From assembly GCF_004341205.1 (NCBI RefSeq), contig NZ_SLUL01000001.1:124001-188000 (forward strand): a DNA stretch of 64,000 bases, read 5' to 3'. The position numbers and the translations under genes are program-made. Origin of the DNA: Thermolongibacillus altinsuensis (lineage in GTDB: Bacteria > Bacillota > Bacilli > Bacillales > Anoxybacillaceae). Shown one piece after another: positions 1-64,000 of this stretch (positions are counted from its first letter, which is position 1; each line of letters starts with the position of its first letter). The notes below the pieces were generated by a model that was not told the DNA's origin, did no database searches, and saw nothing but the letters and a program-made list of their open reading frames with translations.

Positions 1-111
1 CAAAAAAGTGCTGATTTATTTCGAACGGAAGACGCTTGGAACGCACGTCATCTCCTTTTTGCTTGGATGAAGAACGAACATGATATTAATTTATATTATG
101 AAAATAAGTAG
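1..111 (+). CDS. C-terminal end of an unidentified protein (5' truncated)
   Basis: An open frame enters from the left edge and reads 36 residues to a TAG at 109-111, ending ...NLYYENK. It is rich in charged and aromatic residues and shows no motif I recognise. It converges on cotJC with a one-base gap. The frame could be open by chance, but the tight convergence with cotJC is what one expects of a real gene end. No function is proposed. Confidence 0.45.
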   Translation, partial: QKSADLFRTEDAWNARHLLFAWMKNEHDINLYYENK

Positions 112-112
112 T

Positions 113-682
113 TTAGAAGATTTTCTTCTGATCGCGTTCTTCTTTTAATAATTCCACTGCTTCACGGAAACGTTGGGCATGAATAATTTCTCGTTCGCGT
201 AAGAAGCGCAAACCGTCGTTTAAATCTGGATCGTCGCTCATATTAATAATCCATTGATAAGTGGCTCTCGCTTTTTCTTCTGCGGCAATATCTTCGTATA
301 AATCAGCAATCGGATCTCCTTTTGCTTGAATGTAGGTCGCTGTCCACGGAGAGCCTGCAGCATTATGGTAAAATAGCGCTGGACCGTGGTTTACATAATG
401 CTCACCTAATCCCGCTTCTTTTAATTGTTCAGGCGTTGCATCTTTTGTTAATTTGTAAACCATGGTCGCAATCATTTCTAAATGCGCAAATTCTTCTGTG
501 CCGATATCGGTTAATAGACCAACCACTTTATCAGGAATGGTGTAACGTTGGTTTAAATAACGGAGAGCTGCTGCTAGTTCTCCATCTGCCCCGCCATATT
601 GTTCAATTAAATATTTGGCTAGTTTCGGATTACAACTGCTGACCCGCACAGGATATTGCAGCTTTTTTTCATAAATCCACAT
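113..682 (-). CDS. cotJC: Spore coat protein CotJC, manganese-catalase family
   Basis: The 189-residue product belongs to the CotJC/YjqC group of manganese-catalase-like ferritin-fold proteins. In B. subtilis it is deposited in the inner spore coat together with CotJA. Visible hallmarks are the acidic/His clusters EEFAHLEM near residue 64 and EEKARATY near residue 136, which are candidate di-metal ligands. The frame stays open upstream to 742, but the ATG at 682 is preferred: AAAGGAG lies 8 bases before it and the product then starts MWIYEKKLQYP as in the family. It is last in cotJABC, 20 bases after cotJB. Enzyme activity is family inference. Confidence 0.95.
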   Translation of the reverse strand: MWIYEKKLQYPVRVSSCNPKLAKYLIEQYGGADGELAAALRYLNQRYTIPDKVVGLLTDIGTEEFAHLEMIATMVYKLTKDATPEQLKEAGLGEHYVNHGPALFYHNAAGSPWTATYIQAKGDPIADLYEDIAAEEKARATYQWIINMSDDPDLNDGLRFLREREIIHAQRFREAVELLKEERDQKKIF

Positions 683-702
683 CGGATAAGCTCCTTTCGG
701 TT

Positions 703-963
703 TTAAACTTGCCACGGCCAAGGGGTTTTTGACCAATCCCAAGGATAATGGGAGTAGCTATTTCCATATTGTTGAAGTGGGCCGAATTGCGTTTCATATT
801 GTTTTTTTAATTTTTTTCGTTCTTGCGCTAACTCATTAAACTGTTGAATGGCTTCGTAATCGTGTGGATGCGTGTCTAAATATAAGGTTAAATCAATAAG
901 AACAAAATCGATGGCTTGGAGCTGATGAAGGAGATCGTAATATTCTTTAGGCATTTGCTTCAT
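703..963 (-). CDS. cotJB: Spore coat peptide assembly protein CotJB
   Basis: This 86-residue protein matches CotJB, a small cytosolic or coat-associated factor encoded between cotJA and cotJC and needed for normal assembly of the CotJ proteins. The N-terminal half is helical (YYDLLHQLQAIDFVL) and the tail is Trp/Pro-rich (HYPWDWSKTPWPW), typical of the family. Its ATG overlaps the TGA of cotJA by four bases, so the two are probably translationally coupled. It has no catalytic motif, and its detailed biochemical role is not known. Confidence 0.92.
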   Translation of the reverse strand: MKQMPKEYYDLLHQLQAIDFVLIDLTLYLDTHPHDYEAIQQFNELAQERKKLKKQYETQFGPLQQYGNSYSHYPWDWSKTPWPWQV

Positions 964-1190
964 GTGCGTTCATTCCTTTTCATTTGTTCGTACGGGCCGC
1001 AGTACGGATCATAAAAAATTTTCCACGTTGTCCCTTTTCTTAATGCCTCGTATGGAGCGTATTGCGGCAAACGCGGCGGCTGAAACCCGATGTAAAGATT
1101 TGGTGCGGTTACATATGTTTTTGGGGTTAGCGGTGGACAAGGATCGAAAGGGCTTCTATACGGTTGGTATGTTTTTCGTGTTGTAAACAT
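960..1190 (-). CDS. cotJA: Spore coat associated protein CotJA
   Basis: This 76-residue Pro/Tyr-rich protein (FDPCPPLTP, YDPYCGPYEQM) heads the cotJABC operon and is an inner-coat component in B. subtilis. An upstream TTG at 1208 is in frame, but the ATG at 1190 has GGGAGG eight bases before it and gives the expected N-terminus MFTTRKTYQPY. It is transcribed away from ypbF. In B. subtilis the operon is read by mother-cell sigma-E. A CATATACAT-like -10 lies on this strand at 1222-1230, but I see no convincing -35, so that promoter is not called. Confidence 0.92.
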   Translation of the reverse strand: MFTTRKTYQPYRSPFDPCPPLTPKTYVTAPNLYIGFQPPRLPQYAPYEALRKGTTWKIFYDPYCGPYEQMKRNERT

Positions 1191-1310
1191 AAAAAAATCC
1201 TCCCTCAAAGATTGTCAATGGATGTATATGAATTCGCTCATGTCCTCATTCCTTTTTTGCGAATGATTCCTCCTCTTTCTTTCATACGTTGAAAAAGAGG
1301 AGGTTTTTTT

Positions 1311-1694
1311 ATGTTGCGACTCTTTTTTTGTCTCATTGTCGGCTTTGTTTCAGGATATTTGATGATTGCATGGACACCGTTAACGGTACCGTTTGTATTC
1401 GGAACGTTTATCACGGAACTCATTTTTAATCCGCTTAAAACCTTTTTGGCGCTTGTTTGTTTTTTGATCGGCTTTGTGGCGAATGCATTGTTAATTCGTT
1501 CGGCTATTCGGCAAACCATTTGTTTGTGGAAGAGAAAAGGAGTACGGATCGGCGAACTGGTTTTCTCTTATAGCGCGTTTGCAAGTTTTTATGCTTTATC
1601 GACGATGAATGCAGAAAAAACGTTTGTTTTTTTTCTCTTTTCGTTCATCTATGGTATGATGACGATGGACATTTTTATTGAAAGAAAGCGGTAG
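1311..1694 (+). CDS. ypbF: YpbF family membrane protein
   Basis: This 127-residue protein has about four hydrophobic segments, starting with LRLFFCLIVGFVSGYLMIAW, so it is probably an integral membrane protein. Its place directly before the ypbG phosphoesterase and near mecB matches ypbF of B. subtilis, which is of unknown function. The start is fixed by GAGGAGG seven bases before the ATG. It is divergent from cotJA and ends eight bases before ypbG, so the two are likely cotranscribed. The name rests on synteny and membrane topology. Confidence 0.8.
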   Translation: MLRLFFCLIVGFVSGYLMIAWTPLTVPFVFGTFITELIFNPLKTFLALVCFLIGFVANALLIRSAIRQTICLWKRKGVRIGELVFSYSAFASFYALSTMNAEKTFVFFLFSFIYGMMTMDIFIERKR

Positions 1695-1702
1695 GAGGAA
1701 TT

Positions 1703-2464
1703 ATGTGGATTTTTTTCGTTGTGATCATTTGTTTTATTTTTTATATGTGGATGGAAGCGCATCGAAATCGGATCGTGCGACATCATTTTTCTTTTTCTTC
1801 GTTTCCGAAAAGCTTTCGCCGTTTTCATCTCTTTTTTATTTCCGATATTCATCGGCGCCGCGTTTCGCCAAAGTTGATTGAGCGGTTAAAAGGGGACGTC
1901 GATCTTGTTGTTATCGGCGGCGATTTGACAGAAAAAGGGGTGCCATTTGCGCGGGTAAAGGAAAATATTCTGTTGTTAAGGCAACTGGGTCCTGTTTATT
2001 TTGTTTGGGGAAATAATGATTATGAAGTCGATTTTCATGAGTTAGATGCGCTTTTGCTCGATTGCGGCGTGAAAATTTTAGATAATACGGCTGTCATGTT
2101 TGAGTCTGAAGAAGGGGAGAGAGTGGCGTTGATCGGGGTGGATGATGTAAACGGACGGCGAGATCGCCTCGATTTTGCGCTAAGCGATGTGCCACGGTCC
2201 GTTTTTCGCATTCTTGTTAGCCATGATCCGCGCATCGTTCAAAAAATTAAAAAAGAAGATGATATTCATCTCGTCTTGAGCGGTCATACGCATGGCGGAC
2301 AAATTCGTTTTTGGAAGTTTGGTCTTTATGAAAAAGGCGGCGTTAAAGAAATCAACGGCATGAAGGTGCTTGTGAGCAACGGCTACGGAACGACTGCTCT
2401 TCCTCTTCGATTCGGTGCCCCAGCGGAAGTTCATCTTCTTTCTCTTCATTCTGAAAAAGATTAG
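1703..2464 (+). CDS. ypbG: Membrane-anchored calcineurin-like metallophosphoesterase YpbG
   Basis: This 253-residue protein starts with one membrane-spanning segment (about residues 2-17) followed by a calcineurin-like phosphoesterase domain. All metal-binding blocks are visible: SDIH (47-50), GGD (72-74), GNND (103-106), SHDP, and SGHTHGGQ near 193-200. It should hydrolyse a phosphate ester using a two-metal centre at the membrane; the substrate is unknown. AGGAGGA precedes the ATG. It follows ypbF closely, and about 220 bases separate it from mecB. Confidence 0.9.
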   Translation: MWIFFVVIICFIFYMWMEAHRNRIVRHHFSFSSFPKSFRRFHLFFISDIHRRRVSPKLIERLKGDVDLVVIGGDLTEKGVPFARVKENILLLRQLGPVYFVWGNNDYEVDFHELDALLLDCGVKILDNTAVMFESEEGERVALIGVDDVNGRRDRLDFALSDVPRSVFRILVSHDPRIVQKIKKEDDIHLVLSGHTHGGQIRFWKFGLYEKGGVKEINGMKVLVSNGYGTTALPLRFGAPAEVHLLSLHSEKD

Positions 2465-2523
2465 ACAAAAGATGTTTGGTTCGCGATCATGGACGGGAAT
2501 ACTTTGTTACTGGGGGATTTTGT

Positions 2524-2598
2524 ATGTCAACGCAGTATTTGAAAGAATGGTTAAAAAGCAGTGAAAAATACTTGTCTAACAGCCATAAAACGATGTAA
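2524..2598 (+). CDS. Possible small ORF, 24 codons
   Basis: In the ypbG-mecB gap an ATG preceded by GGGGG nine bases upstream opens 24 codons (MSTQYLKEWLKSS...) and stops at TAA. The predicted peptide is amphipathic and lysine-rich. It lies close to where the mecB promoter should be, so it may be a chance frame. I recognise no homologue. Confidence 0.25.
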   Translation: MSTQYLKEWLKSSEKYLSNSHKTM

Positions 2599-2682
2599 AC
2601 TCATTAGTAAACAATAGAAGAACGTTTTGATTTGTTCTTCATATGCTAATAGTAAAGTCTGTGTAGGTAAGGAGGGATGTTT

Positions 2683-3273
2683 ATGCGGCTTGAACGCTTA
2701 AACTATAACAAAATTAAAATATTCCTCACATTTGACGACTTAGTCGAACGCGGTTTAACGAAGGAAGATCTTTGGAAAGATACGTTTAAAGTGCATCAAC
2801 TATTTCGCGACATGATTGATGAGGCAAGCGAGGAACTTGGATTTGAAATTAATGGATCGGTCGCTGTTGAAGTGTACTCTTTACCGGCACAGGGCATGGT
2901 TGTCATTGTAACGAGCGAAGGCGAGATGACGGATGAGGAAGACGACGAGTTTAGCGATGATTATATTGAAATGCAAGTAACGCTTGATGAAAGCGATGAT
3001 ATATTTTTTGAATTTCGCACATTGGAAGATGTTATTCAATTGGCAGAACGTCTTTATGCGCTTGGTTGTCACGGTGGCTCGCTATATAGCTACGAAGGTC
3101 GCTTTTACTTGTACTTCGAAGAGCCGACGATCGATACCGATGATTTTGTCGCGATTTTAGCCGAATATGGAAGCCCATCAACATTAACGATCCATCGCGT
3201 TCAAGAATACGGAAAAAAATTAATGGAAGATCAAGCGATTGCACAAATTTATCAATATTTTGTAAAAAAATAA
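2683..3273 (+). CDS. mecB: Adaptor protein MecB (MecA family, YpbH)
   Basis: This 196-residue MecA-type adaptor tethers substrates to the ClpC AAA+ protease. In B. subtilis the paralogue YpbH/MecB influences competence and sporulation. The N-terminal substrate-binding domain (MRLERLNYNKIKIFL) and the C-terminal ClpC-binding domain are joined by a very acidic linker (EMTDEEDDEF, about residues 84-93). Of two nearby ATGs, the one at 2683 is chosen because GGAGG at 2671-2675 lies seven bases before it and only one base before the ATG at 2677. A rho-independent terminator follows directly. Confidence 0.92.
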   Translation: MRLERLNYNKIKIFLTFDDLVERGLTKEDLWKDTFKVHQLFRDMIDEASEELGFEINGSVAVEVYSLPAQGMVVIVTSEGEMTDEEDDEFSDDYIEMQVTLDESDDIFFEFRTLEDVIQLAERLYALGCHGGSLYSYEGRFYLYFEEPTIDTDDFVAILAEYGSPSTLTIHRVQEYGKKLMEDQAIAQIYQYFVKK

Positions 3274-3301
3274 CCTTCGCTTTATGCGAAGGTTTATTTT
3301 T
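3272..3301 (+). terminator. Rho-independent terminator after mecB
   Basis: The stem AACCTTCGC (3272-3280) pairs perfectly with GCGAAGGTT (3286-3294) across a 5-base loop and is followed by a T-rich tail. Confidence 0.85.
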
Positions 3302-3394
3302 ACTAGCCAACTAAAAATGTTAAAAAAATTAAGCGATAAGAGTGGCTCTTTCGGATTGTTTCGATGTCCAACCCCAAACTGTTTTCGGTTTTCC

Positions 3395-4093
3395 TTACGC
3401 GAACGGATTGCTCGGTTTTTCCCCATTTTTTGACCAAGCTAGCATGAAATATTCGCGATTTTGGAATTTATGGAACGAATCGCTATGAACGGATGGAAAG
3501 ACGCGTTCGACCGATAAATGTTGCGTGCGATGGGCAAGCAAAGCTTGTTGGACTTTTTTCGCCTCTTCTTTCCCAAATGAAAAGATAACATCGATCTTTT
3601 CGATCGAGTCGCCGTAGCGGGAGGAAGGTCTGCCAACAACGGTGACGTAGTACAATTGTTCAACAGGCGTTTCTTTTGCCTCGGCAACGGCGCGATAGGT
3701 TGCGCGCTGAATGGCTTGGTGATCGCGGTGTCCCGAAATGCCATGCGGCGGAAACGTCACAACGATTTTAGGCTGATATTCGTCAATAAGGCGGCGAACG
3801 GAAGTGACAAGAGCATCTTCATGTTCAGGCAATTTTCCATCGGGATATGTATCGGTGACGAGATGGTCGACTCCTAAGATGGCCGCTGCTTGTTCGAGCT
3901 CTTTTTTGCGCACATGCGGCAGTTCCTCTTTTGTGCAAACAGGCGGATTTCCGCATTTGCCAGCATCGCCAAGCGTTGCTGAATAAACGATCGTCTCCAC
4001 GTCATCGCGCTTTGCCAGCGAAGCTAGCAATCCACCAACCGTAAATGTTTCATCATCGGGATGAGCAAAACAAAATAAAATGCGTTTTTTCAT
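3395..4093 (-). CDS. bshB2: Bacillithiol biosynthesis deacetylase BshB2 (PIG-L family)
   Basis: This 232-residue LmbE/PIG-L zinc deacetylase should remove acetate from GlcNAc-malate in bacillithiol synthesis, or from related thiol conjugates. The metal motif AHPDDE is at residues 10-15 and a second motif, SGHRDHQA, lies mid-protein. It resembles YojG-type BshB2 more than the bshB1 at 60.1 kb, with the GDAGKCGNPP insertion typical of that branch. It diverges from gudB; GGAG lies about 12 bases before its ATG. The BshB2 rather than generic PIG-L call is by recalled similarity. Confidence 0.8.
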   Translation of the reverse strand: MKKRILFCFAHPDDETFTVGGLLASLAKRDDVETIVYSATLGDAGKCGNPPVCTKEELPHVRKKELEQAAAILGVDHLVTDTYPDGKLPEHEDALVTSVRRLIDEYQPKIVVTFPPHGISGHRDHQAIQRATYRAVAEAKETPVEQLYYVTVVGRPSSRYGDSIEKIDVIFSFGKEEAKKVQQALLAHRTQHLSVERVFPSVHSDSFHKFQNREYFMLAWSKNGEKPSNPFA

Positions 4094-4120
4094 CAGTTTT
4101 CGGCTCCTTTCTTTGCTTCC

Positions 4121-4149
4121 ATTATATCGTTCTTATAAAATCATGTGAA
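4121..4149 (-). promoter_or_regulatory. Sigma-A-type promoter for bshB2
   Basis: Read on the - strand, TTCACA (4144-4149) is followed after 17 bases by a perfect TATAAT (4121-4126). It lies 28 bases before the bshB2 start codon. Confidence 0.6.
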
Positions 4150-4196
4150 TGCTCTAATTTTTTGAAAGCGATTGCAAAAAAGCGATAAAAACTTCT

Positions 4197-4224
4197 TTGC
4201 ATAAAAGCGCTTAAGGTGTATACT
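4197..4224 (+). promoter_or_regulatory. Sigma-A-type promoter for gudB
   Basis: TTGCAT (4197-4202), a 16-base spacer and TATACT (4219-4224) lie about 50 bases before the gudB start codon and point away from the bshB2 promoter. Confidence 0.55.
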
Positions 4225-4275
4225 ATGACATGAAAGGTGGACAATATTTTACAAATGGTCATGGGAGGTTTACAA

Positions 4276-5553
4276 ATGGTAGCCGAAAAGCATACCAACG
4301 AAGAAAAACACGAAGACAAACACGATATTCTCCGCGCGACACAAATCGTCATACATAGAGCGCTCGAAAAACTCGGATATCCTGAGGAAGTGTATGAGCT
4401 ATTAAAAGAGCCAATTCGCATGCTAACGGTGAAAATTCCGGTGCGCATGGATGATGGCTCGGTGAAAATTTTTACTGGCTACCGTGCACAACATAATGAT
4501 GCGGTCGGTCCAACAAAGGGGGGGATTCGCTTTCACCCAAACGTAACAGAACGTGAAGTGAAAGCACTTTCAATTTGGATGAGTTTAAAATGCGGCATTG
4601 TTGACTTGCCTTATGGCGGTGGAAAAGGCGGCATCGTTTGCGATCCGCGCACGATGTCGTTCCGCGAGCTAGAGAGATTAAGCCGCGGCTATGTTCGTGC
4701 GATTAGCCAAATCGTCGGTCCGACAAAAGATATTCCAGCGCCAGATGTGTTTACAAACTCACAAATTATGGCGTGGATGATGGATGAATATAGCCGAATC
4801 GACGAGTTTAACTCGCCTGGATTTATTACAGGAAAGCCGCTTGTTCTAGGTGGATCACACGGCCGTGAAACGGCAACGGCAAAAGGTGTTACGATTTGCA
4901 TTCGTGAAGCGGCGAAAAAATGCGGCATTGATTTAAAAGGTGCACGCGTGGTTGTGCAAGGATTTGGAAACGCGGGCAGCTACTTAGCGAAATTTATGCA
5001 TGATGCAGGGGCGAAAGTAATCGGTATTTCCGATGCATACGGCGGATTGTACGATCCAAACGGCTTGGATATCGACTACTTGCTTGATCGCCGTGATAGT
5101 TTCGGAACGGTGACGAAGCTGTTTAAAAATACAATCACCAATAAAGAGTTGCTTGAGCTCGACTGCGACATTTTAGTTCCAGCTGCGATTGAAAACCAAA
5201 TTACAGAAGAAAATGCGCATAACATTAAAGCGAAAATTGTTGTCGAAGCGGCAAACGGTCCAACGACGCTTGAGGCGACGGAAATTTTAACGGAGCGAGG
5301 TATCTTGATCGTTCCAGACGTGCTTGCTAGCGCTGGCGGCGTGACGGTGTCATACTTTGAGTGGGTGCAAAACAACCAAGGATATTATTGGACAGAAGAA
5401 GAGGTTGAAGAGAAATTAGAAAAAGTAATGGTCAAAGCGTTCAATAATGTTTATGAAACGGCACAAACGCGCGGCGTGGATATGCGTTTAGCGGCTTATA
5501 TGGTTGGCGTACGAAAAATGGCCGAAGCGTGCCGATTCCGCGGTTGGATTTAA
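4276..5553 (+). CDS. gudB: NAD-specific glutamate dehydrogenase GudB
   Basis: This 425-residue enzyme deaminates glutamate to 2-oxoglutarate with NAD, linking amino-acid catabolism to the TCA cycle. The glutamate-binding and catalytic lysine block PYGGGKGGI and the Rossmann motif VQGFGNAGS are both present. The ATG at 4276 is preceded by GGAGG at seven bases; an upstream in-frame GTG at 4237 lacks a site and lies close to the promoter. The sequence [10 protein letters not shown] is continuous, so the 9-bp tandem duplication that silences gudB in B. subtilis 168 is absent and the enzyme should be active. Confidence 0.95.
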
Positions 5554-5572
5554 TATTTGCACAAGTGCTAAA

Positions 5573-5607
5573 AATCTCCTATCATTGTATGATAGGAGAT
5601 TTTTTTT
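5573..5607 (+). terminator. Rho-independent terminator after gudB
   Basis: A perfect 13-bp stem (5573-5585 with 5589-5601) closes a 3-base loop and is followed by a T tract. It lies just upstream of the ypdA ribosome binding site. Confidence 0.9.
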
Positions 5608-5623
5608 CACGAGGTGAAATCAG

Positions 5624-6604
5624 TTGCAAAAAGAACAAATCATTATTGTTGGCGGCGGTCCGTGCGGATTAGCTGCGGCGATTGCTTTGCAAGACGTTGG
5701 CTTTTCTCCGCTTGTGATCGAAAAAGGAAATATCGTCAACTCGCTATATCATTACCCGACTCACCAAACGTTTTTCAGCTCAAGCGATCGGTTAGAAATT
5801 GGCGGGGTGCCGTTTATTACAGAAAATCGCAAACCGAAGCGCAACCAAGCGCTCGCCTATTACCGCGAAGTAGTGACGCGCAAAAACATTCGCGTCCATG
5901 CGTTTGAAAAAGTTGAGTCAGTCGTCAAAGAAACGAACGGAATGTTCACGGTCACAACGACGAAAGATGTGTATGAAGCTAAGTACGTTGTCATTGCGAC
6001 AGGATATTATGACAATCCAAATTATATGAACGTTCCCGGTGAAGATTTGCCAAAAGTGACGCACTATTTCAAAGAAGCGCACCCTTACTACAATACGGAC
6101 TGCGTGGTCATCGGCGGGAAAAACTCAAGCGTTGATGCGGCGTTAGAGCTTGTCAAGGCAGGTGCGCGCGTCACTGTTCTTTATCGCGGCTCTGAATATT
6201 CTCCAAGCATTAAGCCGTGGATTTTGCCAGAGTTTGATTCGCTCGTTCGCCAAGGCGTCATTAAGATGGAGTTCAATGCCCATGTAAAAGAAATTACTGA
6301 AGATGCGGTCATTTATACGGTGAACGGGGAGGAAAAGAAAATTAAAAACGATTTCGTCTTTGCGATGACCGGGTATCATCCGGATCATGAATTTTTAAAG
6401 AAAATGGGCGTCGGCATTGATGAAGAAACAGGACGTCCGCTTTACAACCCAGAAACGATGGAAACGAACGTTGAAGGCATTTTTATCGCTGGCGTCATTG
6501 CTGCTGGAAACAATGCGAATGAAATTTTTATTGAAAACGGTCGCTTTCATGGCGAACAAATTGCGGCATGCATTGCTGAGAGGGAAAAAAAGGTGTCCGA
6601 ATAA
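5624..6604 (+). CDS. ypdA: Bacillithiol disulfide reductase YpdA (Bdr)
   Basis: This 326-residue flavoprotein belongs to the YpdA family, shown in Firmicutes to reduce bacillithiol disulfide with NADPH. The FAD-binding GGGPCG motif at 10-15 contains Cys14, the conserved single active cysteine of this family. A second Rossmann motif, VIGGKNSSVDAA, binds NADPH, and the C-terminal FAD signature is FIAGVIAAG. Translation starts at TTG 5624 with GAGGTGA upstream. It sits behind the gudB terminator, as in B. subtilis. With bshA and two bshB-type genes it forms the bacillithiol gene set of this window. Confidence 0.93.
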   Translation: MQKEQIIIVGGGPCGLAAAIALQDVGFSPLVIEKGNIVNSLYHYPTHQTFFSSSDRLEIGGVPFITENRKPKRNQALAYYREVVTRKNIRVHAFEKVESVVKETNGMFTVTTTKDVYEAKYVVIATGYYDNPNYMNVPGEDLPKVTHYFKEAHPYYNTDCVVIGGKNSSVDAALELVKAGARVTVLYRGSEYSPSIKPWILPEFDSLVRQGVIKMEFNAHVKEITEDAVIYTVNGEEKKIKNDFVFAMTGYHPDHEFLKKMGVGIDEETGRPLYNPETMETNVEGIFIAGVIAAGNNANEIFIENGRFHGEQIAACIAEREKKVSE

Positions 6605-6622
6605 GAAGGGCACCTTTTTTTT
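6585..6622 (+). terminator. Rho-independent terminator after ypdA
   Basis: AAAAAAGGTG pairs with CACCTTTTTT around a 15-base loop that contains the ypdA stop region, and a T run follows. Confidence 0.75.
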
Positions 6623-6633
6623 GTTGTGAAAAA

Positions 6634-6664
6634 TTGTTAACTATTATAAAATATAAGTTAACAA
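6634..6664 (+). promoter_or_regulatory. BirA operator (biotin box) of bioDA
   Basis: TTGTTAAC (6634-6641) and GTTAACAA (6657-6664) form a perfect 8-bp inverted repeat spaced by 15 bases, the classical Firmicute BirA-binding arrangement. A candidate -35 TTGTTG (6621-6626) and -10 TATAAA (6645-6650, 18-base spacer) place the promoter under the operator, so biotinyl-AMP-bound BirA would block transcription. The BirA gene is at the far end of this window. Confidence 0.9.
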
Positions 6665-6682
6665 AATAAAGGGGGAGAGGAA

Positions 6683-7357
6683 ATGAAAGGATTTTTCATT
6701 ACAGGAACAGATACCGATGTTGGAAAAACGATTGTGACGACTCTGTTGTTGCATACGCTTCAGCAAAACGGAGTTTCCTCCATCGCTTATAAGCCTGTGC
6801 AAAGCGGAGCGGAGTGGAAGGATGAAAAGTGGGTGGCTCCCGATGTTGAAATGTATCGGCGCGTTGCTCATGTGAATGAGGAAGAATGTTGTACATATTT
6901 GTTAAAAACGCCATGTTCCCCTCATTTGGCGGCAAAGTTGGACGGGGTAACGATCGATCCGAAGGAGATTGTTTCTCACGTCCGCTTATTGCAAGAAACA
7001 TACGAATGCGTCCTCGTCGAAGGAGCAGGTGGCATCGCGGTACCGCTTGTTGATGATGCGTATATGATCGCTGATTTGGCAGCGGATTTACAGCTTCCTG
7101 TCATTATCGTCGCGCGTACAGGAGTAGGAACGATTAATCATACGGTATTAACGATAGAGTATGCGAAAAAGCGCGGTCTTTCATTAGCGGGGATCGTAAT
7201 GAACGGATTTTCGGAGCCGCCGACGGACGTAGAAATGGACAATGTGCGAATGATTGAAAAAATGACAGGCATTCCTGTTATCGGAATGATTCCATACATG
7301 AATCCGATCCGGTTTGATGAAGTGAACGGAATATGGAAAGGGGAATGGTGGCGATGA
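6683..7357 (+). CDS. bioD: Dethiobiotin synthetase BioD
   Basis: This 224-residue ATP-dependent carboxylase closes the ureido ring, converting 7,8-diaminopelargonate and CO2 to dethiobiotin. The P-loop GTDTDVGKT is at residues 8-16, substrate-binding YKPVQSG follows, and VEGAGG is at about 113-118. It is first in a two-gene bioD-bioA unit; its stop overlaps the bioA start (ATGA). The leader carries a perfect BirA operator. Other biotin genes (bioB, bioF, bioW or equivalents) are not in the window. B. subtilis lacks this pair at this position, so it has been gained or relocated here. Confidence 0.95.
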
Positions 7358-8694
7358 GCGAACAATGGCTCGAAAAAAGCAAAAAATATTTATGGCTTCC
7401 GTTTACGCAAATGAAAGATTATGAAGAAAATCCGCTCGTCATTGAAAGCGGAGAAGGCATTTTTCTAAAAGATATAAGCGGAAAAACGTATTATGACGGG
7501 TATTCATCGCTTTGGCTGAACGTGCACGGCCATCGGAAAAAAGAAATGGATGAAGCGATTCGCAAGCAGTTAGAGCGCATCGCCCATTCGACGCTGTTAG
7601 GGGCAGCGAACATTCCAGCGATTGAGTTAGCGGAAAAATTAATCGAATGGACGCCGCCTAATTTGACGCGCGTTTTTTATTCGGATAGCGGAGCAGAGTC
7701 GGTCGAAATCGCTTTAAAGATGGCGTTTCAATATTGGCACAATCTCGGCGAAACACAAAAACAAAAATTTGTGACGTTAACAAACGGTTATCATGGAGAT
7801 ACGGTCGGAGCGATTAGCGTCGGATCGATCGACATTTTCCATACGGTGTATCATCCGCTTATGTTTACAAGCTATAAAGCGCCATTTCCAATGGTGTATC
7901 GCCATCCAAGCAACGACCCAAATGTCGTTCGCGATGAAGCGCTCGCACAATTAGAAGCGTTGTTTGAACAACATCATGAAGAAATTGCCGCAATGATTGT
8001 CGAGGCGATCGTTCAAGGAGCAGGCGGTATGCACATCATGCCGAAAGGATATTTAAAAGGTGTCGAGCAGCTTTGCCGAAAATATAACATTCTTCTCATT
8101 GTTGATGAAGTGGCGACTGGATTTGGACGGACTGGAAAACGCTTTGCTGTTGAGCACGAGAACGTTTCGCCAGACATTATGACGGTGGCAAAAGGCATTA
8201 CCGGAGGCTATTTGCCGATTGCGGCAACGTTGACGACGGAAGCGATTTACGAGGCGTTTTACGGCGATTACTGTGAACTGAAGACGTTTTTTCACGGTCA
8301 TTCGTATACGGGCAATCAGCTAGGGTGTGCAGCGGCGCTTGCGAATATTGCCTTGTTTGAAAAGGAGCGGTTGATTGAACAAGTCGAAGAAAAAGCGGCG
8401 TTTGTCGCGGAGCAGCTTGCGACATTTACCGAATTAAAACACGTTGGTGATGTGCGTCAGCTTGGGCTGATGTGCGGAATTGAATTGGTGCGCGACCGCG
8501 AGACGAACGAACCATATCCGTGGACAGAGCGCATCGGCTATCAAACAACGTTAAAAATGCGCGAGCTTGGTATGCTTACGCGTCCGCTTGGTGATGTAAT
8601 CGTGTTTATGCCCCCGCTTACGAGCGCAATCGCTGATTTAGAGGCGATGATCTCAATCATGCGAGAAGCGATTGTAGCGACGACGGAACGGTAA
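7354..8694 (+). CDS. bioA: 7,8-diaminopelargonate aminotransferase (BioA/BioK)
   Basis: This 446-residue fold-type I, PLP-dependent aminotransferase converts KAPA to diaminopelargonate, the substrate of BioD. The PLP lysine is K280 ([11 protein letters not shown]), and YHGDTVGA and [11 protein letters not shown] are family blocks. The ATG at 7354 overlaps the bioD stop; an upstream start at 7333 would run into bioD without a ribosome site. In Bacillus the homologue BioK uses lysine rather than S-adenosylmethionine as amino donor; which donor is used here cannot be read from the sequence. A bidirectional terminator follows. Confidence 0.94.
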
Positions 8695-8698
8695 ACAA

Positions 8699-8732
8699 AG
8701 AAGGCTGTCCTTTTTTTGGGGACAGCCTTCTC
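8699..8732. terminator. Bidirectional terminator between bioA and ypeB
   Basis: AAGGCTGTCC (8701-8710) pairs with GGACAGCCTT (8720-8729) across a T-rich loop. It lies between two convergent genes and can serve both. Confidence 0.75.
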
Positions 8733-8739
8733 GTTAAAT

Positions 8740-10080
8740 TTATCCATAAACGGGTTCAGGGTTTTGTAGTTTTTCCACTTTTTCTTCTATGCCGTTTTCC
8801 GCGTTAATGAAAATGCGGTACGTATCATCCCCTAGCGTGCCTAAAAACTCATAGCACAGCACTTCTTTGTTTAAGTTGTTGAGGATGATCGCTTTTCGTT
8901 CCTCCATAATTTGAACGCTCGGATTGATTTTGGCGCGCGCCTCGGCGGCGGATAACGTTGGTTTCACGACTTGGCGCTTCGTAGGCGAAGATAAATAATC
9001 GCGAGCTGAGAAACCGATGATCGTGCCATCATCTAACGCGATTTTCATTTTAATCGCTTCTGGATAGATACGAATTCCGTTTTCGTTTGTGACGAACGTC
9101 AAAACGCCGATATTGTCATATTGTGTGCTTTCATAAAGCTCTAAGTTTTTAAACTTATGTTTTTTCAAAAAGTCAAGACCGCGCATCGTTGCTTCGTTTA
9201 AACTTATATTTTGCTTTTTGACGGGGCGGTTTTCAATGACCCAAATGGGATACCCGCCTTTTTTGGTTATGTCCATATAGGTTTCACTTTTTGTTTTTGG
9301 ATTTTGAACGGTGACGCTATAAAAGCCGTCGCTTGCGCCTTTGCCGCTATGAACAACGCTTATTCGTTCATTTCCTTTTAAGCCGAGAAACGTTTTGGCG
9401 ATTTGTTTCGCTTCTTTTTCGGTAATATTTTTTCCTTCTAAATGCGCAAAGCCCTTTTGTCCTTTTTCAGCGCTTGTAAACGTTGGACCAAAATCGGTTT
9501 CCTTATACGATTGGACATTTTTTTCAACGGTTTTAAAGCCGTCAATAATCGTATTGTCATTCGGCTTTTGATTCGTCGCAAGGGCCAGTTCTACATCCAT
9601 CCAGCGCAAGTTATTTTGCAATACTAAATGTTGAACGTTGCGCAATTCTTGTTGAATGTCTGCCGCCTTTTTATAAAGCTGTTGCAGGGTTGCATATTCT
9701 TCTTTGTTTAACGGTTCCTTTTCTAAGTCACGAATAGCTGTTCGATAACTAAACGTGCCGATGTTCGCTAAAAATTCTTCCGTTTTATTGAACGGTAAGA
9801 GAGAAAGCGGGAGTTGTCCAACCGTCGCATGCGCTTCGGATGAAAGGCGCCACACTTCAGCAAGCGCTGGCGAGAGCGATTGCCGCGAATTCATGGCCAG
9901 CGTTGTCCCGATTTGATCATGAAGTAAATCGATTTGATATGTTAAATCATGAAATGCGCGCTGGTAGTTGTTTTCAGCGTGAATAAGCACCGCGTTTTTT
10001 TGTTGATGCTCGCGATAGCCCCAGTAAGCTGTTCCAGCAACGCCGATTGATAGTACAGCGATGAGCAATATTCTTAACAA
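8740..10080 (-). CDS. ypeB: Germination protein YpeB
   Basis: This 446-residue spore protein is needed to localise and stabilise the cortex-lytic enzyme SleB, and the two are normally cotranscribed. An N-terminal uncleaved signal or membrane anchor (about residues 2-20) is followed by a helical N-terminal domain and C-terminal PepSY-type repeats (FYSVTVQNPKT, DGTIIGFSARDYL). The start codon is TTG at 10080 with GGAGGGG six bases upstream. It begins 12 bases after sleB. In B. subtilis the operon is expressed in the forespore by sigma-G. Confidence 0.94.
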   Translation of the reverse strand: MLRILLIAVLSIGVAGTAYWGYREHQQKNAVLIHAENNYQRAFHDLTYQIDLLHDQIGTTLAMNSRQSLSPALAEVWRLSSEAHATVGQLPLSLLPFNKTEEFLANIGTFSYRTAIRDLEKEPLNKEEYATLQQLYKKAADIQQELRNVQHLVLQNNLRWMDVELALATNQKPNDNTIIDGFKTVEKNVQSYKETDFGPTFTSAEKGQKGFAHLEGKNITEKEAKQIAKTFLGLKGNERISVVHSGKGASDGFYSVTVQNPKTKSETYMDITKKGGYPIWVIENRPVKKQNISLNEATMRGLDFLKKHKFKNLELYESTQYDNIGVLTFVTNENGIRIYPEAIKMKIALDDGTIIGFSARDYLSSPTKRQVVKPTLSAAEARAKINPSVQIMEERKAIILNNLNKEVLCYEFLGTLGDDTYRIFINAENGIEEKVEKLQNPEPVYG

Positions 10081-10092
10081 CGTGCTCCCCTC

Positions 10093-10884
10093 CTATTTGC
10101 AAAAAATATGTTTGCCGATTCGTTTAATTTGCGGACGGCTCCAAATCCATCCGTTCGTTGCTGTGCTCGGATTAAAATAGTAGAGCGCTCCTCCTGATGG
10201 GTCCCAGCCATTTAAAGCATCAAGCACCGCTTTTCGCGCGGTTTCGTTTGGAGTGAGCCAAATTTGACCGTCAGATACGGCAGTAAACGCCCCCGGTTCA
10301 AAAATGACGCCTGCGACTGTGTTTGGGAATGAGGGACTTTCGACGCGGTTTAAAATGACTGCTGCGACTGCCACTTGGCCGATGTACGGTTCGCCGCGCG
10401 CTTCACCATGCACCGCATTGGCCATCAGGCGAATGTCGTTTTGGGAAAAACCGTTTGGCACGTTGGCTGATGTATTCGCTGTTTTTTTTGCCTGTGTTGT
10501 GTTCGTTTTACGCGCTTTCACTTGCTGACTGAGCGGAACGCCGCCATAATGGGTGAACGAATTTCCTTTTCGCAATTGTTCGTAAACGAATGATTTGTAA
10601 TATTTTGAGTTTCGTACAAGCTTTTGCTTTGTTGTTTGACCGACGAGGCCGTCAATCGGCAAGCCGAATTTGTACTGAAAGTTACGAACGGCCCAATACG
10701 TGCTCCATCCGAATACGCCGTCAATTTTTCCTTTGTAAAAGCCGAGATATTGTAATCGAGATTGCAGTTCGATAACGTCATCGCCTGATGCTCCTCGTTG
10801 AATGATTTGATTTGAAAATGCCTGAGCGTTTGGCGCATGACTAAAGGTGAAAAGAAGTAGAAAGCAAATAAGCACTTTTCGCAT
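10093..10884 (-). CDS. sleB: Spore cortex-lytic enzyme SleB
   Basis: This 263-residue hydrolase is exported across the inner forespore membrane; it cleaves muramic-delta-lactam-containing cortex peptidoglycan as a lytic transglycosylase during germination. It has a signal peptide (MRKVLICFLLLF...AQA), a peptidoglycan-binding domain (RGASGDDVIELQSRLQYLGFY) and a C-terminal hydrolase domain with the HGEARGEP motif holding the catalytic glutamate. The frame is open 39 codons further, but ATG 10884 has GGGAGG eight bases before it and begins the signal peptide. It is upstream of its partner ypeB. Confidence 0.95.
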   Translation of the reverse strand: MRKVLICFLLLFTFSHAPNAQAFSNQIIQRGASGDDVIELQSRLQYLGFYKGKIDGVFGWSTYWAVRNFQYKFGLPIDGLVGQTTKQKLVRNSKYYKSFVYEQLRKGNSFTHYGGVPLSQQVKARKTNTTQAKKTANTSANVPNGFSQNDIRLMANAVHGEARGEPYIGQVAVAAVILNRVESPSFPNTVAGVIFEPGAFTAVSDGQIWLTPNETARKAVLDALNGWDPSGGALYYFNPSTATNGWIWSRPQIKRIGKHIFCK

Positions 10885-10956
10885 TGCTGGACCTCCCTTA
10901 ATGTGTAAACCATGCCTTTTAGCACTATTTTTTGTAAAAACGGCAATTTTATGCGT

Positions 10957-10982
10957 AAAAAAAAACCAAGCATTACGCTTGG
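10957..10982 (-). terminator. Rho-independent terminator after prsW
   Basis: On the - strand CCAAGC, a 5-base loop, GCTTGG and nine Ts follow in order; the hairpin overlaps the prsW stop codon. Confidence 0.8.
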
Positions 10983-11656
10983 CTTTTGGCAGATTGTTCA
11001 ATGAGATGAATGGCGGACATTCCTTTGGCGAGCTTCACCTTTTTGAGCGAAAGCCACCATAAAAAAATCATGAATGGGAGCATATAATACATCCATTTTT
11101 CTTGCGTCAGCAAAATGTAATCATACGTGCCGTGAAAGAAAAACGGAAGCAAAAAGGAGAGAAAAAGATAACGCTTTGTTTTGGCTGCGGCGCCAAACTT
11201 TGCTTTTCCTAAATAAAAGCCCATGATGACGCCAAATAACGCGTGGCTTGAAACAGGCAAGAGAGCGCGCGCAATCGCAAATTCGACGCCGTTGGCAAAC
11301 AAGTATAAAATGTTTTCAAGCGTCGCAAAGCCGAGGGAAACGCTCACGCCATAAACGATTCCATCATATGGTTCATTAAATTCACGGTGATCATAAATGG
11401 CGTAGTAGAAAATAAACCATTTAAAAAACTCCTCTAACAAACCTGTTGCAAGAAAAGCTTCGAAAAAGTTCGTTGTGACGATATGCTCCACTTTTAATAC
11501 GTATTGAATAAACATAAGCGGAAACACTAAAAATGCCCCGTATAAAAACATGCGGAAAACAAGTGATAAAGGTTCTGTTTCATATTCATCTTTTAAATAA
11601 AAATAGCTGAGCAATGCGAGTCCTGGCGCAATGCCCGCAGAAATAATGGCCCACAT
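10973..11656 (-). CDS. prsW: Membrane protease PrsW
   Basis: This 227-residue polytopic membrane protein of the PrsW family (glutamic/abortive-infection-like membrane peptidase clan) makes the first cut in anti-sigma factor RsiW in B. subtilis, leading to sigma-W activation. About seven hydrophobic segments are visible. The conserved acidic motif EEFFKW is at about 76-81, with conserved FATLEN and HALFG motifs and a late HGTYDY. GAGG lies seven bases before the ATG. It sits beside sleB/ypeB as in B. subtilis and diverges from the asparaginase gene. Confidence 0.92.
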
Positions 11657-11754
11657 ACTTCATCCTCGTTTCCATTTCTTTTCTTTTCATTTTAATGGTA
11701 TCATGTTATTGTCATGTTGAAAATGATGAATTATGTAGTTTAGGAGAGGGTTGA

Positions 11755-12723
11755 ATGAAAAGAATCTTCATTGTTCATACCGGCGGAACGATTTCGATGA
11801 AAGAAGATGAATCGGGGGCAGTCAAGCCCGATGAAACGCATCCGTTGCATGATGCATTGCCGTCCGTTTCGAGTCTTGCCGACATTGATGTCGAGCAATT
11901 GTTTCATTTACCTTCACCTCATATGACGCCTGAACATATGTTGAAACTCCGCAATTATATTCAACAAAAAGTACGAGAGAAACAGTTTGATGGTGTTGTT
12001 ATTACGCATGGAACGGATACGCTTGAGGAAACCGCCTATTTTTTAGATTTGACGGTGCAATGCGATGTGCCGATTGTCGTAACAGGGGCGATGCGCTCAA
12101 GCAACGAAATCGGTGCAGACGGGTTGTATAATTTAATTTCCTCAGTGAAAGTGGCCGCGAGTGAAGAGGCGCGCGGCAAAGGGGTATTAGTCGTTTTAAA
12201 CGACGAAATTCATACAGCAAAAAACGTGACAAAGACGCATACGAGCAACGTAGCGACTTTTCAAAGCCCGCAATACGGACCGATTGGAATCGTGACGAAG
12301 CGCGGGGTCTTTTTTCATCATGCGCCGACGAAACGAACGACGTATCCCATTTCTTCATTAAGTAAAAATGTGTTGTTGCTGAAGGCATATGCGGGAATGG
12401 ATGATGCTATTTTTCATGCGGTGCGAACGCTTAAGCCGGACGGTGTTGTCATTGAAGCGCTTGGTCAAGGAAACTTGCCGCCAAAAGCCGCTAAAGGGGT
12501 CAAAACGCTGCTTGATGACGGCACTCCTGTCGTGCTTGTTTCGCGTTGTTTTAACGGAATTGTTCAAGATATTTACGGCTATGAAGGAGGTGGCAAACAG
12601 CTAAAAGAGATGGGTGTGATCTTTTCAAATGGGTTAAACGGACAAAAAGCGCGCATAAAGCTGCTTGTTGCCTTAGAGCAGACAAACGATTTTGAGCAAT
12701 TGCAACAAATCTTTTTAGAATAA
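11755..12723 (+). CDS. ansA: L-asparaginase
   Basis: This 322-residue asparaginase hydrolyses asparagine to aspartate and ammonia. Both catalytic threonine blocks are present: HTGGTIS near residue 8 and THGTDTLEETA near 84. The VTGAMRSSNEIGADG block is typical of the bacterial type I/II family. No signal peptide is visible, so the enzyme should be cytoplasmic. The gene symbol is tentative because B. subtilis has two asparaginases (AnsA and AnsZ) and this sequence is not obviously closer to AnsA. It is divergent from prsW and followed after 50 bases by motI. Confidence 0.88.
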   Translation: MKRIFIVHTGGTISMKEDESGAVKPDETHPLHDALPSVSSLADIDVEQLFHLPSPHMTPEHMLKLRNYIQQKVREKQFDGVVITHGTDTLEETAYFLDLTVQCDVPIVVTGAMRSSNEIGADGLYNLISSVKVAASEEARGKGVLVVLNDEIHTAKNVTKTHTSNVATFQSPQYGPIGIVTKRGVFFHHAPTKRTTYPISSLSKNVLLLKAYAGMDDAIFHAVRTLKPDGVVIEALGQGNLPPKAAKGVKTLLDDGTPVVLVSRCFNGIVQDIYGYEGGGKQLKEMGVIFSNGLNGQKARIKLLVALEQTNDFEQLQQIFLE

Positions 12724-12773
12724 AGGGAGAAGCAAAAATAATAGAAAAAAGCAGCAAATCGGGGGGAAAATCA

Positions 12774-13436
12774 TTGATTAAAATCGGCCATGTGCTTACG
12801 CTCGAACCGAAATATAGCGAGAAAGTGGAGACATATAAGTGCAAAGTTGTGGAATTAGAAGATGGAAAAGTATATGTCGATTATCCGTTCAATGTAAAGA
12901 CGAACCGAACCGTTTTTTTACTGGATGGCATGCAGTTGAAAGCGGGTTTTGTCGGAGAGGATGAATCGTTTTATTCGTTTGATACAGAAGTGTTAGGAAG
13001 AGTAAAGAAGAACATTCCAATGCTCATTTTAGCGTATCCCGGTGATGAGCAACTGGTGCGCGTACAACGGCGGCAATTTGTGCGCGTCGATGCGATCGTC
13101 GATGTTGCCATTCATCCTCTAAACGGTGAATTTGAGCCGTTTACAACGGTGACAAGCGATATTAGCGCAGGCGGGGCAGCGATTGTCTTGCCGAATGAAA
13201 TAGCAGGACTCAAAGCGGGAATGATGATCGAAACGTGGTTTGTTCTTCATATGCGTTCAGGCGACTATCATTATTTGCGCCTTTTAGCAAAAGTCGTACG
13301 CATTTTTAACGATAGCGTACCAAAGGCGTCATTACAATTTATGGAAGTGAGCGATGCAGAGCGGTTATTGCTCATTCGTTACAGCTTTGAAAAGCAATTA
13401 GAAGCAAAGAAGAAAGAAGAATGGCTGAAAGAATAA
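12774..13436 (+). CDS. motI: c-di-GMP receptor MotI/YpfA (YcgR-PilZ protein)
   Basis: This 220-residue protein has an N-terminal YcgR-like flagellar brake domain and a C-terminal PilZ domain. The c-di-GMP binding residues are visible as RVQRRQFVRVD (RxxxR, about 99-109) and DISAGG (DxSxxG). In B. subtilis YpfA/DgrA/MotI binds c-di-GMP and disengages the flagellar stator, inhibiting motility. The start is TTG 12774 with GGGGGG seven bases upstream. It lies between the asparaginase gene and ypfB. Confidence 0.9.
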   Translation: MIKIGHVLTLEPKYSEKVETYKCKVVELEDGKVYVDYPFNVKTNRTVFLLDGMQLKAGFVGEDESFYSFDTEVLGRVKKNIPMLILAYPGDEQLVRVQRRQFVRVDAIVDVAIHPLNGEFEPFTTVTSDISAGGAAIVLPNEIAGLKAGMMIETWFVLHMRSGDYHYLRLLAKVVRIFNDSVPKASLQFMEVSDAERLLLIRYSFEKQLEAKKKEEWLKE

Positions 13437-13491
13437 ATCGCGCCCGTTTCTCCCATAATAAAAACAAAGTGTGAATAAAGGGAGAGCGGAC

Positions 13492-13671
13492 ATGAAAACG
13501 ATCGAACGAATTTTATGGAAACTAGTCCTTATTCAGTTTATTTTTTTATTGCTTGCCCAATTTCTTCTTTTGTATACCCCTTTTGCTCCATATGTTGTAA
13601 AAGTGGTGCAATATGAAGGAGTAACGAAAAATTCTATGACAAAAGCGGTTGAAACATTCGACCGACCATAG
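13492..13671 (+). CDS. ypfB: YpfB family small membrane protein
   Basis: This 59-residue protein (MKTIERILWKLVLIQF...) has one long hydrophobic segment at about residues 9-30 and a short polar tail. It matches small YpfB/DUF5359-type proteins that sit between ypfA and cmk. The ATG at 13492 follows AGGGAGA; an in-frame GTG at 13471 has no site. Function unknown; the family call is by synteny and the N-terminal sequence. Confidence 0.75.
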   Translation: MKTIERILWKLVLIQFIFLLLAQFLLLYTPFAPYVVKVVQYEGVTKNSMTKAVETFDRP

Positions 13672-13693
13672 CCTATATGTTAAAATAGAAAGA

Positions 13694-13716
13694 GCAGGGT
13701 CATTCCTGCTTTTTTG
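13694..13716 (+). terminator. Rho-independent terminator between ypfB and cmk
   Basis: AGCAGG (13694-13699), a 6-base loop, CCTGCT (13706-13711) and a T run. Confidence 0.75.
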
Positions 13717-13747
13717 CTGAAAACGATGAAGTGTGGTAGGAGGGTTT

Positions 13748-14428
13748 ATGGAAAAGAAAATTTCAATTGCCATTGATGGACCAGCTGCGGCTGGAAAAAG
13801 TACGGTTGCCAAACGATTGGCGGAAACATTATCTTATCTTTATATTGACACAGGTGCGATGTATCGCGCGTTAACGTACTGCGCTTTGAAGCGTGGCGTT
13901 GATGTGAACGATGAAAAAGGATTAATGAATGTACTGAATGATACATATATTGAATTAAAGCCATCTGAGCGTGGACAACTTGTGTTTGTCAACGGGGAAG
14001 ATGTAACAGAGCTCATTCGCAAGAGCGATGTGACGAATTCTGTTTCCTATGTTGCCAAACATCCAGCAGTACGTGAAGAAATGGTGAAACGCCAGCGAGA
14101 GTTTGCCAAGGATGGCGGCGTCGTGATGGACGGGCGTGATATCGGCACGCATGTGCTTCCGAATGCTGAAGTAAAAATTTTCTTATTGGCATCTGTAGAA
14201 GAGCGGGCAAAGAGACGTCATGCCGAAAATATTGCTCGCGGCTTTCCTTCCGATTTAGAGCAGCTCAAAGAAGAAATCGCGCGTCGTGACAAAATTGATT
14301 CTGAGCGCGCAGTCGCTCCGCTTAAAAAAGCAGAGGATGCGATCGAAATTGATACGACGTCATTATCGATTGATGATGTCGTTTCGGAAATTATGAAAAT
14401 TGTTGAAGAAAGGGTTGGGCGAGAGTGA
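13748..14428 (+). CDS. cmk: Cytidylate kinase
   Basis: This 226-residue kinase phosphorylates CMP and dCMP with ATP. The P-loop GPAAAGKST is at 11-19, the CMP-binding DTGAMYRA block follows, and the lid region carries RRDKIDSER. The preferred start is ATG 13748, which has AGGAGGG close upstream; an upstream GTG at 13733 overlaps that ribosome site. Its TGA overlaps the GTG start of the acyltransferase gene, so the two are probably coupled. Confidence 0.96.
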
Positions 14429-15006
14429 GCTTTTACACGTTTGCTCGCGCAGTTGTTAAAAGCGTGCTTGCGCCGCTTTATCGCGTGGAAACAATCGGAG
14501 TGGAGCATATTCCAAAAGAAGGTAGCGTATTAATTTGCGCAAACCATATTAGCAACTTCGACCCACCGATGATCGGAATTACGTGCCCGCGCCCTGTACA
14601 CTTTATGGCAAAAGCGGAACTGTTTCGCGTTCCGCTCTTAAAGCAGATCGTTCAACATCTGCACGCGTTTCCGGTGCGGCGCGGAATGGGGGACCGAGAA
14701 GCGTTGCGAACGGGCCTTGCGCTGTTAAAAGAGAAGAAGGTGCTCGGATTGTTCCCGGAAGGAACGCGCAGCAGAGATGGAAAGCTTGGAAAAGGATTGG
14801 CAGGTGCCGGTTTTTTCGCTTTGCGGAGCGAGGCTGCGGTTGTTCCGTGCGCCATTATCGGTCCGTACCGGCTGTTTCACCGCGTCAAAGTTGTTTACGG
14901 TCCACCGATTGATTTTGCACCGTTGCGCGAAAGAAAGGCGAGCGCCGATGAGGCGACAGCGCTCATTATGGAACATATTCGTCAGCTTCTTGAGGCGCAT
15001 CAGTAA
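14425..15006 (+). CDS. plsC: 1-acyl-sn-glycerol-3-phosphate acyltransferase
   Basis: This 193-residue PlsC-type acyltransferase acylates lysophosphatidic acid in membrane phospholipid synthesis. The catalytic block NHISNFD (NHxxxxD) is at about 39-45 and the glycerol-phosphate-binding block FPEGTRS near 112-118. Translation starts at GTG 14425, whose last two bases are shared with the cmk stop (GTGA). The cmk-plsC-ypfD order is common in Bacillaceae. Its length is usual for the short soluble PlsC branch. Confidence 0.9.
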
Positions 15007-15073
15007 TTCAAACTTGACAAAATGTTCGTTTTATTAGAGATTAGTAAAAAAGGAATTTTTTTCTTGTGTGTCA

Positions 15074-15105
15074 AATGGGACGAGCAAATGGTTGCTTTGC
15101 CCATT
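15074..15105 (+). promoter_or_regulatory. Stem-loop in the ypfD leader
   Basis: AATGGG (15074-15079) pairs with CCCATT (15100-15105) and inside it AGCAA (15083-15087) pairs with TTGCT (15092-15096) around a 4-base loop, with a 3-by-3 internal bulge. A TTGACA lies upstream at about 15014. No T run follows, so it is not a simple terminator. Confidence 0.5.
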
Positions 15106-15157
15106 GAACATATATTTCTGTCGTCGAGCAGGTGTGGAGTGTAAGGAGGGTATTAGG

Positions 15158-17360
<2,203 letters not shown>

Positions 17361-17361
17361 A

Positions 17362-17391
17362 AGGAGACGGACAGATCCGTCTCCTATTTTT
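17362..17391 (+). terminator. Rho-independent terminator after fni
   Basis: A perfect 10-bp stem AGGAGACGGA/TCCGTCTCCT with a 4-base loop is followed by ATTTTT. The stop codon of ypzI on the other strand lies inside the stem. Confidence 0.88.
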
Positions 17392-17488
17392 CTGTTTTTG
17401 TTGCTCCTTTGTAATTGTTTGCGGGATCGCGATCGGATTCAACGCGACGAGACTCCTTTAATTTCTTTTCTTGGCGATCTTTTCCCAT
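17384..17488 (-). CDS. ypzI: YpzI family small protein
   Basis: This 34-codon gene on the - strand begins ATG at 17488 with GGAGGG six bases upstream and ends at TAG 17384-17386. The peptide is highly charged: it starts MGKDRQEKKLK, continues with SRRVESDRD, and ends NYKGATKTEK. This composition and the convergent position next to fni and yphA match YpzI of B. subtilis, a tiny protein of unknown function. The strong ribosome site makes it a real gene. Confidence 0.85.
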   Translation of the reverse strand: MGKDRQEKKLKESRRVESDRDPANNYKGATKTEK

Positions 17489-17590
17489 CTCTTTCCCTCC
17501 TTCTCCTTTTTACTATGGCAATGGTTCTTTTTTTGTATGCATCGATTAATTTTTGGAAAATAAGCCATAATGGAGAATGGAGGTGCTTAG

Positions 17591-18190
17591 GTGGAAGGGA
17601 TTTATTTTTATTGGCTTTCTTGGTTGATTTGGATCATTTATACGTTTTTCATGCGCAAAGATCGGTTTCGTTTATTTGTTTGCAGTCATTTGCTTTTGTT
17701 AATCATTTTATCCGCCCATGAAATGACGATTGGGCCGTTTCAGTTTTCGTTTGCCTATTTGTTTTTGCTCGCTGTCGCGTATCAATTTGTGATGAAACGG
17801 AGAGGTCGTGCGTTTATTTATTTCGCTTTTGCAAGTGCGATTGTGACGATTACGTATGTCAGTTTTCATTTGCTTGCGTTGTTTGATCCTGTTTGGATAT
17901 TTATGAATGAAACGTGGATGCTTGCATGCATGCTAGTTTGTGTGACGTTTGCGCTGTATCGTCCGTTTTTTTCGCGATTGTTACTATTGACCGTTGGTTG
18001 TTGTCAAGGGGAATTTTTATATTCGTTCATTTTGCGGCAATTTTCGTTTCACAATCTGATCGGTTCGCTTTTCTTTTTCGATGGATGGATGTTGTCCGTT
18101 TCGTTTTTATTTGCTTGGCGCTTTTTTGAACAACTTCCAACGTACGTCGATTCGTTATTCCAAAGACGGATGAAGGAGATGAAAACATGA
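17591..18190 (+). CDS. yphA: YphA family membrane protein
   Basis: This 199-residue protein consists almost entirely of hydrophobic segments, about six, with many aromatic residues (MEGIYFYWLSWLIWIIYTFF). It is first in the yphA-yphB-small ORF operon found in Bacillus before der. It begins at GTG 17591 with GGAGG upstream, and its stop overlaps the next ATG (ATGA). Function unknown; the call rests on synteny and topology. Confidence 0.8.
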   Translation: MEGIYFYWLSWLIWIIYTFFMRKDRFRLFVCSHLLLLIILSAHEMTIGPFQFSFAYLFLLAVAYQFVMKRRGRAFIYFAFASAIVTITYVSFHLLALFDPVWIFMNETWMLACMLVCVTFALYRPFFSRLLLLTVGCCQGEFLYSFILRQFSFHNLIGSLFFFDGWMLSVSFLFAWRFFEQLPTYVDSLFQRRMKEMKT

Positions 18191-19083
18191 ATGAGTATAC
18201 GTACCCGATTTTATTCGGTATGACGGTCGGATTGTTGACTCGGCTTTATTTATTAAAAACGGATTACCGTCAATACCCGACCTATTTGCACGGCAAAATT
18301 ATTCATATTGCGCTTGGCTTTATTGCGTCAGGGCTTGGGACGGTTGCCGTTCCAGCGATTATGGAAAAAGAATTTACCGCGATTACGTTTTTAGCATTAG
18401 CCGCATCACAATTTCGCGATGTGCGCAACATGGAGCGCAACACGCTTAATGAACTCGATCAATACGAATTGGTGCGGCGCGGAAAAACATATATTGAAGG
18501 AATTGCCATCGTGTTTGAAGGGAGAAACTATTTGGTCATTTTTGCTTCGTTCGTGTCGACGTTTGCGTATTTAGTCGGAAACATATGGACGGGTTTAGTG
18601 GCAGCGATTATTTCATTTGTGGTTGCGCGCAAATTTATGTCTGGCAGTCGACTTGGCGATATTGTCGATATTGAATATGTCGAGCCGCATTTTGAAGGGG
18701 CGGGGTTGTATGTCGACAACATTTATATTATGAACATCGGCTTAAAGGCGCGCCAAGAAGAGATTTTACGTTACGGCATGGGCTTTATTTTAAAACCGAA
18801 AAATTTTAACGCGCGTTCAACGATTGCGAACCTCGGCCAGCGTCAAGCAATTTTGCACGACGTATCGACGGCGCTTGGCGTGTATCGGGATTCGGGAACG
18901 CCTGCGCTTGTGCCGCTCGCAAAGCGCGATTTAGATGATGGACGGGTCGGAATTTTTATTTTGCCGCAAGAGAAAGATATTGAAAAAGCCAAAGCGATTA
19001 TTCGCAACGTGCCGACGCTGGAAAACGCCATTCGGATGCCGACGAAAGCGGAAGCAAATAAGGAAGGGAGACCATTGCGATGA
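18187..19083 (+). CDS. yphB: YIEGIA family sporulation-associated membrane protein (YphB)
   Basis: This 298-residue protein bears the motif YIEGIA near residue 102 that names the family. The N-terminal half has several membrane segments (MNEYTYPILFGMTVGLLTRLYLL, HIALGFIASGLGTVAVP), and the C-terminal half is soluble. The family is restricted to spore formers and is linked to sporulation. It overlaps yphA at its start and the 61-residue gene at its end, each by ATGA, so the three proteins are probably made together and may form a complex. Confidence 0.82.
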   Translation: MNEYTYPILFGMTVGLLTRLYLLKTDYRQYPTYLHGKIIHIALGFIASGLGTVAVPAIMEKEFTAITFLALAASQFRDVRNMERNTLNELDQYELVRRGKTYIEGIAIVFEGRNYLVIFASFVSTFAYLVGNIWTGLVAAIISFVVARKFMSGSRLGDIVDIEYVEPHFEGAGLYVDNIYIMNIGLKARQEEILRYGMGFILKPKNFNARSTIANLGQRQAILHDVSTALGVYRDSGTPALVPLAKRDLDDGRVGIFILPQEKDIEKAKAIIRNVPTLENAIRMPTKAEANKEGRPLR

Positions 19084-19265
19084 CGGTTGAAAAAGTGATT
19101 TTAGCGATCATTACGACTTCGCCGCATAAAGTGGCAGGAGGAGCTCCGACGTTTGTGTGCCAAACAGATGAAGAAATGCAGCGTGTGGCGGCTAATTTAG
19201 AAGCGATTTTAGATGGAATTGCGCATGCGTTAAGCGAAGATTTGCTTATTATTGTGAAACATTGA
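19080..19265 (+). CDS. Small soluble partner of the YIEGIA protein
   Basis: This 61-residue protein starts MTVEKVILAIITTSP and contains GGAPTFVCQTDEEMQRVA; it has no membrane segment. Its start overlaps the yphB stop. Such small proteins regularly follow YIEGIA genes and are annotated as a capping-complex subunit for YIEGIA in some pipelines; that name is from memory and its mechanism is unknown to me. A terminator at 19293-19317 closes the operon. Confidence 0.75.
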   Translation: MTVEKVILAIITTSPHKVAGGAPTFVCQTDEEMQRVAANLEAILDGIAHALSEDLLIIVKH

Positions 19266-19292
19266 TTTTTTTGATAAAATGGGAAAGCTAGA

Positions 19293-19317
19293 CCCTTCAG
19301 AAGAAGGGCTTCTTTTT
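19293..19317 (+). terminator. Terminator of the yphA-yphB operon
   Basis: CCCTTC, AGAA loop, GAAGGG, then CTTCTTTTTT. Confidence 0.75.
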
Positions 19318-19353
19318 TGTTCGGCCTTCGAATATAAGCTAAAGGAGGTATAA

Positions 19354-20670
19354 ATGAAGATGGCAAAACCAGTTGTAGCGATTGTGGGTCGTCCAAATGT
19401 CGGGAAGTCAACCATTTTTAACCGAATTGTCGGAGAACGTATTTCGATTGTTGAAGACGTGCCTGGCGTGACGCGCGATCGTATTTATAGCAGTGCGGAA
19501 TGGTTGAATACTTCGTTCAACATCATTGATACAGGGGGAATTGAAATTGGCGATGAGCCGCTGTTAGCGCAAATTCGCCAACAAGCAGAAATCGCGATTG
19601 ATGAAGCGGACGTCATCATTTTTATGACGAATGGACGGGATGGCGTAACAGCAGCTGACGAAGAGGTTGCTAAAATTTTATATCGTTCCAATAAGCCGGT
19701 TGTACTGGCGGTTAACAAAATTGATAATCCGGAGATGCGCGAGCAAATTTACGATTTTTATACGCTCGGTTTCGGCGAGCCGATTCCAATCTCAGGAACG
19801 CACGGATTAGGCATCGGTGATTTATTAGATGCGGTTGTCGCTCATTTTCCGAAGCGAGAAGAGAAAGAATATGATCCAGATGTCATTAAGTTTTGTTTAA
19901 TCGGCCGTCCAAATGTCGGTAAATCGTCACTTGTGAACGCGATTTTAGGCGAGGAGCGCGTGATCGTGAGCGACATTGCCGGCACGACGCGCGATGCGAT
20001 TGATACGCATTTCAAGCGAGATGGGCAAGAGTATGTGATCATCGATACAGCAGGAATGCGCAAGCGCGGAAAAGTGTATGAAAGCACAGAAAAATATAGC
20101 GTATTGCGTGCACTAAAAGCGATTGAACGTTCTGATGTCGTGCTTGTTGTGTTAAATGCGGAAGAGGGGATTATTGAGCAAGATAAAAAAATTGCCGGTT
20201 ATGCCCATGAGGCAGGGCGTGCGGTCGTCATTGTCGTTAACAAATGGGATGCGATTGAAAAGGACGACAAGACGATGCAGCAATTTGAGAAAAAGATTCG
20301 CGACCATTTCCAATTTCTCGATTATGCGCCGATCGTCTTTGTTTCGGCGAAAACGAAGCAACGCTTGCACAAACTTCTGCCAATCATTAATACGGTGAGC
20401 GAAAATCACGCCATGCGCGTGCAAACGAACGTATTGAATGAAGTGTTGATGGATGCGATTGCGATGAATCCGACGCCGACGCATAACGGTAAACGTTTGA
20501 AAATTTATTACATGACTCAAGTGGCTGTAAAGCCGCCAACGTTCGTTGTGTTTGTGAACGATCCAGAATTGATGCATTTTTCGTACGAACGCTTTTTAGA
20601 AAATCGCATTCGCGAAACGTTCGGTTTTGAAGGAACGCCGATTAAGTTGATCGCTAGACCTAGAAAATAA
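19354..20670 (+). CDS. der: Ribosome biogenesis GTPase Der (EngA)
   Basis: This 438-residue essential GTPase has two tandem G domains and a C-terminal KH-like domain, and acts in 50S subunit maturation. Walker A motifs GRPNVGKS are at 12-19 and 184-191; each domain also has its DTxG ([17 protein letters not shown]) and NKxD (NKIDN, NKWDA) blocks. Two ATGs lie six bases apart; 19354 is chosen because GGAGG is five bases upstream, against eleven for 19360. gpsA follows after 18 bases. Confidence 0.97.
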
Positions 20671-20688
20671 CAAGGGGGAAATGCGAAG

Positions 20689-21717
20689 ATGGAGCAAGTT
20701 GCGGTGTTAGGAGCGGGCAGTTGGGGAACGGCCTTGTCGATCGTTCTTGCGGATAACGGCCATGCGGTTCGATTATGGGGGCATCGAAAAGAACAAATCG
20801 ACGAAATTAATGAAAAGCATACAAATGAGCAATATTTGCCGGGCATTCAATTGCCTGAAGCGATCGTCGGTTTTTTTGATTTACAAAAGGCGCTTGAAGG
20901 CGTAGAGGTGGTCGTTTTAGCCGTTCCGACGAAGGCGATTCGCGAAGTGTTGCAAAAAGTGCGCCAATGCGCAAAGGAGCCGCTTACGATCGTCTCGGTC
21001 AGCAAAGGGATTGAACCGGATACGAATAAGCGCATTTCGGAAATTATTGAAGAAGAGATGCCGGCACATCTGTTAAAAGATGTCGTCGTGTTGTCTGGGC
21101 CAAGTCATGCGGAAGAAGTGAGTTTGCGCCATCCGACGACGGTGACAGTCTCTTCAAAAAATATGGAAGCAGCCGAGAAAATTCAAGATTTATTCATGAA
21201 TCATCAGTATTTTCGCGTCTACACAAACCCAGATTTGATCGGCGTGGAAATTGGCGGAGCGCTGAAAAATATTATTGCGCTCGCAGCGGGAATTACAGAT
21301 GGGTTAGGATACGGAGATAATGCAAAAGCGGCATTGATGACGCGCGGTTTGGCAGAAATGGCGCGATTAGGAAGCAAGCTCGGCGCCAATCCGCTCACGT
21401 TTGCGGGGCTTACGGGGATCGGCGACTTAATTGTAACGTGTACAAGTGTTCATTCACGAAACTGGCGCGCGGGAAACTTGCTTGGAAAAGGTCATTGTTT
21501 AGACGAAGTTCTTGCGAATATGGGCATGGTTGTCGAAGGGGTGCGTACGACAAAAGCCGCTTATCAACTTGCGCAAAAAATGCAGGTGGAAATGCCGATT
21601 ACAAATGTGCTTTATGACGTGTTGTTTAACGGAAAAGATGTCAAAAGCGCAGTTGATTCATTAATGGCGCGCGGAAAAACATCAGAACTGGAAGATTTAG
21701 TGAATATTTCTTTGTAA
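20689..21717 (+). CDS. gpsA: NAD(P)H-dependent glycerol-3-phosphate dehydrogenase
   Basis: This 342-residue enzyme reduces dihydroxyacetone phosphate to sn-glycerol 3-phosphate, the backbone precursor of phospholipids. The Rossmann motif GAGSWGTA is at 8-15, and the catalytic region contains [14 protein letters not shown] with the conserved lysine. GGGGG precedes the ATG. It follows der as in B. subtilis. With plsC in the same window it covers two steps of phospholipid synthesis. Confidence 0.96.
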
Positions 21718-22033
21718 TTTTTCGGGAAATAGGCATGTGAAGATGGCGGAAATCGCGCACATGCATACAATGCTATGAAACCATTCGCAGGCTTGAATGG
21801 GTGGAGCGTGTTTAGTCGTAGACTGAAGTAAAGAAGCCCCGCTTTACTTCAGCTTTTTTGTGTCGAAATATGCTATAATGGGACCGATGATAAAGAAAGA
21901 AAACATTCGGCTAAAGCTTTCGGCTTGAAACATAGAAAGCAGAGGGATGCTCGCTTGAGATGAAACATGAATAAACTTGGCTCCAACATGGATCGCATAT
22001 ACTTTCTTAAACAGGAAACAAAGGGGGATGTCG
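21718..22033 (+). other. Intergenic region between gpsA and yphE
   Basis: These 316 bases hold a terminator (21823-21859) and, immediately after it, an extended -10 (TGC TATAAT, 21871-21879) without a clear -35. The remaining 150 bases to yphE show no reading frame with a ribosome site and no riboswitch pattern that I recognise. Confidence 0.5.
21823..21859 (+). terminator. Rho-independent terminator after gpsA
   Basis: A perfect 11-bp stem CTGAAGTAAAG (21823-21833) with CTTTACTTCAG (21842-21852), followed by CTTTTTT. Confidence 0.88.
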
Positions 22034-22237
22034 ATGTCACCGGGACTTGTGAAAATGTGGGTTGCGCTGACAGGAATGGCGCTCATGTTTATTGCGGTCT
22101 TTTCCATTTATTTCAGCCGTTATAAATTAAAAAATAAATTTTTCAAAGCGATTCTTGCGATTATTGCGTATATATGTATGATCGTAGCGGGATTCATTAT
22201 AGTGCTTGTCGTCTTTAGCGGACCAGTACAAGAATAA
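22034..22237 (+). CDS. yphE: YphE family membrane protein (DUF2768)
   Basis: This 67-residue protein has two hydrophobic segments separated by a basic loop (SRYKLKNKF) and matches the small YphE/DUF2768 proteins of Bacillus. Two ATGs lie six bases apart; 22034 is chosen because GGGGG is six bases upstream, while it directly abuts the ATG at 22028. yphF follows after 14 bases. Function unknown. Confidence 0.8.
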
Positions 22238-22251
22238 AGAGGGCGGATGCG

Positions 22252-22977
22252 ATGATGAAGAAATGGATGCAAACAATTTTCGCAACGATCGTCATGCTGG
22301 CATTATCGGGGTGTTTATATCCAGAGGAGCGGCTGGTGCAAAATCAAATTCCGTATAAAGATCAAGTGCAAAGTGTACAAGCCGCGGTCGACCAATATCG
22401 AGAAGCAACGGGCGGATTATTGCCGATTAAAACGCGCGATATGACGACGCCGATTTATCAAAAATATCCGATCGATTTTAATTTATTGACGCCGCGTTAT
22501 ATGGCGGAGCCGCCGGGAAACGCGTTTGAAAGCGGAGGCGTCTATCAGTATGTTCTCGTCGATGTTGAAACGAATCCGACGGTGAAATTGCTCGATTTGC
22601 GCATGGCTGAGGCGATTCGCGATTTGAAATTACGAATCAATATGTATCGCGATACGCATGGTTATCCTCCGTTTAAAGAGATGTTGGCGAAAGGAATTTT
22701 TACGCTCGATTACAAAAAGCTCGGCTTAAAAGAACCGCCGTATGTGGTCAGTCCGTATTCGGGGAAAAACCTTCCGCTCATCATTGATGCAAACGGTGAA
22801 ATTTATGTTGATTATCGAATCGATTTGTACGAACGTTTGCAAAAAACGAATCATTCGTATCAATATGGCGAAGATATTCGCGATTTGCTTGTTGATGACT
22901 CGCTATTTGTTCCAGCCTATTCGTTGCCCTATACGGTCGATCCAAACAAAAATGAACCGATTTTTCTTGTGAAATGA
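22252..22977 (+). CDS. yphF: YphF family lipoprotein
   Basis: This 241-residue protein has an N-terminal signal ending in the lipobox LSGC at about residue 20, so it should be a lipoprotein on the outer face of the cytoplasmic membrane. The rest is soluble and shows no enzyme motif; pairs such as [16 protein letters not shown] and [16 protein letters not shown] suggest an internal duplication. Gene order between gpsA and spoIVA matches B. subtilis yphF, of unknown function. A strong terminator follows. Confidence 0.85.
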
Positions 22978-22983
22978 GTCATG

Positions 22984-23025
22984 ATCCCTTCTCTAGTGAA
23001 TACATTCTAGAGAAGGGATTTTTTT
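22984..23025 (+). terminator. Rho-independent terminator after yphF
   Basis: A perfect 13-bp stem (22984-22996 with 23007-23019), 10-base loop, then a T run. Confidence 0.9.
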
Positions 23026-23048
23026 AGTCATAAATGAATGGGACAACA

Positions 23049-23076
23049 ACATATTCATATAGTGTCCTCATAGGAT
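23049..23076 (+). promoter_or_regulatory. Candidate sigma-E promoter of spoIVA
   Basis: ACATATT (23049-23055), a 13-base spacer and CATAGGAT (23069-23076) resemble the mother-cell sigma-E pattern. spoIVA is a known sigma-E gene in B. subtilis. Confidence 0.5.
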
Positions 23077-23102
23077 GAAGGTAGATAAGGGAGGGAAGGC
23101 AG

Positions 23103-24581
23103 TTGGAAAAGGTTGATCTTTTTAAAGATATTGCCGAGCGTACCGGTGGTGATATTTATTTAGGGGTTGTCGGCGCTGTACGGACGGGAAAATCAACATT
23201 TATTAAAAAGTTTATGGAATTGGTCGTCATTCCAAATATTCAAAATGAAGCGGATAAAGCGCGAGCACAAGACGAATTGCCGCAAAGCGCCGCTGGAAAA
23301 ACGATTATGACGACAGAGCCGAAGTTTGTGCCGAATCAAGCGGTGAAAGTGAAAGTGGACGAAGGGCTTGAGGTGAATATTCGTCTCGTTGATTGCGTAG
23401 GATACGCTGTTGCAGGAGCGAAAGGATACGAGGATGAAAACGGCCCTCGCATGATTCATACGCCGTGGTACGAAGAGCCTATTCCGTTTCAAGAAGCGGC
23501 GGAAATAGGGACGCGCAAAGTCATTCAAGAGCATTCGACGATTGGCGTCGTCATTACGACGGACGGAACGATTGGCGAAATTCCTCGCCAAAATTACGTC
23601 GAAGCAGAAGAACGCGTCGTGAACGAGTTAAAAGAAGTCGGTAAGCCGTTTATTATGATTGTGAATACGGTGCGCCCGCAACATCCAGAAACCGAGGCGC
23701 TCAGAAAGGAGTTAAGCGAAAAGTACGACATTCCGGTGTTGGCGATGAGCGTTGAAGGAATGCGTGAGTCGGATGTGTATAGTGTGTTACGTGAAGCATT
23801 ATATGAATTCCCAGTGCTTGAAGTGAATGTCAATTTGCCGAGCTGGGTCATGGTATTGCGAGAAAATCATTGGCTGCGGGAAAGCTACCAAGAAGCAGTC
23901 AAAGATACGGTGAAAGATATTAAACGGTTGCGTGATGTGGATCGCGTTGTTCAGCAATTTGGCGAATACGACTTTATCGATGATGCGCGGCTTGCGGGCA
24001 TTGAAATGGGGCAAGGAGTTGCTGAAATTGATTTATATGCGCCAGATGAATTATATGATCAAATTTTAAAAGAAGTGGTCGGCGTCGAAATACGAGGCAA
24101 AGATCATTTGTTGCAATTGATGCAAGATTTCGCTTATGCGAAGGCGGAATACGATCAAATTGCAGATGCGTTAAAAATGGTGAAACAAACCGGATACGGC
24201 ATCGCCGCTCCGGCACTTGCTGACATGAGTTTAGATGAGCCGGAAATCATTCGTCAAGGTTCACGCTTTGGCGTTCGGTTAAAGGCGGTTGCCCCGTCGA
24301 TTCATATGATTAAAGTCGATGTGGAGTCGGAATTTGCGCCGATTATTGGCACGGAAAAGCAAAGCGAGGAACTTGTTCGTTATTTAATGCAAGACTTTGA
24401 GGATGATCCGCTATCGATTTGGAATTCTGATATTTTCGGCCGTTCGCTCAGCTCGATTGTTCGCGAAGGCATTCAGGCAAAATTAGCGCTCATGCCGGAA
24501 AATGCTCGCTACAAATTAAAAGAAACGCTTGAGCGGATCATTAACGAAGGCTCTGGCGGTTTAATCGCAATTATTTTGTAA
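23103..24581 (+). CDS. spoIVA: Stage IV sporulation protein A, coat basement-layer ATPase
   Basis: This 492-residue protein self-assembles with ATP hydrolysis on the outer forespore membrane, forming the platform for the spore coat and for cortex formation. The Walker A motif GAVRTGKS is at 24-31 and a Walker B-like VDCVG follows; the C-terminal half is the conserved polymerisation region, ending GSGGLIAIIL. Length equals the B. subtilis protein. It starts at TTG 23103 with GGGAGGGAA upstream. The gene is monocistronic, with its own promoter and terminator. Confidence 0.97.
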   Translation: MEKVDLFKDIAERTGGDIYLGVVGAVRTGKSTFIKKFMELVVIPNIQNEADKARAQDELPQSAAGKTIMTTEPKFVPNQAVKVKVDEGLEVNIRLVDCVGYAVAGAKGYEDENGPRMIHTPWYEEPIPFQEAAEIGTRKVIQEHSTIGVVITTDGTIGEIPRQNYVEAEERVVNELKEVGKPFIMIVNTVRPQHPETEALRKELSEKYDIPVLAMSVEGMRESDVYSVLREALYEFPVLEVNVNLPSWVMVLRENHWLRESYQEAVKDTVKDIKRLRDVDRVVQQFGEYDFIDDARLAGIEMGQGVAEIDLYAPDELYDQILKEVVGVEIRGKDHLLQLMQDFAYAKAEYDQIADALKMVKQTGYGIAAPALADMSLDEPEIIRQGSRFGVRLKAVAPSIHMIKVDVESEFAPIIGTEKQSEELVRYLMQDFEDDPLSIWNSDIFGRSLSSIVREGIQAKLALMPENARYKLKETLERIINEGSGGLIAIIL

Positions 24582-24609
24582 AAGGCTCCGAATGAGGAGT
24601 CTTTTTTTC
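24582..24609 (+). terminator. Rho-independent terminator after spoIVA
   Basis: AAGGCTCC (24582-24589) pairs with GGAGTCTT (24596-24603), with one G-T wobble, then a T run. Confidence 0.8.
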
Positions 24610-24810
24610 TATGTTTTTTTAAGGTATATTGATATCGTACGGAAAAAAAGCGGTCTTTTATTTCATGATCAAATATATCAGAGGCTTAATTTGAATTTAT
24701 ATAGAAATTTGCTCTTGCGGTCGGAAATCGTCATATGATACTCTTTATTCAGAAATCGTTGGATTTGTTGGAGAATGATAGGAATTTTGCATGGTTTTGC
24801 TGAAAAAATG

Positions 24811-24839
24811 TTGAATTATGCGAATGAATCGGTTAATAT
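24811..24839 (+). promoter_or_regulatory. Sigma-A promoter of hbs
   Basis: TTGAAT (24811-24816), a 17-base spacer and TAATAT (24834-24839), about 110 bases before hbs. Confidence 0.65.
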
Positions 24840-24855
24840 TAGGCGTGTTAATAAA

Positions 24856-24887
24856 TTCTAGTTTTTTGATGTATAGAAAAACTAGAA
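24856..24887 (+). repeat. 11-bp perfect inverted repeat in the hbs leader
   Basis: TTCTAGTTTTT (24856-24866) and AAAAACTAGAA (24877-24887) are perfect complements around a 10-base loop. The repeat begins about ten bases after the predicted transcription start, so it may be a 5' mRNA hairpin; no T tract follows. Confidence 0.65.
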
Positions 24888-24950
24888 AGTGTAAACAAAT
24901 GAAAATAACCCATTCGCATAGGTTTCAAACTTTGGGAGGAGGTGAATGGC

Positions 24951-25223
24951 ATGAACAAAACGGAATTAATCACTAAAGTAGCTGAAACAAGCGGCCTTTC
25001 AAAAAAGGATGCGTCTAAAGCTGTTGATGCTGTTTTTGACGCAATCACAGAAGCGCTTAAAAACGGCGAGAAAGTGCAATTGATCGGTTTTGGCAACTTC
25101 GAAGTGCGCGAGCGTGCGGCACGTAAAGGACGCAACCCGCAAACAGGCGAAGAAATCGAAATTGCAGCAAGCAAAGTTCCTGCTTTCAAACCAGGGAAAG
25201 CGTTAAAAGATGCTGTGAAGTAA
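24951..25223 (+). CDS. hbs: Nucleoid protein HU (HBsu)
   Basis: This 90-residue protein is the histone-like DNA-bending protein HU, an essential homodimer in Bacillus that compacts the nucleoid. The sequence begins [12 protein letters not shown] and contains the beta-arm region [23 protein letters not shown] 24951 has GGAGGAGG upstream; an in-frame GTG at 24942 overlaps that site. The high-quality promoter and ribosome site fit its high expression. Confidence 0.97.
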
Positions 25224-25243
25224 TCTACATACAGCATATAAGG

Positions 25244-25280
25244 AGAGGTGGCCGGTTGCGCGGCAACCTCTTCTTTTTTG
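25244..25280 (+). terminator. Probable terminator after hbs
   Basis: GGTTGC (25254-25259) pairs with GCAACC (25263-25268), or alternatively AGAGGT with ACCTCT, followed by TTCTTTTTT. The two foldings are mutually exclusive. Confidence 0.6.
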
Positions 25281-25307
25281 CTTTTTGTAATCTTTCTATG
25301 CTAGAAT
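25278..25307 (+). promoter_or_regulatory. Sigma-A promoter of folE-mtrB
   Basis: TTGCTT (25278-25283), an 18-base spacer and an extended -10, TGC TAGAAT (TAGAAT at 25302-25307), 35 bases before folE. Confidence 0.5.
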
Positions 25308-25342
25308 CGGATTACGTGAAGTTCAATGCTAGGGGGATTTTT

Positions 25343-25906
25343 ATGTCAATCAATCATGAACAAATTGAACAAGCCGTTCGCCTTATTTTAGAAGCGATTG
25401 GAGAAGATCCAAATCGTGAGGGCTTGCTCGATACACCAAAACGCGTTGCAAAAATGTACGCGGAAGTGTTTGCGGGATTAAACGAAGATCCGAAGCAACA
25501 TTTACAAACCGTTTTTAGCGAAGAGCATGAAGAACTTGTGCTTGTAAAAGATATTCCGTTTTATTCAATGTGTGAACATCACCTTGTCCCATTTTTTGGA
25601 GTCGCCCATGTCGCATATATTCCGCGCGGCGGAAAAGTAACAGGGTTAAGTAAATTAGCGAGAACGGTCGAAGCGGTTGCGCGACGCCCGCAATTGCAAG
25701 AGCGAATTACGGCAACGGTGGCTGATGCGATCGTTGAGGCGCTTGATCCGCACGGAGTGATGGTCGTTGTCGAGGCGGAGCATATGTGCATGACGATGCG
25801 CGGCGTGAAAAAACCTGGAGCCAAAACGGTGACAACAGCCGTGCGCGGCGTATTGGAAACAGATGCGGAAGCGCGCGCAGAAATATTAGCACTTATTAAA
25901 TCATAA
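25343..25906 (+). CDS. folE: GTP cyclohydrolase I (FolE/MtrA)
   Basis: This 187-residue enzyme opens GTP to 7,8-dihydroneopterin triphosphate, the first step of folate synthesis. Zinc and active-site residues are visible in [10 protein letters not shown] (about 75-84) and in the C-terminal [19 protein letters not shown] 25343 follows GGGGG; the frame is open 29 codons upstream, over the promoter. It is cotranscribed with mtrB, encoding TRAP, as in B. subtilis (mtrAB). Confidence 0.96.
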
Positions 25907-25921
25907 GGAGGGAAAGAACGC

Positions 25922-26152
25922 ATGCAAATTAACAGCGACTATGTTGTTATTAAAGCGTTGGAAGATGGTGTAAACGTCATCGGGCTGACGCGCGGTTCGG
26001 ATACACGTTTTCATCATTCCGAAAAGCTTGACCAAGGAGAAGTGCTAATTGCGCAGTTTACTGAGCATACGTCAGCGATCAAAGTGCGTGGCAAAGCGCT
26101 TATTCAAACACGCCACGGTGAAATTCAGTCAGAGACAAAAAATCATCGTTAA
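25922..26152 (+). CDS. mtrB: Tryptophan RNA-binding attenuation protein TRAP
   Basis: This 76-residue subunit assembles into an 11-mer ring that, when loaded with tryptophan, wraps RNA carrying about 11 GAG/UAG triplets. Tryptophan-pocket and RNA-contact residues are visible: [34 protein letters not shown] and [16 protein letters not shown] lies upstream of the ATG. Its expected target, the trp leader with eleven triplets, is in this window at 32823-32881. Confidence 0.96.
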
Positions 26153-26176
26153 CGATTGCATGGTTTATGATATAAT
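26149..26176 (+). promoter_or_regulatory. Promoter of hepS-menG-hepT
   Basis: A perfect TATAAT (26171-26176) with an upstream TG (extended -10) and a weak TTAACG -35 (26149-26154) at 16 bases. Confidence 0.5.
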
Positions 26177-26214
26177 GAATTTTGTTGAACTTTAGTTTTC
26201 GGGAAGCAAGGGTG

Positions 26215-26886
26215 ATGGTGTTGGAACAATTGCAAAAACGAATTGAAGCGGTAAAGGAGCGCATCGAACAAGCGATTACGCATCCTTATTTATGCCGATA
26301 TATGAATCCGCGAATGATCGATGAGGATCGAATCGCTTTCTCTCTTTCGATGCTCGATGCGGCTAACATTGATAGGAATATAGCAGAAGATTATGTGTTT
26401 ACGATGATGTTAATTCAAATCGCCCTTGATACCCATGATGAAGTTGATGAACACGAAGCGATGCATCTCCGCCAGCTAACGGTGTTGGCTGGGGATTTAT
26501 ATAGCGGTTTGTATTATCAGTTTTTAGCAAACAACCACGGGATGGCGCTCATCCGTCTCTTTGCGGAGGCGATTAAAGAAATAAACGTGCAAAAAATCCG
26601 TTTGCAACGAGGAAATGTTGATGCGATTGAACGCTTCCGTTGCCTTGGAACGATCGAATCAGCGCTTATTTGCAAATTAGCACAATATGTGAACGCGGAA
26701 AATTGGAGCGAGTTTGCTTACTATTTTTTCTCGCTCAAGCGCTTAAGCGACGAAAACAAAAAAGAGAAAGCGGTTGCGGATTATGTGGAGCATTGCAAGC
26801 GCAAACTGAATGACCTTCTTCATTCGCAACCGATGCATGAGGACATGAAAGGGCGACTTTACCATCTCCTCGACCAATCAACGTGA
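26215..26886 (+). CDS. hepS: Heptaprenyl diphosphate synthase component I
   Basis: This 223-residue protein is the non-catalytic, chain-length-determining partner of HepT in the two-component synthase that makes the C35 menaquinone side chain. It has the ALDTHDEV and QLTVLAGDLYSGLYY blocks of the HepS/HEPPP_synt_1 family. The start is uncertain: ATG 26215, GTG 26218 and TTG 26221 are consecutive codons, and AAGGG at 26208-26212 is best spaced for the TTG. menG and hepT follow in the same operon. Confidence 0.93.
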   Translation: MVLEQLQKRIEAVKERIEQAITHPYLCRYMNPRMIDEDRIAFSLSMLDAANIDRNIAEDYVFTMMLIQIALDTHDEVDEHEAMHLRQLTVLAGDLYSGLYYQFLANNHGMALIRLFAEAIKEINVQKIRLQRGNVDAIERFRCLGTIESALICKLAQYVNAENWSEFAYYFFSLKRLSDENKKEKAVADYVEHCKRKLNDLLHSQPMHEDMKGRLYHLLDQST

Positions 26887-26907
26887 AAAAGGAAGAAGGG
26901 GAAACAG

Positions 26908-27621
26908 ATGCAACAATCGAAAGAAGAACGGGTTCATCGAGTGTTTGAAAAAATTTATGCGCATTATGATCAAATGAATTCCGTCATTAGCTTTAAACGT
27001 CATTTAGCATGGCGGAAAGATACAATGAAGCGCATGAATGTGCAAAAAGGAGCAAAAGCGCTCGATGTGTGCTGCGGTACGGCGGATTGGACGATCGCCT
27101 TAGCGGAAGCGGTCGGGCCTGAAGGGGAAGTATATGGGCTTGATTTTAGCCAAAATATGTTGAAAGTTGGCGAAGAGAAAGTAAAGGCGCACAAGCTTGG
27201 CAATGTGACGCTTGTGCACGGCAATGCGATGGACTTGCCGTTTGCCGATAATACGTTTGATTACGTGACGATCGGCTTTGGATTGCGCAACGTTCCGGAT
27301 TATATGACGGTGTTAAAAGAAATGTATCGCGTTGTCAAGCCGGGCGGGAAAGTCGTTTGTTTAGAAACATCACAGCCGACACTTATCGGTTTTCGGCAGT
27401 TATATTACTTTTATTTCCGCTACATTATGCCTTTGTTTGGAAAAATTTTCGCGAAAAGCTATGAGGAATATTCTTGGTTGCAAGAATCAGCGCGCGATTT
27501 TCCGGGAATGGATGAGCTAGCACAAATGTTTCGAGAAGCGGGATTCGTCAATATTGAAGTGAAGCCATATACGTTTGGAGTGGCGGCGATGCATCTCGGA
27601 TATAAACCTAATCAACGTTAA
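26908..27621 (+). CDS. menG: Demethylmenaquinone methyltransferase MenG/UbiE
   Basis: This 237-residue SAM-dependent methyltransferase does the last step of menaquinone synthesis. Motif [12 protein letters not shown] (about 52-62), the GLDFSQNML acidic loop and [10 protein letters not shown] are typical of UbiE/MenG. It lies between hepS and hepT, 21 and 8 bases away, so tail synthesis and ring methylation are coexpressed. The menaquinone produced serves the qcrABC complex at 47.2 kb. Confidence 0.95.
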
Positions 27622-27629
27622 GGTGAACC

Positions 27630-28595
27630 ATGATGAAGTTAAAAGCGATGTATTCGTTTTTGAATGCGGATTTAAATAAAATTGAACGAGAACTAGAAGC
27701 ATCGATTCAAGCGGATGATCCTCTGTTAAATCAGGCATCTCTTCATTTATTGCAAGCGGGCGGAAAGCGCATTCGTCCCGTATTTGTTCTGCTTGGCGGC
27801 CAATTTGGCACATATGACTTCGAATGTATAAAGCATGTGGCGGTTGCTCTTGAATTCATTCATATGGCTTCTCTCGTGCACGATGATGTCATTGATAACG
27901 CGAAGTTGCGGCGCGGGAAGGAGACGATTCAATCAAAATGGGGCAACCGTTTTGCTATGTATGTTGGGGACTATATTTTTGCTCGTTCGCTCGAGTTGAT
28001 GGCGAACATTAAAAACCCGCTTGCTCATCAAATCTTAGCTGACACGATTGTGGAAGTATGCCGCGGTGAGATTGAACAAATAAGCGACAAATATCGTTTT
28101 GATCAAAATTTACGCCGCTATTTGCAGCGCATTAAGCGAAAAACCGCGCTTTTAATTGCTGCAAGCTGTCAGTTAGGCGCCGTTGTGGCAGGTGCGCCTG
28201 AGTCGATTCATCGCAAATTATATTGGTTTGGCTATTATGTGGGCATGTCGTTTCAAATTACGGATGATATTCTCGATTTCATCGGCACGGAAAAAGAGCT
28301 CGGCAAACCAGCAGGAAGCGATCTTTCGCAAGGCAATGTGACCCTCCCTGTGCTGTATGCGATGGAGGAAGAAGCGTTAAGGCAAAGCATTATGCAAGTG
28401 AACGAGGCGACCACCGCCAGCGAAATGAAGGAGCTCATTGAACGCATTAAACAAACGGATGCGATTGAAAAGTCGTATGAGCTTGGTGAACGTTATTTGC
28501 AAAAAGCGCTGTCGATTTTGCAGTCGTTGCCGCGCAATCGCGCTTGGAATGCGCTTTACAACATTGCCAAATACATCGGCAAGCGAAAATATTAA
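27630..28595 (+). CDS. hepT: Heptaprenyl diphosphate synthase component II
   Basis: This 321-residue catalytic subunit elongates farnesyl diphosphate with IPP to the C35 prenyl chain. The two aspartate-rich motifs are DDVID (about 88-92) and DDILD (about 211-215), with GGKRIRP for IPP binding near 44-50. The start is at either of two adjacent ATGs (27630/27633) after AAGGTGA. It pairs with hepS. Confidence 0.95.
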   Translation: MMKLKAMYSFLNADLNKIERELEASIQADDPLLNQASLHLLQAGGKRIRPVFVLLGGQFGTYDFECIKHVAVALEFIHMASLVHDDVIDNAKLRRGKETIQSKWGNRFAMYVGDYIFARSLELMANIKNPLAHQILADTIVEVCRGEIEQISDKYRFDQNLRRYLQRIKRKTALLIAASCQLGAVVAGAPESIHRKLYWFGYYVGMSFQITDDILDFIGTEKELGKPAGSDLSQGNVTLPVLYAMEEEALRQSIMQVNEATTASEMKELIERIKQTDAIEKSYELGERYLQKALSILQSLPRNRAWNALYNIAKYIGKRKY

Positions 28596-28599
28596 AATA

Positions 28600-28628
28600 T
28601 TGCTAATTTTTAAAGATGATGGTATGAT
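28600..28628 (+). promoter_or_regulatory. Sigma-A promoter of ndk
   Basis: TTGCTA (28600-28605), 17-base spacer, TATGAT (28623-28628), 53 bases before ndk. Confidence 0.55.
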
Positions 28629-28681
28629 GGTCTTCGGGAAATATTCCTAATACATAACGTAGCAGGGGTGGGGAATTCGTC

Positions 28682-29128
28682 ATGGAAAGAACATTTTTAA
28701 TGGTCAAACCAGATGGGGTGCAGCGCGGTGTGATCGGTGAAATCGTCGCACGTTTTGAGAGAAAAGGCTTTCAACTTGTCGGAGCGAAATTGATGCAAGT
28801 TTCACGCGAGTTAGCGGAGAAGCATTACGCTGAACATAAAGAGCGTCCGTTTTTCGGTGAACTTGTCGATTTTATTACGTCAGGCCCTGTCTTCGCGATG
28901 GTATGGGAAGGCGATAACGTCATCGCTGTTGCCCGCCAAATGATGGGGAAAACCAATCCGCAAGAAGCATTGCCTGGAACGATTCGCGGCGATTTTGGCT
29001 TAACGGTTGGCAAGAATATCATTCACGGTTCCGATTCAAAAGAAAGCGCTGAGCGAGAAATTCAACTGTTTTTCAAAGAAGAAGAGCTTGTTTCTTACAG
29101 CAAGTTAATGAACGAATGGATTTACTAA
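28682..29128 (+). CDS. ndk: Nucleoside diphosphate kinase
   Basis: This 148-residue enzyme transfers the gamma-phosphate between nucleoside tri- and diphosphates through phospho-histidine H115 in the NIIHGSDS signature. The N-terminus [16 protein letters not shown] is typical. It has its own promoter and terminator, so it is probably monocistronic between the hep operon and cheR, as in B. subtilis. Confidence 0.97.
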
Positions 29129-30004
<876 letters not shown>

Positions 30005-30005
30005 G

Positions 30006-30027
30006 GCGACCGTCACAATTCGGTCGC
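30006..30027 (+). repeat. Palindromic repeat copy 1 between cheR and aroC
   Basis: GCGACCG and CGGTCGC flank an 8-base loop (TCACAATT). It is nearly identical to the second copy at 30047-30070. Confidence 0.75.
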
Positions 30028-30046
30028 TTGACCCGAAAGAATATAT

Positions 30047-30070
30047 GGCGACCGTCGCAATTCGGTCGCC
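30047..30070 (+). repeat. Palindromic repeat copy 2 between cheR and aroC
   Basis: GGCGACCG and CGGTCGCC flank TCGCAATT. It differs from copy 1 by one loop base and extends the stem by one pair. Only weak T-rich sequence (TTCCTTT) follows. Confidence 0.75.
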
Positions 30071-30087
30071 TTCCTTTCAATAGGGGG

Positions 30088-30116
30088 TTACTTCCAAAGG
30101 AAAAATGTGCTATATT
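30088..30116 (+). promoter_or_regulatory. Promoter of the aroC-aroB-aroH supraoperon
   Basis: TTACTT (30088-30093), 17-base spacer ending in TGC, and TATATT (30111-30116), an extended -10 promoter 41 bases before aroC. Confidence 0.55.
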
Positions 30117-30156
30117 CATACATAATCGCTTTAAAGAGATGAAGGGAGAGAGAGAC

Positions 30157-31326
30157 GTGCGGTACTTAACAGCTGGAGAGTCACACGGCCCGCAATTAAC
30201 GACGATTTTAGAAGGGGTGCCCGCGGGGCTGACGCTTTTAGCGGAGCATATTAACATCGACTTAGCACGCCGCCAAAAAGGATATGGACGCGGTCGTCGC
30301 ATGCAAATTGAAAAGGACGAAGTGAAAATTTTAAGCGGCGTGCGCCACGGCAAAACACTCGGTTCACCGATTACGCTCGTTGTTGAAAATCGCGATTGGA
30401 AGCATTGGACAAACATTATGGGAATTGAACCGCTAGAAGACGAAACGGAAGAAGTGAAACGAAAGGTGACTCGCCCGCGCCCGGGTCATGCCGACTTAAA
30501 TGGAGCGATCAAATATGGGCATCGCGATATGCGCAACGTGCTTGAGCGTTCCTCTGCTCGTGAAACGACGGTGCGCGTAGCGGCAGGGGCGGTAGCGAAA
30601 CGAATTTTAGCGGAGCTCGGCATTCAGGTTGCGAGCCACGTTGTTGAAATCGGCGGAGTGAAAGCAGAAAAGCTTGATTACGCATCGCTGAAAGAGCTGC
30701 AAGAAGTGACGGAACAATCGCCTGTGCGTTGCTTTGATCCGGTAGCGGAAAAGAAAATGATCGAAGCGATCGATATGGCGAAACAAAAAGGCGATTCGAT
30801 CGGCGGCATCGTCGAAGTGGTTGTTGAAGGCGTTCCAGCAGGAGTCGGAAGTTACGTTCATTACGATCGGAAATTAGATGCGAAAATTGCGGCGGCCATC
30901 GTCAGCATTAACGCGTTTAAAGGCGTTGAGTTTGGCATTGGTTTTGAGGCTGCGCGCCGTTTTGGAAGCGAAGTGCACGATGAGATCATTTGGAGCAAGG
31001 AAACAGGGTATACGCGCAAAACGAATCGATTAGGCGGTTTTGAAGGAGGAATGACAACGGGGATGCCGATCGTCGTCCGCGGCGTGATGAAGCCGATCCC
31101 TACGCTGTATAAGCCGCTTATGAGCGTGGACATTGAAACGAAAGAGCCGTTTGCTGCAAGCATTGAACGTTCTGACAGCTGCGCGGTGCCAGCGGCGAGC
31201 GTCGTCGCGGAAGCGGTTGTTGCTTGGGAAATTGCTGCAGCGATCGTTTCGCAATTCGGACAAGATCGCATGGATTTAATTGCTGAAAATGTTGAAAAAA
31301 TGCGTCAATACGCAAAGGAGTTTTAA
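30157..31326 (+). CDS. aroC: Chorismate synthase (AroF in B. subtilis)
   Basis: This 389-residue enzyme makes chorismate from EPSP, needing reduced FMN. Signatures seen are [10 protein letters not shown] at the N-terminus, [10 protein letters not shown], the [10 protein letters not shown] block and the C-terminal [10 protein letters not shown]. Translation starts at GTG 30157 behind GGGAGAG; the frame is open 43 codons further, through the promoter. It heads the aromatic supraoperon, with aroB starting two bases after its stop. Confidence 0.96.
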
Positions 31327-31328
31327 TC

Positions 31329-32465
31329 ATGAATCGCATTCGCGTCGAAACGCCATCTAAACAATATGACGTTTATATTGGAGACGGAATCATTCATTCG
31401 ATTGGAAGCATCGTGCAACGAACGTGTGAGAACGTATCCGCCGTGTTGATCATTACCGATGAAACGGTTGCTTCTCTTTATTTAGAACGCGTTCGTTCCG
31501 TTTTTGAGCGAACGTACCGAGTATATACGCACATCATTCCAAGCGGAGAGGAATCAAAGTCGTTCGAACAATTTTATGCCTGTCATACGGCGGCGTTAAC
31601 GTACGGGCTCGATCGCGATGCGCTCATCGTCGCCTTAGGCGGGGGAGTGGTTGGTGATTTAGCCGGCTTTGTCGCGGCGACGTATATGCGCGGCATTCGC
31701 TTCATTCAAGTGCCGACGACGCTTTTAGCGCACGATAGCGCGGTCGGCGGCAAAACGGCGATTAACCATCCGCTTGGCAAAAATATGATTGGTGCGTTTT
31801 ATCAACCGGAGGCCGTTTTTTACGATGTTTCTCTACTAAACTCGCTTCCTGAACGAGAGATGCGCTCTGGCTTTGCCGAAGTAATCAAACATGCGCTCAT
31901 TTATGATCGCGCTTTTTTCGGGTGGCTGCAGGCGAAAATTCATACGCTTAGCGATTTGCGCGGCGAAAATTTGCAATATGCGCTGAAAAAAGGAATTGAA
32001 ATTAAAGCTGCGATCGTTGCGCAAGATGAAAAAGAGGCAGGCATTCGCGCCCATTTAAACTTCGGTCATACGCTCGGTCATGCGCTTGAAAGCGAGCTAG
32101 GCTATGGTACAATCACACATGGCGATGCGGTGGCGCTCGGCATGCTGTTTGCCATCTTTGTGAGCGAGCGCTTCTATCAGCGTCCACTCTTTTATTCTTC
32201 GTTTTATCATTTGTTCGATCATTACGGATTTCCGACGGCGATCCCTGCACATGTATCGGCAGAAAAACTGCTTTTGAAGATGAAAGGAGATAAAAAAGCA
32301 AAAGGAAATACGGTGCGCATGGTGTTGATGGAGGAAATCGGAAAAGTGCGCGTAGAACAAATCAGCGATGATCAACTCCTTGACTTTTTGCAACAATTTT
32401 CGCGTGAAGAGGGGGGGCGTCCTAATGATTCGTGCGATTCGCGGGGCAACGACGGTCGAGAATAA
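31329..32465 (+). CDS. aroB: 3-dehydroquinate synthase
   Basis: This 378-residue NAD- and metal-dependent enzyme cyclises DAHP to 3-dehydroquinate. Blocks include [40 protein letters not shown], the catalytic EVIKHA and the metal-ligand [11 protein letters not shown]. The last 14 codons overlap aroH by 41 bases, reading a low-complexity tail after a run of seven Gs (32411-32417). One additional G would end aroB at TAATG, right at the aroH start, so the tail may be a frameshift product or a sequencing error. Confidence 0.94.
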
Positions 32466-32805
32466 CGATGAACAAGAAATTATCGCTGAAACGGAGCAAT
32501 TGTTGAAAGAAATGATTCGCCAAAACGATGTGCAAGCGGAAGACGTGGTTTCTGTGCTCATTTCAGCGACGGAAGATTTAAACGCGACCTTTCCTGCCAA
32601 AGCGTTACGCAACATCGCCGGCTGGACGTATGTCCCGGTTATGTGCATGAGAGAAATAAACGTCCCGAATTCGCTGCCAAAGTGCATTCGAGTCATGATG
32701 ACGGTTCATACGGAAGCGTCTCAGCGAGACGTGCGCCATGTCTATTTACGCAAAGCGATTCAGCTTCGACCAGATTTATCATTGACAGAAAAAAGCGAAA
32801 TGTAA
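32425..32805 (+). CDS. aroH: Chorismate mutase, AroH type
   Basis: This 126-residue monofunctional chorismate mutase of the trimeric AroH class converts chorismate to prephenate for Phe and Tyr. It starts [14 protein letters not shown], with the active-site region [13 protein letters not shown] and the conserved [12 protein letters not shown]. The GGGGGGG run serves as its ribosome site, seven bases before the ATG. It overlaps the 3' end of aroB, and the trp promoter lies in its last codons. Confidence 0.95.
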
Positions 32806-32811
32806 TAAGAT
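32782..32811 (+). promoter_or_regulatory. Internal trp promoter
   Basis: A consensus TTGACA (32782-32787) and TAAGAT (32806-32811) at 18 bases lie across the aroH stop codon. B. subtilis likewise has a trp promoter at this point of the supraoperon. Confidence 0.65.
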
Positions 32812-32822
32812 TAACAATAAGT

Positions 32823-32881
32823 TAGTTTAGTTGAGTAGTTGAGCAGAGATTGAGATGAGAATGAGAGAGAGCGGAGTGGAG
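32823..32881 (+). promoter_or_regulatory. TRAP-binding site of the trp leader, 11 triplets
   Basis: GAG/TAG triplets begin at 32823, 32828, 32833 or 32836, 32841, 32846, 32852, 32857, 32863, 32867, 32874 and 32879, mostly with 2-3-base spacers, so eleven sites match the 11-mer TRAP ring. The TTTAG at 32826-32830 is complementary to CTAAA in the terminator's 5' arm, giving a possible antiterminator that TRAP binding would prevent. Confidence 0.9.
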
Positions 32882-32900
32882 AAAAGGACGTTGGATATTC

Positions 32901-32935
32901 AAGCCTAAAGACCGCTCGTCTTTAGGCTTTTTTTA
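32901..32935 (+). terminator. trp attenuator terminator
   Basis: A perfect 12-bp stem (32901-32912 with 32918-32929), 5-base loop and T run, between the TRAP site and trpE. Confidence 0.93.
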
Positions 32936-32985
32936 TTCCTCCCATTCACCCTCTCATGCTCATTCTCCAGAAAGGAGAACGATGC

Positions 32986-34491
32986 ATGAACCATTCCACA
33001 TTTTTGCAAGCAGCTGAGCATTATGAAACGATTCCACTTGTGCGGCGATTTTTCGCCGATGCGTTTCAGCCGATTCAATTGTTTACCGCACTGCGTGATG
33101 AAGCCGTTTTTTTGCTTGAAAGCAAAGATGAATCCTCTCCTTGGTCGCGTTATTCGTTTATCGGCATTCGTCCATTTTTAACGATTGAGAGCGATCGTGG
33201 CGAACGGTTTTCGATCCGAGAAGAAGAGCGAGAAGTGGCGAGTGCTTCTTCGTTGAAAACGGCTTTTTTAGCGGTGCAGGCGCATTTGAACGTGCAGCCG
33301 CTTACGCTTGACATTCCGTTTAGCGGCGGTGCGGTCGGCTTTTTAAGTTATGATTTTGTCTCTTCCATTGAAAAAATTCCCCGGCATGTACATGATGACT
33401 TACACATGAAAACAGCTTATTTCGTCATTTGCGAATCGTTGTTTGCGTTTGACCATGCAAAGAAAGAGTTGATATTGCTTCATTACGTTCGCTTGCGCAA
33501 GCAAGATACGCGCCGGCAAAAAATCGAAAAATACGAAGCGGCTTTGCGCCGCATCGACGAGTTGGCTCAAAAAATAACAAGCGGCAAACAAGAGAGCGTT
33601 TGGCCGATGATCGATGCTGAGCGAACCGTGTCATTTGCGAATGTTCGCTCGAATTATGAAAAACGAGCGTTTTGCGAAGCAGTCGAAAAAGTGAAGGAGT
33701 ATATTGCGAGCGGCGACATTTTCCAAGCGGTGTTATCGCAACGTTTTTCGTTGGAAACGGCCGCCGACGGATTGCAAATTTATCGGTTATTGCGCCATTT
33801 AAATCCATCGCCTTATTTGTTTTATATGCGTTTGGACGATTACGAAATCGCCGGTAGTTCACCTGAAAAATTAATTCAAGTGCGCGGACGCCGCATCGAA
33901 ATTGACCCGATTGCGGGCACGCGGCGCCGCGGAAAAAACGAAGCAGAAGATGCTCGTTTAGTCGACGAGTTGTTGAACGACCCGAAAGAGCGCGCTGAGC
34001 ATTATATGCTTGTTGATTTGGCGCGCAACGACGTCGGGCGCGTGGCTGAGTATGGAACGGTGCGAACGCCTCAGCTCATGCAAATCGGCAAATTTTCGCA
34101 TGTGATCCATCTCATTTCGAAAGTGACGGGCAAGCTGCGTGCGGACGTTCATCCGCTCGATGCGCTGATTGCTGCATTTCCAGCTGGAACGGTGAGCGGC
34201 GCACCGAAAATTCGCGCGATGCAAATTATTCAAGAGCTCGAGCCGACCGCTCGCAACGTATATGCGGGCGCGATTGCTTACATCGGCTTTGATGGCAACA
34301 TCGATTCGTGCATTGCCATTCGCACAGCAGTTGTGAAGGACGGCATCGCCTACGTTCAAGCAGGCGCCGGCATCGTTGCTGATTCCGTTCCTGAATTGGA
34401 GTGGAAGGAAACGCGCAATAAAGCGAGCGCGCTCGTTCATGCGATTCAATCAGCCGAACAGCTATTTAAAGGGGGAGTGCATCATGTTTGA
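32986..34491 (+). CDS. trpE: Anthranilate synthase component I
   Basis: This 501-residue subunit converts chorismate to anthranilate using ammonia from a glutaminase partner. Its chorismate-binding domain shows PSPYLFYMRLDDYEIAGSSPE, IDPIAGTRRRG, LVDLARNDVGRV and GAPKIRAMQIIQELE. The start ATG 32986 follows AAAGGAG. There is no trpG in the operon; as in B. subtilis, the glutaminase subunit is probably the shared PabA/TrpG encoded elsewhere. Its 3' end overlaps trpD by eight bases. Expression is under TRAP attenuation. Confidence 0.96.
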   Translation: MNHSTFLQAAEHYETIPLVRRFFADAFQPIQLFTALRDEAVFLLESKDESSPWSRYSFIGIRPFLTIESDRGERFSIREEEREVASASSLKTAFLAVQAHLNVQPLTLDIPFSGGAVGFLSYDFVSSIEKIPRHVHDDLHMKTAYFVICESLFAFDHAKKELILLHYVRLRKQDTRRQKIEKYEAALRRIDELAQKITSGKQESVWPMIDAERTVSFANVRSNYEKRAFCEAVEKVKEYIASGDIFQAVLSQRFSLETAADGLQIYRLLRHLNPSPYLFYMRLDDYEIAGSSPEKLIQVRGRRIEIDPIAGTRRRGKNEAEDARLVDELLNDPKERAEHYMLVDLARNDVGRVAEYGTVRTPQLMQIGKFSHVIHLISKVTGKLRADVHPLDALIAAFPAGTVSGAPKIRAMQIIQELEPTARNVYAGAIAYIGFDGNIDSCIAIRTAVVKDGIAYVQAGAGIVADSVPELEWKETRNKASALVHAIQSAEQLFKGGVHHV

Positions 34492-35506
34492 ACAAATTCT
34501 TGAAAAATGCCTGATGCACGAAACATTAACGGAAGAAGAAGCGTATCGGGCGATGATGGAGTTGATGACAGGAACGGTGAACGACAGTCAAATTGCTTCA
34601 TTTTTGACGATTCTTCGCTTTCGCGGTGAAACGGTCGATGAGATGGTCGGATTTGTTCGGGCGATGCGTGAAAAAATGCTGGCTCTTGATGTCGACGAAG
34701 AGGTGATCGATACGTGCGGAACGGGCGGCGATGGAAGCGGTACGTTCAACATTTCGACGGCGGTTGCTCTCGTCGTGTCCTCGCTTGGAGTGAAGGTCGC
34801 GAAACACGGCAATCGAGCCGTTTCATCGAAGAGCGGAAGCGCCGATGTATTTGAACATCTCGGCGTTCCGATTCAAACGACCGCTCTGGAGGCGAAGGAG
34901 GCGCTTCGGACGAACGGGCTCACCTTTTTGTTTGCGCCGCTTTATCACGAGGCGATGAAATATGTTGCCAAGACGCGAAGAGATCTTCGATTTCGCACCG
35001 TTTTCAACGTGCTCGGACCGCTTGTGAATCCAGTGCGGCCAAAGCGGCAACTGATCGGTGTGCATTCGCTCGATTATGCGAAAAAAATGGCGGAAACGCT
35101 CAAGCGGCTTCATTCCATCCATGTCGTTTTTGTGACGAGCCGGGACGGACTTGACGAATGCAGCATTGCGGCGGAAACGGATGTTGTTGAGCTGAAGGAA
35201 GGGCGCATTTTGCAATATACGTTGGCGCCGGAAGATGTCGGACTTCGCCGCGGCCTACTTACCCATTTGCGCGTCAATAGCGCCGAAGAAAGCGCTCGTC
35301 TAATCGAACAAATTTTTGCAGGTGAGGCGAATGAAAGCGCGACGAATATCGTGCTTTTCAATGCGGGAGTGGCGCTCTATGTTGCAGGGATCGTCAGCGA
35401 TGCAGCTGCTGGTGTGGCGCTGGCGAAAGAAGCGCTTGATTCGAAGCGAGCGCTCGCCCATTTACAACAATTGCGAGGTGAACGTGTATGCTTGAACAAA
35501 TTTTAA
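34484..35506 (+). CDS. trpD: Anthranilate phosphoribosyltransferase
   Basis: This 340-residue enzyme joins anthranilate to PRPP. The PRPP-binding motif DTCGTGGDGSGTFNIST is at about 77-93, and KHGNRAVSSKSGSADV follows. The true start is ATG 34484, overlapping trpE; the frame extends upstream through trpE without a site. Its 3' end overlaps trpC by 19 bases, implying coupled translation along the trp operon. Confidence 0.95.
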   Translation: MFEQILEKCLMHETLTEEEAYRAMMELMTGTVNDSQIASFLTILRFRGETVDEMVGFVRAMREKMLALDVDEEVIDTCGTGGDGSGTFNISTAVALVVSSLGVKVAKHGNRAVSSKSGSADVFEHLGVPIQTTALEAKEALRTNGLTFLFAPLYHEAMKYVAKTRRDLRFRTVFNVLGPLVNPVRPKRQLIGVHSLDYAKKMAETLKRLHSIHVVFVTSRDGLDECSIAAETDVVELKEGRILQYTLAPEDVGLRRGLLTHLRVNSAEESARLIEQIFAGEANESATNIVLFNAGVALYVAGIVSDAAAGVALAKEALDSKRALAHLQQLRGERVCLNKF

Positions 35507-36246
35507 AAACAAAGCGCGAGGAGATTAAACAAATTCATTTGACCGAACCGGCTTCATCTTTTCCGCGCCGTTCGCTTTATGAAGCGTTGAAGCGGCCGAG
35601 ACGAACGATCGGGCTGATTGCCGAAGTAAAAAAAGCATCGCCATCGAAAGGAATGATTCGTCCGCACGTTTCCCCGAGAGAAATTGCACGTGCGTACGAA
35701 AAATCGGGAGCAGACGCCATTTCTGTTTTGACGGATGAACGTTATTTCCAAGGACATCGCTCGTATTTGACAGCGGTCAAGCAAACGGTGGACGTCCCTG
35801 TGTTGCGCAAAGATTTTATTATCGATGCAAAACAAATCACCGAGAGCGTGCACATCGGAGCGGATGCGATTTTGTTAATCGGTGAGGCGCTCGAGCCGGA
35901 AGCGCTTCATGAGCTATATGAACAAGCGTATGCTGCCGGTTTAGAATGTTTAGTCGAAGTTCATTCGGCCAAAACGCTCGAGGCGATCTTACGCCGTTTT
36001 ACGCCAACGATCATCGGGATTAACAATCGCGATTTAACGACGTTTCATACATCTCTTGTTGTGACGGAAACGCTCGCTTCACTTATACCGAACGGATCAT
36101 TATTGGTGAGTGAAAGCGGCATTTTCACATATGATGACGTGCAAACGGTCAAACGCGCAGGCGCTCAGGCGATGCTTGTCGGCGAGGCGCTCATGAGAGA
36201 AGAAGATGTGGCGCTTGCGATTCGCCGTTTATTTGGCGAGGTGTAA
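35488..36246 (+). CDS. trpC: Indole-3-glycerol phosphate synthase
   Basis: This 252-residue TIM-barrel enzyme closes the indole ring from CdRP. Active-site lysine blocks IAEVKKASPSKG (about 45-56) and VLRKDFIID (about 106-114), plus GINNRDLTTF and VSESGI, are all present. The GAGGTGA ribosome site lies in the trpD 3' end. It is fused to neither trpF nor trpD, and trpF begins four bases after its stop. Confidence 0.95.
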   Translation: MLEQILKTKREEIKQIHLTEPASSFPRRSLYEALKRPRRTIGLIAEVKKASPSKGMIRPHVSPREIARAYEKSGADAISVLTDERYFQGHRSYLTAVKQTVDVPVLRKDFIIDAKQITESVHIGADAILLIGEALEPEALHELYEQAYAAGLECLVEVHSAKTLEAILRRFTPTIIGINNRDLTTFHTSLVVTETLASLIPNGSLLVSESGIFTYDDVQTVKRAGAQAMLVGEALMREEDVALAIRRLFGEV

Positions 36247-36250
36247 GGCG

Positions 36251-36886
36251 ATGACGCTCATCAAATATTGCGGAAACCGATCGCTTCGGGATGTACAGCT
36301 GACAGCCGCAAGCAACGCTCATTATATAGGGTTCGTTTTTGCGGAAAGCAAACGGAACGTTCACCCTGAACACGTTGCTGATTGGCTTCGCTATGTTGAC
36401 ATCGGAACGAAACAAATCGTTGGCGTGTTCGTTCATGCCTCTGCCGCTGACATCGCTCGCGTTGCGGCGCACATTCCTCTTTCGATCATTCAATGTCACG
36501 GAGCGGAAACGGTCGATGACGTTCGCGCATTGAAAGAAGCGTTTCAGCTGCCTGTATGGAAAGCGATTCATCATCGCGAAGGCGCGTTGGCGGACATGCG
36601 GGCATTTGCCGGCGTTGCCGATGGTTTTGTGATCGACAGCGGCCAAAAAGGAGCGTGGGGCGGAACGGGAAAATCGTTTGATTGGCGCTTCGTTCCGCTT
36701 TATATGGAAGAAGCGAAGCGGCAAGGTGTTCCTTGCTTTATCGCTGGCGGCATTTCTCCGCATAACATTGCCGATTTGTTGCGCTATCAACCGATTGGCA
36801 TCGACATAAGCAGCGGCATCGAAGAAAACGAACAAAAAAGCGAAGAAAAAATCAAAATGATCGAACAGAAGGTGAGAACATGTTAA
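36251..36886 (+). CDS. trpF: Phosphoribosylanthranilate isomerase
   Basis: This 211-residue TIM-barrel enzyme performs the Amadori rearrangement of PRA to CdRP. It begins [14 protein letters not shown] with the catalytic cysteine (KYCG), then [20 protein letters not shown] and, near the end, the phosphate-binding GGISPHN and IDISSGIE. The [16 protein letters not shown] block carries the general acid Asp. Its last bases overlap the trpB start. Confidence 0.94.
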
Positions 36887-38076
36887 AAATGCCAAATGAG
36901 CAAGGGCGTTTCGGATTGTTTGGCGGAAAGTTTGTACCGGAAACGTTAATGAGCCCGCTCGAAGAAATTGAGCATGAATTAAAAAACGCATTGGCAGATC
37001 CGTCGTTTCGAGAGGAATATATGAAGCATTTGCGCGAATATAGCGGACGGCCAACCGCGCTGACGTACGCGCATAACTTGACAGAACGATATGGCGGGGC
37101 GAAAATTTATTTCAAACGTGAAGACTTGAATCATACAGGCGCGCATAAAATTAACAACGCCATTGGCCAAGCGCTGCTAGCAAAGCGAATGGGCAAGAAA
37201 AAAATCATCGCCGAAACGGGCGCAGGCCAACATGGCGTGGCGGCGGCGACGGTTGCGGCACGCTTCGGCATGGAATGCAAAGTGTTTATGGGTGAAGAAG
37301 ATATTCGCCGGCAAGCGTTGAACGTGTTTCGAATGAAATTGCTAGGAGCGGAAGTCATCCCGGTGACAAGCGGAAATCGAACATTGAAGGATGCAACAAA
37401 CGAGGCGATTCGCTACTGGGTGCAACATTGCGATGATCATTTTTACATGATCGGTTCGGTCGTTGGACCGCATCCGTATCCGTGGATGGTGCGCGAATTT
37501 CAGCGCATCATTGGCGAAGAAGCGCGCCTGCAATTTTTAAAAGAAGAAGGAAAGCTTCCTGATGTGGTTGTCGCTTGCGTCGGCGGCGGAAGCAACGCGA
37601 TCGGCATGTTTTATTCATTTTTACATGACGATGTTCAACTAGTCGGCGTTGAAGCGGCGGGAAAAGGGTTGGATACGTCTGAACATGCGGCGACAATCAC
37701 AAAAGGAACAAAAGGGGTTATTCACGGCTCGCTTACGTATTTATTGCAAGATGAGAACGGCCAAATCATCGAACCGTATTCGATTTCAGCTGGTTTAGAC
37801 TATCCAGGCGTCGGACCGGAACATGCATATTTAGCGAGCATCGGCCGCGTTCGTTACGAAAGCGTCACCGATGAAGAAGCGATTCGGGCGCTGCAAATAA
37901 CGGCTGAGACGGAAGGTATTATTCCGGCGATTGAATCGGCTCATGCGCTCGCCAAAGCGTTTCAAATTGCCGCTGAATGCTCCCGTGAACAAACCGTTCT
38001 CGTTTGCTTATCAGGGCGAGGCGATAAAGATGTTCAAACGGTGATGGCTTACTTGGAAGAAGGTGAACGAGCATGA
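36880..38076 (+). CDS. trpB: Tryptophan synthase beta chain
   Basis: This 398-residue PLP enzyme condenses indole with serine. The PLP lysine is in [10 protein letters not shown] (about residue 90), the phosphate-binding loop is [10 protein letters not shown], and [10 protein letters not shown] is the substrate-binding loop. Length fits the TrpB1 branch that pairs with TrpA. It overlaps trpF at the start and trpA at the end. Confidence 0.97.
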
Positions 38077-38912
38077 AACATTTTATTCCATTTATCGTTG
38101 CGGGCGATCCAAATGAAGAGGCAACGATTGAATTGGCGCTTGCCCTTGAGCGCATCGGGGCGACGATGTTAGAGCTTGGCGTTCCGTATTCCGATCCGCT
38201 TGCCGACGGTCCGATCATTCAGCGCGCTGCAAGCCGGGCGTTAAAGCAAGGAATGACGCTTGTTCGCGCGCTTGATCTCATCGGTCAAATGAGAAAAAAA
38301 GGTGTAAAAATTCCGATAATTGTCTTTACGTATTACAATCCTGTGTTACAATTAGGAGAAGAACGCTTTTTTACTTTAGCGCAAAAAAATGGCGCAAGCG
38401 GCGTGTTGATTCCTGATTTGCCATTGGAAGAAAGCGGACAAATGCGCGCGTTAAGCGAGGCGCATGGCATGGCGTACATTTCGCTCGTCGCGCCGACATC
38501 CAATGAACGAATAGCCAAAATTGCTTCTTCCGCACAGTCGTTTTTATATTGCGTTTCCTCTTTAGGAGTGACGGGGATGCGCGATTCGCTTCCGGCCGAT
38601 TTGCATCAATTTTTACATCAAGTCAAGCAACATAGCCGCGTTCCTGTCGTCGTCGGCTTCGGCATTTCCACTGCCGCACAAGTTGATAGGTTAAAAGAGG
38701 TTTGTGACGGCGTGGTGATCGGCAGTGCGCTCGTTTTAAAAATTGAGCAATTAGGCGAGCGTTTATTGAATGAACGGATGCGAGAAGAAGCGATCGAGGA
38801 GTTTGAGGAGTACGCTGCTTCGCTCATTGAACCATTAAAGAAGGTGGATCGAAATGAAAGTGAAGGTGCAATTGCAACATCTAAAACCATATCAACCAGG
38901 CAAGCCGATTGA
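38073..38912 (+). CDS. trpA: Tryptophan synthase alpha chain
   Basis: This 279-residue TIM-barrel subunit releases indole from indole-3-glycerol phosphate and channels it to TrpB. The catalytic glutamate is in [16 protein letters not shown] and the catalytic Asp in [11 protein letters not shown]; the phosphate site is VGFGIST. The C-terminus is about 18 residues longer than its likely fold end (LIEPLKK) and low in hydrophobic residues, and it overlaps hisC by 59 bases, which is unusually long. Confidence 0.95.
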
Positions 38913-39969
38913 AGAAGTCAAACGGGAATACGGACTTGAAACGGTCATTAAGCTTGCATCAAACGAAAATCCGTACGGCTGTTCTGAAAAGGCGAAAAAG
39001 GCGATCGCTGAAGAATTGGGACAATTGGCCATTTACCCGGATGGATATGCCCGCGCCTTGCGCGAGGCGCTTGCGGCTCATTTAAACGTAAAAGAAGAGC
39101 AACTGATTTTCGGCAACGGTTCGGATGAAGTGGTGCAAATCATTTGCCGCGCGTTTCTTGAAAAAGGAACGAACACCGTTATGGCGGCGCCGACGTTTCC
39201 GCAATATCGCCATAATGCGGTCATCGAGGGAGCGGAAATTCGCGAAGTTCCGCTTGTTAACGGGCATCACGATTTAGAAGCGATGCTTGCCGCAATCGAT
39301 GAAGCGACGCGCGTCGTTTGGATTTGCAGCCCGAACAACCCGACTGGCACATACGTAAACGAAACCGCGCTCCGTTCATTTTTAGCGCGCGTGCCGAAAC
39401 ATGTGCTCGTCGTCATCGATGAGGCGTATTATGAATATGTGCAAGCGGACGACTATCCAGAAACCGTTTCGTTTTTAAACGAATACGAAAACATCATGAT
39501 TTTGCGCACGTTTTCGAAAGCGTACGGTCTTGCTGCGCTTCGCATCGGTTATGGCATCGCACATGAGAACATCATTCGCTCGATCGAGCCGGCGCGCGAA
39601 CCGTTTAATACGTCGCGCCTTGCGCAAGCAGCCGCGCTTGCTGCCCTTTCCGACCAAGTGTTCATTCGCGACTGCGCGGAGCGGAACAAGCAAGGTCTTG
39701 AGCAATTTTATCGCTTTTGCGAGGAGCAGCAGCTCGCCTATTACCGTTCGGAAGGAAATTTCATTTTAATAGACTTCGGTTTCAGCGGCGATGAAGTGTT
39801 TCAATATTTGCTCAAACGCGGCATCATCGTCCGTTCAGGCTGTGCGCTCGGCTTTCCAACCGCGGTGCGTATTACCGTCGGTTCTCAACAACAAAATGAA
39901 GCAATCATCCATGCGTTAACGGAAATGCTGAAAGAAAGAAGGGGACATCGTTGCAAGGAAACGTCTTAA
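38854..39969 (+). CDS. hisC: Histidinol-phosphate/aromatic aminotransferase
   Basis: This 371-residue fold-type I PLP aminotransferase of the HisC family acts in histidine synthesis and, in Bacillus, also in Phe/Tyr transamination, which explains its place in the aromatic operon. Blocks seen are [32 protein letters not shown] and the PLP lysine in [18 protein letters not shown] 38854 follows GAAGGTGG. It overlaps trpA upstream and tyrA by 19 bases downstream. Confidence 0.94.
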
Positions 39970-41054
39970 TCGCTGGTCTCGGTTTGATCGGCGGATCGAT
40001 TGCGCTCGCGATTAAGCGGGCGCATCCAGAAGCATGGATCATTGGCTATGACGTTGCGAACGAGCAGCTTCGCCTTGCTCGTTCGCTTGGCGTCATTGAT
40101 GAGATCGCTTCATCGCTTGCTGAAGCGGCGGAGACAGCGGACCTCATCGTCCTTGCTGCACCTGTTGTCCAGACGGAAAAGCTTTTATGCGAGCTTGAAA
40201 GCGTGCCTCTAAAAGAGCACGTCATTGTGACCGATGTCGGCAGCACGAAGGAACGGATTGTGGCGAAAGCGCGGCCACTTTTAGAAAAAGGGGTGGCGTT
40301 TATTGGCGGACATCCGATGGCTGGTTCACATAAAAGCGGCGTTGCGGCAGCAAGGGCACATTTATTCGAAAATGCGTTTTATATTTTAACCCCGACGGAG
40401 CACGTTTCACCTGAAACGGTCTCCTCACTCAAGCGGTGGCTGGAAGGAACAAAAGCGCATTTCGTTACACTTACGCCGAAAGAACATGATCGGATTGTAG
40501 GGGTCATTAGCCATTTTCCGCACATTATTGCTGCCAGCCTCGTTCATCAGGCACAGCAATACGAGCGCGAGGATGAGCTTGTCAGTCGGCTTGCCGCGGG
40601 TGGATTTCGCGATATTACGCGCATCGCTTCGAGCAATCCAGAAATGTGGCGCGATATTTTCATACATAATAAAGAAGAATTGTTGCAGCTGTTTGATCGG
40701 TGGCTAGCGGAAATGGAAAAAATTCGCGCGTATGTGGCGGCGGGAGATAGCGAACAAATTTATCGTTATTTTCAAGAAGCAAAACAATTTCGCGATGGGC
40801 TCCCTGTTCGCACGAAAGGAGCGATTCCGTCGTTTTACGATCTGTATGTCGATGTTCCTGACTATCCGGGCGTCATTTCGGAAATTACGGGCTATTTAGC
40901 GAAAGAGCGCATCAGCATTACAAACATTCGCATTATCGAAACGCGTGAAGATATTTACGGCGTGCTTCGCCTTAGCTTCCAAACGGAAGAAGATCGCCAG
41001 CGGGCGAAACGATGCATTGAGACGCATACGAACTATGAAACGCATGTTGGATAA
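39951..41054 (+). CDS. tyrA: Prephenate dehydrogenase with ACT domain
   Basis: This 367-residue NAD-dependent enzyme oxidatively decarboxylates prephenate to 4-hydroxyphenylpyruvate. The Rossmann motif GLGLIGGS is at about 9-16, and the catalytic region contains [12 protein letters not shown] and ISHFPHI. A C-terminal ACT domain (about residues 298-367, [14 protein letters not shown]) should mediate tyrosine feedback. It starts at TTG 39951, inside the hisC 3' end. Confidence 0.94.
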
Positions 41055-41067
41055 AGAGGTGTGAACG

Positions 41068-42357
41068 TTGCAATTACGAACGAATGTGAATTCATTAAAA
41101 GGGGAAATTTACGTTCCTGGCGATAAATCGATTTCCCATCGCGCCGTCATGTTTGGTGCGATCGCTGAAGGAACGACGCACATTACGAACTTTTTAACGG
41201 GGGAAGATTGTTTAAGCACGATTGATTGCTTTCGCAAAATGGGCGTGCGCATTGAACAAAACGATACGGAAGTCATCGTTGAAGGAAAGGGAATAGCCGG
41301 ATTAAGCGAGCCGACAGAAGTATTAAACGTCGGCAATTCCGGTACGACAACGCGCCTTTTGCTTGGGATTTTAGCGGCGTGCCCGTTTCATGCTTGTTTA
41401 ATAGGCGATGATTCGATTGCGAAGCGGCCGATGGATCGAGTGACAAAACCGCTTCGCCAAATGGGAGCGCATATTGACGGGCGCATGAACGGCCGCTATA
41501 CGCCGCTTGCGATTCGCGGCGGGGCATTGCAGCCGATTGAGTATGTTTCTCCTGTGGCCAGCGCGCAAGTGAAATCCGCGCTTTTGCTGGCAGGGTTGCA
41601 TGCAGACGGAACGACCACGGTCACTGAACCGCATAAATCGCGCGATCATACGGAGCGAATGTTAAAAGCGTTTGGCGCCGACGTTCACGTCGATGGCTTA
41701 ACCGTTTCTGTCACTGGAAAACAACGGTTGCATGCGGCAGACATTTATGTTCCCGGCGATATTTCCTCGGCGGCGTTTTTCCTCGTTGCAGGCGCGATCG
41801 TTCCAAACAGCGAAATTACGCTGAAAAACGTTGGGGTAAACCCGACGCGTACAGGCATTCTGGATGTACTTGCGCAGATGGGGGCAAACGTCTCGATCGA
41901 AAACATTCGCAACGAAGAAAGCGAACCGCTTGCCGATATAACCGTGCGCACATCGGAATTAAAAGCGACCGAAATCGGCGGAGAACTCATTCCGCGCTTG
42001 ATTGATGAAATTCCAATTATCGCGCTGTTAGCGACGCAGGCGGAAGGAACGACGATCATTAAAGATGCAAGCGAATTGAAAGTGAAAGAAACGGATCGCA
42101 TCGCGACAGTCGTTTCTGAATTGCGCAAGCTTGGCGCCGATATTGAAGCGACCGATGACGGCATGATCATTCGCGGCAAAACGAAATTGCGCGCGAACCA
42201 CGCGGTGGTTGACAGCTTCGGCGATCATCGCATCGGCATGATGTTGGCCATTGCCGCTTGTGTGACCGAAGGGGAAGTGACGCTTCAACGCCCTGAAGCG
42301 ATCGCCGTTTCGTATCCATCATTTTTTGCGCATTTACACGCACTTCAACAAGGTTGA
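41068..42357 (+). CDS. aroA: EPSP synthase (AroE in B. subtilis)
   Basis: This 429-residue enzyme transfers the enolpyruvyl group of PEP to shikimate 3-phosphate. Blocks seen are [16 protein letters not shown] (about 17-32), [15 protein letters not shown] and [15 protein letters not shown]. The [11 protein letters not shown] pattern and the C-terminal [11 protein letters not shown] are typical. Start is TTG 41068 with AGAGGTG upstream. It is the last gene of the supraoperon, closed by a terminator. Confidence 0.95.
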
Positions 42358-42383
42358 TTCCAATGGGATCAACCTTCTTTTTT
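42350..42383 (+). terminator. Terminator of the aromatic supraoperon
   Basis: AAGGTTGAT (42350-42358) pairs with ATCAACCTT (42368-42376), followed by CTTTTTT; the 5' arm includes the aroA stop. Confidence 0.85.
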
Positions 42384-42410
42384 GCAAGCGATGAAAGTTG
42401 CTGTTATGAT
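42382..42410 (+). promoter_or_regulatory. Sigma-A promoter of ypiA
   Basis: TTGCAA (42382-42387), 17-base spacer, TATGAT (42405-42410), 40 bases before ypiA. Confidence 0.6.
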
Positions 42411-42450
42411 AAAACTTGTTCGAATGAATCCAACAAAAAGGGTGAAGGCT

Positions 42451-43707
42451 ATGAATCGAATCGATCAAATTGTTCAATTGGTTGAAAACGGTGAAGTCGA
42501 AAAAGGAATGGAGCTTGCCGAACAATTGAAACGCGAAGGAAGCGATGAAGAAAAATACATATTAGCGGAACACTTTTTTTCATGGGGATGGTTAGAAGAA
42601 GCCGAAGCGTTGTTGAAACAACTGATGGAGCGCTATCCCGATGATGGAGATATTCGCCTTTTTCTGGCGGAAGTGTATACAGAACTTGAAAAAGAAGAGG
42701 AAGCGCTAGACATTTTAACGGAAATTGATGAAAATGATCCGTACTACGTCCGCGCTTGTTTATTAGCAGCGGATCTTTATCAAATGCAAGGGCTTGATGA
42801 AGTGAGCGAACAAAAATTGCTCCGTGCGTATGAACAACTGCCAGATGAGCCGATTGTGCAATTTGCGTTGGCTGAATTTTATTTTACGCGCGGCGAATAT
42901 CAAAAAAGCGTGCGTTTTTATGAACAAGTGCTGCAAAAAGAAAAGACGATTGCTGGCGTGGCCATTAAGGAGCGATTAGCGGAAGCGCTCAGCTTGCTCG
43001 GCGAGTTTGAGCAAGCGTTGCCGTATTATGAAGAAGCGTTGAACGACCGCCTTGATGTTCATACGCTTTTCCGTTACGGCTTTACGGCGTATCAAGCGGG
43101 AGCGTACAAAACGGCGATTGAAAAATTGAACGAGTTAAAAGTGCTTGACCGCGAATATGTTCCGCTTTATTTATATTTAGCGAAAGCATACGAACAAGAA
43201 GGCGATCTTGCTAAAAGCTATGATACGGCAAAAGAAGGATTAACAATCGATGATTTAAATAAGGAATTGCTTTTATATGCGGGCAAAATGGCGTTAAAGC
43301 TAGGGAAAACGGACGAGGCGGAGACGTATTTGAAAAAAGCGGTGGAGATCGATCCGGGCTATTTAGAAGCGCTGTTGACATTGACAAAATGGCTGTTGCA
43401 TGAAGAGCGCTACGAAGAAGTGGTGGAATGGATTACGCAAGCGATGAACAGCGGTGAATATGATCCGCAGCTTGAGTGGGATTTAGCGAAAGCAAAACAA
43501 AAGCTAGAAAAATATGATGAGGCATTAAATCATTATGAAGAGGCATATACTTTCTTTAAGAATGATCCAGACTTTTTGTACGATTACGGTTATTTCTTGT
43601 TAGAAGAAGGAAAAAGAGAGGAAGCAAAGGCGCAGTTTGAGCAACTGTTGCGCCTTGATCCGACAAATGATGAAATTGCCGATCTTTTATTGCAGTTTGA
43701 AGAATAG
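42451..43707 (+). CDS. ypiA: TPR-repeat protein YpiA
   Basis: This 418-residue cytosolic protein consists of tandem tetratricopeptide repeats, e.g. [25 protein letters not shown] and [26 protein letters not shown], roughly eleven to twelve of them, and is very acidic. It should act as a protein-interaction scaffold; its partner is unknown. ATG 42451 follows AAGGGTGA. Position between aroA and ypiB matches B. subtilis ypiA. Confidence 0.9.
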
Positions 43708-43762
43708 TATGCTTATGACAAGCATACGCATCAGTTATACAAGCGATAAAGGGGGGAAGCGA

Positions 43763-44296
43763 GTGGCGACAAACGTATCCGTCCGTGAGAAAAAAGAGTT
43801 TATTCGTTGGTTTTTAAATCATTATCAATTAAAGAGGCGCGAATGTGTTTGGATTTTAAATTATTTGCTCAGTCATGATTCATTAATGGAAAAGGTTCAT
43901 TTCGTTGAGCATGCGGAGTATTGTCCGCGCGGAATGATGATGTCAACTCACTGTGTGGATGATGTACCTTTTCGCTTTTATAAAGAAAATGTTGTAACAA
44001 CGGATGCAGAAAAGTCGTTTCATGATATTCGCCTCAATCGCGATGAAGACATTTATATTCAACTTAATTTCCGCGGCGCCTTCCATTCGCCTCAATATGT
44101 TGCGGTATTAGAAGAAAATCCATACATGCCGAAAAAAGCGAACGAGCAAGATGAACAGATGGCAGAACGTGTGTTAAATGAAGCGCTTCATCATTTTCAA
44201 AAAGAGAAATTGCTGCGTTTAATCGATGAAGCGTTAGATCGGCAAGATGAAGAAACATTTCGTCGGCTGACGGAACAGCTAAAAGCTTTGCGTTAA
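43763..44296 (+). CDS. ypiB: YpiB family protein (UPF0302)
   Basis: This 177-residue protein is clearly YpiB-like: [23 protein letters not shown], then [15 protein letters not shown] and [19 protein letters not shown] 43763 has GGGGGG six bases upstream; the open frame further 5' lies inside ypiA. The C-terminal helix pair ([18 protein letters not shown]) is typical. The function of the family is not settled. It follows ypiA after 55 bases. Confidence 0.9.
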
Positions 44297-44300
44297 GCAA

Positions 44301-44329
44301 GAGGGTTCAGACGATAGCTCTGAGCCCTC
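44301..44329 (+). terminator. Hairpin after ypiB, probable terminator
   Basis: GAGGGTTCAGA (44301-44311) pairs with TCTGAGCCCTC (44319-44329) with one wobble; only a weak T-rich tail (ATTTGTTGTTT) follows. Confidence 0.5.
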
Positions 44330-44412
44330 ATTTGTTGTTTATGTCCGATAGACGGTAAACATTCAAAATGAATATTCGCTATAATGGTTGTGAAAGAAAA
44401 AGGGGGGAGATT

Positions 44413-45597
44413 GTGGCTTTCATTCAAAAAGGGACGAAAGAATATCGACAGGCAAGCTTTTCATTATTTCTCGGAGGTTTTTTGACGTTTGCGATCCTTT
44501 ATACAACACAACCATTGATGCCGATTTTTTCTAAAGAATTTCATGTATCAGCCACGGCAGCCAGTTTAAGTTTATCTGTATCTACAGGAGTATTGGCGTT
44601 TTTTATGTTATTTGCGGCTGCTTTATCTGATAAGGTGGGAAAAAAACAGATCATGGTTATTTCAATGTTTTTCACGGCTGCTCTTAGTTTGATTACGGCA
44701 CTCAGTCCAAATTTTATTACTCTTGTCATCGTTAGGTTCTTATTAGGATTTTTTATTGCAGGAGTCCCTTCGATTGCCATGGCTTATGTTGCGGAAGAAT
44801 TCCATCCAGATGGGCTCGGAAAGGTTATGGGACTGTATATAAGCGGGACAAGCATAGGAGGAATGGCCGGAAGAATCATAACGAGTGTACTTACAGACTT
44901 GTTTAATTGGAGAATAGCTTTAATCACGATCGGAATGTTAGCACTGATTTTGAGTATCGTGTTTTCGCTTACTCTACCCGTCCCTCGTAACTCAGTGAAA
45001 AAGGCGTTAGACTGGAGATCTGCATGGGGAGCTTATAAAGTACATATCGTTAATAAAAATTTGATGGCTCTGGTAATGCTTTCATTTTTGCTAATGGGAA
45101 GTTTTGTTACACTTTATAATTATATAGGCTTTCTTCTAGTAGAACCGCCTTATGAGTTAAGCCAAACGATCATTGGATTTATTTTTATCGTGTATATATT
45201 TGGGACGTTTAGCTCCATCTATATGGGAAACAAGGCAGACCAATATGGGTATTCCTTCATTTTAAAAATTTCAATTGGAATCATGATGAGCGGGGCATTC
45301 CTAACGCTGATTCCTTCACTAATCGGAAAAATCATAGGGATCGCTATCTTCACATTTGGCTTCTTTGCCAGCCACTCCATTGCTAGTGCTTGGGTTGGAG
45401 AATGTGCAGAAAATTATAAAGTACAGGCTTCTTCTCTTTACCTGCTTTTTTATTATCTTGGTTCAAGCTTTGTCGGATCGTTTGGCGGTTATTTCTGGTC
45501 GCACTTTCATTGGATTGGCGTTATTTCGTTAATCTTTTTTCTATTAATCTTTGGATATTTACTGGTTTTATTCCCCCAAAAAAAGAGAATCAGCTAA
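44413..45597 (+). CDS. MFS transporter, YnfM/arabinose-efflux-like
   Basis: This 394-residue protein has about 12 hydrophobic segments and the MFS loop motif DKVGKKQIM between TM2 and TM3 (about residues 73-81). It belongs to the drug/sugar efflux-like MFS proteins; the substrate is unknown. GTG 44413 follows GGGGGGAG. It and the SDR gene stand between ypiB and ypiF, which are adjacent in B. subtilis, and its codon use is visibly more AT-rich than its neighbours', so acquisition by transfer is likely. A TATAAT lies at about 44383. Confidence 0.88.
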   Translation: MAFIQKGTKEYRQASFSLFLGGFLTFAILYTTQPLMPIFSKEFHVSATAASLSLSVSTGVLAFFMLFAAALSDKVGKKQIMVISMFFTAALSLITALSPNFITLVIVRFLLGFFIAGVPSIAMAYVAEEFHPDGLGKVMGLYISGTSIGGMAGRIITSVLTDLFNWRIALITIGMLALILSIVFSLTLPVPRNSVKKALDWRSAWGAYKVHIVNKNLMALVMLSFLLMGSFVTLYNYIGFLLVEPPYELSQTIIGFIFIVYIFGTFSSIYMGNKADQYGYSFILKISIGIMMSGAFLTLIPSLIGKIIGIAIFTFGFFASHSIASAWVGECAENYKVQASSLYLLFYYLGSSFVGSFGGYFWSHFHWIGVISLIFFLLIFGYLLVLFPQKKRIS

Positions 45598-45656
45598 ACA
45601 ATTAAAAATTCTTAAAGCACTGTCATGATTTCTGCAAAAAATCGATACGAACATGG

Positions 45657-45662
45657 TATAAT
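45657..45662 (+). promoter_or_regulatory. Extended -10 promoter of the SDR gene
   Basis: TGG TATAAT with no convincing -35, 55 bases before the SDR start codon. Confidence 0.45.
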
Positions 45663-45716
45663 CGAGCAATATCGTTGTTGAGTGGTACATAAAAAGGATA
45701 AAAAGGAGGATACATC

Positions 45717-46466
45717 ATGTTGACGTATAAAGGAAAAGTTGCCGTTATAACAGGAGCAGGAGGCGGGATTGGACGAACTCTTGCGATGGCTTATGCTGAA
45801 CAAGGAGCGAAAGTGGTCATCATGGATAAAGATGAAAATGGGTTGCAAAAAACTCGTGAACGTTTGCAATCGGCTGGGTATGACGCGTACTCATACGTTT
45901 TTGACTTAACCAATCCAACAGAGATTGAGAACGTGATGAAGGAAGTGGGAGAAACGCTCGGGCGAATCGATATTTTGATTAATAATGCGGGGCTTGGAAT
46001 ATTTAAATCTCCTTATGATTTAACCGTAGAAGAATGGGATTATGTCATCAACACGAATTTGCGAGCGACGTTCCTTTGTTCAAGAGAAGCGGCAAAAATC
46101 ATGAGAACCCATGGCGGAGGAGCGATTGTGAATATTTCTTCGACGCGCGCTCTTATGTCCGAGCCTCATTCAGAAGCTTACGCCGCTTCAAAAGGAGGAA
46201 TTCTTTCACTCACTCATGCGCTTGCTGTTTCATTAGGGCCAGACCGAATCACCGTTAATGCCATTTGTCCTGGCTGGATTGAAACAGGGGACTACAGTCA
46301 ACTTCGGCCCGAGGATCATCTGCAACACCCTTCAGGAAGGGTCGGAAAGCCGGAAGATATCGCAAGAGCTTGTTTATATCTTACGGATCCAAAAAATGAT
46401 TTTGTCACGGGCATCCATTTAGTCGTTGATGGCGGCATGACGAGAAAGATGATTTATGAAGAATGA
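45717..46466 (+). CDS. Short-chain dehydrogenase/reductase
   Basis: This 249-residue classical SDR has the NAD(P)-binding TGAGGGIG (about 12-19), NNAGLG, the active-site Ser in VNISSTR, and Tyr/Lys in YAASKGG, plus the terminal VDGGM. An acidic residue after the second strand (VIMDKDENG) suggests NAD rather than NADP. It resembles 3-oxoacyl-ACP reductase/glucose dehydrogenase-like enzymes; the substrate is unknown. AAGGAGGA precedes the ATG. It lies after the MFS gene but has its own promoter. Confidence 0.9.
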   Translation: MLTYKGKVAVITGAGGGIGRTLAMAYAEQGAKVVIMDKDENGLQKTRERLQSAGYDAYSYVFDLTNPTEIENVMKEVGETLGRIDILINNAGLGIFKSPYDLTVEEWDYVINTNLRATFLCSREAAKIMRTHGGGAIVNISSTRALMSEPHSEAYAASKGGILSLTHALAVSLGPDRITVNAICPGWIETGDYSQLRPEDHLQHPSGRVGKPEDIARACLYLTDPKNDFVTGIHLVVDGGMTRKMIYEE

Positions 46467-46485
46467 AAGAATCAGGGGTTGAAAG

Positions 46486-46509
46486 AAAGAGGGGGGGTTC
46501 CCCCTCTTC
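46486..46509. repeat. GC-rich hairpin after the SDR gene
   Basis: AGAGGGGG and CCCCCTCT around GGTT form an 8-bp stem. No T run follows on the + strand, so termination is uncertain. Confidence 0.4.
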
Positions 46510-46633
46510 TACTTGACCGCAATTAGAAACGTTGGCGCGTTCTGATGAAATGTGATAAGATGTCACCGTCACAAAATGTTCAAAAAATAATTGGTGATTT
46601 TCGTGTAAGATGGAAATGTGAGGAGAGATTTGC

Positions 46634-47077
46634 ATGAAATGGACAGTGAAAGATGTCGATGCGTATATGCAAGCAAAGGAATATGTTGATACGGCGCTCG
46701 TGCCGCTCGTGCCGCTTGCGTGTGCGAATGTGAAAGCGTTTGCCGAAATGGGCGAGCATGTGTTGCTCATCGCAAACGAAATCGAGCGTCAATTTAAAGG
46801 GAGGGTGATGTTGATTCCGCCGTTTACGTATTGGGTAGACGAAGAAAAAAATGCGCTTAGGGAGCGGCTTCATCGTTGGAAGGAAAAGTTGGGACAAAAC
46901 GGATTTCGCCACATTTTTTGTTTAACGGCTCACGCTGACTGGACGGAAGATGGGTTTGTTTATTTGCCGCCGCTTCCGCTTGAACATGTCGATGATCATT
47001 ACAAACAAAAGCTTGTAAGCAAGCAAGTCGAACAAGCAATGGAAACGTTCATTAGCAAATGGACTGAGAAAAATTAG
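46634..47077 (+). CDS. ypiF: YpiF family protein (DUF2487)
   Basis: This 147-residue protein lies directly before qcrA, as ypiF does in B. subtilis. It starts MKWTVKDVDAYMQAKEYVDTALVPL and contains LIPPFTYWVDEEKN. It has no signal peptide or membrane segment. GAGGAGAG precedes the ATG. The function is unknown; association with the cytochrome complex rests on gene neighbourhood alone. Confidence 0.88.
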   Translation: MKWTVKDVDAYMQAKEYVDTALVPLVPLACANVKAFAEMGEHVLLIANEIERQFKGRVMLIPPFTYWVDEEKNALRERLHRWKEKLGQNGFRHIFCLTAHADWTEDGFVYLPPLPLEHVDDHYKQKLVSKQVEQAMETFISKWTEKN

Positions 47078-47100
47078 ATAGCGTTTACACTATGATTATA

Positions 47101-47129
47101 TTGACCTTAGTGGAAACATGATATATCAT
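47101..47129 (+). promoter_or_regulatory. Sigma-A promoter of qcrABC
   Basis: TTGACC (47101-47106), 17-base spacer, TATCAT (47124-47129), about 75 bases before qcrA. Confidence 0.6.
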
Positions 47130-47204
47130 TAGGTTGTCCTAGTTTTATATGTGTTATAACAATTCGTCCGGATGGACTTAACTTCGTATAGAGGGGGGAA
47201 AATG

Positions 47205-47714
47205 ATGAGCGAGAAGAAACATCGGGTATCAAGACGGCAGTTTTTAAACTACACGTTAACAGGTGTGGGCGGATTTATGGCAGCAGGCATTTTATCGCCG
47301 ATGGTGCGCTTCGCTTTAGACCCGATCTTAAAGGATGAAACGGGACAAGAAATGGTGGCGGTCGCCCAAGTGAAAGATATCACGAACGAGCCGCAGCGTT
47401 TCGACTTCAAAGTGAAAGTGAAGGATGCCTGGTACGAATCAGAAGAGCCAAAATCTGCCTGGGTGTATAAGGACGAAAAAGGAGAAATCGTCGCGCTATC
47501 CCCAATCTGTAAGCATCTTGGCTGTACGGTGAACTGGAATGGGGACAAAGCGAATCCGAACCGCTTCTTCTGTCCATGCCACTACGGTTTGTATGAAAAA
47601 GACGGCACGAACGTACCGGGAACACCGCCAATTGCGCCGTTAGATCGTTACGAGTACAAAGTGAAGGATGGTACATTGTATTTAGGTAAAGCGAAACCAC
47701 GAGGGGAGGCGTAA
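47205..47714 (+). CDS. qcrA: Menaquinol:cytochrome c reductase Rieske subunit
   Basis: This 169-residue iron-sulfur protein of the b6f/bc1-like complex has a twin-arginine-type N-terminus (SRRQFLNYTLTGVGG) and one membrane anchor. The Rieske [2Fe-2S] ligands are in CKHLGC and CPCHYG, with the conserved NVPGTPP after them. Two adjacent ATGs exist; 47205 is preferred because GGGGGG ends six bases upstream. First gene of qcrABC; qcrB follows after three bases. Confidence 0.96.
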   Translation: MSEKKHRVSRRQFLNYTLTGVGGFMAAGILSPMVRFALDPILKDETGQEMVAVAQVKDITNEPQRFDFKVKVKDAWYESEEPKSAWVYKDEKGEIVALSPICKHLGCTVNWNGDKANPNRFFCPCHYGLYEKDGTNVPGTPPIAPLDRYEYKVKDGTLYLGKAKPRGEA

Positions 47715-47717
47715 TAG

Positions 47718-48392
47718 ATGCTAAACAAGCTTTATGATTGGGTTGACGAACGGCTAGATATTACGCCTTTGTGGCGAGATATCGCTGACCACGAAGTTCC
47801 TGAACATGTTAACCCTGCACACCATTTTTCTGCGTTTGTTTATTGTTTTGGCGGCTTAACATTTTTCGTTACCGTCATCCAAATTTTATCGGGTATGTTT
47901 TTAACGATGTATTACGTGCCAGATATTAAAAACGCATGGGAATCTGTTTACTATTTGCAAAACGAAGTCGCGTTTGGGCAAATCGTGCGCGGCATGCATC
48001 ACTGGGGTGCGAGCCTTGTTATTGTGATGATGTTTTTACATACGTTGCGCGTATTTTTCCAAGGAGCATACAAAAAACCGCGTGAATTGAACTGGATCGT
48101 CGGTGTTCTTATTTTTATGGTTATGATGGGCTTAGGCTTTACAGGATACTTATTGCCTTGGGACATGAAAGCGCTCTTTGCGACAAAAGTAGGTTTGCAA
48201 ATTGCGGAAGCAACGCCAGTGATTGGTCCGATGGTGAAAACGCTTTTAGCAGGCCATCCAGAAATCGTTGGTGCGCAAACATTAACGCGCTTCTTTGCGA
48301 TTCACGTCTTCTTCTTGCCAGGAGCGTTGTTAGGACTTATGGCAGCGCACTTCTTAATGATTCGCAAACAAGGAATTTCTGGTCCACTGTAA
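47718..48392 (+). CDS. qcrB: Menaquinol:cytochrome c reductase cytochrome b subunit
   Basis: This 224-residue b6-type cytochrome has four membrane helices. Heme-binding histidine pairs are in GMHHWGASLVIVMMFLHTLRV and in the last helix (FFAIHVFFLPGALLGLMAAHF), spaced as in cytochrome b6. It accepts electrons from menaquinol in the membrane. It corresponds to the N-terminal half of mitochondrial cytochrome b; qcrC supplies the rest. Confidence 0.96.
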   Translation: MLNKLYDWVDERLDITPLWRDIADHEVPEHVNPAHHFSAFVYCFGGLTFFVTVIQILSGMFLTMYYVPDIKNAWESVYYLQNEVAFGQIVRGMHHWGASLVIVMMFLHTLRVFFQGAYKKPRELNWIVGVLIFMVMMGLGFTGYLLPWDMKALFATKVGLQIAEATPVIGPMVKTLLAGHPEIVGAQTLTRFFAIHVFFLPGALLGLMAAHFLMIRKQGISGPL

Positions 48393-48417
48393 AATTTAGC
48401 AAAAGGGAGGGAACACT

Positions 48418-49185
48418 ATGCATCGCGGAAAAGGAATGAAATTTGTCGGCGACTCGCGTGTGCCTGCGGTTCGAAAGCCGAACATTCCGAAAGACTATTC
48501 CGAATATCCGGGAAAAACGGAAGCATTTTGGCCGAACTTCTTATTGAAAGAATGGATGGTCGGTTCCGTCTTTTTAATCGGCTTTTTATGTTTAACGGTC
48601 GCTCATCCATCGCCGCTTGAGCGCATTGCCGATCCGACGGATACGAGCTACATTCCGCTGCCTGACTGGTATTTCTTGTTCTTGTATCAGCTTTTAAAAT
48701 ATTCATATGCATCTGGTCCGTACACGGTTATCGGAGCAATCGTCATGCCAGGACTTGCTTTCGGTGCGCTTTTGTTAGCTCCGTTTTTAGATCGCGGTCC
48801 AGAGCGCCGTCCGACAAAGCGTCCGGTAGCGGTTGGCATGATGTTATTGACGCTTGCTGCGATTGTTTTCTTAACGTGGGAATCCGTTGTGACGCATGAC
48901 TGGGAAGCAGCGGCGGAACAAGGGAAAATTCGCGCGGAAGTCGAAATTGATAAAAATGCGGAAGGCTATAAAATTTTAGAGGCTAACACATGTTTAACAT
49001 GTCACGGCGAAAACTTGCAAGGCGGTCCTGCTGCACCGTCGCTCGTTGGCACAGGGCTTTCTGCTGAAGAAATTGCTAAAATCGCTAAAGACGGACAAGG
49101 CAGCATGCCTGCTGGAATTTTCAAAGGTACGGATGAAGAACTGAAAAAACTTGCCGAATTTGTCGCAGGTTTAAAAGCAGAATAA
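48418..49185 (+). CDS. qcrC: Menaquinol:cytochrome c reductase subunit IV/cytochrome c fusion
   Basis: This 255-residue protein fuses a subunit IV-like membrane part (three helices, with the quinol-site motif PDWYFLFLYQLLKY) to a C-terminal cytochrome c domain with the heme motif CLTCH at residue 192 and an axial Met in QGSMPAGIF. The fusion is normal for Bacillus QcrC. It passes electrons from the Rieske protein to a terminal oxidase. A terminator ends the operon. Confidence 0.96.
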   Translation: MHRGKGMKFVGDSRVPAVRKPNIPKDYSEYPGKTEAFWPNFLLKEWMVGSVFLIGFLCLTVAHPSPLERIADPTDTSYIPLPDWYFLFLYQLLKYSYASGPYTVIGAIVMPGLAFGALLLAPFLDRGPERRPTKRPVAVGMMLLTLAAIVFLTWESVVTHDWEAAAEQGKIRAEVEIDKNAEGYKILEANTCLTCHGENLQGGPAAPSLVGTGLSAEEIAKIAKDGQGSMPAGIFKGTDEELKKLAEFVAGLKAE

Positions 49186-49190
49186 CGATG

Positions 49191-49222
49191 AAAAAGCTGG
49201 CTGATTCAGTCAGCTTTTTTTC
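49191..49222 (+). terminator. Terminator of qcrABC
   Basis: AAAAAGCTG (49191-49199) pairs with CAGCTTTTT (49211-49219), ending in a T run. Confidence 0.85.
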
Positions 49223-49351
49223 TATATAACTTTTTTTCTACATAAATGGTTAAGGTTCTAATCGGATCGATGTCGTAAGGCGGCAAGAAAAAGGCTTGTT
49301 TGTTTCGGAAAATGAAGCTTATTATATACATATCGAAAGGTGGGAAATGCG

Positions 49352-49924
49352 ATGGCCTATATTCGCGCTCTGCTTATGCAACGAACATTTTTAATATGGC
49401 TGTTGATCATCAACATCGTCGGAACGATTTACGGTTATATTTGGTACGGCCCGCAGCTTTCGGAAACGCCGCCGAAGTTTTTACTTTTTGTTCCCGACAG
49501 TCCGACGGCGAGCTTATTTTTCGTATTGGTTTTGCTGGCGTTTTTGCTTCGGACAAACTGGCCTCTTTTTGAAGCGTTAGCGATGGTGACGCTGTTTAAG
49601 TATGGCATTTGGGCGGTCGTGATGAACCTTCTAGTTTTATTTGTGACAGGAACGCTCGGTTGGGCGGGATGGATGCTCGTCGCTTCGCACGGGGCAATGG
49701 CAGTGCAAGGATTGCTTTATGCTCCGCATTATCGCATTCGGCCTGTTCATCTTGCGATTGCAGCCATTTGGACATTACATAACGATGTCATTGACTATGT
49801 ATTTGGCATGATGCCGCAGTATCGCATGTTGAATGAATACATACCCCAAATCGGCTATTTCACGTTTTGGCTAAGCATTGCTTCGATTGCGGTGACGTAT
49901 CTTTTTGCTGTTCGTCATCGCTAA
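49352..49924 (+). CDS. ypjA: YpjA family membrane protein (DUF1405)
   Basis: This 190-residue protein has five to six hydrophobic segments (e.g. TFLIWLLIINIVGTIYGYIWYG) and fits the DUF1405/YpjA family found after qcrC. ATG 49352 is chosen over an in-frame GTG at 49340 because AAGGTGG overlaps the latter and is correctly spaced for the former. Function unknown; gene order before ypjB is as in B. subtilis. Confidence 0.87.
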   Translation: MAYIRALLMQRTFLIWLLIINIVGTIYGYIWYGPQLSETPPKFLLFVPDSPTASLFFVLVLLAFLLRTNWPLFEALAMVTLFKYGIWAVVMNLLVLFVTGTLGWAGWMLVASHGAMAVQGLLYAPHYRIRPVHLAIAAIWTLHNDVIDYVFGMMPQYRMLNEYIPQIGYFTFWLSIASIAVTYLFAVRHR

Positions 49925-49986
49925 ACAGGTCTATGTTCTTCCTTGCCGTCATACATTGAGTAGTGAGAGGGTAAGGAGGGACAAGG

Positions 49987-50766
49987 ATGCGAATTCGAAT
50001 GCTCATATGGATGCTCGTTTGCCTATTTCCGTATACAGCGTATGCCAGTGGCGGACAAGAGTGGGACAAACTGGATCGTATTTCTGACGAAGCGTTGCAA
50101 ATGACAAAAAATCAACGGTTTGAAGAGGCGAAGCAGTTGCTTGAATATTTCGAGCAACAATTTTTGCAGTTCAATGCGCGTGAAGGAATACAATCAATGG
50201 ATGCGCTTCATGCGCTGACCGTGACGCATGAAGGAGCGGTAAAAACGGTGACCGCTTCGACCCTGCCGATTGAAGAGCGCGTGAATCAAGTAGCCCAATT
50301 TCGTCTCGTCGTCGATGCGGTCCAAGCGAAACACCAGCCTCTTTGGAAAGAAATGAAAGAAACGATCATGTCTGCTTTTGCGGGCATGAAAGAAGCGATG
50401 GAACATGAAGATGAAGGGGCGTTTCAACAAGCGTTTCAACAGTTTTTGCAGCGCTACAAACTGATCGAACCGAGCGCGAAAATTAATGTCGAACCCGAGC
50501 GGTTTCAGCGCGTTGCTGCGCACATTTCTTTGCTTGAGGCTCCCGCTTTTTACCAGTTAGACGCGAATCAACAAGCAAAAGAGCTTCAACAAATGGAAGA
50601 AGATTTAGAGGCGCTCTTTGCCGACGGAAAAAAAGAAGCCGCCGTGCCATCGCTTTGGTGGGTGATGACATCGATCGGCGGGATGATTGTATTGACGCTC
50701 ACATATGTTGGCTGGCGCAAATATCGCGGTGAAAAAGAAAAGCGAATCGTTCAAGGAGAGGAGTAA
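49987..50766 (+). CDS. ypjB: Sporulation protein YpjB
   Basis: This 259-residue protein has a signal peptide (MRIRMLIWMLVCLFPYTAYA), a helical extracytoplasmic domain and one C-terminal membrane segment (about residues 221-243, LWWVMTSIGGMIVLTLTYVGW). ypjB has been linked to sporulation in B. subtilis; its mechanism is unknown. The last 184 bases before the final two codons recur exactly at 57334-57517, so this copy marks the left edge of an accessory insertion. The two copies end in different final codons (GEE here, GED there). Confidence 0.9.
   Translation: MRIRMLIWMLVCLFPYTAYASGGQEWDKLDRISDEALQMTKNQRFEEAKQLLEYFEQQFLQFNAREGIQSMDALHALTVTHEGAVKTVTASTLPIEERVNQVAQFRLVVDAVQAKHQPLWKEMKETIMSAFAGMKEAMEHEDEGAFQQAFQQFLQRYKLIEPSAKINVEPERFQRVAAHISLLEAPAFYQLDANQQAKELQQMEEDLEALFADGKKEAAVPSLWWVMTSIGGMIVLTLTYVGWRKYRGEKEKRIVQGEE
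50576..50759 (+). repeat. 184-bp direct repeat, left copy (ypjB 3' end)
   Basis: By direct comparison every base matches 57334-57517 (offset 6758). The repeat ends seven bases before the ypjB stop codon. Confidence 0.95.
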
Positions 50767-50799
50767 GAGGGTGTCCCAGAAGGGTTGGGACACTCTTTT
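50767..50799 (+). terminator. Terminator after ypjB
   Basis: GTGTCCCA (50771-50778) pairs with TGGGACAC (50786-50793), flanked by GAG/CTC and followed by TCTTTTT. It lies outside the repeat, on the island side. Confidence 0.8.
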
Positions 50800-50984
50800 T
50801 ATCGTTTTATTGACACATGCTAGTGCTCGTGATTGGCTTTATCGTATGCATGGAACAAATATGTGTGAATGACTAGAAAGGTGAGGCAACACATGATATT
50901 CAGTGAAGACAGTCAAGGATTTAAAAATGATTCGTAAAAATATCCTACAATTGTTGAAATTTATGTAATCAAATACTCATTACA

Positions 50985-51601
50985 TTTGGTTATAACTCTT
51001 TAGGAGCTACTCAGTCCATCACTCGTGGAAACGGAACATCTACAAGTAAAACGTTTGACGAAGCGAATTGTTTAGAAACCTTCACTAACAAACTGGCGAA
51101 TGGGACACAATTAAACTCATATACCTATCAATACGATCGGAATAGCAATATAGAAAGTGTTGTTAACAATCATGGCACCATTTTTTATCAATATGATAAG
51201 CTAAATTAATTAGTTCGTGAAACATTGTTAGATGGTACAGTGATTACTTATGAATACGATTTGGTTGGGAACCGAAAGAAAAAATCGTCACGAAGAATGG
51301 AAACAGTATAACAACCTCGTATTCATACAATGCGAAGAATCAATTAACAGAAGTAAACAGGTAAGCGTACCAGTATGATCATAACGGAAATTTAACGAAT
51401 GATGGCGAGCGAACGTATATTTACGATGCGTTTGACCAATTAATCAAAGTTCGAGATGCATCTGGACAATGGATGGCCGAATTTGCATATGATGAAAATG
51501 GAAAACGCAAAAGCATGACCACGGCTGATGGAACAGTGTACTTCCATTATCATTAGGATAAAGTGATTTACGAAACAGATGAAAATGACTATAAAATCTG
51601 A
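50985..51601 (+). pseudogene. Decayed RHS/YD-repeat protein fragment
   Basis: Translation gives characteristic YD repeats: YQYDRNSNIESV, YEYDLVGNR, YQYDHNGNL and FAYDENGKRK, as in RHS/WapA-type polymorphic toxins. The frame has stops at 51207-51209, about 51361 and about 51555, and a shift near an A run at about 51278-51284. It begins and ends mid-protein, so neither a secretion signal nor a toxin domain remains. No ribosome site or start is seen in 50800-50984. The original gene was probably a contact-dependent toxin; this remnant cannot function. Confidence 0.85.
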
Positions 51602-51855
51602 TTCCTTTTCTCTTTTCACCTTTTTTATAGTGTCTGGAATGCCTGGATTTTAACGATACCAACGAAATTGAGTCACCCACAGGTTTTTAATATAAGTATT
51701 TAATGAACAGATTTAAAGTAAACAAAATCAAGATCAAAATGAGCTGCTAGATGACCTTATGTACGGCGATGATTGGTACCTCTATAGCTCAACTCAAAGT
51801 ACAGAATATGAAATAAACAACAATTAAATGATACGTTTATCATGAAATGCTAATT
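51602..51855 (+). other. Non-coding remnant between RHS fragment and surface gene
   Basis: These AT-rich bases have no intact gene. A 36-codon open stretch at 51717-51827 (..NELLDDLMYGDDWYLYSS..) without start or ribosome site may be the tail of a lost immunity or toxin gene; this is a guess. Confidence 0.4.
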
Positions 51856-51884
51856 TTGACAAATTTTTAACAATTACATAATAT
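51856..51884 (+). promoter_or_regulatory. Strong sigma-A promoter of the surface-protein locus
   Basis: Consensus TTGACA (51856-51861), 17-base spacer, TAATAT (51879-51884), about 94 bases before the first surface-protein gene. Confidence 0.75.
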
Positions 51885-51908
51885 GTATTGGGTTTAAATG
51901 GTTTTATG

Positions 51909-51947
51909 TGTAAAATTAAACATTGTAAAACGATGTAAAATTAAACA
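51909..51947 (+). repeat. 14-bp direct repeat in the surface-gene leader
   Basis: TGTAAAATTAAACA occurs exactly at 51909-51922 and 51934-51947, start-to-start 25 bases, between the promoter and the ribosome site. It could bind a regulator or act in the mRNA leader. Confidence 0.7.
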
Positions 51948-51977
51948 GTAATTTCTTTGCGGAAAGGAGGTGAAATG

Positions 51978-53858
51978 ATGCGAAAGGGCCTGACGTATAT
52001 ATTATCCACTTGCCTTATTTTAGGGGTGCCTACCATAACTCAAGCCCAGGAATTGGGTGAATCTAAAGAATCTGTTGAGCCTTTAATACAGAACGAGACG
52101 ATTACGTATCCTCTAAATAGTCTGGATTCTGAAAAAGTAAATACTCAAGAAAGCTATAATCTGAATCTAGCATCTGCAGATGCGCCATTCACATCCACTA
52201 AAGGACAAGTCGCCGAATCTAAAGCGAATGTTACAGGCGAGCTAGAAAAAGAAATTGCTGAAAATTCCGGCGAAAACAAGGGTGAACTTTCTGTTAAACC
52301 AAGCAAGGAAGTGCTTCAGAAAGAGGATAAAGGTGCATTAAATACTAACGCACTCCCTGCTAAAAAGGATAATAAAAAAGCTACCCCATCTTTAAGCCTA
52401 GGCATTGGGGGATTAAACATTAATATCAATGTCTTAGGAGAAAAACGTTTGCTTGGAATTGGATTAGGCTTACCGGTTGTAGGAAATGTAAACGTAAACA
52501 TTTTAGGGCAAACGAAAGCAAGCTCTGCAGAAGAGCAATCTACTCGCAATACCTTGCTAGGAGTAGACATAACAGGTTCCAAACTAGTAGGCGATGCCCG
52601 CATAGGAGTGTTAGAAGGCGGAAAAGTTCTTCGTGATAATGAAGAAGAACGTAATGGCGGACTAGCGGTTGTAGAGTTAGACAATATATTTGGGAAAACA
52701 CACTTAGGAGTAGCTGAAGTTCTCGAACAAACATCTGGAAATATAAATAAACTTCAAAGCGGATTATTGTTGGCGGGCTTGAAGGATACTCCTTTTGGGG
52801 ATGCTAATTTTGGAGTAGCCGAATTCAATAAAGTGGAAGCCCCAGACTATAAAGAAGTACACACCGGCTTAGTCATAGCTGATGTCAATAACACTCCTTT
52901 AGGAGACGGACACCTTGGAATAGCTGAAGTGAAAAAGGTTGAAACACCTGATTATAGCGAATTTCACTCTGGGCTAATTATAGGTGATGTTACAAACACA
53001 CCTCTAGGAGATGCACATTTAGGGCTTATTGAATATAAACAAACAGAAACAGACGAATATAAATCTTCTAATGGTGGATTAGTGATTGGGGACATAAAAG
53101 ATTCACCGATAATAGATGATTCGCATATTGGTATAGGTGAATTTCAACAAGTAGAGAAAAAGGATCCTGCCCCAACCCAAGAGAAACCAAAAGAGGAACC
53201 AAAACAAGAAGAACAACCTGATACGAAGCCGGTAGAGGGCAATCCTGGAAATAAAGATGGAAATGGAAGCACTCAACCGGAGAATTCGGAGCAACCAATT
53301 AACCAAGAGCAACCAAGCAATCCAGAGCAACCAAGCAATCCAGAGCAACCAAGCAATCCAGAACAACCAAGCAATCCAGAACAACCAAGTAATCCAGCAA
53401 AACCAAGTGATTCTGTGAATCCTAGTCAAATTCCACCATCTACATCGGTTAATGATGGTAGCCAAGAACAAAAAAATGATCCTATAGCAAAGTTCATTGA
53501 AGAATTGGTGGATGCAGGAAATAAAATAATTCTCAATCAGTCAAATACAGATGATTTGAGCCAATTACAAAATGTATTGGATGAAAAACAAAAAAATAGC
53601 AATCATCCATTAGGCTCACAAGTGGTTTTAATATTTACTTCTTCGAGCCCGACTAATGGCGGATCATCAACAAATGGTTCATCGGGTTCTGCAGGTTCAA
53701 ACGGAGGATCTGGAATAGTAGCTTATCTAGACTATGCTTATACCAATGACATAGATTTAAATAACCAAATGATCCGTATTCTAGATGAGTTATCAGATCA
53801 ATGGGTTAAAGGTCCGCCTATAGAACCACCGAAATCTTCCTTCTTCTTAGTCGCATAA
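51978..53858 (+). CDS. Secreted repeat protein A with six GDxHxG modules and NPEQP stalk
   Basis: This 626-residue protein has a signal peptide ending near ITQAQ, a Ser/Glu-rich region, a Gly/Ile-rich segment (LSLGIGGLNINI), then six tandem modules of about 35 residues (DNA 52548-53165) of the pattern G-L-V-I-x-D-V-x-x-T-P-L-G-D-x-H-L-G-I-x-E-x-x-K-V-E-T. A Pro-rich NPEQPS stalk (DNA about 53285-53405) and a Gly/Ser-rich C-terminal domain follow. No LPXTG or hydrophobic tail is present. The ribosome site AAAGGAGGTGA is close to perfect; ATG 51978 is better spaced than 51975. I do not recognise the module. It lies in a 184-bp-repeat-flanked island and precedes an LPKTG paralogue and a sortase, so a surface or spore-surface role is inferred. 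Confidence 0.85.
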   Translation: MRKGLTYILSTCLILGVPTITQAQELGESKESVEPLIQNETITYPLNSLDSEKVNTQESYNLNLASADAPFTSTKGQVAESKANVTGELEKEIAENSGENKGELSVKPSKEVLQKEDKGALNTNALPAKKDNKKATPSLSLGIGGLNININVLGEKRLLGIGLGLPVVGNVNVNILGQTKASSAEEQSTRNTLLGVDITGSKLVGDARIGVLEGGKVLRDNEEERNGGLAVVELDNIFGKTHLGVAEVLEQTSGNINKLQSGLLLAGLKDTPFGDANFGVAEFNKVEAPDYKEVHTGLVIADVNNTPLGDGHLGIAEVKKVETPDYSEFHSGLIIGDVTNTPLGDAHLGLIEYKQTETDEYKSSNGGLVIGDIKDSPIIDDSHIGIGEFQQVEKKDPAPTQEKPKEEPKQEEQPDTKPVEGNPGNKDGNGSTQPENSEQPINQEQPSNPEQPSNPEQPSNPEQPSNPEQPSNPAKPSDSVNPSQIPPSTSVNDGSQEQKNDPIAKFIEELVDAGNKIILNQSNTDDLSQLQNVLDEKQKNSNHPLGSQVVLIFTSSSPTNGGSSTNGSSGSAGSNGGSGIVAYLDYAYTNDIDLNNQMIRILDELSDQWVKGPPIEPPKSSFFLVA

Positions 53859-53877
53859 TAAAAAACTAAGAAGAAGG
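53839..53877 (+). promoter_or_regulatory. 13-bp hairpin at the junction of the two surface-protein genes
   Basis: CCTTCTTCTTAGT (53839-53851) pairs perfectly with ACTAAGAAGAAGG (53865-53877). The stop codon of protein A lies in the loop, and the 3' arm runs into the purine-rich ribosome site of protein B (start 53887). No T tract follows, so translational coupling is more likely than termination. Confidence 0.65.
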
Positions 53878-53886
53878 GGAAGGAAA

Positions 53887-55290
53887 ATGAATAAAAAAGT
53901 TGTTGTAAAATCGTTGAAAAATATTGTTTATGCAGGAACATTCGTTATTGGCATCTCACTTTTTGGAAATGCCGTTAGTGCAGAGGAAATAAATAATCAA
54001 GATGTACAAGCTTTATCTAATGGTGTAACTCAGTCAGTGGTATCTAATACGCAAACTCTAACCAATGCTGTAGCTCAGCCAGTGGGATCTAAAGACATTA
54101 CAAATACTGCGGTTCAATCAAATGAAAATAGCCAGGTAAATGCAACAAACACAACTAGCGAAAATAACCAAGAGAAAGCAACAAGCACAGCTAGCGATGA
54201 ACAGTCTATCATTCCAAAAAATCCACCTGTAAAAACAGGGGATCCTGCTGGAAAAGACGATAATATTAAAAGCGAGAAAAAAGCTTCTCTTATCAGCATT
54301 GGTTTAGGAGGAAGTCTTTTAAAGCCAATAACTGGTGATATCAATATCGATATCATCGGCGGCAAAAAAGTCGAAACAAAAGATGGCAGCACTCTTACTA
54401 CTGGCGGGGTTGTTCAAGCTGATTTAAAAGGTTCTGATTTACTCGGAGATACACATTTGGGTGTGCTTGAAGGCACAAAAATTAAAACAGATGATTACGA
54501 ATATACACATGGTGCAGTGGCTGATCTTGATGTTAAAAAATCAGTAGTTGGAGATGCGCATGTTGGTGTCATTGAACGTGAAAAGGTGGAAACTGACGAG
54601 TATACATGGCAACATAGCGGCATCGTAATTGTAGACACCAGAAACACTCCAATTCTTGGAGATGTGCATACTGGTATTGGAGAGACTGAAAAGTTTGAAA
54701 CTAAACAGCCTTCTGCTCCAAATCAACCAAAACAACCAGGCAACCCAGAACAACCTTGCAACTGCAATCCAGAACAGCCTGGCAATCCGGAACAACCTGG
54801 CAATCCGGAGCAGCCTGGCAATCCGGAACAACCTGGCAATCCGGAACAGCCTGGCAATCCAGAACAACCAAGTAATCCAGAACAACCAAGTAATCCAGAA
54901 CAACCAAGTAATCCAGAACAACCAAGCAATCCAGGACAACCAAGCAATCCAGGACAACCAAGCAATCCAGAACAACCAAGCAATCCAGAACAACCAAGCA
55001 ATCCGGAACAGCCTGGCAATCCGGAGCAACCAGGCAATCCGGAACAACCTGATAATCCAAAACAACCTTGCAACTGCAATCCAGAACAGCCTGGCAATCC
55101 GGAGCAACCAGGCAATCCGGAACAACCTGAAAAAACAAGTATGGAAACTCCTAATACACCTGATAACAATTCTGAAAAAACATTACCTAAAACAGGTTCA
55201 GCATTAGATTCTTTTATCCTTTTACTTGCTTCCATTATGATGATTTTAGTAGGATTCGTTTTAAGAAGATTTAACTCTAAGCTAGCTTAA
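53887..55290 (+). CDS. LPKTG-anchored repeat protein B with three GDxHxG modules and NPEQP stalk
   Basis: This 467-residue paralogue of protein A has a signal peptide (cleavage likely after NAVSA), a Thr/Asn/Gln-rich region, the same Gly/Ile segment (SLISIGLGGSLL), three of the 35-residue modules (DNA about 54400-54705; e.g. LLGDTHLGVLEG, VVGDAHVGVIER), a long NPEQPG/S stalk (about 54730-55130) and a cell-wall sorting signal: LPKTG at 433-437, a hydrophobic stretch and a basic end (RRFNSK). It should be covalently attached to peptidoglycan by a sortase; one is encoded next. CNC motifs occur at both ends of the stalk, which is unusual for such proteins. Function unknown; adhesion or spore/cell-surface display is inferred. 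Confidence 0.9.
   Translation: MNKKVVVKSLKNIVYAGTFVIGISLFGNAVSAEEINNQDVQALSNGVTQSVVSNTQTLTNAVAQPVGSKDITNTAVQSNENSQVNATNTTSENNQEKATSTASDEQSIIPKNPPVKTGDPAGKDDNIKSEKKASLISIGLGGSLLKPITGDINIDIIGGKKVETKDGSTLTTGGVVQADLKGSDLLGDTHLGVLEGTKIKTDDYEYTHGAVADLDVKKSVVGDAHVGVIEREKVETDEYTWQHSGIVIVDTRNTPILGDVHTGIGETEKFETKQPSAPNQPKQPGNPEQPCNCNPEQPGNPEQPGNPEQPGNPEQPGNPEQPGNPEQPSNPEQPSNPEQPSNPEQPSNPGQPSNPGQPSNPEQPSNPEQPSNPEQPGNPEQPGNPEQPDNPKQPCNCNPEQPGNPEQPGNPEQPEKTSMETPNTPDNNSEKTLPKTGSALDSFILLLASIMMILVGFVLRRFNSKLA
54730..55130 (+). repeat. 18-bp tandem repeats encoding the NPEQPG/S stalk of protein B
   Basis: About twenty units encode N-P-E-Q-P-G/S, with G-type units at the ends and S-type and NPGQPS units in the middle. 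Two near-identical blocks encoding QPCNCNPEQPGNPEQP sit at each end. A shorter tract of the same type is in protein A at about 53285-53405. Such tracts change length readily. Confidence 0.9.
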
Positions 55291-55340
55291 TAATTGAATT
55301 GTACGACTTTCTGTATACCAATTGGTAGAAATTTTTGTAT

Positions 55341-55367
55341 GGAGGGCTGGCCACCCTCCTTTTTTTT
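55341..55367 (+). terminator. Terminator between protein B and the sortase gene
   Basis: GGAGGG (55341-55346) pairs with CCCTCC (55354-55359) across a 7-base loop, then eight Ts, only 19 bases before the sortase start. Read-through would set a lower sortase level. Confidence 0.85.
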
Positions 55368-55385
55368 AAGGAAGGTGTTATAACC

Positions 55386-55991
55386 GTGAAAAAGTTAGGT
55401 AGTGTGTTCATTGTTATCGGGGTTTTTTTGTTGCTATTTATTGTGTTTACAAAGGTGAAAACATTTTATGAACAAAAGAAATTAGTAGAAGAATACACTT
55501 CGTTGTCTTTTACAGAACAACCTTCTAATGAACCAGAAAAGCCAATAAAAGAAGGACAAGTGATTGGAATTCTAAAAATCCCAAAAATTAATTTAGAAAC
55601 TCCTATTAAGGAAGGAGCACGACCTGAAGATATAAAATATGCGGTAGGACATTTACCTGCTTCAAGCTCTATTTATAATTTAGGGAAGAAGAATCAAAAT
55701 TTTGTTATCGCTGGTCATCGTTCCCACACTTATGGGAAGTTTTTTAATCGACTAGATGAATTGCAGAAAGATGATCATATCATCATTTATGTACAAAACA
55801 AAGTACTGACCTATAAGGTCTTTAATAAGAAGATTGTAAAGCCTACAGAAATTGATGTAATTTATCCAATTAAGAATAAGTCAATGGTTACGTTAGTTAC
55901 GTGTCATCCAAAATACTCAAATAAACAAAGACTGATTGTTTTTGCTGAACTGGAGACGGAACAAATAAAAGATGGACGAGATAAATTTTAA
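55386..55991 (+). CDS. Class D-type sortase
   Basis: This 201-residue protein has an N-terminal membrane anchor (about residues 5-24) and a sortase domain with all three catalytic residues: His111 in AGHRSH, Cys173 in TLVTCHP and Arg182 in KQRLIV. The TLVTC signature and small size fit class D (B. cereus/B. anthracis SrtC-like) sortases; the exact class is not certain. It should cleave LPKTG of protein B and attach it to the wall. GTG 55386 follows AAGGAAGGTG; the frame upstream runs through the terminator. Confidence 0.9.
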   Translation: MKKLGSVFIVIGVFLLLFIVFTKVKTFYEQKKLVEEYTSLSFTEQPSNEPEKPIKEGQVIGILKIPKINLETPIKEGARPEDIKYAVGHLPASSSIYNLGKKNQNFVIAGHRSHTYGKFFNRLDELQKDDHIIIYVQNKVLTYKVFNKKIVKPTEIDVIYPIKNKSMVTLVTCHPKYSNKQRLIVFAELETEQIKDGRDKF

Positions 55992-56043
55992 TGAGATGCG
56001 TGCCTGTCATCGGGTTGTCCGTGTCAATGCGGATCTGAAGGGA

Positions 56044-56137
56044 GCAGTGTAAATTAGCATATTATTTCGGGTATCCTTTTTCAAATTATTTCGGTTCATT
56101 CTCTGAAACTGTACATCAATCTACATATTTACACTGC
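56044..56137. repeat. 94-bp element with 11-bp inverted ends
   Basis: GCAGTGTAAAT (56044-56054) and ATTTACACTGC (56127-56137) are perfect inverted repeats. Inside, ATTATTTCGG occurs twice (56061-56070, 56085-56094). This resembles joined ends of an IS element or a miniature element, but no transposase or clear target duplication is seen. The family is not identified. Confidence 0.5.
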
Positions 56138-56204
56138 ACAGACGCTCCTTTTTACGAAATAAGAAGGGAAACCACCTTAACTTAGCGAAAGTAGAGGAGT
56201 TGCA

Positions 56205-56847
56205 ATGACTGCGATTCGAGTCAAGCCGGAAGAGCTGGAAACAGTAGCAAAGCATGTTCCCAATGCAGAGGATGTCTGTCAAAGTGCGCGGATCTCACTT
56301 TTCTAGGGACTCTCCTCTCTAGTGATGGAGATTCTCGGAATCGGCTCTGCCGCTATCCATGAGCTCAAAGACGAACTTCTTCATTGGCTCCACCGCAATG
56401 AAGAAAAGATGAATGAAGCGGAAGAACTGTTGTATCGAACAGCTGCGGCAATGTGCTAGGCAGACTAAATACTTGCCGACAACATGACAAAATTCTTTCT
56501 GAAGCTCCTTGGTTGGTATGACTAGCAGCGATGGTTTGGAGAATATGATCCAGTGACTGAAGAACGGATTTCAGGATGGGACCGCCTGCTTGCGGGAGGA
56601 ATGTTATTGGCTTTTTTTTATTCCTCCTGTCAAAGGGGTGGGAATCGCCGACAAAGCGAGGATCAAAGGAACGAAAGCGGTGGGAACAGCAGCGGATGTT
56701 TCCAAATTGGTCTCGCAAACGAAACATGTTCTCCGCTACGATAAAATCATGCCAGCCCTTCAAACGGTATACAGCCAAGTGGTAAATAAAAGCGCTGATT
56801 ACCAACACGATCCGTTCGTTCAAAAAGCAATGGGACGACCTTTTTGA
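56205..56847 (+). pseudogene. Decayed WXG/LXG-type toxin with pre-toxin (PT-TG) segment
   Basis: From ATG 56205 (GAGGAG upstream) the frame reads MTAIRVKPEELETVAKHV, like the N-terminus of WXG100/LXG secreted toxins, but stops at TAG 56304. The same frame continues with helical sequence (AAIHELKDELLHWLHRNEEKM) to more stops near 56457-56526, then YDPVTEERISGWDRLLAGGML. A one-base shift at an eight-T run (56612-56619) leads to FIPPVKGVGIADKARIKG. This is the pre-toxin TG pattern (TGE..S..DRxLAGGMLLAxFIPPV) of Firmicute polymorphic toxins. The C-terminal toxin domain is missing. The gene is dead; its immunity gene may survive downstream. Confidence 0.82.
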
Positions 56848-57002
56848 CAGCGTTCGATTTGTCCAGTGGTAGCCAGCCTTAGCGGGAATTGGTCCAGCAC
56901 TCCGCGTATAGATGAGCGAAGTCATAAAGAATTAAAAGAGGCTACAATGAATATGATTGGCAAAACTAGGGATGGTTGGCAAGGGTATGGGTAAATTTAA
57001 AT

Positions 57003-57305
57003 ATGGATAAATTTATCAAGGTGTTAAATCACTATCCCAATGGAACAAAACTGATAATAGAGTGGAAAGGTGGATTACGAATTAAAGGTTTATTAGACAC
57101 CATTTATGAAACAGACAATGGGCTGGAATTAGAAGATGAGGATTACGATGAATACTTTGCTTGTACTTTAAAAATTCTGTCCATTGAGAACAATCCGTTT
57201 GGTAATGTTTTAAGCGAAAATAATTTATTAGAAGTATCAAAACATGACAAACCAAATAAAATTTTTTTGGAGAATGGTGTATTGATATGGCATGATATGA
57301 ATTGA
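57003..57305 (+). CDS. Probable orphan immunity protein
   Basis: This 100-residue acidic, soluble protein (MDKFIKVLNHYPNGTKLIIEWKGG..., ELEDEDYDEYFACTLKIL) directly follows the decayed toxin gene, the usual place of an immunity gene in LXG/WXG cassettes. It is intact. I cannot name its immunity family; the role is inferred from position, size and acidity. The ribosome site before ATG 57003 is weak, and a TTG at 56976 is an alternative start. Its base composition is AT-rich like the rest of the island. Confidence 0.6.
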   Translation: MDKFIKVLNHYPNGTKLIIEWKGGLRIKGLLDTIYETDNGLELEDEDYDEYFACTLKILSIENNPFGNVLSENNLLEVSKHDKPNKIFLENGVLIWHDMN

Positions 57306-57333
57306 TAAATAACAACTATTTTAGAGGGTGCAC

Positions 57334-57517
57334 CAAAAGAGCTTCAACAAATGGAAGAAGATTTAGAGGCGCTCTTTGCCGACGGAAAAAAAGAAGCCGC
57401 CGTGCCATCGCTTTGGTGGGTGATGACATCGATCGGCGGGATGATTGTATTGACGCTCACATATGTTGGCTGGCGCAAATATCGCGGTGAAAAAGAAAAG
57501 CGAATCGTTCAAGGAGA
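57334..57517 (+). repeat. 184-bp direct repeat, right copy (ypjB 3' end)
   Basis: Identical to 50576-50759. It marks the right edge of the accessory region. Confidence 0.95.
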
Positions 57518-57524
57518 AGATTGA
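57334..57524 (+). pseudogene. ypjB: 3' fragment of ypjB
   Basis: The right repeat copy keeps the ypjB reading frame for the last 62 codons and ends ...QGED then TGA 57522-57524, but has no start codon or ribosome site. It lies beside ypjC as the true ypjB 3' end does in related genomes, so this fragment, and not the intact gene's tail, may be the original chromosomal end. Confidence 0.85.
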
Positions 57525-57554
57525 GGGTACTTCACATCCGAAGTACCCTTTATT
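57525..57554. terminator. Hairpin between the ypjB fragment and ypjC
   Basis: GGGTACTTC (57525-57533) pairs perfectly with GAAGTACCC (57540-57548), followed by TTTATT. It separates convergent genes and probably serves ypjB originally, and possibly ypjC. Confidence 0.75.
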
Positions 57555-58419
57555 CACTAATGGGCTGTTTATTTTCATCTAATGTGAAGCCTTCGCCGTG
57601 AACGTCATGCACATCGCTAATGGCGACAAATGCATGTGGATCGATTGACGTAATGATGGACTTTAAGCGTGCCAATTCGTTTTTAGCAACGACACAATAA
57701 AGCACATCGCGTTCGCGTTTCGTATACGAGCCGATTCCTTTTAAAATCGTGACGCCGCGTTCCATTTCGGTCATAATTTTCTCTGAAATGAGATCGCTTT
57801 TTTCGGAAATGATCGTCGCTCCTTTGGCTGCATACGCTCCATCTTGGAGGAAATCGATAACGCGCGCTGCGACAAAGACTGCAACGAGCGTATACATTCC
57901 TTCGCGATATGGCAAATATGTCAATAGCGAAAACAGGATGACAAACGTGTCAAAGACGAACATCGTTTTTCCCATGCTAATGCCTTTATATTTGTAAACG
58001 AGACGAGCGATGATATCGACGCCGCCCGTTGTACCGCCATAACGAAAAATAATTCCGAGGCCGACACCGATAAACACGCCGGCAAATAACGCAGCGAGCG
58101 TTAAATCGTTATTGAGCGGAATGTCAAAACCGTAGCGTTGGAAAATCCAAAGAAACAAAGATAAGCCGACCGTACCGATGATCGTATATAAAAACGTCGT
58201 CCGTCCAAGCAGTTTCCAACCAATAAAAAAGAGCGGAATGTTCAACGCTAAGTTTGAAATGGATGGATCAATGCCAAAGATAAAATATAAAAGAAGGGTG
58301 ATCCCTGTAAAGCCGCCTTCCGCTAATTTATTTTCCATGTTGAAATGAACAAGGCCGAACGCAAAAATAGAAGCTCCGAGTAAAATGAAGAGAATGTTTT
58401 TAAGACGTAATCCAAACAC
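57550..58419 (-). CDS. ypjC: YitT family membrane protein YpjC
   Basis: This 289-residue protein has about five membrane helices (DUF161/YitT, e.g. NILFILLGASIFAFGLVHF and FAGVFIGVGLGIIFRYGGTTGG) and a C-terminal soluble DUF2179 domain (GVTILKGIGSYTKRERDVLYCVV). The family's transport or sensing role is not established. GTG 58419 follows AAAGGAGGTG; the open frame beyond it runs through the promoter. It diverges from the ypjD operon, as in B. subtilis. Confidence 0.9.
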   Translation of the reverse strand: MFGLRLKNILFILLGASIFAFGLVHFNMENKLAEGGFTGITLLLYFIFGIDPSISNLALNIPLFFIGWKLLGRTTFLYTIIGTVGLSLFLWIFQRYGFDIPLNNDLTLAALFAGVFIGVGLGIIFRYGGTTGGVDIIARLVYKYKGISMGKTMFVFDTFVILFSLLTYLPYREGMYTLVAVFVAARVIDFLQDGAYAAKGATIISEKSDLISEKIMTEMERGVTILKGIGSYTKRERDVLYCVVAKNELARLKSIITSIDPHAFVAISDVHDVHGEGFTLDENKQPISE

Positions 58420-58453
58420 TCGAACTCCACCTCCTTTGAATGACTGCGTTTTA

Positions 58454-58482
58454 ATTATAGAGGAACTGCTAAATGTAAGCAA
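58454..58482 (-). promoter_or_regulatory. Sigma-A promoter of ypjC
   Basis: On the - strand TTGCTT (58477-58482), 17-base spacer, TATAAT (58454-58459), 34 bases before the start codon. Confidence 0.65.
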
Positions 58483-58498
58483 TGCGTGTGAAAAACAT

Positions 58499-58527
58499 TT
58501 GTCAAATGAGGCACTTTTAGCTAACAT
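58499..58527 (+). promoter_or_regulatory. Sigma-A promoter of the ypjD-birA operon
   Basis: TTGTCA (58499-58504), 17-base spacer, TAACAT (58522-58527), 21 bases before ypjD. Confidence 0.55.
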
Positions 58528-58548
58528 GAACATGAAGAGGTGAAAACG

Positions 58549-58884
58549 ATGGCAGAAAAAACGATGAAAGAGATGCAGCGGGAGGTCGATGAATACATCG
58601 GCCAGTTTAAAGAAGGGTATTTCAGCCCGCTGGCGATGCTTGCGCGCTTGACGGAGGAACTTGGCGAGTTGGCGCGCGAAGTGAACCATTATTACGGCGA
58701 GAAGCCGAAGAAGAAAACAGAACAAGAAAAAACGATTGAAGAAGAACTTGGAGATATGTTGTTTGTTCTTATTTGTTTTGCTAATTCGTTACATATTGAT
58801 TTGCAAGAAGCGCATGATCGCGTCATGAATAAGTTTCGCACACGCGATCGCGATCGTTGGACGAGAAAGGAGCAGGAGTCATGA
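58549..58884 (+). CDS. ypjD: MazG-type nucleotide pyrophosphohydrolase YpjD
   Basis: This 111-residue protein has the MazG fold with the metal-binding motifs [12 protein letters not shown] (about 33-44) and [15 protein letters not shown] (about 66-80). It should hydrolyse an NTP or modified nucleotide to the monophosphate, a house-cleaning role; the substrate is unknown. ATG 58549 is chosen; the GAGGTG ribosome site overlaps the in-frame GTG at 58540. Its stop overlaps the dapB start (ATGA). Confidence 0.92.
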
Positions 58885-59675
58885 TTCGCATTATTATCGC
58901 TGGACCGCGCGGCCGAATGGGGCGCGAAGCGGTATCGCTTGTACATAAGACCGAACATTTTGAGCTAGTAGCGGTCGTTGACCGAATAAATGAAGGGAAA
59001 ACATTGGCGGATCTGGAAGGATTTCCGCCGCTATCTGTGCCGATTTTTACGGATTTGGAACGTTGCCTTCAGCAAGTGGAAGCGGATGTGCTCATTGATT
59101 TAACGACGCCGGAAGTCGGTAAAATTCACGCGGAAACAGCGCTTCGTTACGGCGTTCGTCCAGTTGTTGGAACGACGGGATTTACAAACGAAGATATCGC
59201 CCGTTTGACGGCGCTAGCCGAAGAAAAACAAATCGGGGCGATCATTGCGCCAAACTTCGCCATCGGTGCGGTTTTGATGATGAAATTTGCCCAAATGGCA
59301 GCGAAATATTTTCACGATGTTGAAATTATTGAACTGCATCACGACCAAAAACTCGATGCCCCTTCCGGCACGGCATTAAAGACAGCAGAATTAATTCAAG
59401 CGGTGCGTCCGGCAAAAGCGCAGGGGCATCCAGATGAAAAAGAAACGCTTCCGCATGCGCGCGGCGCTGCTTATGATGGCATGCGTATTCATAGCGTGCG
59501 TCTTCCAGGTTTGGTCGCCCATCAAGAAGTCATTTTCGGCGGCGATGGTCAGACCTTAACGATTCGTCACGATTCATTCAATCGCGCATCGTTTATGTCG
59601 GGGGTTAAATTTTCTGTCGAAACGGTGATGCATTTACAGACGCTTGTGTACGGATTGGAAAATTTAATTGAATAG
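58881..59675 (+). CDS. dapB: 4-hydroxy-tetrahydrodipicolinate reductase
   Basis: This 264-residue NAD(P)H-dependent reductase acts in lysine and diaminopimelate synthesis. The Rossmann motif GPRGRMG is at about 8-14, VGTTGF follows, and the DapB signature [15 protein letters not shown] contains the catalytic His pair and Lys. It supplies wall and spore-cortex precursors. Overlaps ypjD by four bases; mgsA follows after 13. Confidence 0.96.
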
Positions 59676-59688
59676 CGAGGGACGGGAG

Positions 59689-60090
59689 ATGAAAATTGCG
59701 TTAATTGCTCATGACAAGAAAAAGGCGGATATGGTTCAATTTGCGATTGCGTACCGACATATTCTCGCGCAGCATGAACTATATGCGACAGGGACAACCG
59801 GCTTGCGCATTCAAGAAGCGACGGAACTCCCTGTCCATCGCTTCCGTTCAGGACCATACGGCGGCGATCAACAAATCGGGGCGATGATTGCCCAAAACGA
59901 TATGGACATGGTCATCTTTTTCCGCGATCCGCTCACCGCGCAGCCGCACGAGCCTGATGTGAGCGCGCTCATTCGCCTTTGCGATGTGTACGCGATCCCG
60001 CTTGCGACGAATATGGGAACAGCGGAAGTGCTCATTCGCGGATTGGAGCGCGGCGATTTTGCATGGCGCAACGTCGTCGAGCGAGGGTGA
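59689..60090 (+). CDS. mgsA: Methylglyoxal synthase
   Basis: This 133-residue enzyme converts dihydroxyacetone phosphate to methylglyoxal and phosphate, relieving sugar-phosphate stress. The phosphate-binding TGTTGLRI and [13 protein letters not shown] blocks and the catalytic Asp in FRDPL are present. Methylglyoxal is detoxified with thiols, and the next two genes are bacillithiol genes, so the neighbourhood makes biochemical sense. ATG 59689 has GGGAG close upstream. Confidence 0.96.
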
Positions 60091-60095
60091 AGGAC

Positions 60096-60806
60096 ATGGA
60101 ACGGCTGCATATGTTAGCGTTTGGCGCCCATCCGGATGATGTCGAAATCGGCATGGGAGGAACGATCGCCAAATACGCGAAAAAAGGATATAAAATTGGC
60201 ATTTGTGATCTAACATTAGCTGAACTGTCTTCAAACGGAACGGTCGAAACGCGCCAAAAGGAAGCGAAAAGAGCGGCGGATATTTTACAGGTGCATACGC
60301 GCCTTCAACTTCGCTTTCCGGATCGCGGTCTTGAACGGAAGGAAGAATATATTCGCCAGCTTGTCACCGTCATTCGCACATACCGCCCTAAACTCGTTTT
60401 CGCTCCGTATTGGGTCGATCGTCATCCCGATCATGGCCATTGTGCGAAATTGGTGGAAGAGGCGGTATTTTCGGCGGCGATTCGGCGCTATGAAGATGAA
60501 CAACATCTTCCTGCCCATCGCGTTGATGCTCTTTATTTTTACATGATTAACGGATTTCACCGTCCGAGTTTTGTTGTCGATATTAGCGAGACGATCGAGC
60601 AAAAATTAGCGAGCTTGCGCGCATACGAAAGCCAGTTTCAGCGCGCGGAAGGCTCTGTTGAAACGCCGTTAACGAACGGATATATCGAGACGGTCGAAAG
60701 CCGCGAGCGCCTTTTTGGCAAGGAAGTGGGCGTTGCTTTTGCTGAAGGGTTTATTGCAACAAAGCCATTGCTGCTTGAAAATGATTTGTTAGGTGAAGAA
60801 AGATGA
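60096..60806 (+). CDS. bshB1: Bacillithiol biosynthesis deacetylase BshB1
   Basis: This 236-residue PIG-L zinc deacetylase removes acetate from N-acetylglucosaminyl malate, the second step of bacillithiol synthesis. Metal and catalytic motifs are AHPDD (about 11-15) and the DRHPDHGH block mid-protein. It starts at ATG 60096, five bases after mgsA, and its stop overlaps bshA (ATGA). A second PIG-L gene of the bshB2 type is at 3.4 kb. Confidence 0.94.
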
Positions 60807-61939
60807 AGCTGAAAATCGGCATTGTTTGTTATCCGTCGGTGGGTGGCTCGGGTGTCGTTGCCACCGAATTAGGAAAATTGCTTGCCGAACGCGGGCATGA
60901 AATTCATTTTATTTCATCCAGCATCCCGTTTCGTTTAAACAAAGTATATGGCAATATTTATTATCATGAAGTGAGCGTGAACCAATATTCTGTTTTTCAA
61001 TATCCGCCATATGATTTAGCGCTCGCAAGCAAAATTGCCGAAGTAGCGAAGCGGGAGAAGCTAGATCTCATTCACGCTCATTACGCTGTTCCGCATGCGC
61101 TTTGTGCTTTCTTAGCGAAACAAATGGTCGGTGAGCATTTAAAAATTGTAACGACGCTTCACGGAACGGACATTACGGTGCTCGGTTACGATCCGTCATT
61201 GAGCGATATGATTAAGTTTGGCATCGAGCAATCGGATGCTGTCACGGCGGTGTCGAATGCGCTCGTTTTGCAAACGTATGAACTGCTTGATGTGCAAAAA
61301 CCGATTCAAACGGTATACAATTTCGTGGATGAACGAGTATATAAAAAAGGAGAAAACGATGAGCTGCGCCGTGAATACGGCATCGCACCTCACGAAAAAG
61401 TGCTCATTCATGTTTCTAACTTTCGCAAAGTGAAGCGTGTTCCGGATCTCGTTCGCGCCTTTTCCCTGATCGTCAAAGAAGTGCCAGCCAAGCTGTTGCT
61501 CGTCGGCGATGGACCAGAAATGACGGTCGTTTGTCGTTTAGTGAACGAGCTTGGTCTGGCTGAGCACGTTCGTTTTTTAGGAAAACAAGAAAACTTAGCC
61601 GACCTTTATTCCATTAGCGATGTAAAGTTGTTGTTGTCGGAAAAAGAAAGCTTCGGCCTCGTATTGCTTGAAGCGATGGCGTGTGAAGTTCCGTGTGTTG
61701 GAACGAACATCGGCGGCATTCCGGAAGTGATTGAAGATGGAAAAACCGGCTTTTTATGCCGTCTTGGCGATGTGGAGGAAGCGGCTGAAAAAACGCTCTT
61801 GTTGCTGAAAGATGAAAAACTGCGGCAAACGATGGGAAAACAAGCGCTTGCTTCTGTTTATGAAAAATTTTATTCGGAGCAAATTGTGGCACAATATGAA
61901 CAAATTTATTTTCAACTCGTTAAAGGGGAGAAACGATGA
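60803..61939 (+). CDS. bshA: N-acetyl-alpha-D-glucosaminyl L-malate synthase BshA
   Basis: This 378-residue GT4 glycosyltransferase joins UDP-GlcNAc to L-malate, the first step of bacillithiol synthesis. The N-terminal acceptor domain shows [16 protein letters not shown], and the C-terminal GT-B domain has [10 protein letters not shown] and the E-x7-E block [14 protein letters not shown]. It lies directly after bshB1 and before cca, as in B. subtilis (ypjH). Confidence 0.95.
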
Positions 61940-63141
61940 ACGAGAAATTTCGTCAAGCGTTACCGATCATCGAAACACTCAAACGTCATGGGCATGAAGC
62001 GTATTTTGTCGGGGGAGCGGTGCGCGACTTTTTGCTTGATCGGCCAATCGGGGATGTCGACATTGCGACATCCGCGCTGCCGCAAGAGGTTATCTCTCTT
62101 TTCCCAAAAACCGTTCCCGTCGGCATCGAACATGGCACGGTCATGGTCATTTATAAGGGGACATCGTATGAAGTGACGACGTTTCGGACGGAAGGCCGTT
62201 ATGAAGATTATCGCCGTCCGGCAGAAGTGACGTTCGTTCGTTCGCTTGAAGAAGATTTAAAGCGGCGCGATTTTACGATGAATGCCATCGCAATGAATGA
62301 ACGGGGCGAGCTGATCGACCCGTTTGGCGGAAAAGCAGCGCTTGAAAAGCAGCTCATTGAAACGGTTGGAGCAGCGGCTGAACGTTTTAGTGAAGATGCG
62401 CTTCGAATGATGCGCGCTCTTCGCTTTGTCAGCCAGCTTGGATTCTCGCTTGCGGTTGATACGAAACAGGCGATTGAGCAACACGGACATTTGCTTGAGA
62501 AAATTGCCATTGAGCGCATCACGGTTGAATTTGAGAAAATGCTATGCGGTCCTTTTGTGCATCAAGCGTTTCCGCTGTTGATTGAAACGAATCTCTTTTT
62601 GTATTTGCCGGGGCTTTCCGAAAAGAAAGAACCGTTAGCGAAAATGTCTGCATATCAATGGCGGCGTCTTCATGACCGCATTGAAGCGTGGGCGCTGTTT
62701 GTTTACTTGCTTGACGTTGATCCACATTCGTTTTTGCGAAAGTGGAAACTGCCGAACCATGTCATTCGCGATGTTTCCGTTTGCTTACAAGGGCTCACAG
62801 AGATTCGGGAGAAAGATGACTGGACGATCGATCGCCTTTATCGTTATGGGCAAAAGTATATGCCGCTTATTGAAACAGTTCGCGCAACGTTGAAGGATGA
62901 AAGTGCAGCGACAGACGAACTTGCGGCACGTTTGGCCGCATTGCCGATTCAAGAGCGAAAGCAATTGGCGGTCAATGGCAATGATGTGATGGCGTGGTTT
63001 GGCCGCGAGCGAGGACGGTGGATCGCCGAAACGCTAGAAACGATCGAACGCGCCGTGCTGCACGGAGAGGTTAAGAATGAGAAGGAAGCGATAAAGGAGT
63101 GGCTGCTTGCGTGCAATCAGAAACAAGAAAAAAATTGTTAA
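61936..63141 (+). CDS. cca: CCA-adding tRNA nucleotidyltransferase
   Basis: This 401-residue class II enzyme adds or repairs the 3' CCA of tRNAs. The head domain has GGAVRD (about 26-31) and the catalytic aspartates in [17 protein letters not shown] is the base-recognition block, and the C-terminal body and tail follow. It overlaps bshA by four bases and birA by about 31 bases. Confidence 0.96.
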
Positions 63142-64000
63142 AGCTATTTGCGGAAGCGAACGGGGAATTTATTTCTGGACAAAAAATTAGCGATCAGCTC
63201 GGCTGTTCGCGCACCGCGGTTTGGAAACATATCGAAGATTTGCGCCAAGAAGGCTTTGAAGTCGAAGCGGTGCGCCGACTTGGCTATCGCTTAAAAAGTG
63301 CACCCGATAAAGTGACAGGAAACGAAATTCAGCTCGGCCTAAAAACGAAGCGGCTCGGTTGGAACGTCTATTATGAAGAAAGCGTACCCTCTACGCAAAA
63401 AATTGCTCATAAATTAGCTCACGACGGAGCAGAGGAAGGGACGCTTGTCATTGCCGAAGAACAAACGGCTGGACGGGGACGATTGGATCGTTCGTGGCAT
63501 TCGCCAAAAGGAACCGGCATTTGGATGAGTCTCATTTTACGTCCAGCCATTCCGCCGCAACAAGCGCCTCAGTTAACGCTTTTGGCTGCGGTCGCCGTCT
63601 CTCAAGGAATTCAGGAAGTAACGGGGCTTGTTCCTGATATTAAATGGCCAAACGATATTTTATTGAACGGAAAAAAAGCGGTCGGCATTTTGACCGAATT
63701 GCAGGCGGATCCGGATCAAGTGCACGCGGTAATCGTCGGCATCGGCATTAACGTCAACCAAACGCGCGAACATTTTCCTTCTGAACTTGCTTCCACCGCC
63801 ACGTCGCTTGCCCTGGAAGCCGGCAAGCCTGTCAATCGCGCGCAGCTCGTTCAAATGATTTTGTCTAAATTCGAAACGTTGTACGATCAATATTTACAAC
63901 ACGGTTTTTCACCGATTAAATTGTTATGGGAAGGATATGCGGTGACGATTGGAAAAGAAGTCGTTGCCCGAACGTTATCGGGAACGGTAAGCGGCGTCGC
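63111..64000 (+). CDS. birA: Biotin-protein ligase/biotin operon repressor BirA (3' truncated by window)
   Basis: From GTG 63111 the frame stays open to the window edge, 296 codons. An N-terminal winged-helix (ISGQKISDQLGCSRTAVWKHI) precedes the ligase domain, with the biotinyl-AMP loop GRGRLDRSWHSPKGTG and KWPNDILLNGKK; the start of a C-terminal domain is also present. The protein both biotinylates carboxylases and represses biotin genes; its expected operator is at 6634-6664. AAAGGAG lies about 11 bases before GTG. The last about 30 residues are missing. Confidence 0.95.
   Translation, partial: MQSETRKKLLKLFAEANGEFISGQKISDQLGCSRTAVWKHIEDLRQEGFEVEAVRRLGYRLKSAPDKVTGNEIQLGLKTKRLGWNVYYEESVPSTQKIAHKLAHDGAEEGTLVIAEEQTAGRGRLDRSWHSPKGTGIWMSLILRPAIPPQQAPQLTLLAAVAVSQGIQEVTGLVPDIKWPNDILLNGKKAVGILTELQADPDQVHAVIVGIGINVNQTREHFPSELASTATSLALEAGKPVNRAQLVQMILSKFETLYDQYLQHGFSPIKLLWEGYAVTIGKEVVARTLSGTVSGV

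Follow-up and report, generated by a model that had tools for sequence, protein, structure and literature searches.

A candidate nascent-peptide arrest element at the junction of paired surface protein genes in Thermolongibacillus altinsuensis and other Bacilli

Introduction

Why are two secreted proteins that share a module encoded side by side when only one of them carries a sorting signal, and is production of the second tied to that of the first? These questions are raised by an operon of Thermolongibacillus altinsuensis (assembly GCF_004341205.1, contig NZ_SLUL01000001.1) that lies within the window analysed here, a stretch of DNA of 64,000 nucleotides whose numbering is used for the features of this operon and its flanks. 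An initial annotation had drawn attention to the repeated modules and to the sortase gene. The C-terminal tail of the first protein and the hairpin that joins it to the second gene, both absent from that annotation, are the most informative feature of the locus and a widespread one.

Arrest peptides are known upstream of genes for Sec and YidC components and lately also upstream of others, metal-uptake genes among them (PMC10987492, PMC12992588). When uORF products carry sequences such as HAPP, QAPP or LPPP close to their C-termini, Bacillus subtilis ribosomes are arrested in vitro (PMC10987492), and a stem-loop over the Shine-Dalgarno sequence of the next gene transmits the effect of the arrest (PMC10987492; for SecM, PMC10951299). 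uORFs coding for RAPP or RGPP are reported to be absent in many Gram-positive bacteria including Bacillota (PMC12992588).

Results and discussion

The gene pair and its shared module

Gene A (51978-53858, forward strand, as are all features of the operon) is an open frame for a secreted repeat protein of 626 residues that has no LPXTG signal and ends in QWVKGPPIEPPKSSFFLVA. Gene B (53887-55290), recognised from its open frame and an anchor profile, encodes an LPXTG surface protein of 467 residues. The N-terminus of protein A (MRKGLTYILSTCLILGVPTITQAQ) looks by eye like a signal peptide and was rejected by a crude hydrophobicity filter for export signals, which passed 63 of 68 A proteins and 62 of 68 B proteins, sortase loci included. 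Protein A holds six modules of about 35 residues (52548-53165) and protein B three (54403-54705), placed with a module profile and a structural model; the profile was built from those same copies and thus serves only as a check on their count. A wider profile that included relatives found six copies in A and four in B (i-Evalue <0.1), the fourth in B being weaker. Each protein has an NPEQP stalk, with limits set by eye (53300-53405 in A, 54730-55130 in B). B alone of the pair has a sorting signal, LPKTG (55183-55197; PF00746 27.5 bits, cut-off 20; TIGR01167 18.7 bits, cut-off 15.9), together with the hydrophobic segment and basic tail of an LPXTG wall anchor. The initial description of two secreted repeat proteins with six and three modules and a stalk in both is therefore confirmed, as is its report of LPKTG in one of them and of a catalytically complete sortase after the pair.

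The module had been put forward as undescribed, and profile searches bore this out, with no known family found in Pfam, NCBIfam or the sequences of the PDB. The AlphaFold models, with a pLDDT of 81.7 for the array of B (from 7 sequences) and 79.3 for that of A (from 5), are all-beta apart from one short helix in B's. Foldseek returned nothing at E<=0.001 with either model (best E 0.15 for the array of B, and 0.007 with a TM-score of 0.23 for that of A). A closer comparison of its chains gave Z-scores up to 12.3 (BtuB, rmsd 4.5 over 125 residues). Outer-membrane beta-barrels made up most of the rows, alongside a sheet of apolipoprotein B (Z 10.6), and we read these model-based matches as a common beta arrangement, not as kinship. 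Of the beta-rich rod or solenoid proposed earlier, the beta-rich part is upheld by the predicted structures, and the solenoid, though possible, gains no support from them, the best structural matches being meanders of the beta-barrel type; display of a module array on a stalk, with a dedicated sortase, is supported.

Profiles of the module matched four of 397 genomes of the order, own genome included, and own genome alone among 398 in a sample of the phylum; a contig scan of the species-level genome collection with protein A's array yielded no relative. Among 138 A and B proteins from the loci described below, 16 matched the module profile (E<=1), all from sortase-type loci or from three others (L117, L119, L129), and with the profile filters off a few further ones matched, with weak E-values only. 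We infer that protein B is a wall-bound, stalked beta protein and protein A its unanchored partner.

The sortase and transcription signals

The sortase gene (55386-55991) encodes a protein with, by eye, a single N-terminal membrane segment. This protein matches PF04203 (1e-32), and the His, Cys and Arg needed for catalysis are all present (H111, C173, R182). It passes only the general model TIGR01076 and stays below the NCBIfam cut-offs of the three classes tried, namely C (NF033745, 132 bits against 160), D (NF033746, 78 against 165) and E (NF033747, 133 against 160), each of which was rejected. The earlier label of a class D-like enzyme thus falls; the genome (2.9 Mb, 39 contigs) has one other sortase, a true class D enzyme (191 bits) that sits elsewhere and adjoins a processed acidic surface protein. 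As in known class C, D and E operons with dedicated sortases, a sortase here adjoins an LPXTG-type protein, in this case one with LPKTG; unlike in those operons, the enzyme lies below the cut-offs of the class models that it matched and the module is foreign to Pfam and NCBIfam. Anchoring of the gene B product to the wall by the operon's own sortase is part of the explanation that we favour and seems fairly probable.

Between gene B and the sortase gene stands a terminator-like hairpin with a T tract (55341-55367), similar by eye to ones in L041, L042, L044 and L047, which probably lowers sortase output. Upstream of gene A, the best promoter match is a candidate sigma-A-type sequence, TTGACA-N17-TAATAT (51856-51884; 10 of 12 matches), and it proves little because the region contains 15 sites of this kind, compared with 18.8 when it is shuffled. 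For the suggestion that the proteins are displayed on the sporulating cell or the spore we found no evidence, this sigma-A-type match being itself weak proof.

Surroundings and recurrence of the operon

The operon is flanked by ypjB (49987-50766) and a YitT-type gene (57550-58725, minus strand). A direct repeat of 197 bp from the 3' end of ypjB, 98% identical (50576-50772 and 57334-57528), bounds about 6.5 kb with the operon and is possibly the trace of an island insertion. Decayed frames can be seen by eye on both sides, RHS-like upstream (51000-51600) and LXG/WXG-type toxin-like downstream (56156-56900). Within the family, protein B found a match in G000 and G034 alone of 41 genomes; G034 belongs to a different genus, and its operon is 93% identical at the DNA level over 4.4 kb. 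Longer open relatives of the LXG/WXG-type frames adjoin that copy. From these surroundings and this distribution, the operon looks mobile. Plasmids were searched as well: protein A returned 39 records, the 20 matches listed covering the stalk region only (query 416-531), the B-like protein of L036 returned one weak match, and neither the first 275 residues of B nor two other tails returned any.

A scan with the sortase of a genome collection holding one genome for each of 84,980 species gave 44 loci, 31 of which entered the gene-order listing. Eight of the 44 combine an A protein bearing the C-terminal tail described below with an LPXTG protein B and a sortase, and in each of the eight the genes stand in that order. 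They come from Bacillus sp. DNRA2, an uncultured Bacillus, a Bacillus coagulans MAG, Caldibacillus thermoamylovorans, Ureibacillus terrenus, two Planococcus and Bacillus ectoiniformans; the loci of the coagulans MAG and of C. thermoamylovorans are near-identical, and only the latter was used in junction counts. The B proteins diverge strongly, with 22-51% identity to that of the window. Given this recurrence and the copy in G034, the arrangement of the operon is more than chance. A Robertmurraya MAG (L045, 6700-7780) has a decayed A, and what remains there is B, the sortase and the stretch that pairs with B's binding site.

A conserved tail at the end of the A proteins

When eight A C-termini were aligned, Q, W, P, P and F were invariant, with seven residues between W and PP. 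The resulting candidate arrest sequence, Q-W-x7-P-P, reads QWVKGPPIEPP in the window (53799-53831, from alignment and profile), where KGPPIEPP stands without the commoner N/H-A-PP. A profile of the last ~50 residues matched 54 of 397 genomes of the order at E<=1e-3. We fetched 60 places, comprising 52 at this threshold beyond four sortase-type ones and eight at 1e-3 to 0.01 with long frames; among matches up to 0.01, G076 and G135 (short broken frames), G253 C16 (the same as L170), G122 and G151 were left out of the set. In all 60 loci the motif lies near the end of a long frame, as follows from the selection, and another frame comes next, its N-terminus secreted-looking by eye in 57. The A proteins range from 258 to 680 residues. 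Across the 60 profile-match loci we saw neither an LPXTG in B nor, within 5 kb, any sortase-like frame, a check narrowed by contig ends that cut B in L105 and L112, by less than 5 kb of sequence in L105, L112 and L146, and by partial masking of B in L137. One genome (G147) has both the sortase-type and the two-gene version.

A sharper profile matched 4 of 358 genomes in the phylum sample at E<=0.01, namely own genome, one of the same order, G525 and, in part, G491, the last probably by chance. In G525, from another order of the same class, the motif comes with a long hairpin whose sequence differs, and with a downstream LPXTG protein that resembles the module by eye and gave no match to the module profile.

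Both the peptide and the RNA appear to be under selection at this place. Among 61 distinct cores, W and the prolines at W+8 and W+9 are present in all 61, Q in 58 and A at W+3 in 51, with N (47) or H (6) at W+2. Three or four different Pro codons are used at every Pro position of the core, so the constancy of the last two prolines points to selection on the peptide. Past the PP, the residues differ (SSFFL, APFFL, SLLFK, EKAL) and base pairing is nonetheless retained, which points to selection on the RNA there. The first PP (W+4/W+5) is absent in four sortase-type loci (LL in L044; PL in L047, L058 and L060, L047 having PP one position earlier), and hence the second PP alone is invariant.

Known families account for little of these proteins. 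None of ten A proteins had an NCBIfam match above cut-off; in Pfam nine of the same ten gave nothing at E<=0.001, and the tenth, from L131, has a repetitive stretch that barely passed as Phasin_2 (26.1 bits, cut-off 24.9). Among ten B proteins only the LPXTG anchor of L169 exceeded a cut-off (this protein has an additional sub-threshold match to suprabasin repeats), and the remaining ones tested gave nothing or stayed below threshold, with matches to low-complexity regions of adhesins and to glycosyl hydrolase 25.

A predicted hairpin in register with the tail

Computed folding of the window's junction predicts a 15-bp hairpin (53837-53879) with its 5' arm at 53837-53851, A's stop codon in the loop and B's ribosome-binding site in the 3' arm at 53865-53879. 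It begins 5 nt past the last Pro codon, its 3' arm ends seven bases before B's start, and none of 200 shuffles was as good (z -4.2). We assembled 69 junctions (the 60 fetched, eight of sortase type and that of G525), whose A genes fall into 14 sequence clusters, between which blastp of the proteins with the tail removed detected no similarity (E<1e-5). A stem joining A's end to B's binding site is predicted in all 69, with a lowest score of 18.4, and an SD-like core lies within the 3' arm in 68. The mean score was 27.9 against 14.7 in shuffled junctions, 8 of 1360 shuffles being as good. It fell to 20.9 when the 3' segment was swapped in from another locus, and as many as 174 of 1360 swaps paired as well as the own segment because the binding sites resemble one another. 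A score of at least 20 was reached by 62 of 63 tail-bearing junctions compared with 9 of 76 other gene pairs; the best of these 76 is the DUF1405-ypjB junction (49870-49986), which has no tail motif and a stem over the ypjB binding site scoring 34.8, so such stems alone are not specific. Rfam gave no match at gathering scores.

Across the 69 junctions the contiguous helix begins 5.45 +/- 1.49 nt after the PP motif, in no case more than 5 nt off 5, and A's stop codon follows 4-20 codons after PP. In the largest A cluster (25) the spread was 1.0 nt for the helix start and 12.5 nt for the stop; with one junction for each of the 14 A clusters the spreads were 2.6 and 4.9 nt, a difference that is not significant (Levene p 0.10), and the loci, being related and selected by the tail profile, may share their junctions by common descent. 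A ribosome parked at PP would require such a register; with a ribosome that terminates, the hairpin would be expected to keep its distance to the stop instead.

Arrest and its alternatives

The published arrest motifs, together with stem-loops that mask a Shine-Dalgarno sequence, make arrest at this junction plausible. We propose that the end of protein A is a nascent-peptide arrest element of SecM-like layout that gates the secreted surface protein B, and we put the probability of this reading at about 0.6; the layout, the conservation of the motif at the protein level, the predicted hairpin and its register to PP were computed directly. In free mRNA the 15-bp hairpin would, by computed folding, hide B's ribosome-binding site. 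A ribosome at Q-W-x7-P-P near A's end would pause, through its nascent chain and the prolines, and with the last PP in its P and A sites its leading edge would cover the beginning of the 5' arm, whose bases there are the predicted partners of the core of B's binding site. The usual footprint of a ribosome is about 15-16 nt. Counted from the first base of the P-site codon, the 5' arm begins at about 11 nt, so its start would lie within that footprint. Only the stretch of stem over the core of the binding site would be opened by the pause, and a ribosome held at the first PP would be too far from the stem to touch it. The conserved 5-nt spacing suggests that B would be initiated while the ribosome waits. 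By analogy with SecM, export of A via its signal peptide, or EF-P, would then end the pause and let the hairpin close again, and B output would be matched to the progress of A synthesis and export.

The main rival to arrest is plain translational coupling, in which ribosomes terminating on A would melt the hairpin without any arrest and the QW..PP tail would have a task of its own, outside the cell and at the protein level. Hairpins over the binding site of the next gene are common coupling devices, and coupling, too, would need one; such stems are present in nine of the 76 other gene pairs here, and the stop codon of A falls within the loop at 52 of the 69 junctions and within the 5' arm at 16. 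The helix is nonetheless placed relative to PP and not to the stop, a contrast that loses significance when each cluster counts once, and a task outside the cell would give the motif no reason to go together with an mRNA hairpin throughout 14 A clusters; on balance we regard coupling alone as rather unlikely.

Two further readings start from the surface of the cell. The tail could be a retention or assembly signal, for instance a partner for B or the wall, with the hairpin incidental to a strong binding site beside Phe codons. It is conserved at the residue level, and A in the sortase loci, having no LPXTG, needs another way to stay on the surface; yet tail and stem are kept in 60 of 60 profile-match loci in which no LPXTG or sortase was seen, some tails without Phe after PP still pair (PPEKAL in L160), and the observed stems are seldom reached by shuffles, which makes this reading very improbable. 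In a pilus-like system, a class C sortase would polymerise B with A as co-subunit. The closest solved structure to the sortase is indeed a class C pilus sortase, and subunits are paired within a single operon; this too is improbable, however, for an enzyme short of the NCBIfam class C cut-off and without, by eye, a C-terminal membrane segment.

Returning to arrest, we give about even odds to a broader claim, that these tails form an undescribed class of arrest elements widespread in Bacilli (Q-W-x-N-A-P-P-x-x-P-P), which end large secreted structural proteins and would stall ribosomes so as to control a surface or secreted repeat protein encoded on the same transcript. Sensor and gated protein would then, in the sortase branch, have the same modules, and display on the wall would be coupled to export of the partner.

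Relation to known arrest peptides

The layout appears to have the three features used in searches for arrest peptides (PMC10987492), namely a localisation signal, which in the window is putative, a conserved C-terminus and a spacer of >30 residues. Like the SecM-secA switch of Escherichia coli, and VemP, MifM and the RQH family of PMC10987492, it has an upstream protein that is probably secreted, a conserved C-terminal motif with Trp and Pro and a hairpin, here predicted, over the Shine-Dalgarno sequence of the next gene. It differs from SecM in the motif itself, Q-W-x7-P-P, in an upstream protein of far from uORF size, in stalling that is here proposed from layout, and in the window also in the modules that A has in common with the downstream protein. 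The downstream gene encodes a surface or secreted protein, not a Sec or YidC component, and for this reason the feedback by which SecM works cannot simply be transferred to this pair. We rejected a Sec/YidC monitoring substrate, that is a small uORF of secA, secDF or yidC as outlined in PMC10987492: A is too large, and the downstream genes are for surface or secreted proteins or, in three loci, Spo0E-like.

With [N/H]-A-P-P shortly before the end of a secreted protein, most tails resemble the RAPP, RGPP, HAPP and QAPP arrest peptides (PMC10987492, PMC12992588); in the tails, unlike in those peptides, a further, invariant PP follows. Membership of the RAPP-like (RQH) group, R/Q/H-A/G-P-P, was likewise rejected, since the window has KGPP and the residue at W+2 is mostly N, H being found in just 6 of the 61 cores. 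In the literature searched, which covered few subscription journals, the Q-W-x7-P-P element was not named among the matches listed; strings of NAPP-type tails gave, among those listed, only the string wnapp in papers on unrelated topics, and no paper was found on the operon type (sortase with LPXTG surface protein in Anoxybacillus).

If the proposed arrest is real, it would extend control by ribosome stalling to the cell envelope of Bacilli, from which the RAPP/RGPP-coding uORFs are reported absent (PMC12992588). The junctions, dozens in number, differ in their hairpins but agree in one invariant PP, and would make a test set for the stop site of the ribosome and its release, and the window offers the sortase-anchored version of the junction, which the profile-match loci did not show.

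Two minor observations, both by eye, concern what follows the tail. The B proteins of L113, L130, L147, L160 and L116 contain a recurring element of the type HA-x(2)-N/Q-S/A-AV in acidic low-complexity sequence, that of L130 having a sub-threshold glycosyl hydrolase 25 match besides. In L117, L119 and L129, an A protein with modules and tail is followed by the same kind of hairpin and then by a short Spo0E-like frame.
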